A stretch of 33,442 nt of DNA, taken from Bacteroidota bacterium. GTDB taxonomy: Bacteria > Bacteroidota > Bacteroidia > Bacteroidales > JAAUTT01. Positions 1-33,442 of this stretch are shown here, piece by piece. The notes beneath the pieces were generated by a model. The model did not search any database. It had not been told where the DNA came from and saw only the letters and a list, made by a program, of their open reading frames with translations. The translations under genes and the position numbers were made by a program. Within the stretch, counting starts at the first letter, position 1, and the number at the start of each line of letters is the position of its first letter. The stretch lies in NCBI GenBank assembly GCA_021779665.1, contig JAJYAG010000064.1:1-33442 (forward strand), given 5' to 3'.

Positions 1-1
1 A

Positions 2-1141
2 GCTTCCCGTTTTCCCTCACTCAATGCTTTAGCTTCCCAGAATTTTGCCTGGAGTAAAAAACTTGATTCCGGGAATCAATATGGAGATTACTCCTCGTCA
101 AACAACACAAGCTATAACATTAACTCGAGTGTAAGACTTTTTAATGGTTTCAGAATTAATAACAACATAAAGCAGGCTGATTTAAGCTATCTGGCAGGAA
201 CCTACAACATCGAGAGTATAAAGGAAGATGTAAGTTTGAATGTGCTCGAGGCTTATTTGCAGGTCCTTTATTCTGAAGAACAGGTAAAAAACACCGAAAG
301 CCAGATTGAAGCAACCTCTCATCAATTATCACTTTCGGAAGAAAGATTGCGGCTGGGAGCAATTTCAAAATCGGATTATCTGCAGGTGAAGTCGGAACTT
401 GCAAACGAAAACCTTAGTCTGGCAAACGCAAAAAGTCAACTGGCCATCAATCGCATTTCGCTGATGCAACTAATGGAACTGCCAATTAACGATAGCTTCC
501 GCATTGTGCATCCGCAGTTTGAGATTCCGACCAATATTTCAGCAGCTTCAGCCGATTCAATTTATGGAATAGCGGTGCAAATCAAACCACAGATCAAAAA
601 TGCAGAGCTCAACAAGCAAATTGCCGATTTGGATGTGGCTATAGCAAAATCGGGGTATTTGCCTGTACTCAGCATGAATGGCGGACTAAGTACAGGCTAT
701 ATGTCGGGCATGGGTACCGGTTACGATTACCAGATATCGAATAAAATTGCTCCTTCGGTTGGTTTGAGTTTATCCATACCCCTTTACCAGAACAAACAGG
801 TTAAATCGAGTGTGGCAATTGCGAGAATCGGAACCCAGAATGCCGTTCTGAGTGAAATAAATACCCGGAACCAGTTGCGGAAGTCGATTGAACAGGCATG
901 TACCAATGTCGAATCGGCCATAGTGAAATATCATGCAAGCCTCGAATCTTATAATTCAACTCAGGAATCGTACAATGTCAGCCAGGAAAAGTATAATCAG
1001 GGACTTGTAAACTCTGTGGATTTCCTGGTTCAGAAAAACAACCTGATCACTTCCCAGAGCGATCTGCTGCAATCAAAATACAACCTGGTGTTCAGTAAGA
1101 AAATACTGGATTTCTATACAGGAATATCACTTTCACTCTAA
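2..1141 (+). CDS. TolC family outer-membrane efflux protein (5' truncated by window edge)
   Basis: Outer-membrane channel component of a tripartite export system. The open frame runs from the window edge without a stop, so the true start and signal peptide lie upstream; 379 codons are visible. A TTG at 236 is internal, because the residues before it already read as TolC-like (a surface-strand segment ending in SVRLFNGFR, then a helix with LNVLEAYLQVL). The visible part has the outer-membrane efflux pattern: long amphipathic coiled-coil helices with heptad-like Leu/Ala spacing, a barrel segment near GLSLSIPLYQNKQVKSS, and a second helical hairpin ending in LVFSKKILDFYTG. The adaptor gene follows 26 bases downstream, then an ABC ATPase and permease, so this is probably the exit duct of a MacAB-type pump. 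The substrate cannot be read from the sequence. Confidence 0.9.
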   Translation, partial: ASRFPSLNALASQNFAWSKKLDSGNQYGDYSSSNNTSYNINSSVRLFNGFRINNNIKQADLSYLAGTYNIESIKEDVSLNVLEAYLQVLYSEEQVKNTESQIEATSHQLSLSEERLRLGAISKSDYLQVKSELANENLSLANAKSQLAINRISLMQLMELPINDSFRIVHPQFEIPTNISAASADSIYGIAVQIKPQIKNAELNKQIADLDVAIAKSGYLPVLSMNGGLSTGYMSGMGTGYDYQISNKIAPSVGLSLSIPLYQNKQVKSSVAIARIGTQNAVLSEINTRNQLRKSIEQACTNVESAIVKYHASLESYNSTQESYNVSQEKYNQGLVNSVDFLVQKNNLITSQSDLLQSKYNLVFSKKILDFYTGISLSL

Positions 1142-1167
1142 ATCGTCAAACATCAAATCACATAAAA

Positions 1168-2445
1168 ATGAAAAAGAAAAAACTAATCATAGGAATCGCA
1201 TCTGTCCTAACATTGATAGCAATTGCTATCACTTTTAAGGCATGCAAAAGTCAGCCTCAGAATGTTTCGATAGAAACCGTAAAGGTCCAGAAAGGCAATG
1301 TAAGCAACACTGTAACAGCTACCGGCACCGTGCAGGCTATAAAAACAATTAGCGTAGGTACGCAGGTTTCAGGAGTAATCGACAAAATTTATGTAGATTA
1401 TAACTCCCAGGTAAAAGCCGGACAATTGCTTGCTGAAATTGACAAACGTACCCTCACCACAAGTCTGGAAAACGCCCAGGCCAATCTCGACAATGCAAAA
1501 GCTGAAATGACATTGCAAACGGCAAATTATAACCGCATCAAAGCACTCTCGGATAAAAGTCTGGTTTCGCAAAACGATTACGACCAGGCTCTTTATAACT
1601 ACACTAAAGCTCAGGCAGGCCTAAAGACTGCAGAACTGGAATATAACCGGTCAAAAATTAACCTTGGCTACGCCTCCATTTATTCGCCCATTGACGGAGT
1701 AATCCTCGAGAGAGCTGTAGATGAAGGACAGACTGTTGCAGCCAGCTTCAATACTCCCACCCTTTTCAGCATTGCCAAGGATTTGACACAAATGCAGGTT
1801 GAAGCAAATATCGACGAAGCCGACATAGGTAAATTAAAAGAAGGACAACGCGTTACCTTTACAGTAGATGCCTTTACCGATCTTAATTTTAATGGTAAAG
1901 TGGTTCAGATCAGGCTGAATCCTACTACGGTTTCCAATGTTGTAACCTACACGGTCATAGTAAAAGCTGAAAACCCGGATCTTAAACTAATGCCGGGTAT
2001 GACAGCAAGCATTACAGTTTATGTAGAAGAGGCAGTGAATGTTTTAACAGTTGCAAGCAAGGCCATTCATTTCACGCCTGATGAAGGTGTGATGGCCACT
2101 TATATTGCAAGTCTGATGAAAGACAAAAAAGCGATGACACCTCCCGAAGGTACAAACCCGCCACAAACCCCGGATATGGCTAAACCTGTAGTGGCTCCAA
2201 ATGATTCGTCAGGGCCAAAAGTCTGGATTAAAAAAGGTGAGTTGATCACTCCGGTAAATGTCACTCTGGGAATTGACGATGACATGAATGTTCAGGTAAA
2301 AAATGGATTAAATGAAGGTGATGAAGTGGTAGTCGCCATGAAAGCCGATGTTATTATGACTGCTCCGGTAAAAGCCGGAGGAAGCCCGTTCATGCCAAAA
2401 CCTCCGTCACGCAGTTCTTCAAAAACCTCAACAGCTACAAAATGA
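1168..2445 (+). CDS. MacA-like periplasmic adaptor (HlyD/RND membrane-fusion family)
   Basis: Periplasmic adaptor linking an inner-membrane MacB-type transporter to a TolC channel. The 425-residue protein has an N-terminal signal anchor (about residues 5-23) after KKKK, a first lipoyl half ([21 protein letters not shown]), a coiled-coil hairpin (about 95-165), a second lipoyl half ([20 protein letters not shown]), and a beta-barrel domain containing the family-typical [14 protein letters not shown] proline-rich low-complexity insert (about 311-350) interrupts the membrane-proximal domain, and the C-terminus is a Ser/Thr/Lys tail. Cys26 lacks a good lipobox, so I favour a membrane anchor over lipidation. 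The stop overlaps the start of the ATPase gene by 4 bases (ATGA), indicating translational coupling. Confidence 0.92.
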
Positions 2446-3191
2446 CAAAGACAATTATAGAGGTTAAAAACCTCAGGAAGGATTTCTTTATGGGAGAAGT
2501 TACTGTACATGCGCTTCGTGGCGTTTCCCTTGAGATAAAAGCCGGAGAATTTGTGGCAATCATGGGAACAAGCGGATCGGGCAAGTCGACCATGCTCAAT
2601 ATTCTGGGTTGCCTGGACAAACCTACCAGTGGCGAATATTATCTGGATGAAGTTGCTGTTTCGGGTTTAACTAAAAACGAACTGGCAATGCTCCGGAATC
2701 GCAAACTGGGTTTTGTTTTCCAATCGTACAACCTTCTTGCCCGTACATCGGCGCTCGAAAATGTTGAATTGCCACTTTTATACAACTCCAAAATTAAAGC
2801 AAAGGAACGGAAAGAAATTGCAATCCATGCACTGGAAGCAGTAGGATTGGCCGACAGAATGCATCATATGCCAAACCAGCTTTCGGGAGGCCAGCAACAG
2901 AGAGTCGCCATTGCCCGCTCTCTGGTAAACGACCCGGTTGTAATCCTCGCCGACGAAGCCACTGGAAACCTGGATACACGAACTTCATACGAAATTATGG
3001 CTCTTTTTCAGGAACTCAACAGCAAAGGAAAAACAATAGTGTTTGTAACGCACGAACCTGATATTGCCAAATTCACTTCAAAAAATGTGATTTTTAAGGA
3101 CGGACATATCATTAAGCAACTCGATGTTGTTGACAGGAACGATGCGCGTCAAATGATAGCCGAGCTCCCGGCTGTAAATGAATATGATTAA
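2442..3191 (+). CDS. MacB/LolD-type ABC transporter ATP-binding protein
   Basis: Cytoplasmic ATPase powering the adjacent MacB-like permease. The 249-residue protein is one complete ABC domain: Walker [10 protein letters not shown] (42-50), Q-loop Gln94, signature LSGGQQQR (147-154), Walker B with catalytic Glu in [11 protein letters not shown] (168-178) and switch His204 in VTHEP. The spacing matches the MacB/LolD/FtsE group, whose members act by transmembrane mechanotransmission rather than by a transport channel. In Escherichia coli MacB the ATPase and membrane domain are one chain; here they are separate genes, which is common in Bacteroidota. It overlaps the adaptor gene by 4 bases. The permease starts 79 bases downstream. 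Confidence 0.94.
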
Positions 3192-3270
3192 AGAAACCGG
3201 AAGAACCCACCTGTAATGGCAAAGAGAGACGTCAGATAACGGGTGTGGCATCTTCCACAAATCAACAATT

Positions 3271-4491
3271 ATGAATTTTAAGAATCTTATAAAAATAGCT
3301 CTTAACGCACTACAGCGTAACAAAATGAGAGCATTTCTTACAATGCTCGGTATTATCATTGGAGTGGCTTCGGTAATTGCCATGCTTGCCATAGGACAAG
3401 GCTCCAAAAAAAGTATCCAGGATCAGGTTTCGAGCATGGGATCAAATATGATTAACGTTATGCCTGGTGGACAAATGTTTGGCGGTGTGCAGATGGGTAA
3501 TACCAGCATGAAAAGCCTGAAACTGGCCGACATTGATGCAATCCGCGCACAAAGCACGGCAATCAGCCGCATTTCTCCGGAAGTAAGGAGCAGTGGACAG
3601 GCCATTTATGGGAATAAAAACACGCCAACTTCTATTTATGGGGTGAATAACGAATATCTCGACATCCGCAAAGTTTCGGTAAAGACGGGAAGAAAATTTA
3701 CTGAAAACGAAATCAAATCGGCAGCCAAAGTTTGCCTCATCGGCAAAACAGTGATTACAGAACTCTTTGGCGAGAATGCCGATCCTGTGGGAAAATACAT
3801 CCGTTTCAACAGCATCCCAGTAAAAATAATTGGCGTACTCACCGAAAAAGGACAGAGTACTTTCGGCCAAGATCAGGACGATCTTTTAATTGCCCCATAT
3901 ACGATGGTGCAAAAAAGAATTCTTGCAATTGATTATATCCAGGGAATTTATGCCTCAGCGATAAATGAGCAGAAAGCAAGTCTTGCTAAAACTGAGGTGG
4001 AAAACATTTTAAGAGCAAAGCACAAAATAGCTGACGACCAGGATAATGATTTTGAAGTCCGTTCGCAGGACGAGCTGATCAAAACCTTCGGCTCCATTAG
4101 CGATGTTCTTACGATTCTTCTTGGTGCCATTGCCGGAATCTCTTTGTTGGTAGGCGGAATCGGCATTATGAATATTATGTATGTCTCGGTAACGGAACGC
4201 ACCCGTGAAATTGGGTTGCGTATGTCTATCGGTGGACGGGGAAAAGATATTTTAATGCAGTTTCTTACTGAATCTATTATGATTAGTGTAATTGGCGGCG
4301 TGATTGGAATTCTCCTCGGACTTGGTGCTGCTAAAGGAGTTGGCTCTATTATGAACTGGCCTGTTGAAGTAATGCCTCAGGCTGTAGTGCTGGCATTTTG
4401 CGTGTGCACTGCCATAGGGGTATTTTTTGGATGGTATCCGGCACGAAAAGCCTCTAATCTGGATCCGATAGACGCACTTCGTTACGAATAG
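3271..4491 (+). CDS. MacB-like ABC transporter permease (FtsX/MacB family)
   Basis: Inner-membrane permease partner of the preceding ATPase. The 406-residue protein has the MacB topology: a first membrane helix (about 20-40, within MRAFLTMLGIIIGVASVIA), a large periplasmic MacB_PCD domain (about 45-265) and a C-terminal FtsX domain with three helices (about 272-300, 325-350 and 362-385). Family hallmarks are visible: IGIMNIMYVSVTERTREIGLR and the C-terminal GWYPARKASNLDPIDALRYE. It is full length and ends the TolC-adaptor-ATPase-permease series. The 79-base gap from the ATPase gene holds no convincing terminator, so I treat all four genes as one transcription unit. The substrate is unknown; peptides, lipoproteins and macrolides are the usual guesses for this family. 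Confidence 0.93.
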   Translation: MNFKNLIKIALNALQRNKMRAFLTMLGIIIGVASVIAMLAIGQGSKKSIQDQVSSMGSNMINVMPGGQMFGGVQMGNTSMKSLKLADIDAIRAQSTAISRISPEVRSSGQAIYGNKNTPTSIYGVNNEYLDIRKVSVKTGRKFTENEIKSAAKVCLIGKTVITELFGENADPVGKYIRFNSIPVKIIGVLTEKGQSTFGQDQDDLLIAPYTMVQKRILAIDYIQGIYASAINEQKASLAKTEVENILRAKHKIADDQDNDFEVRSQDELIKTFGSISDVLTILLGAIAGISLLVGGIGIMNIMYVSVTERTREIGLRMSIGGRGKDILMQFLTESIMISVIGGVIGILLGLGAAKGVGSIMNWPVEVMPQAVVLAFCVCTAIGVFFGWYPARKASNLDPIDALRYE

Positions 4492-4590
4492 AATTTTTTA
4501 TTAGGGGAACTTCCCACATCCACAATTCACACTAAATTCCTTTAAGAAAGGAATTAGAAAGCCCCGAATCTAAAGTACTGTATTCATTCT

Positions 4591-4625
4591 CCCCCCTCCA
4601 AATGGAGAGGGGTCGGGGTGAGGTC
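4591..4625. repeat. REP-like GC-rich palindromic element
   Basis: An isolated GC-rich island in an AT-rich spacer. The arms 4591-4600 and 4603-4612 form a 10-bp stem with one mismatch and a 2-base loop, followed by a G-rich 3' arm (GTCGGGGTGAGGT). From memory, elements of this form (CCCCTCTCC...GGAGAGGGGTCGGGGTGAGG) recur between genes in many Bacteroidota genomes; only one copy lies in this window, so repetitiveness is not shown here. It lacks a T-run on the + strand and so is a poor intrinsic terminator. Confidence 0.55.
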
Positions 4626-4664
4626 ATAAAACCTTCATAAATTAAATAATGCTGACTGTAAAGA

Positions 4665-4685
4665 GAGGATTCTCTGAGAATCTTC
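4665..4685. promoter_or_regulatory. Perfect palindrome upstream of the histidine kinase (possible operator)
   Basis: GATTCTC and GAGAATC (4668-4674 and 4676-4682) are perfect inverted copies around a single central T, extended by three further pairs if one G-T wobble is allowed. A 1-base loop makes a stable RNA hairpin unlikely, so a dimeric DNA-binding site is the better reading. It lies about 67 bases before the ATG of the kinase gene. No binding protein can be assigned. Confidence 0.3.
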
Positions 4686-4749
4686 AAACACTTTCATCTT
4701 TCCTTGCCTTCACCCAATTAATTTCTTAGTTTTGATAAAACAACTTGCT

Positions 4750-5802
4750 ATGATTCGCATTTCAGGTAAAAAACTTTCCATTTTCCTGCATCTTGCTGCA
4801 TGGACTATTATCTTCCTGCTGCCCATCTATCTTTTTTCGCTAAGCAGTAACCCGAACATTTTCATCATTGTCCGGGTATTCAGCAGAACTATTGTGTATC
4901 TGGCATTATTTTACATAAGCTACTTCTGGCTTATTCCTAAATTTCTGTTCAGGGGAAAGCTGCTGAAGTATTATGTTTCTATAGCAATAGCAATTGTTGT
5001 TCTTTACATTGTAAACGAAACAGCAAACTGGATATACATTGTAAATGCTCCGGTACAGGATTTCTTTCACGGGCACGAAATGAGAAAACCTGATATACGG
5101 TTCATGCAACGCCTCGATATCTTCAATTATCTTTTCACATCCATATTAACCGTGGGGTTGAGTGTAGGACTTCGTGTTTCAAAAAAATATAACGAGAACG
5201 AGCAGAAAAGAAAAGAGCTTGAAAAAGAAAAACTCAGCTCCGAACTGGCATTTCTAAAAAATCAAATCAGTCCGCATTTCTTCTTTAACACACTAAATAA
5301 CATATATTCACTTACAGGAATTAGCACTAACCAGGCACAAAGCGCTATCCTGCAATTATCGAACCTGATGCGATACCTGCTTTACGAATCGGAAAAAGGT
5401 GACACCAAACTAAGCAGTGAAATTGCCTTTATGAAGAACTTTATCGAACTGATGAAATTGCGGCTGGGGAATAATGTAGCGCTTTCGTTTTCCTTCCCCG
5501 AAGATTATAAGGATGTAACAGTTCCGCCCCTGCTGTTTATTCCGTTTGTGGAAAACGCATTCAAACATGGTGTTGGATTTGAAGAGTCGACAATCGAATT
5601 TAAACTTAGCATGGTTGAAAACACGCTGATTTTCACCAGCAGGAACAGCATTGCTCAAAAAACAGGCGATTATCAGGATTCGGGTATCGGTTTGGAGAAT
5701 ATAAAAAAACGTCTGGCTATTTTGTTTCCCGACTCGCACATTCTGCGAATCACTAGTAAGAACAATGAATTTGAGGTGTATTTATCAATTGTTTTAAACT
5801 GA
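4750..5802 (+). CDS. LytS/YehU-type sensor histidine kinase (His_kinase family)
   Basis: Membrane histidine kinase of the LytS class, partner of the next gene. Numbering from the ATG at 4750 (350 residues); a TTG at 4732 would add six residues and is possible. Four predicted membrane helices (about 11-29, 37-62, 74-93 and 122-142) are followed by a short charged coiled coil (NENEQKRKELEKEKLSSELA). The phosphoacceptor motif LKNQISPHFFFNTLNN places the histidine at about residue 176. The ATP-binding part has an N-box PFVENAFKHG (about 265-274) and a G-box DSGIGLENIKKRL. There is no separate extracytoplasmic sensor domain, so sensing probably occurs in or near the membrane. It is 5 bases from the response-regulator gene. 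Position after the pump genes suggests, without proving, a regulatory link. Confidence 0.9.
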   Translation: MIRISGKKLSIFLHLAAWTIIFLLPIYLFSLSSNPNIFIIVRVFSRTIVYLALFYISYFWLIPKFLFRGKLLKYYVSIAIAIVVLYIVNETANWIYIVNAPVQDFFHGHEMRKPDIRFMQRLDIFNYLFTSILTVGLSVGLRVSKKYNENEQKRKELEKEKLSSELAFLKNQISPHFFFNTLNNIYSLTGISTNQAQSAILQLSNLMRYLLYESEKGDTKLSSEIAFMKNFIELMKLRLGNNVALSFSFPEDYKDVTVPPLLFIPFVENAFKHGVGFEESTIEFKLSMVENTLIFTSRNSIAQKTGDYQDSGIGLENIKKRLAILFPDSHILRITSKNNEFEVYLSIVLN

Positions 5803-5807
5803 AGATT

Positions 5808-6533
5808 ATGATCAGAACCCTGGCCATTGATGATGAACCTTTGGCACTCCAGCTAGTTGAAGGATACATAAAAAAAACTCCATTCCTTGAATTTGTTGCC
5901 GCCTGCCAGAATCCTAAAAAAGCCATTCCATACCTCGAAAGAAAAGAAGTGGATCTGATTTTTCTCGATATTCAGATGCCCTTTCTTACCGGAACCGAGT
6001 TTGCCCGCATCATCGATAAAAATGTAAAAATTGTATTTTCGACCGCATTTGAGAAATATGCACTCGAAGGTTTTAAGCTCGAGGCAATCGATTATCTTTT
6101 AAAGCCATATGGATACGACGATTTCCTCACTTCAGCCATGAAAGCCAAAAAGCAAATTGAACTCGAATCGAGACCCGAAGCCAGAAACTCTGATTCTATT
6201 GAAACGCACAACGACTTTCTGTTTCTGCGGGCCGATTATAAAATTCGGCGCATTACTTACGATCAGATTTTGTATATCGAAGGGCTTAAGGACTATATAA
6301 AAATCTATATCAAAGAAGAAACGAAACCGATTATAACCCATTGCTCGCTCAAAATTCTGGAAGATAAACTTCCTGAGAATATTTTCATGCGAATTCACCG
6401 TTCTATAATTGTTAATCTCAGAAATATATCCGTAATCGATCGCAATCGCGTGGTTTTCGGCAAAGAATATCTACCAGTAAGCGACCAGTATAAGGACAAA
6501 TTTCAAAAGTACCTGGACGATAATTTCCTGTAA
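5808..6533 (+). CDS. LytTR-family response regulator
   Basis: Transcriptional response regulator, 241 residues. Receiver domain (1-115): acidic pair Asp8/Asp9, phosphoacceptor Asp54 in IFLDIQMP, Thr79 in FSTA and Lys99 in YLLKPY, so all conserved receiver residues are present. LytTR DNA-binding domain (about 138-238): FLFLRADYKIRRI, ILYIEGLKDYIKIY and the closing FMRIHRSIIVNLRNISVID. The kinase gene lies 5 bases upstream, forming a cognate pair typical of Bacteroidota. LytTR proteins usually bind pairs of direct repeats in the promoters they control; I could not recognise such a pair here, so the target is open, with the TolC-MacAB genes as the nearest candidates. Confidence 0.94.
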   Translation: MIRTLAIDDEPLALQLVEGYIKKTPFLEFVAACQNPKKAIPYLERKEVDLIFLDIQMPFLTGTEFARIIDKNVKIVFSTAFEKYALEGFKLEAIDYLLKPYGYDDFLTSAMKAKKQIELESRPEARNSDSIETHNDFLFLRADYKIRRITYDQILYIEGLKDYIKIYIKEETKPIITHCSLKILEDKLPENIFMRIHRSIIVNLRNISVIDRNRVVFGKEYLPVSDQYKDKFQKYLDDNFL

Positions 6534-6666
6534 ACCCAACCAGACGTTCAATCAATATCATTTCCCATCTGGTTGTATTCCAATTTATAAGCTACTTAGA
6601 AAAGGAGAGCTGCTCCGTGGTATTGTTTTTGAAGCAATTCAAAATTATTAAATCATCTAAAATTTT

Positions 6667-8118
6667 ATGAGAAGATATTCATTCTTAATCATCATAGCAT
6701 TTTCTGTTGGATCTCTGTTTTTCACCGGTTGTGAAAAGGATCCTGAAAGTAACAGTCCGGCCATTGAAAAAGCCAATGAAATAAACACCTTTATATGGAA
6801 AGGATTACACGATGTTTACCTGTGGAATAAGAACGTTCCTGCCCTCACAAACACTTATTATGAAAATAATGAGGATTCCCTTAACAGTTTCCTCAATAAA
6901 TACACTGATCATGAAGCTCTGTTCTATGATCTTTTGTACGACTATGGAAAAACCGATAAGTTTTCGTGGATAGTGGATGATTACGAAGTGCTCGAAAAAG
7001 AATTCCAGGGCATAAGCAAAACGTTTGGTTACAATTTTATGCCGGCAAGTTTCGATTCGAACCTTGTTTTTGCTTATGTTCGTTATGTTGTAAAAGGATC
7101 GCCGGCAGCACTTGCTGGTTTAAAACGCGGCGATTACATAACCAAAATAAACGGAACACAACTCACGATTCAGAATTACAGAGATTTACTATTTGGAACT
7201 GAAAACCAAACTGCAACTCTGGCCGATATTGTGGAGAAAACTATGGTTCCAAATGGCCGGACAATTAATATGACAGCGGCTGAATTAACCGAAAACCCTA
7301 TTTACCTTGATACCGTTTACAATGTGAATTCTCAGAAAATCGGATACCTGATTTACAACTCCTTTATTTCAAATTACGATATCCAGCTCAACAATGTTTT
7401 TCAGAAATTCAAAAGTGCCGGAGTATCAAAGCTGATTCTTGATTTACGTTATAATCTAGGTGGTTCACTTGAAAGTTCAACCTATCTGGCGAGCATGATT
7501 TATGGTCCCCAAACAAGTAAGGTGTTTCTTAAAACCAAGTTTAACGACCTCATGCAGAGCTATTACGATCAAAAGTTTGGTGCAAATTATTTCGATGTCA
7601 ATTTCGATTCGGAAATAACAAAAGGCAGCACCAAAACACCTATTAATTCTTTGAATATGTCGGATGTTTACATTATAACCTCCAACCATACGGCTTCAGC
7701 AAGCGAAAGTCTTATTAACGGATTAAAACCTTACATGAACGTAATTACAGTTGGAACCAGAACATTGGGAAAATATGTAGGCTCAATTACTGTTAAGGAT
7801 ATTATTGATAACAAAGGAACCGTAAACCCCCACCATAAATGGGCAATGCAACCAATCGTGCTAAAAGTTGCAAACTCGGCCGGAGCTTCTGATTATGTAA
7901 ATGGATTGGCTCCGCAGATAGAAATTGCAGAGAGTGTACGCAACTTGTCAACTTTGGGCGACTTGAATGAACCTTTGTTAAAAACAGCGGTCTCGGCAAT
8001 TACAGGTACAACTTCAAAAAGTGCTGCGATTCCAGATGGAGCGCAAAGATTGGACTTACCAGATATCGCTCGTAAATCGGATATGTACTTTCAACAACCT
8101 GAAAAGTTTATGAAATAA
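6667..8118 (+). CDS. S41 family carboxy-terminal-processing-type peptidase, lipoprotein
   Basis: Envelope serine protease of the C-terminal processing (CtpA/Tsp) family, 483 residues. A lipoprotein signal ends in FTGC with Cys22. An N-terminal helical domain (about 34-115, with WKGLHDVYLWNKNVPAL) is of the kind seen in Bacteroidota S41 proteins. A PDZ domain (about 130-205) contains GSPAALAGLKRGDYITKING. In the protease domain LILDLRYNLGGSL (257-269) is the substrate-pocket strand, the nucleophile is in TASASE (342-347, most likely Ser344), and the base is Lys369 in GTRTLGK; the 25-residue Ser-Lys spacing equals that of E. coli Tsp. The catalytic dyad is therefore intact. The gene stands alone: 133 bases follow the regulator gene and a hairpin follows its stop. 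Its substrate is unknown. Confidence 0.92.
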   Translation: MRRYSFLIIIAFSVGSLFFTGCEKDPESNSPAIEKANEINTFIWKGLHDVYLWNKNVPALTNTYYENNEDSLNSFLNKYTDHEALFYDLLYDYGKTDKFSWIVDDYEVLEKEFQGISKTFGYNFMPASFDSNLVFAYVRYVVKGSPAALAGLKRGDYITKINGTQLTIQNYRDLLFGTENQTATLADIVEKTMVPNGRTINMTAAELTENPIYLDTVYNVNSQKIGYLIYNSFISNYDIQLNNVFQKFKSAGVSKLILDLRYNLGGSLESSTYLASMIYGPQTSKVFLKTKFNDLMQSYYDQKFGANYFDVNFDSEITKGSTKTPINSLNMSDVYIITSNHTASASESLINGLKPYMNVITVGTRTLGKYVGSITVKDIIDNKGTVNPHHKWAMQPIVLKVANSAGASDYVNGLAPQIEIAESVRNLSTLGDLNEPLLKTAVSAITGTTSKSAAIPDGAQRLDLPDIARKSDMYFQQPEKFMK

Positions 8119-8120
8119 AA

Positions 8121-8150
8121 AAAGGGGTATGTCTCACGACTTGCCCCTTT
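8121..8150 (+). terminator. Hairpin terminator after the S41 peptidase gene
   Basis: Starting 3 bases after the peptidase stop: a 9-bp outer stem (8121-8129 with 8142-8150, one G-T wobble), one T-T mismatch, a 3-bp inner stem and a TCAC tetraloop. The 3' T-run is short (three T) but a long A-run precedes the stem, giving A-U pairing at its base. The rest of the spacer to 8396 is AT-rich with no further structure that I recognise. Confidence 0.6.
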
Positions 8151-8396
8151 CACTAACCAACAAATCCAAATTGATTATTACTTGAATTGGATGTAAATAT
8201 ATAATAGTTTCTATAAATAGAAAATGACAAACGAAATAAAATCGTCCATTAACGTGTAATTTTTACAGTTTAAACTCTGAAACGCACGCCAATTCAGACT
8301 TTTAAATCCTAAATTTTTTTTATATTTTTTTTAAGGAAAAGGAAATAGAAGGCTGATCACAAGAACCGGGTCAGCTAATTTCAAAACACCAGGATG

Positions 8397-9035
8397 TCAA
8401 TTCGGCCCGTAAGCAACTCCTTCATATTCAACGAAAGGTAATTCCCCATAAGCCTGTTCCACATTCTTTTCTTTCACAAGCACTTTTGTGGCATTCATCT
8501 TTACAGCCTTTTTCTGCAAAGTTACCCTTACATTTTTATCCAGTAATTCAATACTAGTCTTAAAGCTTTTACCTTCCGAGCGGGCATCGATAGGACCAAT
8601 TTCCTTTAAACCGGCAATATCTTCTTCCTTATCAGTAATTACAACAATACGCCAGAGATTATCAGGTTCCGCTCCTACTCCGGTTGCAGGATACTGATTC
8701 CGGATTCCTCTTACACGTCCGTCCTTGTAAATAATCTCTTTGATTTTCCCAAAAATCAACTTATTGATTATAGTATTGAACGGATATTGAAACGCAACTT
8801 CGGTTTGAGTTTCGGCAAGAATGGTAACAATAAGAGAATCGCCACTTTCCAGTTTAATTTTATCGTAAGTTCCTGCATATTCATTGTAGGAAGATCGGGC
8901 TGCTGGTTTTACCGAGTCGTTGTTAATGGTATTTTTTGCAAGCAGGGTATCAACTTTAGTCAGGTTTGCACTATCCATCTGAGCTTGTAAAGTAAAAACG
9001 TTCAGCACCAACAACAATCCGGCAAAAACTTTCAT
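8397..9035 (-). CDS. Hypothetical secreted protein
   Basis: I do not recognise a named family. The 212-residue product has a clear signal peptide (residues 1-19, ending LQAQ), a low-complexity linker, then a small mostly beta region (about 52-120: GDSLIVTILAETQTEVAFQYPF and GKIKEIIYKDGRVRGI) that resembles the short beta domains in other Bacteroidota secreted proteins. The C-terminal part (about 135-210) runs from a strand through a helix with ALK/NATKV-like residues to a final VEYEGVAYG, reminiscent of the RcsF/YbjQ-like alpha/beta fold in which a GxAY strand closes the sheet; this fold guess is weak. No cysteine is present. It lies 80 bases downstream of ung on the same strand, with no functional connection apparent. 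Confidence 0.75.
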   Translation of the reverse strand: MKVFAGLLLVLNVFTLQAQMDSANLTKVDTLLAKNTINNDSVKPAARSSYNEYAGTYDKIKLESGDSLIVTILAETQTEVAFQYPFNTIINKLIFGKIKEIIYKDGRVRGIRNQYPATGVGAEPDNLWRIVVITDKEEDIAGLKEIGPIDARSEGKSFKTSIELLDKNVRVTLQKKAVKMNATKVLVKEKNVEQAYGELPFVEYEGVAYGPN

Positions 9036-9115
9036 AATTAATTTTTTCCATTAGTTACGAAAAAGGGCTTTGCTGGTTCCAAAAACTCACCATGAAAAAT
9101 TAAAAAGTTATAACG

Positions 9116-9793
9116 CTATAACTTCCAATCAATTTCATCAAGAAGCTGATTACGAAGCAATTCATTTGTCTTCGAAAAGTGCCGGCACCCGAAAAAACCA
9201 GCATAGGCCGATAAAGGAGACGGATGTGGACCTTTTAGGATATAATGTTTCTGGGTATCGATCAAAGCTTCTTTTGCCTGAGCATATCTTCCCCATAAAA
9301 TAAAAACCAGCCCGGTTCGCTGAGCCGAGAGTATTTGAATTACCTTATCTGTAAACTGCTCCCATCCTTTTTTTTGATGTGAACCTGCCTGGTTGGCTCT
9401 TACTGTTAAAGTTGCATTGAGAAGTAACACGCCTTGTTCAGCCCACTTTTCGAGGTTTCCATGTTTTGGCACCGGAATTTTAAGGTCGTCGTGAATTTCC
9501 TTAAAAATATTTACAAGCGATGGCGGCTGAGGAACTCCAACCGGAACAGAAAAACATAAACCATGCGCCTGACCCGGTCCGTGATAAGGATCCTGACCCA
9601 GAATTACAACTTTCACTTTATGAAAAGGTGTTTTATCAAAAGCATTAAAAATTAATCCCCCGGGAGGATAAACAATATGGTGCTTACGTTCCTCAACCAG
9701 AAATTCTCGGAGACTATGAAAATAAGGCTGATTAAACTCATCGGCCAAAACAGCCTTCCAGCTTTCTTCAATTTTGGGGTCAATCTTATCCAT
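9116..9793 (-). CDS. ung: Uracil-DNA glycosylase, family 1
   Basis: Removes uracil from DNA as the first step of base excision repair, in the cytoplasm. The 225-residue protein is typical length and carries every signature of family 1: the water-activating loop GQDPYHG (66-72, Asp68), the uracil-stacking Phe81 in GLCFSVP, the uracil-binding Asn126 in [12 protein letters not shown], and the Leu intercalation loop HPSPLS (190-195) with catalytic His190. The start is an ATG at 9793. It diverges from the gene at 10004 across a 210-base spacer. A weak -7-like AAACTTTG lies 14-21 bases upstream of the start (9807-9814 on the complement), not strong enough for me to call a promoter. Confidence 0.98.
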
Positions 9794-9933
9794 TTTGATC
9801 TAAGTTCAAAGTTTAATAAACTTCATTTACGAAACCATTATGCTGAACAATTATGGCCATAAAGGAATAAACAAACTTAAAATTATCAAAATACCGGGTA
9901 TAATGTCCTTCATTGTTAAAAGCTTTCGACGAA

Positions 9934-9948
9934 TGTTAATTTTTAACA
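9934..9948. promoter_or_regulatory. TGTTAA inverted repeat in the ung/10004 divergent spacer
   Basis: TGTTAA (9934-9939) and TTAACA (9943-9948) form a perfect 6+3+6 palindrome. A third direct copy of TGTTAA lies at 9914-9919, exactly 20 bases from the first, about two helical turns. The palindrome covers the expected -33 zone of the promoter whose -7 box is at 9973. It could be an operator; the sequence is AT-rich, so chance is a real alternative. Confidence 0.25.
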
Positions 9949-9972
9949 GAGGCCAAATCGAATTATAATCTT

Positions 9973-9980
9973 TATTTTTG
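9973..9980 (+). promoter_or_regulatory. Bacteroidota -7 box for the 10004-15821 unit
   Basis: TATTTTTG fits the Bacteroidota primary sigma -7 consensus TAnnTTTG at all fixed positions. It ends 23 bases before the ATG at 10004, giving a short leader. No clear TTTG is present at the -33 spacing, so the call rests on the -7 box and on position. Confidence 0.45.
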
Positions 9981-10003
9981 GTTCATAATTAGCTTGTTGT
10001 GAA

Positions 10004-12715
10004 ATGTGGCGTAAAGTACTTACTTTTTTTACCATATTATTAATTGCCTTTCTGGTTTACTTTTCTTATAAATTACTGAGAGAAAAAGAAGTAGCCGTAA
10101 ACTCGCTTATTGATGCTGTTCCCTTTGATGCAAGCCTGATTATAGAAATAAATCGTCCCGAATTACTTTTCGACATTATAAAGAAACCTCCTATTGATGC
10201 TGAAAGCTTTCTCAATATTCCTTTTATACGCGATCCTCTTCTCAAACTAAGAGCTATAGACTCAATCGCATCGCAAAACAGCAAAGTTTCTTCGGCTCTT
10301 AAACGACCTCATTCGGCATTGATTTCGGGCCACCAGATGGGAAAAGAAGAAATTGAACTGGTATATTACCTAAAGTTGAATAACGAAAAGGAATATGAAC
10401 CGATTGACGATGTTATCCGCGAAAACATAAAAGCTAAAGGAAATATCACCCAGCACAGCTACGAAAATGTAAAAATAAACGATGTTACAATTTTCAACCA
10501 CAGGACAGGAGGCTTCTCATATGCTCACTTCCGGGGAATGGTAATTCTCAGCAAATCGTCTATCCTTTTGGAAGAAGTTATCAGGCAAACTAAATCACAA
10601 ACCTCAATCATTACCAAAGCCGGACTTGCAACAGTTATGAAAACCGCCGGAAAGAGCTCTCCTATGAACGTTTATATCAATTTCGACTTCTTCCCGGCGC
10701 TTGCTCTTAATTTTATACATTCCAGGTTTAAACCCGAACTGGAAGCTATTTCACGGTTTGCTCACTGGATTGAACTGGATTGCAATTTAGACAAGAACTC
10801 AATCATATTGAACGGTTTCTCTTCATCTGAAAACACGAATGGTTTTCTTTCGGATATTTTTAAGGATCAGGAACCGTTAAATCTTATGTTACCTGGTTTA
10901 TTACCCTCTGGTACAGAAAGTTTTTTTGCACTTGGAATTGACGACTACTCAAAATTCAAAGCAAATTTCTCCGATTATCAAAGGAAAAACCTATCGAACC
11001 CCGACTTTGAAAAGAAACTTGCTGATTTCAACAATGAGACCGGAATTGATCTGGCAACCGAATTTGACAAAATATTCGACGCCGAAGTTTGTTTCAGTTA
11101 CTATCCGGCGAATACTGATGAATTAGAAGCCAATGTTTTCAACATTATCAGAACAAAAGGAAATAATGAAGCAAAGCAGTTTATTAATGAAATTGCGACA
11201 CCTGTAAACAAAAACATAAACGATTCAGCCGGAGTATTCACCTCCTCTTACAACATACCAGGTTTGCTGTTTGGTAATGTTTTCGCGCTTAATAAAAACA
11301 CATTCTGTATCAACGTTGAGAACTACATTATTTTTGGCGATTCCATAAATTATCTGAAAACATTTGCCGATGAGTTTTCGCAACTTAAAAATCTTTCGAC
11401 CGATTTGAATTACCGCGATATTACTGATTTACTTTCGGAAGACACTTACTGCTATTTCTATTTATCCCCAAAGGCTGAATTGCTGTATCAGAATTATCTC
11501 AGGTACACCTCCTCGCAAATGCTTTCCCAATATAAATATGGTTTAAGCCAGGTAAGAGCAATCGTTTATCAGTTTGGCCGAAATAACGATCTCTTTTACA
11601 ACAATGCATTTATACAGTTTGCCCCTAAACCAACAGGGAACATTACCCAAAAATGGGAACTGGCTTTGGAGAACTCTTTAAACTCCGACATTTTCGTTGT
11701 AAAGAATCATTCAAACCAGAAAAACGAAATCATGTGCCAGGATAAATCAAACAACCTGTACCTAATCTCTTCCGAAGGCAAAATACTCTGGAAAAGAAAA
11801 CTCGACAGCAAAATAATGGGGAGGGTTTTTCAGGCCGATTTATTCAGGAACAAAAAACTTCAGTATATATTCAACACCCCAGGCCAGATAATTGCAATTG
11901 ACAGAAATGGTAACGACGTTGAAGGCTTTCCGCAAAAACTCAGGAATAAAGCAAGCGGAGGAATGGCTGTTTTTGATTACGACAAAACACGAAACTACAG
12001 ATTTATTGTACCGTGCACTGACAAAGCCCTTTACTGCTTTGACAAGGAAGGAAAAGAAGTTCCCGGCTGGAAAAAACCTGATATAGGTTTAAACCCCGGA
12101 ACCATTCAGCATTTTACAACTAACGGGAAGGATTTCATTGTACTGAATGATGAAAGAGAAATCCATTTTTTCGACCGAAAAGGCCAGGAGCGTATTAAAA
12201 CATCAACTCCAATCCGCATTGGAGTAAATTCAGGAATATATACCAAAACGGGCAAAGGCAATTATCATTTTGAATGCACCGATTCAACAGGCTCCATCTA
12301 TAATATTGCGCTGAACGGCAAAGTAACCAAAGTTCAAACGGGAATTTACCCTCCTGACCATTATTACTGCAATGCCGACATGAATTTTGATCATTTTAAA
12401 GAACACGTATTCTTTTATGACCGCAAGTTAGAAGCCTTCACAAGCTCTGGTGCGCGGGTTGCAAATTATTCTCTTATATCAAAAGTCAATAAAAAGCCCG
12501 GAATAATTACATTAACCGATTCTTCTTTTCTTTTTACCTATACCGACACCACTGTAAGCAAAATCTTTCTTCACAACAACCTTGGAGAACCACTTGAGGA
12601 AACTCCTTTCGAAGGGAACTCAGAAGTTTTTTATGATCCTTTGGAAAATTCTGACGCAATGCTTAACTTATATTACGGTAACAATAACATTTTGATTTGC
12701 GTTTCCGTAAAATGA
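10004..12715 (+). CDS. Membrane-anchored DUF3352-like protein with predicted C-terminal seven-bladed beta-propeller
   Basis: Uncharacterised 903-residue envelope protein. One N-terminal membrane helix (about 5-22) should leave the rest in the periplasm. Residues about 30-540 resemble DUF3352-type regions (opening SLIDAVPFDASLIIEINRPELL), a weak family match from pattern alone. From about 548 to the end there are seven repeats, each a hydrophobic strand, a turn with a central Gly and a following strand. The turn glycines are at 592, 636, 683, 727, 772, 816 and 861, so spacing is 44-47 residues. Examples are LYCFDKEGKEVPGW and IHFFDRKGQERI. This is what a seven-bladed PQQ/VCBS-like propeller would show. 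The final strand ILICVSVK could close with the segment before blade 1. The lipoprotein gene follows after 15 bases. It may be a periplasmic scaffold; the function is unknown. Confidence 0.85.
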   Translation: MWRKVLTFFTILLIAFLVYFSYKLLREKEVAVNSLIDAVPFDASLIIEINRPELLFDIIKKPPIDAESFLNIPFIRDPLLKLRAIDSIASQNSKVSSALKRPHSALISGHQMGKEEIELVYYLKLNNEKEYEPIDDVIRENIKAKGNITQHSYENVKINDVTIFNHRTGGFSYAHFRGMVILSKSSILLEEVIRQTKSQTSIITKAGLATVMKTAGKSSPMNVYINFDFFPALALNFIHSRFKPELEAISRFAHWIELDCNLDKNSIILNGFSSSENTNGFLSDIFKDQEPLNLMLPGLLPSGTESFFALGIDDYSKFKANFSDYQRKNLSNPDFEKKLADFNNETGIDLATEFDKIFDAEVCFSYYPANTDELEANVFNIIRTKGNNEAKQFINEIATPVNKNINDSAGVFTSSYNIPGLLFGNVFALNKNTFCINVENYIIFGDSINYLKTFADEFSQLKNLSTDLNYRDITDLLSEDTYCYFYLSPKAELLYQNYLRYTSSQMLSQYKYGLSQVRAIVYQFGRNNDLFYNNAFIQFAPKPTGNITQKWELALENSLNSDIFVVKNHSNQKNEIMCQDKSNNLYLISSEGKILWKRKLDSKIMGRVFQADLFRNKKLQYIFNTPGQIIAIDRNGNDVEGFPQKLRNKASGGMAVFDYDKTRNYRFIVPCTDKALYCFDKEGKEVPGWKKPDIGLNPGTIQHFTTNGKDFIVLNDEREIHFFDRKGQERIKTSTPIRIGVNSGIYTKTGKGNYHFECTDSTGSIYNIALNGKVTKVQTGIYPPDHYYCNADMNFDHFKEHVFFYDRKLEAFTSSGARVANYSLISKVNKKPGIITLTDSSFLFTYTDTTVSKIFLHNNLGEPLEETPFEGNSEVFYDPLENSDAMLNLYYGNNNILICVSVK

Positions 12716-12730
12716 CCTAACTTTTACAAA

Positions 12731-14362
12731 ATGAAAATGGATAAACTTAAGGTTTCCCTAAGGTATCTGTTCTTTTTACTTGTTACAGGCATTGTAGCTG
12801 TGTCATGTATTAAAGACGAGATTGACCTCAATAAAATCTCCGATAGAATTTATTGGAACCCCAAACTTGGAATTCCGGTGGCTTATAGTTCTCTCTCTCT
12901 TGATGATCTTATCGAATCCATCGACTCGGAGCAAATGATAAAATCTGATTCAAATAAGTTTCTGACGCTTGTTTACAACAACAGAATTTTCTCAAACACG
13001 GCCGCAACAATAATGAAAATTGGCGACCAGCAATTCGGAGAAGCTTTGATAGCCTCACAATTCAATTTACCTGCATATCCAACGCAGAACCCCATTGTAT
13101 TTTCAAAAAGTAACGATTATCCGTTCTCCATGTCTCACGGAGAAATTATTGATAGCCTGTTTCTTAAAACAGGAGCACTCTCATTTAACATTTCTTCTAC
13201 CTACAAACATCAGGGAAAATTAATCATAGAAATTCCCAAATTAAAGAAGAACAACAAAACATTTAAGGACAGTATTTTGATCAACAAATCAGATGGTACA
13301 TTTTCTTCCATTATCAACTTTGATGTATCAGGATACGTATTGGCGCTTGAACATCCCAATCTTACCGATAACGTAATGAGCTGCAATTATACTGCAAAAC
13401 TCATCAATTCGGGGGCGGCTGTAGCTGCCGGAGACCGGATCAGCATTTCGATCGATTTTACAAACATTGCATTTAGTTCGCTTTTTGGCTATTTAGGCAA
13501 TCGTCAGCTCATTAACACCTTGTCGGAATTTTCATTTCCGATTTTTGGCGATGTTTCGCAGCCAAACCTTAAGTTAGCCAATCCAAGAATTAAGGTAAAG
13601 TCTGCCAGTTCCTTTGGCTTACCTGCCAATATAGAACTTTACAATGTTGAAGCTATAAATACAAAAGACAACGTAACCATTCCACTTACATTTTCTCCGG
13701 GAACCAATCCTTACAATATTTCATTTCCAAAAACCATTGGTGGCTATGCCTACGACTCGACAGTTTATAATAAAAGCACTACAAACCTGTTCAATGCTTT
13801 GGAAATAGGGCCTACAAAGATTAAATATGGAATCAGATCTTTTGCCAATCCTGCCGGAAAAGCATTAAATTATGTTACCGACTCCAGCAAACTAACAGTA
13901 GACCTGGACGTTGAATTACCCCTCGATTTAGCGTGTTCTAAAATTGAATTTAAAGACACAATGGAGCTGGACTTGTCGGACGTTGAGGATCTGGAGGATA
14001 AAATAAACTCAGTGCTTCTGCGCTCTTCCTTTGAAAATGGAATGCCCGTAGATTTGAACCTCCAGGTTTATTTTCTGAACGATGCCTATCAACATGTTGA
14101 TACCCTATTTTCTCAGAACTCTGACAATACAATAAAATCGGGCGAATTAAACCAGGACGGCAAAGTAGTTAAGCCAACCGGCAAGATACTCGATGCTCAA
14201 TTTTCAAAAACAGAAATCGCGAAACTCAAAACTGTCCGGAATGCAATTATAAAAGCAAGCATTGCAACTGCCGGCGGTGGAAGTACATACGTAAAATTTT
14301 ACTCAGACTACAGGTTGAAAGTAACTTTTGGAATTCAAACCGAACTAGAAATCAAGGAATAA
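12731..14362 (+). CDS. Uncharacterised lipoprotein of the 10004-15821 envelope unit
   Basis: I do not recognise a named family. The 543-residue product begins with a lipoprotein signal ending VAVSC (Cys26), followed by IKDE. The mature part is beta-rich with few Cys, alternates hydrophobic strands with Asn/Ser/Thr-rich turns, and opens with LNKISDRIYWNPKLGIPVAY. A segment near residues 385-400 (LTVDLDVELPLDL) is followed by DTMELDLSDVEDLEDKI, which looks like the start of a second beta-sandwich. The gene lies 15 bases after the propeller protein and only 1 base before the DUF5723 gene, so the three are almost certainly co-transcribed and the products probably work together. The Met at residue 3 is an alternative start. 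Whether it faces the periplasm or the surface cannot be told. Confidence 0.85.
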   Translation: MKMDKLKVSLRYLFFLLVTGIVAVSCIKDEIDLNKISDRIYWNPKLGIPVAYSSLSLDDLIESIDSEQMIKSDSNKFLTLVYNNRIFSNTAATIMKIGDQQFGEALIASQFNLPAYPTQNPIVFSKSNDYPFSMSHGEIIDSLFLKTGALSFNISSTYKHQGKLIIEIPKLKKNNKTFKDSILINKSDGTFSSIINFDVSGYVLALEHPNLTDNVMSCNYTAKLINSGAAVAAGDRISISIDFTNIAFSSLFGYLGNRQLINTLSEFSFPIFGDVSQPNLKLANPRIKVKSASSFGLPANIELYNVEAINTKDNVTIPLTFSPGTNPYNISFPKTIGGYAYDSTVYNKSTTNLFNALEIGPTKIKYGIRSFANPAGKALNYVTDSSKLTVDLDVELPLDLACSKIEFKDTMELDLSDVEDLEDKINSVLLRSSFENGMPVDLNLQVYFLNDAYQHVDTLFSQNSDNTIKSGELNQDGKVVKPTGKILDAQFSKTEIAKLKTVRNAIIKASIATAGGGSTYVKFYSDYRLKVTFGIQTELEIKE

Positions 14363-14363
14363 C

Positions 14364-15821
14364 ATGGAGAAGAAATTAATATATATAAAAGCTCTGGCAT
14401 TTTCGTCATTAATGCTTTTGAGCCATGTTATAAAAGGTCAGCAAAATAATTCTCTATATTTTACCGACCGGATTCCGCAAAGCATTCAGCTTAATCCTGC
14501 ATTACAACCCATGGCATCGTCTTTCGTTGGTATGCCACTCATTTCAGGACTTGAAGTAAATGCCGGGAATAACGCGCTTGGGTTCAGCGACATTCTGATT
14601 AAGCAGAAAGACTCTCTATTTTTACCTGCTGCTACAAAAGAGATTTCGGACAAAACCCTGAATACGCTGAGGAAAAACAACATTTTTGCAACATCGGCAC
14701 AAGTAGATTTATTATCGTTCGGATTTAAAATTAACGAGAGTTACATCTCCTTTCTGATTTCGGAGAAAATGTATGCAAATTTTAGTCTTCCTAAAGATTT
14801 GTTGACATTCGCAAGTCAGGGGATAACCTTTGGCGACACTTACAATATCAATAATTTAAAAGCAAATGCAACTCATTACAGGGAATATTCTGTTGGCTAT
14901 TCGCAGAAAGTCAGCGACAGGCTGTATTTTGGCATTCGCGGAAAGCTGCTTTTTGGCAAGGCGAATCTAAACATGAAACAGCTGGATTTGACATTAAGTG
15001 TGCCAGAACTCAACAGTCCCGACTGGGAGACAGTGAACGTAAGCAGTTCCGTGAAAATCAATTCATCTATCCCTCACCTCGATGCTTATACAGATGCCAA
15101 TGGCCAACCCGACAGTTTAAATATGCGGGAATTCGCCGGTAACGAAATAATATGGGATTATCTTCTCCTTTCAAAAAACAAAGGCTTTGGCGTCGATCTC
15201 GGATTCAATTATCTTCTCAGCGATAAAATAAGTATCTCCGGAAGTATTATTGATTTAGGATATATAAACTGGAAAACAAACATAAATACCCTTACCGGCG
15301 GAGGTGAATACAAATTCCGGGGTATCGACCTCCAAAACGATTCCACCTTTGAGGATGAACTGCTCGATTCCATCAAAAATGCATATGATGCCACGATGTC
15401 AAACGATCCCTATTCTACAACTCTTACACCCAAACTTTACGCAGGAATTTCTTATGCGCCTAACAGGTTTGTTAAATTTGGGTTACTGGCCCGTTCGGAG
15501 TATGCATTAAAAACATTCCGCCAGCAGGTAACCGGCTCTCTTGTAATGTATCCAACACAGTTCTTCAGTGCTACCGTAAGTTACACCATTGCCGACAGGA
15601 TGTACGACAATCTTGGAATAGGTTTTATCTTCAGAGGAGGCCCCCTGCAGATTTACCTGATGAGCGACCGGATTCCGATAGTATGGTATAAGGTTAATAA
15701 CAGCGACATCCCATTTCTTCCGGCATACTTAAAAAGCGCTAATTACCGCATGGGAATCAATCTCGTTTTCGGTTCGAATACACAACGTAAATTGAAGAAG
15801 GATCAGCCTTTTCTTGATTAA
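14364..15821 (+). CDS. DUF5723 family outer-membrane protein
   Basis: Predicted outer-membrane beta-barrel, 485 residues. A signal peptide (about 1-25, ending IKGQ) is followed by the family opening NSLYFTDRIPQSIQLNPALQP, comparable with the NPA motif near the N-terminus of PorP/SprF- and FadL-like Bacteroidota barrels. The rest alternates amphipathic strands (FGIRGKLLFGKANL, GFGVDLGFNYLLSDKISISGSIIDLGYINW, FVKFGLLARSEYAL) with polar loops, ending MGINLVFGS before a charged tail. There is no TonB box or plug. The start follows the lipoprotein stop by one base. The DUF5723 assignment is from recognition, not a search. A transport or anchoring role is plausible but not shown. Confidence 0.85.
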   Translation: MEKKLIYIKALAFSSLMLLSHVIKGQQNNSLYFTDRIPQSIQLNPALQPMASSFVGMPLISGLEVNAGNNALGFSDILIKQKDSLFLPAATKEISDKTLNTLRKNNIFATSAQVDLLSFGFKINESYISFLISEKMYANFSLPKDLLTFASQGITFGDTYNINNLKANATHYREYSVGYSQKVSDRLYFGIRGKLLFGKANLNMKQLDLTLSVPELNSPDWETVNVSSSVKINSSIPHLDAYTDANGQPDSLNMREFAGNEIIWDYLLLSKNKGFGVDLGFNYLLSDKISISGSIIDLGYINWKTNINTLTGGGEYKFRGIDLQNDSTFEDELLDSIKNAYDATMSNDPYSTTLTPKLYAGISYAPNRFVKFGLLARSEYALKTFRQQVTGSLVMYPTQFFSATVSYTIADRMYDNLGIGFIFRGGPLQIYLMSDRIPIVWYKVNNSDIPFLPAYLKSANYRMGINLVFGSNTQRKLKKDQPFLD

Positions 15822-15885
15822 TTTTAATGCTTTTTAACTAATCCTATTTATCAAAAATACTTAACTTGCGTGAAATTTTAATATC

Positions 15886-16128
15886 ATGTTCCTAAAGCTC
15901 ATTGTTTTCATCATAGTAATATTTCTGGTTCTGCGCTTTTTTTCACGTGCTCTTGTTTCGATGTTTCTGGGTAACCTCAACGACAGAATGTCGCAGGCAC
16001 AGAATAACTATTACGATAAATCCCGCCAAAGAGAAGGGGAAGTCATTATTAATTCTTCCAGAAAGAATGATAAAAAGCATAAAATAAACGAAGGTGAATA
16101 CGTTGATTTTGAAGAAATAAAAGAATAA
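15886..16128 (+). CDS. DUF4834 family small membrane protein
   Basis: An 80-residue protein with one N-terminal membrane helix (about 2-21, LKLIVFIIVIFLVLRFF) and a charged, probably cytoplasmic, tail containing Tyr/Gln/Lys-rich sequence and ending GEYVDFEEIKE. The helix plus the VDFEEIK-like end is the pattern I associate with DUF4834, a family of small Bacteroidota proteins of unknown function. It starts 64 bases after the DUF5723 gene and ends 79 bases before the YfhO-like gene, all on the + strand; it may be co-expressed with either. Its size is normal for the family. Confidence 0.75.
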   Translation: MFLKLIVFIIVIFLVLRFFSRALVSMFLGNLNDRMSQAQNNYYDKSRQREGEVIINSSRKNDKKHKINEGEYVDFEEIKE

Positions 16129-16207
16129 TCAAATTCAGCTAATTCAAACCCAAACGCCACAACAATTTCTAACCCGGGCATTCTTAATCTCCATAAATAT
16201 AAACAGC

Positions 16208-18628
16208 ATGAAGATCCTGAAACTACTTGCACCCCACCTTTTAGCCATAGTAGTATTTATAGTAGTAACATTCCTCTATTTTCCTCCGCTGCTCGAGGGT
16301 AAAGTAATCCGACAGGGCGACATAATGCAGTTCCAGGGAATGTCGAAAGAAATTAAAGATTTTCGCGAAAGAACAGGAAAAGAGCCTCTTTGGACTAACA
16401 GTATGTTTGGCGGTATGCCGGCTTACCAGATTTCGGTGGCCTATAAACACAATGTAGCCCGTAATATAAATAGTGTTATTTCATTGAAATTCCCTGTTCC
16501 GGCAATTTATCTCTTCCTCTCGCTTGTTGGTTTTTACATCCTGATGCTTGTACTGGGAGCCAATATTTGGGTGGCCGTTGCCGGTGCTTTTGCCTTTGCT
16601 TTTTCATCATACTTTTTCATAATTGAGGCTGCCGGCCATAATTCCAAAGCACATGCCATGGCCTTTATGGCGCCAATACTGGCTGGTGTAATTTTAGCTT
16701 TCCGGGGCCGATATATACTTGGAGCCTCCCTGTTTGCTCTCTTTCTTGCACTTCAGATTTATGCCAATCACCTCCAGATAACATATTACACAGCTATCAT
16801 AATCTTAGTTTTTGGATTGGTAGAACTTATTTATGCATTTAAAGAGAAAAGACTTCTTCAGTTTTTTAAAGCTTCGGGATTACTGGCTGCTTTAGCTCTG
16901 GTGGCAGCTTCCACCAACTTTACAAATATGCTTCTGACCTATGAATATGGGAAAGAGTCAACCCGGGGAAAATCGGAACTTACATCGGATGCAGCCGATA
17001 AAACCTCTGGTCTGGATAAAAGCTACATTCTAAACGATTACAGCTACGGAATCACCGAAACATTCAACCTTTTTATCCCAAACTTTAAGGGTGGTGGATC
17101 CGAAGATGTTGGCGAAAATTCCGAATCGTTCAAATGGTTACAGCAAAATAATTACAATGCGGCGCAGGCTGTAAAAAGTATGCCCACCTACTTTGGTGAC
17201 CAAAGATTTACAGCTGGACCGGTATATATCGGAGCTGTTGTAATATTTTTGTTTGTACTTGGGTTGTTTTTGATCCGCGGTGCTTTCAAATGGTGGATTG
17301 TAGCTGCAACACTTCTATCAATATTCCTTGCCTGGGGAAAAAACATGGAATGGTTTTCCGACTTGTTTATCAACTTCTTCCCTGGTTACAATAAATTCCG
17401 AACGGTTTCCATGATACTTGTAATTGCCGAATTAACAATCCCGCTTTTTGCAATGCTGGCTTTTATCAGGATTCTGAAAAAGGAATTCGAAACCAAAGCA
17501 TTAACAAAATCTCTTCTTTACTCTCTTTACATAACAGGCGGCTTTGCTTTTGTTTTCGTCCTGATTCCCGGACTATTTTCGAATTTCTCCGGGCCAGCTG
17601 ACGAACGCATGGATCCATCCCTGGTGAATGCATTAATTACTGACAGGGCAGCACTTCTTCGCTCCGATGCTTTCCGGTCCTTAATATTTGTTCTTCTTAC
17701 TGCTGGTTTGGTTTGGATGATCATTAAAGATAAAATTAAGGCAACCTGGGCATGCGTGGTACTTGCCCTTTTATTCCTCTTTGATCTTGGCTGGGTAGGT
17801 AAACGTTATCTGAACAGCGATAATTTTGTTTCCAAAAGAGAAGCTCAGAACCCTTATATTCCATCTCCTGCCGACCAGGCTATCCTTCAGGATACGGGTT
17901 ATTACAGAGTTATGAATCTTACTGTAGATCCTTTTAACGATGCCAGCACCTCCTACTTTCACAAATCGATAGGTGGTTATCATGGAGCTAAATTAAAACG
18001 TTACCAGGAATTGATTGATCGCCATATCAGCAAAATGAATATACAGGTATTGAACATGCTCAACACCAAGTATTTCATTGGAGCCAGCCAGGATCAGCAG
18101 CAGCCTGTTCCGCAAATCAACCCTGATGCTTTAGGAAATGCCTGGTTTGTGGATTCAGTAATGATTGTAGACAATGCCGACCAGGAAATTGCTGCGCTAT
18201 CAAAACTTAATCCGAAAACAAAAGTTGTTGTTGATAAACGCTTTGAAAACCTTATCACTAAAAAGCTTTACGCCAACGATACTTTGTCGGCAATCTCCTT
18301 AACTAAATATGAGCCTAATCATCTCACATACGATATCAATGCCAGTCCCGAAAAGCTGGCGGTTTTTTCTGAAATATATTACGACAAAGGGTGGAATGCC
18401 TATTTAGATGGGAAAATAACACCTCATTTCAGAGCTAACTATGTATTAAGGGCGATGCAGATACCTGCAGGAAGCCACAAGCTGGAATTCAAATTTGAGC
18501 CACAATCATACGTTACAGGTGAGAAAATATCAATGGCCAGTTCAATATTGCTTGTGATCTTATTATTAGCCGGGTTTGGCTTCGAAATATACCGTTTTAG
18601 CAGAAAAGAAGATACTTTATCTGCCTAA
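16208..18628 (+). CDS. YfhO-like polytopic membrane protein (GT-C glycosyltransferase-like)
   Basis: Large inner-membrane protein, 806 residues, with the Bacteroidota YfhO layout: a first helix (about 8-28), a conserved periplasmic loop with RQGDIMQFQGMSKEI and PLWTNSMFGGMPAYQ, roughly a dozen further helices to about 540, a soluble C-terminal domain (about 545-765) and a last helix (about 772-792). The acidic residue in the first loop (Asp in RQGD) and the M(F/M)GG-like motif are features of GT-C lipid-linked sugar transferases, and YfhO proteins are thought to glycosylate lipoteichoic acid or similar polymers; the substrate here is unknown. The last 12 bases overlap the 3' end of the opposing mlaF-like gene. 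Confidence 0.88.
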   Translation: MKILKLLAPHLLAIVVFIVVTFLYFPPLLEGKVIRQGDIMQFQGMSKEIKDFRERTGKEPLWTNSMFGGMPAYQISVAYKHNVARNINSVISLKFPVPAIYLFLSLVGFYILMLVLGANIWVAVAGAFAFAFSSYFFIIEAAGHNSKAHAMAFMAPILAGVILAFRGRYILGASLFALFLALQIYANHLQITYYTAIIILVFGLVELIYAFKEKRLLQFFKASGLLAALALVAASTNFTNMLLTYEYGKESTRGKSELTSDAADKTSGLDKSYILNDYSYGITETFNLFIPNFKGGGSEDVGENSESFKWLQQNNYNAAQAVKSMPTYFGDQRFTAGPVYIGAVVIFLFVLGLFLIRGAFKWWIVAATLLSIFLAWGKNMEWFSDLFINFFPGYNKFRTVSMILVIAELTIPLFAMLAFIRILKKEFETKALTKSLLYSLYITGGFAFVFVLIPGLFSNFSGPADERMDPSLVNALITDRAALLRSDAFRSLIFVLLTAGLVWMIIKDKIKATWACVVLALLFLFDLGWVGKRYLNSDNFVSKREAQNPYIPSPADQAILQDTGYYRVMNLTVDPFNDASTSYFHKSIGGYHGAKLKRYQELIDRHISKMNIQVLNMLNTKYFIGASQDQQQPVPQINPDALGNAWFVDSVMIVDNADQEIAALSKLNPKTKVVVDKRFENLITKKLYANDTLSAISLTKYEPNHLTYDINASPEKLAVFSEIYYDKGWNAYLDGKITPHFRANYVLRAMQIPAGSHKLEFKFEPQSYVTGEKISMASSILLVILLLAGFGFEIYRFSRKEDTLSA

Positions 18629-19375
18629 GAATTTTCTCAAACGCTGACTCATTGGAGAAGCAAAAATAAAATCGTTTAAATCATCATGGTTGGTATGAAG
18701 GATATCATCCTTTGTGCCTTCCCATGCTTTTTCACCATGATGTATAAAAATCACTTTATCGCCTATCTCCATAACCGAGTTCATATCATGCGTGTTTACA
18801 ACTGTGGTAATATCAAACTCTTCAGTAATTTCCTTAATAAGATTATCGATAACAATCGATGTTTTAGGATCCAGACCTGAATTTGGCTCATCACAAAAAA
18901 GGTATTTTGGATTTAAGGAAATTGCTCTTGCAATGGCTACCCTTTTCTTCATACCTCCACTAAGCTCAGATGGAAAAAGGCTATTTGCATTCTCAAGTTT
19001 TACTCTTTTCAAACAAAAATTTACCCGGTCGCGCTTTTCTTCAATTGAATATTCGGTAAACATATCAAGAGGAAACATTACATTCTCCTCAACATTAATA
19101 GAGTCGAACAGCGCGCCACCCTGAAAAAGCATTCCGATTTGCTTACGTATTTCTCTCTTTTCGCCAATATTCAAACTACTGAAAACAACATCGCCGTAAA
19201 TAATCTGTCCTCCGTCAATATCATACAAACCCACTACCGACTTAAGCAATACTGTTTTACCTGAACCACTGGGTCCAATAATGATATTTGTTTTACCCCG
19301 TTCAAACTGAACTGAAATACCATCAAGAATAACCTTGTCTCCAAAAGATTTGGACACATTCTCCAGTTTGATCAT
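18617..19375 (-). CDS. MlaF-like ABC transporter ATP-binding protein
   Basis: Cytoplasmic ATPase of an MCE-type phospholipid transporter, 252 residues. Walker A GPSGSGKT (34-41), the MlaF-typical Q-loop stretch MLFQGGALFDSINVEENV, signature LSGGMKKR, Walker B FCDEPNSGLDP and switch His in VVNTHD are all intact. The QGGALFDS and SGGMKKRVAIARA wording separates this family from ordinary ABC ATPases. Its start overlaps the stop of the permease gene by 4 bases. No MlaD-like MCE gene follows: the gene instead runs 12 bases into the opposing YfhO-like gene. In Bacteroidota the MCE gene often sits elsewhere, so this pair is probably complete for its locus. Confidence 0.92.
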   Translation of the reverse strand: MIKLENVSKSFGDKVILDGISVQFERGKTNIIIGPSGSGKTVLLKSVVGLYDIDGGQIIYGDVVFSSLNIGEKREIRKQIGMLFQGGALFDSINVEENVMFPLDMFTEYSIEEKRDRVNFCLKRVKLENANSLFPSELSGGMKKRVAIARAISLNPKYLFCDEPNSGLDPKTSIVIDNLIKEITEEFDITTVVNTHDMNSVMEIGDKVIFIHHGEKAWEGTKDDILHTNHDDLNDFIFASPMSQRLRKFLGR

Positions 19376-20112
19376 GTTAAAAGCAATTGAGTTAAGATTA
19401 AATTGAACATTAAAATAGCAACACTACTAAAAACTACGGCTTTCGTACTGGACTTTCCAACTTCTATGGCTCCGCCTTCAACATAATAACCATTATACGC
19501 AGAAATTGACGTAATAACAAAAGCAAAAACAACTGTTTTAATGAGACTATAGGTGATATAATATGGAACAAATGCATATCGGATTCCTTCCAGGTACTGC
19601 TCGGTAGTGATAATTCCAGTAAATTCACCAACCACCCATCCTCCGGAAATCCCAATCCCCATGCTGATTAAGGTCAATAAAGGATTGAAAAGCATAGCCG
19701 CAATAATCTTCGGTAAAACTAAATAACTTGCGGAGTTAATTCCCATGATCTCGAGAGCATCTATCTGCTCTGTTACGCGCATCATACCAATTTCGGATGA
19801 TATACTGGACCCTACTTTACCGGCCAGAATAAGAGCCACCATTGTGGACGAAAATTCGAGAAGAATTGAATCTCTTGCAGCGAGTCCAATAAGATATGGC
19901 GGCAAAAAAGGACTGGTTGTATTATAAGCCGTTTGAATTGTTATAACAGCACCCATGAACAGAGATATAATAGCAACAATTCCAATTGAATTTATCCCAA
20001 GATTTTCAATTTCTCTTATTGCTTGTTTATAGTACATGATGTGCTTCTCTGGTTTGGAGAATACTTTTCGCAGAAATAAAAAATACCGGCCTATATGATA
20101 TAGAATTCCCAT
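19372..20112 (-). CDS. MlaE-like ABC transporter permease
   Basis: Inner-membrane permease of an MCE-type lipid transporter, 246 residues, standard length. It shows an interfacial N-terminal helix, then about five membrane segments, with family hallmarks: [52 protein letters not shown]-like residues (here [17 protein letters not shown] and [14 protein letters not shown]), and the C-terminal [20 protein letters not shown]. MlaE moves phospholipids between the inner membrane and a periplasmic MCE ring. It is the first gene of the two-gene unit, coupled to the ATPase gene by a 4-base overlap, and diverges from the manC-like gene across a 136-base spacer. Confidence 0.92.
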   Translation of the reverse strand: [246 protein letters not shown]

Positions 20113-20137
20113 TCGCCTATAATTTGATGTAAAAATA

Positions 20138-20169
20138 AAAATATATCGTCAAATAAGTTTTGACAAAAA
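20138..20169 (-). promoter_or_regulatory. Candidate promoter for the mlaEF pair
   Basis: On the complement, TTTTTG (20169-20164) is followed after 18 bases by TATATTTT (20145-20138), which matches TAnnTTTG at all but the last position. The -7 box ends 25 bases before the mlaE start. The region is AT-rich, so other registers are possible. Confidence 0.35.
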
Positions 20170-20210
20170 GTTTGTTCTTTTAAACTTCGCTGAAAGTTAT
20201 GGATAATTCA

Positions 20211-20218
20211 TATTTTTG
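20211..20218 (+). promoter_or_regulatory. -7 box for the mannose-1-phosphate guanylyltransferase gene
   Basis: TATTTTTG matches the Bacteroidota -7 consensus TAnnTTTG and ends 30 bases before the ATG at 20249. A TTTG near the expected -33 spacing is absent, so this is a position-plus-consensus call. Confidence 0.45.
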
Positions 20219-20248
20219 TACACTCTAATTTAAAAATAATCACTATTC

Positions 20249-21331
20249 ATGAATCAAAACAATTATTGCATTATAATGGCTGGTGGTGTTGGAAGTCGAT
20301 TCTGGCCACTAAGTCGCTCAAACAAACCAAAACAATTCCTTGATATTCTTGGCTTAGGAAAATCCCTTCTTCAATTAACCTACGACAGGTTCAAAAAAAT
20401 TGTTCCCGAAGAGAATATCCTTATTGTTGCTCATGAAGATTATGAAGACCTTATTTATGAACATATCCCGGGAATCAGGAAAGAACAGCTGTTACTTGAG
20501 CCTATGCGCAAAAACACCGCCGTTTGTATCGCCTATTCGAATTTTAAAATTTTTAAAAATAATCCTAAAGCGAACTTAATCGTCGCCCCGTCCGACCACC
20601 TTATCCTTCGCGAAGACGAATTTTTGAGAGTTATTCAGGAAGGCCTTGAATTTACTGCCCAGAATGATGCATTGCTTACCATAGGAATACAGCCCAGCCG
20701 ACCTGAAACCGGTTACGGATATATACAGGCTAATGGATTAAAAAACAACTCCAATTTCCGTAAGGTTAAAACTTTCACCGAAAAGCCAAACATTGAAATG
20801 GCCAAAGTATTCTACGAAAGTGGAGAATTTTACTGGAACTCGGGAATTTTCATCTGGTCGCTCGAATCTATTATGCATGCCTTTGAGCTATATATGCCAG
20901 ATTTGAACAATCAGTTTAACGAATCTATTGATGCTCTGAACACTCCGGACGAAAAAGATTTCATCAACAACCTTTATCCAAAAAGCAAAAGCATTTCCAT
21001 CGACTATGCTATAATGGAAAAGGCCGAAAATGTATATGTATTAACAGCCGATTTCGGATGGTCCGATCTGGGAACATGGGGCTCACTTTATACTCACATT
21101 GATAAGGATGAGAACGAAAATGCCATAACAGGTAAAAACGTCTTCCTCTATAACAGCCAAAACTGCATTGTTAACATCCCCAATGATAAGCTGGCCGTTC
21201 TGCACGGTTTAGACGATTATATTGTTGTGGAGTCAGACAAGATTTTACTCATCTGCAAAAAAGATGAGGAACAAAAAATAAAAGAATTTGTAAACGACGT
21301 CCGAATAAAAAAAGGTGACGAATATGTATAA
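20249..21331 (+). CDS. manC: Mannose-1-phosphate guanylyltransferase
   Basis: Makes GDP-mannose from mannose 1-phosphate and GTP in the cytoplasm, feeding capsule, O-antigen or protein glycosylation. The 360-residue protein carries the nucleotidyltransferase signature GGVGSRFWPLSR (12-23) with the downstream PKQFL (27-31), the APSDH metal/nucleotide loop, TEKP, YWNSGIFIW and the late FGWSDLGTWGSL. Its length is that of the single-domain enzyme; the C-terminal mannose-6-phosphate isomerase domain of bifunctional ManC/AlgA proteins is missing, so isomerisation must come from another gene. It is a monocistronic gene between a -7 box and a strong bidirectional terminator. T9SS-bearing organisms glycosylate many surface proteins, but a direct link to the neighbouring gld genes is speculation. 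Confidence 0.93.
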   Translation: MNQNNYCIIMAGGVGSRFWPLSRSNKPKQFLDILGLGKSLLQLTYDRFKKIVPEENILIVAHEDYEDLIYEHIPGIRKEQLLLEPMRKNTAVCIAYSNFKIFKNNPKANLIVAPSDHLILREDEFLRVIQEGLEFTAQNDALLTIGIQPSRPETGYGYIQANGLKNNSNFRKVKTFTEKPNIEMAKVFYESGEFYWNSGIFIWSLESIMHAFELYMPDLNNQFNESIDALNTPDEKDFINNLYPKSKSISIDYAIMEKAENVYVLTADFGWSDLGTWGSLYTHIDKDENENAITGKNVFLYNSQNCIVNIPNDKLAVLHGLDDYIVVESDKILLICKKDEEQKIKEFVNDVRIKKGDEYV

Positions 21332-21369
21332 AACAAAAAAGACGCTTTTAAGCGTCTTTTTTGTTTTAT
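21328..21369. terminator. Perfect bidirectional intrinsic terminator between manC and gldN
   Basis: A perfect 19-bp stem (21328-21346 with 21351-21369) with a TTTA loop. The core GACGCT/AGCGTC is flanked by A-rich and T-rich arms, so each strand shows a GC stem followed by a T-tract. It starts inside the manC stop codon and ends 14 bases from the gldN stop, and should terminate both converging units. Confidence 0.92.
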
Positions 21370-21383
21370 GAGGCAGGAATATT

Positions 21384-22262
21384 CTAATATTCCCATAAAT
21401 CGTGTTCAACTTCAAACAAATATTGTTTAATTCTGTCAGCTTCGAGTAACGCTTCAATACCTGTTGCATATTCTTCGATACGACGGTTATCATAAACGTT
21501 TGTTTCTTTATAAATATAACCGGTGAATCTTCTTTGCATAAAAAGATCGTCATAAGATATTGGCTGGGCATCGTTGAATCTTGTGTAAACCGGATGGCTG
21601 GCAAGTAAGTTACGTGCTTCAGGATAATAAACCCAGAATACCTGTTTCATTGTCATTTCAGCTTCATCATCAGCTTCGGCAGTTCCGGTTTGCCCGGCAA
21701 CCTGGCGTGGGAAGAATCTGATAGGGCACAATCCCAAAATGCGCACCTGCATGGTGGAATGTTGCTTATCAAAAAACCATTTTTCCTTAATTAACAGCTT
21801 TTTAACCTGCTCAACCTGACGGTCGTTTTTGTAAGAAGTATCTTTGGGATTATTATTGGCATCAATTACCTGTGTTGTCTTTTGTACAGCATCAAGATTA
21901 ACATCAATATCCTCCTTGGTCATGGCAATTTTGAACTCATCATAAAGATTGTTTGGGTTATAAACCTGTAAGCCCTCATTATCTATACCGTACAAAAGAA
22001 GAGAAATTAAACTCATTCTTTCTCCGATGGGTTTGGTAGGAAAATAAAGCGGTAAATTGGCTTTTTCTCTCAGGTCAACCATTCTCCATACTATTTTCGA
22101 CCACATAACATCAGCTTCACGAACATCCGGATAAGGTATGGGTTTCTTGAACGGAATGTTAACCTTGTCATAAACCTCCTTCTTTACATCCTGCCCCACA
22201 ACCGAGCTAGAAACGATGCCTGACAGGACAACTCCTATCAATAACACAAAAATGTTTTTCAT
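21384..22262 (-). CDS. gldN: Type IX secretion system protein GldN/PorN
   Basis: Periplasmic component of the T9SS that joins GldK/PorK in the outer-membrane-associated ring. The 292-residue protein has a signal peptide (about 1-24, ending VVGQ) and the family pattern: an early VREADVMWSKIVWRMVDLREKANLPLYFP, then ISLLLYGIDNEGLQVYNP, a central acidic region, VRILGLCPIRFF and a C-terminal WVYYPEARNLLASHPVYTRFNDAQPISYDDLFMQRRFTGYIYKE-like region (several short conserved blocks, here about 205-260). It is the last gene of porP-gldKLMN, 18 bases after gldM, and is followed by the shared terminator. There is one copy only; no GldO paralogue follows, unlike Flavobacterium johnsoniae. Confidence 0.95.
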   Translation of the reverse strand: MKNIFVLLIGVVLSGIVSSSVVGQDVKKEVYDKVNIPFKKPIPYPDVREADVMWSKIVWRMVDLREKANLPLYFPTKPIGERMSLISLLLYGIDNEGLQVYNPNNLYDEFKIAMTKEDIDVNLDAVQKTTQVIDANNNPKDTSYKNDRQVEQVKKLLIKEKWFFDKQHSTMQVRILGLCPIRFFPRQVAGQTGTAEADDEAEMTMKQVFWVYYPEARNLLASHPVYTRFNDAQPISYDDLFMQRRFTGYIYKETNVYDNRRIEEYATGIEALLEADRIKQYLFEVEHDLWEY

Positions 22263-22280
22263 AGGTACTATTTTTTTATG

Positions 22281-23903
22281 TTAATTAATTTTAAAAACTA
22301 ATGGTGATAACTCTCTCACGCCTCCATCAGGGCCAACAGCTTTGATGTCGAGGAAGTAAACTTTACTTCCTTTACCCAGTCCCTTAATTAAATCCTGTTG
22401 TTGCGGAGTAATTCTGTTTGATTTAGAGGTAATATCCTGAGAAAAACCTCCCACATTTGCCGACACAGTAAATTCAGTTACAGTATAACTCAATTTAAAG
22501 TCGAAGTTTTCCATATCTGCCTGCACGATCGACTGAAGGGCAAGCAAATTCTTTTCGATCACGCCACCTTTTCTTGAAGCAACTTTAGCAACCGGGTCAG
22601 GAACTCTCTTAACACGGAAATCCATATTCCCCATGGTTTTCCATTTCCCATCTATCTGAGCTTCGACAGAAACAATGGCATTACCCATCATTTTTGGCTT
22701 TACAATGTAACTACCACCTTGTTTGTTGATAGTTCCGTTTGTAATACTCGCGCGGATTTTATCTGCTGGCACACCTGCAACTGAAATATCAACAGGGTTG
22801 TCCACTCCTAAATAAAATACGTTCATAGCAGTCGGGGAAATTACTGCAGAAGCTTCTGCAACCTGATATTCGGCTTCGAAAGGGTAAAAAGATTCAACAC
22901 CTTCGGGTGATTTAATTTTAACCAAACCTCCCCATTTAATATTACCCTGTGCGCCTCCCATTCTTTCATATAATCCGCGACCATTAGGTTGGATTTTAAG
23001 CGTTTCATAATTTCCAACCATCTGATAAGTCACTGTACCATCAGGATTCTTCTTTTGTTCGTACCGACCAACATATACCTCCGGACTTTGAGTAGTATCA
23101 CGCGCTGAAATAAAAACTTCAGCCTGATATTGGTTACCTTTTAAAATGTAGTTGGAGTTGGTAGTAACAATTGCCTCCAGTTTGTTAAACTTAAATGAAC
23201 CTGCGTCAATCTGAGCCAGCAGATAGCGCACCATTTCCGATTCAACATTCCGTACATCGCCCTGCATTTTGGACAAAATGGTTGTTACTGCAATAAGAGG
23301 AATTTCGCCAAAGTGAGCCGATTCCCATGAATGCTTTACACCTTCAACCATAGGAGGATCGGCAGTATCAAGCAATTTCTCAATAGAAGCTCTTATGTCT
23401 TTATCATCAGGACTAATTAATGAGAGGCAATATTCTCTATGCTTGATATATCGTTCTTTAATTTCCTTACCTTTTCCATTGTTGAAGTCTCCAACCATAA
23501 CACGTGTTGGAACGTCGGTATTGTCTTTAGCTTCAACTTTAATACCTTCAAGCTTATCTTTGGTCTTTATTGCTTCTGCATCTTCACCATCAGCAGCTTT
23601 AACAAGATCTACCTTCACACTATGTATGAAGCTTATTAACTCTTCAGTTCTCTTTTTGATTTCGTTGGATTTCTGCATCCAAGGTCCAACCTTGTCAGGA
23701 TTTGACGCTGCCAACGTGCTCATTTCATCGTACAAGGTCTTATTTTTCTCTGCAAAGTTCTGATTTGTTACAGATAAACCCTCATCGACGAGTACAAAGG
23801 CATCAAGGACTTGTTTTGATACATTTAGTGCGAGCAAAGCTGTAAGCACCAAATACATCATCCCAATCATTTTCTGCCTGGGTGTTTCCTTACCGTGTCC
23901 CAT
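22281..23903 (-). CDS. gldM: Type IX secretion system motor protein GldM/PorM
   Basis: Forms, with GldL, the proton-driven motor of the T9SS and gliding machinery; it spans the inner membrane and reaches across the periplasm to the GldK/N ring. The 540-residue protein has a short cytoplasmic start, one membrane helix (about 10-32: KMIGMMYLVLTALLALNVS) and a long periplasmic part expected to fold into four domains (D1 helical, D2-D4 beta). Arg9 in ETPRQK corresponds to the conserved Arg9 implicated in coupling in F. johnsoniae GldM. The D1 helices (about 35-220) are clear from heptad-like spacing; the beta-rich remainder includes VGRYEQKKNPDGTVTYQMVGNYE-like blocks. It is 9 bases after gldL. 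Confidence 0.96.
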   Translation of the reverse strand: MGHGKETPRQKMIGMMYLVLTALLALNVSKQVLDAFVLVDEGLSVTNQNFAEKNKTLYDEMSTLAASNPDKVGPWMQKSNEIKKRTEELISFIHSVKVDLVKAADGEDAEAIKTKDKLEGIKVEAKDNTDVPTRVMVGDFNNGKGKEIKERYIKHREYCLSLISPDDKDIRASIEKLLDTADPPMVEGVKHSWESAHFGEIPLIAVTTILSKMQGDVRNVESEMVRYLLAQIDAGSFKFNKLEAIVTTNSNYILKGNQYQAEVFISARDTTQSPEVYVGRYEQKKNPDGTVTYQMVGNYETLKIQPNGRGLYERMGGAQGNIKWGGLVKIKSPEGVESFYPFEAEYQVAEASAVISPTAMNVFYLGVDNPVDISVAGVPADKIRASITNGTINKQGGSYIVKPKMMGNAIVSVEAQIDGKWKTMGNMDFRVKRVPDPVAKVASRKGGVIEKNLLALQSIVQADMENFDFKLSYTVTEFTVSANVGGFSQDITSKSNRITPQQQDLIKGLGKGSKVYFLDIKAVGPDGGVRELSPLVFKIN

Positions 23904-23912
23904 ATCTTAAGA

Positions 23913-24791
23913 CTACTTTTTGGGATTAATAACACTCATTGCAGCAAGCATATTCCCATAGATGGCGTTTAACGATGACAAATTCTGGCTTAACTGGGAT
24001 ATTTCCTGCTTGTATTTTTGAGTTTCTTCAGCAGATTGTTGCAGGTCATTCATTAATTTACCAAATCCGCTATACAATGACTGGGTTTCTTTCAAATGAT
24101 CGTTGGCTCCCCGGAGTTGCAGTTCATAAACAGCATTCAGGGCAGACAGGTTTTTATTGACATTTTCCAGTTGATTTCCGTATGCTTTGGAATTATCAGA
24201 TATAGCTGAAATATCTTGTTTCACAGTTTGGGCTAGTGAGCTGTACGATTGGGTTAATGTACTAACTGATTCCTGAATAGCCTGGTTGGATTGTACAAAA
24301 TTATTTGACAATTGTCCAACAGAGCTGGCAGCTGTTTTAACATTTGTAACGTACATGGAGGTAGCTGAAGCAGCTTCTGAAAGATCCGACAGATTAGCAG
24401 AAGCATGGCTGATTTTATCCAATGATTCGCCAAGTCGCTTGAAAGTTGCGGGCCCAACGTCCGCATTGGATACGAGATCTTCAAATTTTTCGAGCGTTAC
24501 CTGACCGGCTTTACCTGCTTCCTTGATACCCTCAACTTCATCAGGGTCAGTCATGCCGGCTAATTCCGGGTAAACCAATGTCCAGTCAAGTTCTTCGTGC
24601 AAAGGTTCAAAAGCAGAGAATGTAAAAATGACTGCTTCTACAATAAGACCAAGTGGTAAAAATATCTGCCAGCCATTCCAGTGCATAATCTTAAAGAGAG
24701 CACCGATAATAACAACAGCTGCACCTATACCGTAAAGCTTGGCCATAAAATTTTTCCAGCCAGAGCTTTGAACTAATTCGGAAATATTCAT
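23913..24791 (-). CDS. gldL: Type IX secretion system motor protein GldL/PorL
   Basis: Inner-membrane partner of GldM in the T9SS motor. The 292-residue protein has two adjacent membrane helices (about 16-35 and 41-61) near the N-terminus and a long cytoplasmic part rich in Ser, Gln, Asn and Ala with heptad spacing (about 100-285), typical of the family. Glu52 in LIVEAVIFTFSAFEP sits in the second helix and corresponds to the conserved glutamate proposed for proton coupling in F. johnsoniae. The first helix carries KIMHWNGWQ, another GldL hallmark. The gene is 34 bases after gldK and 9 bases before gldM. Motor residues on both partners are therefore intact. Confidence 0.95.
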   Translation of the reverse strand: MNISELVQSSGWKNFMAKLYGIGAAVVIIGALFKIMHWNGWQIFLPLGLIVEAVIFTFSAFEPLHEELDWTLVYPELAGMTDPDEVEGIKEAGKAGQVTLEKFEDLVSNADVGPATFKRLGESLDKISHASANLSDLSEAASATSMYVTNVKTAASSVGQLSNNFVQSNQAIQESVSTLTQSYSSLAQTVKQDISAISDNSKAYGNQLENVNKNLSALNAVYELQLRGANDHLKETQSLYSGFGKLMNDLQQSAEETQKYKQEISQLSQNLSSLNAIYGNMLAAMSVINPKK

Positions 24792-24825
24792 AATTCAATT
24801 TTTATAATAAGTCGGGTAGATTTGA

Positions 24826-26160
24826 TTAATTGTTACCTCCAAGGTAAGCTCTTACACAACGAAATCCGATATAAGATTTGGTAGTGTCCTGATATTCGTA
24901 GGTACGTGTACCCACTTGCATGTAATAAGCAATGTCTTTCCAAGAACCTCCTCTAACCACTTTTCTTTTCATTACTGCAGGGTCGTCCGGGCGAGCTTCG
25001 TATTTATAATCGGGATTTAAGTCGTGAGTGAAAACGTATGCAGATTCGTCAAAAGCATTGGCAGTCCATTCGGCCACGTTTCCAGCCATATCATATAACC
25101 CCCATTCGTTAGGTTCGTAAGATCCAACGCGAACTGTATGTAAACCGCCATCATCAGCATAATTACCTCTCAAAGGTTTGAAGTTTGCAAGGAAGCAACC
25201 TTCTCTGTTACGGGTATACATACCTCCCCATGGGTACATTGAATTTTCAAGACCACCTCTGGCTGCATATTCCCATTCTGCCTCAATTGGTAAACGATAT
25301 TCCTGAACTGCAATTTCATCTTCTTTGGCCAAAGCATCATTCAGGAACTGAGTTCTCCAGATACAAAATGCACGGGCTTGCCTCCAGGATACGCCAACAA
25401 CAGGATAATCGTCGTAAGCAGGATGCCAGAAATAACTATTGGCAAGAGGCTCGTTATATGAATATGTAAAGTCGGCAACCCATGCTAATGTATCAGGATA
25501 AACATTGATTACATCGCGCATGATAAACGAAGAACGGTTCTGAACGGGAGTTCTTTCGCCAAGCGCATTGTAAACAAAACCTTCGTATTGTTTGGTACTG
25601 AAGTTATACCTGTTCGATTTTTTTGCTGCCTGCTGGAGGTCAACCCAAAAATATTCGTACATCAGTTTACGGGTGTCGATTTCTTTCCTTCTGTAGAATC
25701 TTTCATTTTCAGGAAGGTAAATTTCCTTCAACACTTCATTTTGTTCTTCATCCTGGTCGTCGATTTCAGTTTCCCAATTTAAGGTTGGAGGATCAATAGG
25801 ATTACCGTTTTCATCTTCTGAAATTAAAAATTCTTCATTAGATTCTCCCAGCATCCTTCTCATGATTGAATCACGGACCCAATATACAAACTGACGATAT
25901 TCGTTGTTTGTAATTTCTGTTTCATCCATCCAAAATGCGTCGACCGAAACTGTTTTGGCAAGTGTAGATTGCGCCCAGGCAACATCTTGATCACTGGGGC
26001 CCATGTTGAATTTACCTTGAGGAACAAAAACCATTCCGAAGGGATCAGGTTCAAAATACTTCTTTCTGCCTTCCACTCCGACAAGCTCTCCACTGCTACT
26101 CTTACTGCAGCTATTATTCAGGAGTACAAGGACTAAACCTACGAGAAGTAATCTTTTCAT
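24826..26160 (-). CDS. gldK: Type IX secretion system lipoprotein GldK/PorK
   Basis: Outer-membrane-associated lipoprotein that forms the periplasmic ring of the T9SS with GldN. The 444-residue protein has a lipoprotein signal ending NNSC (Cys18) and an FGE-sulfatase (formylglycine-generating-enzyme-like) fold: FGMVFVPQGKFNMG near the start, VSVDAFWMDETEITNNEYRQFVYW, YPVVGVSWRQARAFC, RLPIEAEWEYAARGG, NEWGLYDMAGNVAEWTANAF, RKVVRGGSWKD and the closing YIGFRCVRAY. An acidic insertion (about 105-160, including DENGNPIDPP and EIDDQDEEQNEVL) is of the kind that distinguishes GldK from catalytic FGE proteins. The role is structural rather than enzymatic in characterised systems. It follows porP by 81 bases. 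Confidence 0.95.
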   Translation of the reverse strand: MKRLLLVGLVLVLLNNSCSKSSSGELVGVEGRKKYFEPDPFGMVFVPQGKFNMGPSDQDVAWAQSTLAKTVSVDAFWMDETEITNNEYRQFVYWVRDSIMRRMLGESNEEFLISEDENGNPIDPPTLNWETEIDDQDEEQNEVLKEIYLPENERFYRRKEIDTRKLMYEYFWVDLQQAAKKSNRYNFSTKQYEGFVYNALGERTPVQNRSSFIMRDVINVYPDTLAWVADFTYSYNEPLANSYFWHPAYDDYPVVGVSWRQARAFCIWRTQFLNDALAKEDEIAVQEYRLPIEAEWEYAARGGLENSMYPWGGMYTRNREGCFLANFKPLRGNYADDGGLHTVRVGSYEPNEWGLYDMAGNVAEWTANAFDESAYVFTHDLNPDYKYEARPDDPAVMKRKVVRGGSWKDIAYYMQVGTRTYEYQDTTKSYIGFRCVRAYLGGNN

Positions 26161-26241
26161 AACGTTGAGGTGTTTATAGATTGCAACTTCTTATTATTAA
26201 TATATTATAAAATATTCGTGTTATTAAAGTTAAGTAATTTT

Positions 26242-27207
26242 TTATAAAAACCTAATACTTTTATATTTCTGCGGAGCCTTTTCCTTCTGGATTGAAAAAC
26301 AATATCCAACCATAAATTCGTGTGAACCGCCACTATTTTTAAACACATCGGAAATCGTAAAGTCGTAAGAATAACCAAGCTTTAATCCATTTGATAATTC
26401 TACGCCAATCATCCCGATAATAGCATCATTTATCCTGTAAGATAACCCTCCCCAAAACTTTTTATTATAAAGAACGGATGTATTCACATCTAATTGTGTT
26501 GTTTTACCATCGCTTTTTACGAAAACCGAAGGAATAAGTTCGAAAGAAGGATTAGGAAGTGTAATATTATATCCTGAAGTTAAATAATAGTGTCTTGCAA
26601 GAAAAGGTTTTCCCTTTTGATAGTCTAATTCAGCCTGTCTAATATGCGTTGAAGATAATCCTAAATAAAGTTTTTCAGTCCGATAAAATAAACCTGCTGC
26701 AAAGTCTACCACCATTGCACTTTCTTTTTTGTTAGGAATAGATGGATCGGTTTCAGGAGAGGTATAATTGCCGTTTTGGGGAACATACCACTCAGCATTG
26801 AGCGATTTGTTCATTAATTCAACACCAGCCCCGATTCCGAGCTTACCATCGCCGACATTAAGCCGGTAGGCATAGCTGAAATTCAAGCCGATATCTCTGT
26901 CATATCCCCATTTATCATTCATAACTCCTAAAGCTATTCCACTGTTAAGTTTAAATGGTTTAATTGCTGCGTTAACATTGAAGAGTGATGTAGAAGGTGC
27001 GCCTTTAAAACCCACCCATTGTTCCCTGTGAAGAAGGGTTGCACAAATTGCATCATTACTTCCAGCATAGCCCGGGTTTATTGCCATGGAATTGAACATA
27101 TTCTGGCTGAACTGCGGATCCTGCTGAGCTTTTACAGCAAAAATGGAAGTTAGAAGAATCAGTGCAAAAACTATACGTTTTTTCTGGGTAACAAAATTCA
27201 CTGTCAT
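26242..27207 (-). CDS. porP: PorP/SprF family type IX secretion system outer-membrane protein
   Basis: Outer-membrane barrel of the T9SS; PorP/SprF proteins help present or anchor secreted partners at the cell surface. The 321-residue protein has a signal peptide (about 1-28, ending VKAQ), then the family signature QQDPQFSQNMFNSMAINPGYAGS and the early HREQWVGFKGAPST. Amphipathic strands continue to a C-terminal EFMVGYCFSIQKEK. Its position directly upstream of gldK matches the porP-porK-porL-porM-porN order of Porphyromonas gingivalis, so I take it as the system's core PorP and not as one of the many dispersed PorP/SprF paralogues. A promoter-like -7 box lies 44 bases upstream. The tail KAPQKYKSIRFL is short and basic. 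Confidence 0.93.
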   Translation of the reverse strand: MTVNFVTQKKRIVFALILLTSIFAVKAQQDPQFSQNMFNSMAINPGYAGSNDAICATLLHREQWVGFKGAPSTSLFNVNAAIKPFKLNSGIALGVMNDKWGYDRDIGLNFSYAYRLNVGDGKLGIGAGVELMNKSLNAEWYVPQNGNYTSPETDPSIPNKKESAMVVDFAAGLFYRTEKLYLGLSSTHIRQAELDYQKGKPFLARHYYLTSGYNITLPNPSFELIPSVFVKSDGKTTQLDVNTSVLYNKKFWGGLSYRINDAIIGMIGVELSNGLKLGYSYDFTISDVFKNSGGSHEFMVGYCFSIQKEKAPQKYKSIRFL

Positions 27208-27250
27208 CGATTCTAAGATCAGTAAAACAATTAATATGAATGTTTATGCA

Positions 27251-27258
27251 CAAATTTA
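27251..27258 (-). promoter_or_regulatory. -7 box for porP-gldKLMN
   Basis: TAAATTTG on the complement matches TAnnTTTG exactly and ends 43 bases before the porP ATG. I see no clear TTTG at -33. Together with the 191-base gap behind the arginase-like gene it suggests that porP-gldKLMN has its own promoter, although read-through from topA is not excluded. Confidence 0.45.
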
Positions 27259-27398
27259 ACATTTTCTGAATATATCCTGCTTCCATTGTAAACCATTTAT
27301 ACTAAATAAAGCAAAATATGTTACCGTATTAGGCGGTTTTATTGTGTTATTTATGCTGTTAATTTATATATTACTAACTATTAAGTTTTTACAAGAAT

Positions 27399-28541
27399 TC
27401 AACTCATCTTTTGCAGCATCTTCCACCATCTCTCAGGAATATCCTGGGCAACAGCACGTTCATAATCTTGTAAAGAACAGGAAATAATTAATTTATCGTC
27501 GGGTTTAACAGGGACTTCAACCCACCAGCGATTGCTTTTATTACTCCGGTAAAACACAAATTCCTGCGAAAGCTGGTTAACGTGTATTTCGAACCTTGTA
27601 AAATCCGATTTGTTTATCTGAGGTGATTCAATGATTTGATTTATCAGCCCTTCTATAAAGTACCAGATGATCTGGCTTGCCAGCATACAACTGATATTTC
27701 TTCCCGGATCGGTTCCTATGTCGTAAACCCCAAAGGCCTGAACTTTATTGCTTAAACCGGCATAAAAACTTAACTGGCATGCTTCCTCGCCTGTAAAGCC
27801 ATTTGGCGACTTAATGAGCGACCCCGGCGAATCGGCATACTTCACCGAATTCAAGCTCAGGTTAACAATTTCAGCATCCCTGATAACTGGTTCGAATTCC
27901 TTAAGACCTGAACGCACAATTCCTAAACGGAAAGCATCAAAGTATAAATCATCCAGCAGATCAACTTCCTTTTGAGATACATAAAACGTTTGATACCCTA
28001 AGTTAGTGTAGTTAAAAAGATACTCGCTGTTGCGGAAGATCACCTCATCGAGGGTTATTCTGTCCGAGAGGCGATCCCCCTCGAATAAAAGATTGATATG
28101 CGAATCGATATGGATAAGACCAGCTGGCCTTTTATTTGAGACAAACCCAAGAAAGTTTCCAAGGCCCAAATCGGAAGTACTGCCCAATAAAACTGTAACT
28201 ATCTTTTTCTGATGAAGCTGGGCAACCACCTCCCCTACAGCAAAGGCTGTGTCCTTAGGAGATTTACCCCTGATGATATTCCCAATATCGATAATTTTAA
28301 AACTCTGGGAGGATTTTGAAAGAAAAGCCAGATCCTTGCGAATCTCGTAAGCAATAAGATATTCCTCGCTTTCTTCTTTAAAATCTGACTGGGGTAATCC
28401 AATCAAAGCAACCCTATAAGAGGACCAATCGAAGGATTCGTTAAAATTGTAAGCGGTGATATTCGTTCCAAGATTACTATCCTTAAGCAAAATTGAGTGA
28501 TAAAAATCGCTCACAGGTTTAACAAAACCTTCTATTTCCAT
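27399..28541 (-). CDS. Arginase/formimidoylglutamase-fold protein with degraded metal site (predicted pseudoenzyme)
   Basis: The 380-residue protein has the ureohydrolase (arginase, agmatinase, formimidoylglutamase) layout, but its dinuclear manganese site is mostly gone. The GGxH motif reads GSTSD (120-124), so the first His is lost. The DAHxD motif reads DSHIN (146-150), keeping Asp146 and His148 but changing the last Asp to Asn. The SxDxD motif reads SLNSV (229-233), losing both Asp. The surrounding fold is well kept (VTVLLG, LIHIDSHINL, then DSPGSLIKSPNGFTGEEA, where active enzymes have the PG..APnpnGLt-like loop). It starts 6 bases after topA and sits upstream of porP-gldKLMN. Automated pipelines would probably call it hutG; I reject that function. 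A binding or regulatory role is inference. Confidence 0.85.
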   Translation of the reverse strand: MEIEGFVKPVSDFYHSILLKDSNLGTNITAYNFNESFDWSSYRVALIGLPQSDFKEESEEYLIAYEIRKDLAFLSKSSQSFKIIDIGNIIRGKSPKDTAFAVGEVVAQLHQKKIVTVLLGSTSDLGLGNFLGFVSNKRPAGLIHIDSHINLLFEGDRLSDRITLDEVIFRNSEYLFNYTNLGYQTFYVSQKEVDLLDDLYFDAFRLGIVRSGLKEFEPVIRDAEIVNLSLNSVKYADSPGSLIKSPNGFTGEEACQLSFYAGLSNKVQAFGVYDIGTDPGRNISCMLASQIIWYFIEGLINQIIESPQINKSDFTRFEIHVNQLSQEFVFYRSNKSNRWWVEVPVKPDDKLIISCSLQDYERAVAQDIPERWWKMLQKMS

Positions 28542-28547
28542 AAATGT

Positions 28548-30860
28548 CTATTTCTTTTTCTTTTTGGGTTTAACCTCTGTGTTTTTAATTATTTCTCTGC
28601 ACTCTTCCAAAGTAAGAGAAGCAGCATTTTTAGATTTCGGTATTTTGAAGTTATCCTTTTTGTAGGAAATGTATGGACCAAAACGTCCATTAAGAACAAG
28701 AATATCCTTATCCTCAGGAAAGGTCTTAATCGTTTTATTCTGATCGTCTTCCCGCTTTTTATGGATAAGCTCCACAGCCCGCTCGGCATTAATGGTGTAA
28801 GGGTCGTCAACACCTGCTTTTAATGAAATGAATTTACTGTTGTGTACGATATAAGGGCCAAAACGACCAATACCAGCGTTTATATCCTTTCCTTCATAAT
28901 CGCCAACTTTACGAGGAAGTTTAAAAAGCTCCAAAGCTTCCTGAAGAGTTATAGTTTCAATGCGCTGACCTTTTAATAAACTTGCAAATTTCGGTTTTTC
29001 CTCATCGCTGGCTTCTCCAATCTGAGCCATGGGTCCAAACCGCCCAATTTTAACCAGAACGGGTTTACCACTTACAGGATCAGTTCCAAGATTTCGTTCA
29101 CCAACATTCCTTTCTGATTTCGCAATGGTTTCTTCAACTTTTGAATGGAAAGGATTATAGAATTTATCCAGCATCTCAGTCCACTTTAGTTTCCCTTCTG
29201 CAATTTCGTCGAATTGCTTTTCGACACTTGCCGTAAAGTTATAATCCAAAATATTTTGAAAATAGCTTACAAGGAAATCGTTTACAACCATGCCAATATC
29301 GTTCGGGAAAAGCTTTGATTTCTCCGCTCCCGTTATTTCTGTTTTTACAGCTTCTTCAATATTATTATTCTTAAGCGTAAATACCTTGTATTTCCGTTCA
29401 GTTCCTTCTCTGTCTTCCTTAACAATATAGCCTCTCTGCTGAATAGTTGAAATTGTTGGTGCGTAAGTAGACGGACGGCCAATTCCCAATTCCTCAAGCT
29501 TCTTAACAAGGCTTGCTTCAGTATAACGCGGAGGATGATATGTAAATCTCTCGGTAGCATTAATAGCCTTTAAATCCAGCACCTGACCAACATTCAGAGG
29601 AGGAAGTATTTTAGTGTTCTCTTCTTCGTTTTCGTCATCAGTCGACTCAAGATAAACTTTCAGGAAGCCATCGAATTTTATTACTTCTCCTACTGCTTCA
29701 AACTTTTCTTTGGTAGTTGAAATATCAATGATTGCTGTAGTTTTCTCAAGTGCCGCATCACTCATTTGTGACGCGATAGTCCGCTTCCAGATAAGTTCGT
29801 AAAGCTTTTTCTCCTGAGGAGACCCATCAATGGAAATATTCTCCATGTAAGTGGGCCGAATAGCCTCATGCGCTTCCTGAGCACCTTTCGATTTTGTTTT
29901 ATATTGTCGCGGGAATGAATATTTATCTCCATATTCCTTAATAATGGTTGCCTTAGCCATACTGACAGCCGTTTCGGAAAGGTTAACCGAGTCAGTTCTC
30001 ATGTAGGTAATATTTCCCGACTCATATAATTTCTGAGCTATGGACATGGTTTGAGCAACCGAATACCCGAGCTTCCTGCTTGCTTCCTGCTGAAGAGTGG
30101 AAGTTGTAAAAGGTGCAGCAGGCGATTTTTTCGTGGGTTTGGTAATAACATCGGCTACCTTAAAGCTGGCATTCTTGCATTTTCCTAAAAACTGCAGTGT
30201 TTGCTCCGAATTATCGATCCGCTGGGGTAATTCAGCAACAAGAGTTGACTTTTTAGGATCGTCGAGCAGAAAATTAGCCATAACCCGGAAGGACGACGTA
30301 CTTTTATAAGCCAGAATTTCTCTCTCGCGTTCGCAAATTAACCTCACAGCAACCGACTGAACCCTTCCGGCAGAAAGACTTGGCTTTACTTTTCGCCATA
30401 AAATGGGAGAAATTTCATATCCAACCATCCGGTCGAGCAATCTTCGTGCTTGTTGTGCGTTTACTAGATTATCATCAATAAACCTCGGATTTTCTATGGC
30501 TTTTAAAATTGCATCTTTGGTAATTTCATTAAAAACAATGCGCCGGGTTTTTTCTTTTTTCAAACCAAGCACCTCGTACAAATGCCATGAAATAGCTTCT
30601 CCTTCGCGGTCTTCATCGGAGGCGAGCCAAACCATACCGGCTTCCTTAACCATTTTTTTGAGTTCTGACACGAGTTTTTTCTTATCCTCGGGAATAACAT
30701 ACAAAGGCTGATAGTTATGCTGCAAGTCAATACTCAACGTATTTTTTTCCAAATCGCGAATATGCCCGTAACTGGACTTAACAACAAAACCCTTTCCCAG
30801 GAACTTCTCAATGGTTTGTGCCTTTGCAGGAGACTCAACAATTACAAGGTTTTCGATCAT
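28548..30860 (-). CDS. topA: DNA topoisomerase I (type IA)
   Basis: Relaxes negatively supercoiled DNA by a single-strand passage mechanism. The 770-residue protein has an N-terminal Toprim domain with Glu9 in IVESPAKA and Asp82/Asp84 in ASDEDREGEA, the VNAQQARRLLDRMVGYEISP block, RVQSVAVRLICERE, and the active-site Tyr286 in GNITYMRTDS. The C-terminus has three RFGP-containing repeats (about residues 610-755: KIGRFGPMAQIG, GIGRFGPYIVH, NGRFGPYISY) instead of the Cys4 zinc fingers of E. coli TopA, as is usual in Bacteroidota, and ends in a poly-lysine tail. It is the first gene of a unit with the arginase-like gene (6-base gap) and diverges from the PBP gene across 116 bases. Confidence 0.97.
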   Translation of the reverse strand: MIENLVIVESPAKAQTIEKFLGKGFVVKSSYGHIRDLEKNTLSIDLQHNYQPLYVIPEDKKKLVSELKKMVKEAGMVWLASDEDREGEAISWHLYEVLGLKKEKTRRIVFNEITKDAILKAIENPRFIDDNLVNAQQARRLLDRMVGYEISPILWRKVKPSLSAGRVQSVAVRLICEREREILAYKSTSSFRVMANFLLDDPKKSTLVAELPQRIDNSEQTLQFLGKCKNASFKVADVITKPTKKSPAAPFTTSTLQQEASRKLGYSVAQTMSIAQKLYESGNITYMRTDSVNLSETAVSMAKATIIKEYGDKYSFPRQYKTKSKGAQEAHEAIRPTYMENISIDGSPQEKKLYELIWKRTIASQMSDAALEKTTAIIDISTTKEKFEAVGEVIKFDGFLKVYLESTDDENEEENTKILPPLNVGQVLDLKAINATERFTYHPPRYTEASLVKKLEELGIGRPSTYAPTISTIQQRGYIVKEDREGTERKYKVFTLKNNNIEEAVKTEITGAEKSKLFPNDIGMVVNDFLVSYFQNILDYNFTASVEKQFDEIAEGKLKWTEMLDKFYNPFHSKVEETIAKSERNVGERNLGTDPVSGKPVLVKIGRFGPMAQIGEASDEEKPKFASLLKGQRIETITLQEALELFKLPRKVGDYEGKDINAGIGRFGPYIVHNSKFISLKAGVDDPYTINAERAVELIHKKREDDQNKTIKTFPEDKDILVLNGRFGPYISYKKDNFKIPKSKNAASLTLEECREIIKNTEVKPKKKKK

Positions 30861-30892
30861 AAATTTGAAATCAGTTATTTGGAACTACAACG

Positions 30893-30925
30893 CAAAGTAA
30901 TATAAATAGGTACGTAAGTTCAAAA
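30893..30925 (-). promoter_or_regulatory. Promoter of topA
   Basis: On the complement, TTTTG (30925-30921) is followed after 20 bases by TTACTTTG (30900-30893), a close match to the Bacteroidota pair TTTG - about 19-20 bases - TAnnTTTG. The -7 box ends 32 bases before the topA ATG. It is the best two-box promoter that I find in the window. Confidence 0.6.
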
Positions 30926-30945
30926 TTAATTTAAATATAATTTGC

Positions 30946-30953
30946 TATTTTTA
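30946..30953 (+). promoter_or_regulatory. Possible -7 box for the penicillin-binding protein gene
   Basis: TATTTTTA differs from TAnnTTTG only in the last base and ends 23 bases before the ATG at 30977. An alternative is the TATAATTTG just upstream. No good -33 element is seen. Confidence 0.3.
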
Positions 30954-30976
30954 CCCACCATTATTTCGATGAAACC

Positions 30977-33325
30977 ATGACTAATCGTAATTTGAACCAT
31001 AATAATTATCTGAAATATTTTTGGATCATCATTCTTGCCCCAATAAGCCTTGGTGTATTGATTATATTTTTAACAGCTATGGGATGGCTGGGGTTTATGC
31101 CAACAATTGAAGATTTACAAAACCCTTCGAGAGACCTGGCGTCAGAGGTAATTTCGGAGGATGATAAAATTCTGGGAACTTTCTATTTAAGTGAAAACCG
31201 GAACCCGGTTGAATATAAAGATCTATCACCTTTTCTTGTTGATGCATTAATTGCGAGGGAAGATCACAGATTCCAGAAACATTCGGGAATAGATGGTGTA
31301 GCGCTTTTCAGGGTGGCTGTAAGAACTGTTTTAATGCGTAACACCGGTCAGGGAGGAGGCAGTACAATTACCCAGCAATTGGCGAAGAACTTATTCCCCC
31401 GCGATACAACCGAATACAAATTCGGGATGGTCCGCAGCACTGTCACCGCGCTTCGTAAATTTAAGGAATGGGTAATTGCTGTTAAACTCGAAAGAAATTA
31501 TACAAAAGACGAAATCCTGACCATGTACCTGAATACGGTACCATTCAGTGGCGATGCTTTTGGTATTAAGGCGGCATCCCGGGCATTCTTTAACAAGTCG
31601 GCCGATTCGTTAAAAATTGAAGAAGCTGCACTTCTGGTAGGTTTACTGCAAGCTCCATCCAAATTTAACCCTGTCCGTAATCCCGAGCGTTCACAACTCC
31701 GACGTAACTCTGTGTTACAAAAGATGTTCGAACACGATTTTATTACAGAACAGCAATACGATTCGCTAATAACTATTCCCGTTCAGGTAAGTTACAATTC
31801 TCAGGGGCATAACGCCGGAAAAGCAACTTATTTCAGAGAGAAACTTCGATACATCATGACCCGGCAAAAACCGGAAAGATCGCGCTACGGTAGTTACCAG
31901 AGTTTCTTTGAGGACTCGACCGAATGGGAAAACAATCCTTTATACGGATGGTGCAACAAAAACAAAAAGCCCGATGGCTCTCCATACAACTTATATACTG
32001 ACGGATTAAAAATTCATTCGACGATCAATTACCGTATGCAGGAATATGCGGAAGAGGCTTTAAAACAGCATTTAAAAGAAGCCCTTCAGCCAGCATTCGA
32101 TAAGGAAAAGAAAGGTAAAAAGAAAGCGCCTTTTTCAAACGATCTTACCGAGGCGGATATCGAAAATGTAATGAAAAGCGCAATGCGCAGAACCGACAGG
32201 TACCGGTCATTAAGGAACGAAGGGCTTCAGGAAAGTGAAATCCTTAAAAATTTCAAGACAAAGACCGATATGACCATTTTTACGTGGAATGGAGACAAAG
32301 ACACGGTTATGTCGCCCTGGGATTCAATCCGTTACTTTAAACAACTCCTGCGAGCCAGCTTTATGGCCATGGATCCACACACAGGCCACATAAAAGCTTG
32401 GATTGGCGGACCCGATTCAAGATACTTTGCATACGACGGGGTAAAAACTCAAAAACGACAGGTGGGTTCTACAATTAAGCCCTTCCTCTATACCCTTGCT
32501 ATGCAGATGGGCTTCAAACCCTGCGATAAAGTTCTGAATGTTCCGGTTACTTTCCCAGTGGGAGACTCAACGTGGACCCCCAAAAACTCAGGAACCACCA
32601 AATACGACGGCAAACTTGTAACTCTGAAATGGGGTTTATCAAACTCGGTAAATAACATTTCTGCTTACATCATCAAACAATTTAATCCTTCGCTGGTAGC
32701 CGATATCATTGAAAAAATGGGCGTAAAAAGCAAAATTGACGCTGTCCCTTCCATATTCCTTGGAACATCCGATATCAGTCTCTTCGAAATGGTGGGCGCA
32801 TATTCCTCCTTTGCAAATAAAGGAGTTTATACCGAGCCTATTATGGTATCGAGGATTGAGGACAAAAACGGCAACGTTATCTCCTCGTTCCAGCCACAAA
32901 AAATTGAAGCCATAAGTGAACACACTGCTTATCTGATGCTCAATCTTCTGCAGAGTGTTGTTCAGGGAGGAACAGCATCCAGATTAAGATACAGATACAA
33001 TTTGATGAACGACATTGGCGGAAAAACAGGAACCTCGCAAAACCATTCCGATGGCTGGTTTATGGGTGTAACCCCGGACCTTGTTGCCGGAACCTGGGTT
33101 GGAGGTGAAGACCGTTCCATTCACTTTGAGTATCTTGACGAAGGTCAGGCAGCTGCCACAGCTCTGCCAATCTTTGGTTTATTTATGCAGAAGGTTTATG
33201 CGGATAAAAACATTAATCTCACCCAAGGACCATTCGAGCGGCCGGCAAGTTTTAATGTTGATATGAATTGTCCTGTTTCTGAAATTGAAAAACAGTCGGA
33301 AGCTGAAATAGAAGAAGAGTACTAA
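30977..33325 (+). CDS. Class A penicillin-binding protein 1A (bifunctional transglycosylase/transpeptidase)
   Basis: Polymerises and cross-links peptidoglycan at the outer face of the inner membrane. The 782-residue protein has one N-terminal membrane helix (about 14-36), a GT51 transglycosylase domain with catalytic Glu95 in REDHRF, GGGSTITQQLAKN (126-138), LERNYTKDEILTMYLN and the later AALLVGLLQAPSKFNP, and a transpeptidase domain with the nucleophile motif STIK (498-501, Ser498), SVN (557-559) and KTG (683-685). Between them is a linker rich in Lys/Arg (about 370-450). All catalytic motifs are intact and the length is typical of Bacteroidota PBP1A (often annotated mrcA or ponA). The tail after the transpeptidase is acidic (EIEKQSEAEIEEEY). 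The remaining 117 bases of the window hold no gene that I can support. Confidence 0.95.
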   Translation: MTNRNLNHNNYLKYFWIIILAPISLGVLIIFLTAMGWLGFMPTIEDLQNPSRDLASEVISEDDKILGTFYLSENRNPVEYKDLSPFLVDALIAREDHRFQKHSGIDGVALFRVAVRTVLMRNTGQGGGSTITQQLAKNLFPRDTTEYKFGMVRSTVTALRKFKEWVIAVKLERNYTKDEILTMYLNTVPFSGDAFGIKAASRAFFNKSADSLKIEEAALLVGLLQAPSKFNPVRNPERSQLRRNSVLQKMFEHDFITEQQYDSLITIPVQVSYNSQGHNAGKATYFREKLRYIMTRQKPERSRYGSYQSFFEDSTEWENNPLYGWCNKNKKPDGSPYNLYTDGLKIHSTINYRMQEYAEEALKQHLKEALQPAFDKEKKGKKKAPFSNDLTEADIENVMKSAMRRTDRYRSLRNEGLQESEILKNFKTKTDMTIFTWNGDKDTVMSPWDSIRYFKQLLRASFMAMDPHTGHIKAWIGGPDSRYFAYDGVKTQKRQVGSTIKPFLYTLAMQMGFKPCDKVLNVPVTFPVGDSTWTPKNSGTTKYDGKLVTLKWGLSNSVNNISAYIIKQFNPSLVADIIEKMGVKSKIDAVPSIFLGTSDISLFEMVGAYSSFANKGVYTEPIMVSRIEDKNGNVISSFQPQKIEAISEHTAYLMLNLLQSVVQGGTASRLRYRYNLMNDIGGKTGTSQNHSDGWFMGVTPDLVAGTWVGGEDRSIHFEYLDEGQAAATALPIFGLFMQKVYADKNINLTQGPFERPASFNVDMNCPVSEIEKQSEAEIEEEY

Positions 33326-33442
33326 ACAGGGATTGGTAATTGAACTTTCTGGTTTATTAGGAAAGTGTTACACGCCCTTCCCCGGAATGGAGGCTATTAA
33401 TTCTCGGGTGTAGATGGATTGAGGATTTTTAAATATGGAATC

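Follow-up and report, generated by a model that had tools for sequence, protein, structure and literature searches.

The arginase fold without a two-metal centre is known in eukaryotes from the metal-free arginase-like protein of Trypanosoma brucei, which has this feature in common with the protein analysed here. A comparable case is MetCb, a metal-free ureohydrolase pseudoenzyme that, according to the excerpted text of PMC11271267, has lost five of the six metal ligands and binds an active partner. Two further described systems bear on the gene neighbourhood. GldL of F. johnsoniae has a cytosolic domain, as indicated by the domain limits in an excerpt of PMC8986121, and PorX binds the GldL cytosolic domain in the two-hybrid tests described in an excerpt of PMC10951265. 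Within open-licence papers, we found no description of the gene family that is the subject of this work.

The protein is encoded in the window, by which we mean the whole stretch of 33,442 nucleotides that was analysed. The features of the locus are as follows.

27399..28541, minus strand: open reading frame of the putative arginase-fold pseudoenzyme, 380 amino acids, ATG start, stop codon included
27633..28484, minus strand: predicted arginase-fold domain, residues 20-303, from the AlphaFold2 model and the VIA alignment to 4mxr
28170..28184, minus strand: GSTSD, residues 120-124, at the place of GGxH, with the ligand H replaced by S123 (alignment)
28092..28106, minus strand: DSHIN, residues 146-150, at the place of DAHxD, with D146 and H148 kept and the third ligand D replaced by N150 (alignment)
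27849..27863, minus strand: NLSLN, residues 227-231, which is SxDxD in the correct register, the ligand places being S229 and N231 (alignment)
27402..27632, minus strand: added C-terminal domain, residues 304-380, predicted as four strands followed by two helices (model and alignment)
28548..30860, minus strand: topA, DNA topoisomerase I, 6 bases upstream of the reading frame (profile match)
26242..27207, minus strand: porP, a PorP/SprF-type T9SS membrane protein (profile match)
24826..26160, minus strand: gldK (profile match)
23913..24791, minus strand: gldL, motor subunit (profile match)
22281..23903, minus strand: gldM (profile match)
21384..22262, minus strand: gldN (profile match)

The reading frame is intact, as a preliminary description of the locus had stated. 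A gap of 191 bases separates it from porP, which is followed by gldK, gldL, gldM and gldN, all on one strand. The core genes of the T9SS therefore adjoin the frame, which is the linkage looked for in a component of this secretion machine.

The sequence scores of the window protein indicate a homology to enzymes that is detectable, yet lies under the curated cut-offs. Only sub-cut-off enzyme models were matched in NCBIfam and Pfam, namely the Pfam Arginase family PF00491 with 20.7 bits, below the gathering score of 22, and the NCBIfam hutG model TIGR01227 with 31.1 bits, far below the cut-off of 229.15. A sequence search of the PDB with the window protein returned nothing relevant, the best hit (E 0.57) being an antibody fragment. 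An AlphaFold2 model computed from a 30-sequence alignment reached a pLDDT of 89.9 and a pTM of 0.92. Its best Foldseek match was the B. subtilis formimidoylglutamase 3m1r (E 6.6e-15), and its best VIA match was the T. cruzi formiminoglutamase 4mxr (Z 31.0, rmsd 2.3, 272 residues, 17% identity). The metformin hydrolase structures 8x3g, 8snf and 8ryi were also among the VIA matches. The predicted model thus supports the arginase fold that had been proposed from the sequence, a three-layer alpha-beta-alpha arrangement with formimidoylglutamases as its nearest relatives. These enzymes (HutG; 3m1r, 4mxr and, from V. cholerae, 1xfk) share the fold over window residues 20-303, and hutG is the best sequence model. 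Unlike them, the window protein lacks four of the six metal ligands, carries an added C-terminal domain and scores 31 bits, against the cut-off of 229, on the hutG model. Other members of the family resemble models of metabolic enzymes as well (formimidoylglutamase, agmatinase), and 29 of 30 matched the hutG model at E<=0.01. With the score of the window protein so far under the cut-off, the resemblance of this gene to hutG is misleading, as had been suspected.

We compared the metal-binding residues in an alignment of 197 rows, in which 23 conventional relatives stand beside 174 full-length family members, the window protein being one of these and its relatives the other 173. The family profile matched 209 loci, and in 181 of them the match was full-length, that is, it extended from the N-terminal part into the C-terminal domain; removal of eight exact duplicates and addition of the window protein gave the 174 members. 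The loci omitted from the ligand count are L083 and L086, which were matched in the C-terminal part only, and L176, L180 and L191, which are cut by contig ends. At the six places where the enzymes have H, D, H, D, D and D, the window protein has S123, D146, H148, N150, S229 and N231. Two of the six ligands are kept, and they are D146 and H148, the same two that the preliminary description had named. Its reading of the motifs was right about the loss itself; the SxDxD segment, however, had been placed two residues off, as SLNSV (229-233) instead of N227-L-S229-L-N231, which leaves the outcome unchanged.

The loss of ligands extends over the whole family. We looked for a homologue that keeps all six ligands and found none among the 174 members, the maximum being four (27 members); three ligands are kept in 122 members, two in 9, one in 15 and none in a single member. 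In the same alignment, the 23 conventional relatives retain six ligands (19 rows) or five (4 rows), which indicates that the loss in the family is more than chance. As judged from the alignment, it is also non-random. In arginase numbering, D124 is kept in 160 of the 174 members, D232 in 155 and D128 in 149, and all three are kept in 144. Place 101 holds Q in 127 members and H in 20, and 117 members have E at the place equivalent to E277. The second half-site, in contrast, is complete in none, with H126 kept in 14 members and D234 in 9. We take D124, D128 and D232, following the rat arginase assignment, to be the carboxylates of one metal site, the other site having been dismantled. Because the carboxylates of one site are kept, mostly with Q in place of H at position 101, the retained half-site of most members may still hold a single cation or charged ligand.

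These residues are the basis of one alternative explanation, in which the protein would be a one-metal or cation-dependent enzyme or a ligand sensor whose half-site (Q/H101, D124, D128 and D232) binds a metal or a guanidinium-type ligand. The three carboxylates conserved in 144 members could reflect residual one-metal chemistry, and the N found instead of H at place 101 in 2 of the 23 conventional relatives is in line with such a site. The loss of most of the second half-site speaks against it, as does the retention of the gene in the window and in some other genomes although the first half-site has been lost there too. We consider this explanation rather unlikely. In the window protein and in its genus mate L005 the D124/D128/D232 half-site is gone, and the window protein has decayed beyond most of the family. 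Even H148 is not clearly an inherited ligand, since its place holds H in 14 of 174 members and T in L005, the commonest residues being R (36) and K (35). The two conventional relatives with N at the first ligand place, L110 and L112, are otherwise complete ureohydrolases; judging by its title, the T. cruzi entry 4myn (N114H variant) would have a similar N.

The family carries an extra C-terminal domain of approximately 75 residues, which all 23 conventional relatives lack. Among the 209 loci, 23 end their match to the family profile at position 307 or earlier, and 186 reach at least position 351 of 386 (including L180 and L191, both cut by contig ends), so that the domain separates the family cleanly from the conventional enzymes. 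The tree gave the same division, with 47 family representatives on one side of a branch and the 23 conventional rows on the other (SH-aLRT 98). Family-specific residues that are near-invariant occur in the arginase domain (R205, E217, P218, R221, C255, G271 and Q290) and in the C-terminal domain (F330, W339, W340, C355 and Y360), where P369 is nearly invariant too. For the C-terminal domain (304-380), modelled on its own, Foldseek returned no match at E<=0.001 and VIA found no clear structural relative, with a best Z of 4.0. A profile search with the domain gave a best E of 0.099, nothing convincing, and no Pfam family drew matches from more than 2 of 30 members, the best single E of 0.0016 coming from one member. 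WRKY, WGR, PliC/MliC and PipX were among the weak structural matches to this domain; with Z at 4.0 or below, we make no claim of kinship with any of them.

The open reading frames and the substitution rates bear on the maintenance of the gene. Full-length open frames were found in 181 of the 186 family loci, and of the remaining five, three are cut by contig ends and two were matched in the C-terminal part only. In 37 of the 40 closest family pairs omega was 0.006-0.068, with dS saturated in the other three and the window's species in no pair; close family pairs are under strong purifying selection. Taken together, the sequences indicate that the family is a maintained and not a decaying gene. 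Decay into a pseudogene would account for the lost ligands and for the window copy being more degenerate than most of the family, but it is hard to reconcile with the full-length frames, with the low omega elsewhere in the family and with the family-specific invariant residues, and we give it next to no credence.

The explanation that we favor, and consider rather likely, is that these proteins form a class-wide family of cytosolic pseudo-ureohydrolases that have been kept as non-hydrolytic binding or scaffold proteins. In a formimidoylglutamase-like ancestor, one of the two metal half-sites would have disappeared and the small C-terminal domain would have been added; strong purifying selection would since have preserved the product for binding or scaffolding and not for hydrolysis. 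In most members the D124/D128/D232 half-site, with Q or H at 101, may hold one cation or small ligand; in the window's lineage this half-site is gone too, which would leave the function to the fold and the C-terminal domain. Because the metal-binding residues are lost and the relatives are nevertheless kept class-wide, often beside the secretion machine, the family probably works by binding rather than by catalysis. A function of the binding type fits the combination of a lost two-metal site and strong constraint, and MetCb offers a precedent for it.

We then determined the distribution of the gene in three samples of genomes. It was matched in 106 of 149 genomes of the order sample and in 356 of 375 genomes of the class sample. 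The class matches comprise 345 clear ones (E 2.2e-31 or better) and 11 weaker ones (E 7.5e-22 to 7.8e-4); only the former were taken as clear, because conventional enzymes of the class score 39-99 bits on the family profile, and the 11 weaker matches may represent fragments or genes of the conventional kind. A match was also obtained in 152 of 395 genomes of the phylum sample. Twenty weaker phylum matches were fetched, 17 from outside the class and three that were second matches within it, and all 20 were conventional by their ligands and without the C-terminal domain. A scan of viral contigs with the window protein found no relative. The presence of matches in 356 of 375 class genomes, together with an omega of 0.006-0.068, supports the proposal of the preliminary description that the gene is kept for something other than urea-type hydrolysis. 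The family is old, constrained wherever constraint could be measured, and present in most sampled genomes of the class, and its resemblance to enzymes would have hidden a conserved role in this class.

The position of the gene beside porP and gldK raises the possibility of a cytosolic protein that regulates the T9SS/gliding motor or helps to assemble it, docking on the cytosolic domain of GldL much as PorX does. We examined the co-occurrence of the gene with the T9SS by counting genomes as GldM-positive at E<=0.001, which gave 136 of 149 genomes in the order sample (134 over the cut-off) and 358 of 375 in the class sample (349 over the cut-off); the two samples overlap. In the order, the gene was found in none of the 8 genomes without GldM and SprA and in 106 of the 141 genomes with either. 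In the class, GldM or SprA occurs in 368 genomes, of which 343 have a clear match; of the 7 genomes that have neither protein, 2 do. These raw counts look convincing and speak for a T9SS regulator. They are offset by the absence of the gene from 31 of the 136 GldM-positive genomes of the order, which shows that it is not present wherever the T9SS is. None of these 31 genomes has a family match better than E 0.1 in its fetched loci, although 4 of the loci are shorter than 8 kb and some of the absences may be assembly gaps.

On a tree of TopA, the co-occurrence signal was lost. A single clade of 17 rows (SH-aLRT 99) lacks the gene, with the T9SS present in 12 of these rows and absent from 5. Because the clade lacks the gene irrespective of the T9SS, much of the co-occurrence signal may be one event. 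Four independent pairs (starred branches) could be formed on the tree, and they gave no support for co-loss, on average 0.8 of them differing in the gene; four pairs are too few for significance. The pairs test covered 54 of the 60 tree rows, since the T9SS state of the other six was untested or doubtful; family f122 contributed two rows that were assumed to be T9SS-positive, and G505 is not on the tree. Outside the 17-row clade, the gene is absent from the T9SS-positive genomes G081, G015, G055 and G057 and from all three genomes of family f129. In G081 and G015 (L227 and L231), topA and the gld genes are there and the gene is cleanly absent from between them.

The reverse case, the gene without a detected T9SS, was also found. 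In G505, which is 99% complete, the gene is intact; the searches detected neither GldM nor SprA, and GldK scored only below its cut-off. G592 likewise has the gene and no detected GldM, SprA or over-cut-off GldK, but we do not rely on it, since the contig breaks off a short way from the gene and all three proteins are present in its genus mate G554. The absences in T9SS-bearing genomes and the case of G505 indicate that not every T9SS requires the gene and that the gene can persist after the T9SS is lost. The suggestion that the loss of ligands tracks the T9SS was not supported, as the loss is family-wide and is seen also in G505 and at loci where no T9SS gene was found nearby. Overall, a T9SS-specific reading is only weakly supported. 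In family f120, to which G505 (L236) belongs, its genus mate G150 (L238) has GldM and GldK and no SprA, G505 itself has none over the cut-off, and 11 other genomes have SprA, which looks like a stepwise loss of the T9SS in the genus of G150 and G505.

To describe the gene neighborhood, we counted neighbors at 178 distinct loci, 164 of which were testable on each side. The most frequent neighbor found for the family is topA, which lies directly upstream in 112 of the 164 loci with a median gap of 17 bases, the gap being 30 bases or less in 64 of the 112. Directly downstream we found porP in 53 loci and gldK in 27, that is, either of them in 80 of 164, which is a point in favor of a T9SS regulator; the 27 loci with gldK have the order topA, arginase-fold gene, gldK. 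The preliminary description had named such an order and suggested an old synteny, and these counts bear out the age of the arrangement and show the order named there to be right in kind. Several families, on the other hand, have no T9SS gene near the family gene in the stretch fetched, which argues against a T9SS regulator. All absences of neighbors rest on single-sequence searches with the window's proteins, and the flanks sometimes measured only 1.4 kb, so that diverged neighbors may have been missed.

The close linkage to topA allows for a housekeeping factor of the topA neighborhood, with the T9SS genes as mere neighbors. The short distance to topA in the 112 loci would fit such a factor, as would the persistence of the gene in G505 and the two loci L089 and L090 of family f122, in which topA is adjacent and neither gldK nor porP was found in the fetched 14 kb. 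This possibility has to accommodate the 52 of 164 loci that have no adjacent topA (none or another gene in 48, topA farther away in 4), including L068 and L100, where porP-gldK is kept and no topA was found upstream in the stretch fetched. In addition, a search of 30 genomes, nearly all of which are without the arginase-fold gene, detected TopA in 26. We regard a housekeeping factor of topA as unlikely. L227 and L231, in which topA lies directly upstream of gldK or porP and the arginase-fold gene is missing, show that topA can adjoin the gld genes without it.

The N-terminus of the window protein is informative about its location. Its highest N-terminal hydropathy is 0.95, compared with 2.48-3.54 in PorP, GldK, GldL, GldM and GldN, and the hydrophobic N-terminal segment present in PorP, GldK and GldN is absent from it, leaving no export signal. 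A few members have a more hydrophobic N-terminus (2.32 in L087 and 1.94 in L093), with start codons that are uncertain. A protein without a hydrophobic N-terminus is expected to have a cytosolic partner, and PorP, GldK and GldN are poor candidates because they carry such segments. The contact with PorP or with GldK/GldN that the preliminary description had suggested is thus topologically unlikely. Within the gene cluster, the GldL cytosolic domain or TopA is a possible partner.

The binding of PorX to GldL indicates that a docking place of this kind exists, and it is a further argument for a T9SS regulator. PorX, as described in the excerpt of PMC10951265, resembles the window protein only in a possible mode, that of a cytosolic protein acting on the T9SS motor. 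It is an unrelated protein with CheY-like and PglZ domains, and its binding comes from two-hybrid tests, whereas the window protein is known from its sequence and model. We also calculated correlations of evolutionary distances over 29 loci and the window with the other neighbors controlled, an exploratory analysis without a significance test. The highest value was obtained for GldL (0.47), followed by TopA (0.36), GldN (0.10), GldK (-0.07) and GldM (-0.46). The value for GldL speaks for a T9SS regulator; the negative value for GldM and the correlation of 0.41 between GldL and TopA indicate that the distances do not discriminate. Weighing the neighborhood, the raw counts and GldL against the gene-less clade, the independent pairs, the scattered absences, G505 and these mixed correlations, we view a T9SS regulator as possible but doubtful. 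If the protein does serve the secretion machine, we would tentatively name the GldL cytosolic domain as the most plausible docking place. A more detailed version appears improbable to us. In it, an unrecognised family of the Bacteroidia, with the arginase fold fused to the unclassified C-terminal domain, would act in the cytosol as a regulator and relay a small-molecule or cation signal to the GldL-GldM motor, the neighboring topA and gld genes being its ancestral cluster. If the family does act on the GldL-GldM motor, it would provide a cytosolic input to secretion and gliding; if it is not linked to the motor, it is still a conserved protein with a ready genetic test.

The comparison with MetCb introduces the last alternative, in which the protein would be the inactive half of a two-subunit ureohydrolase, in the way that MetCb accompanies MetCa. 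The window protein is, like MetCb, a ureohydrolase-fold pseudoenzyme that has lost most of its metal ligands, and MetCb acts as a protein binder (excerpt of PMC11271267). The same source describes MetCb as lacking five of six ligands and as having an extended C-terminal loop where it meets the active partner. The family profile was matched two to four times in many genomes of the class (not counted), and further arginase-family genes are accordingly common among carriers. However, the active paralogue of MetCb is encoded beside it, whereas a PF00491 search of the window's genome (96.6% complete) finds only this gene, so that a partner there would be something else. In the order sample, a second, weak match was found in 3 of 106 carriers (G056, G093 and G119), in a search with the window protein that would miss distant paralogues. 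We consider an inactive ureohydrolase subunit very unlikely and retain the binding or scaffold protein as the preferred explanation.

Two minor observations were made on the way through the loci. In three members from family f124 (L083, L085 and L086) the N-terminal arginase part is so diverged that portions of the ligand region fail to align, and the C-terminal part is better kept. The GldM model was matched four times in the window's genome (G000) and nine times in G147, which suggests GldM-like paralogues outside the gldKLMN cluster.
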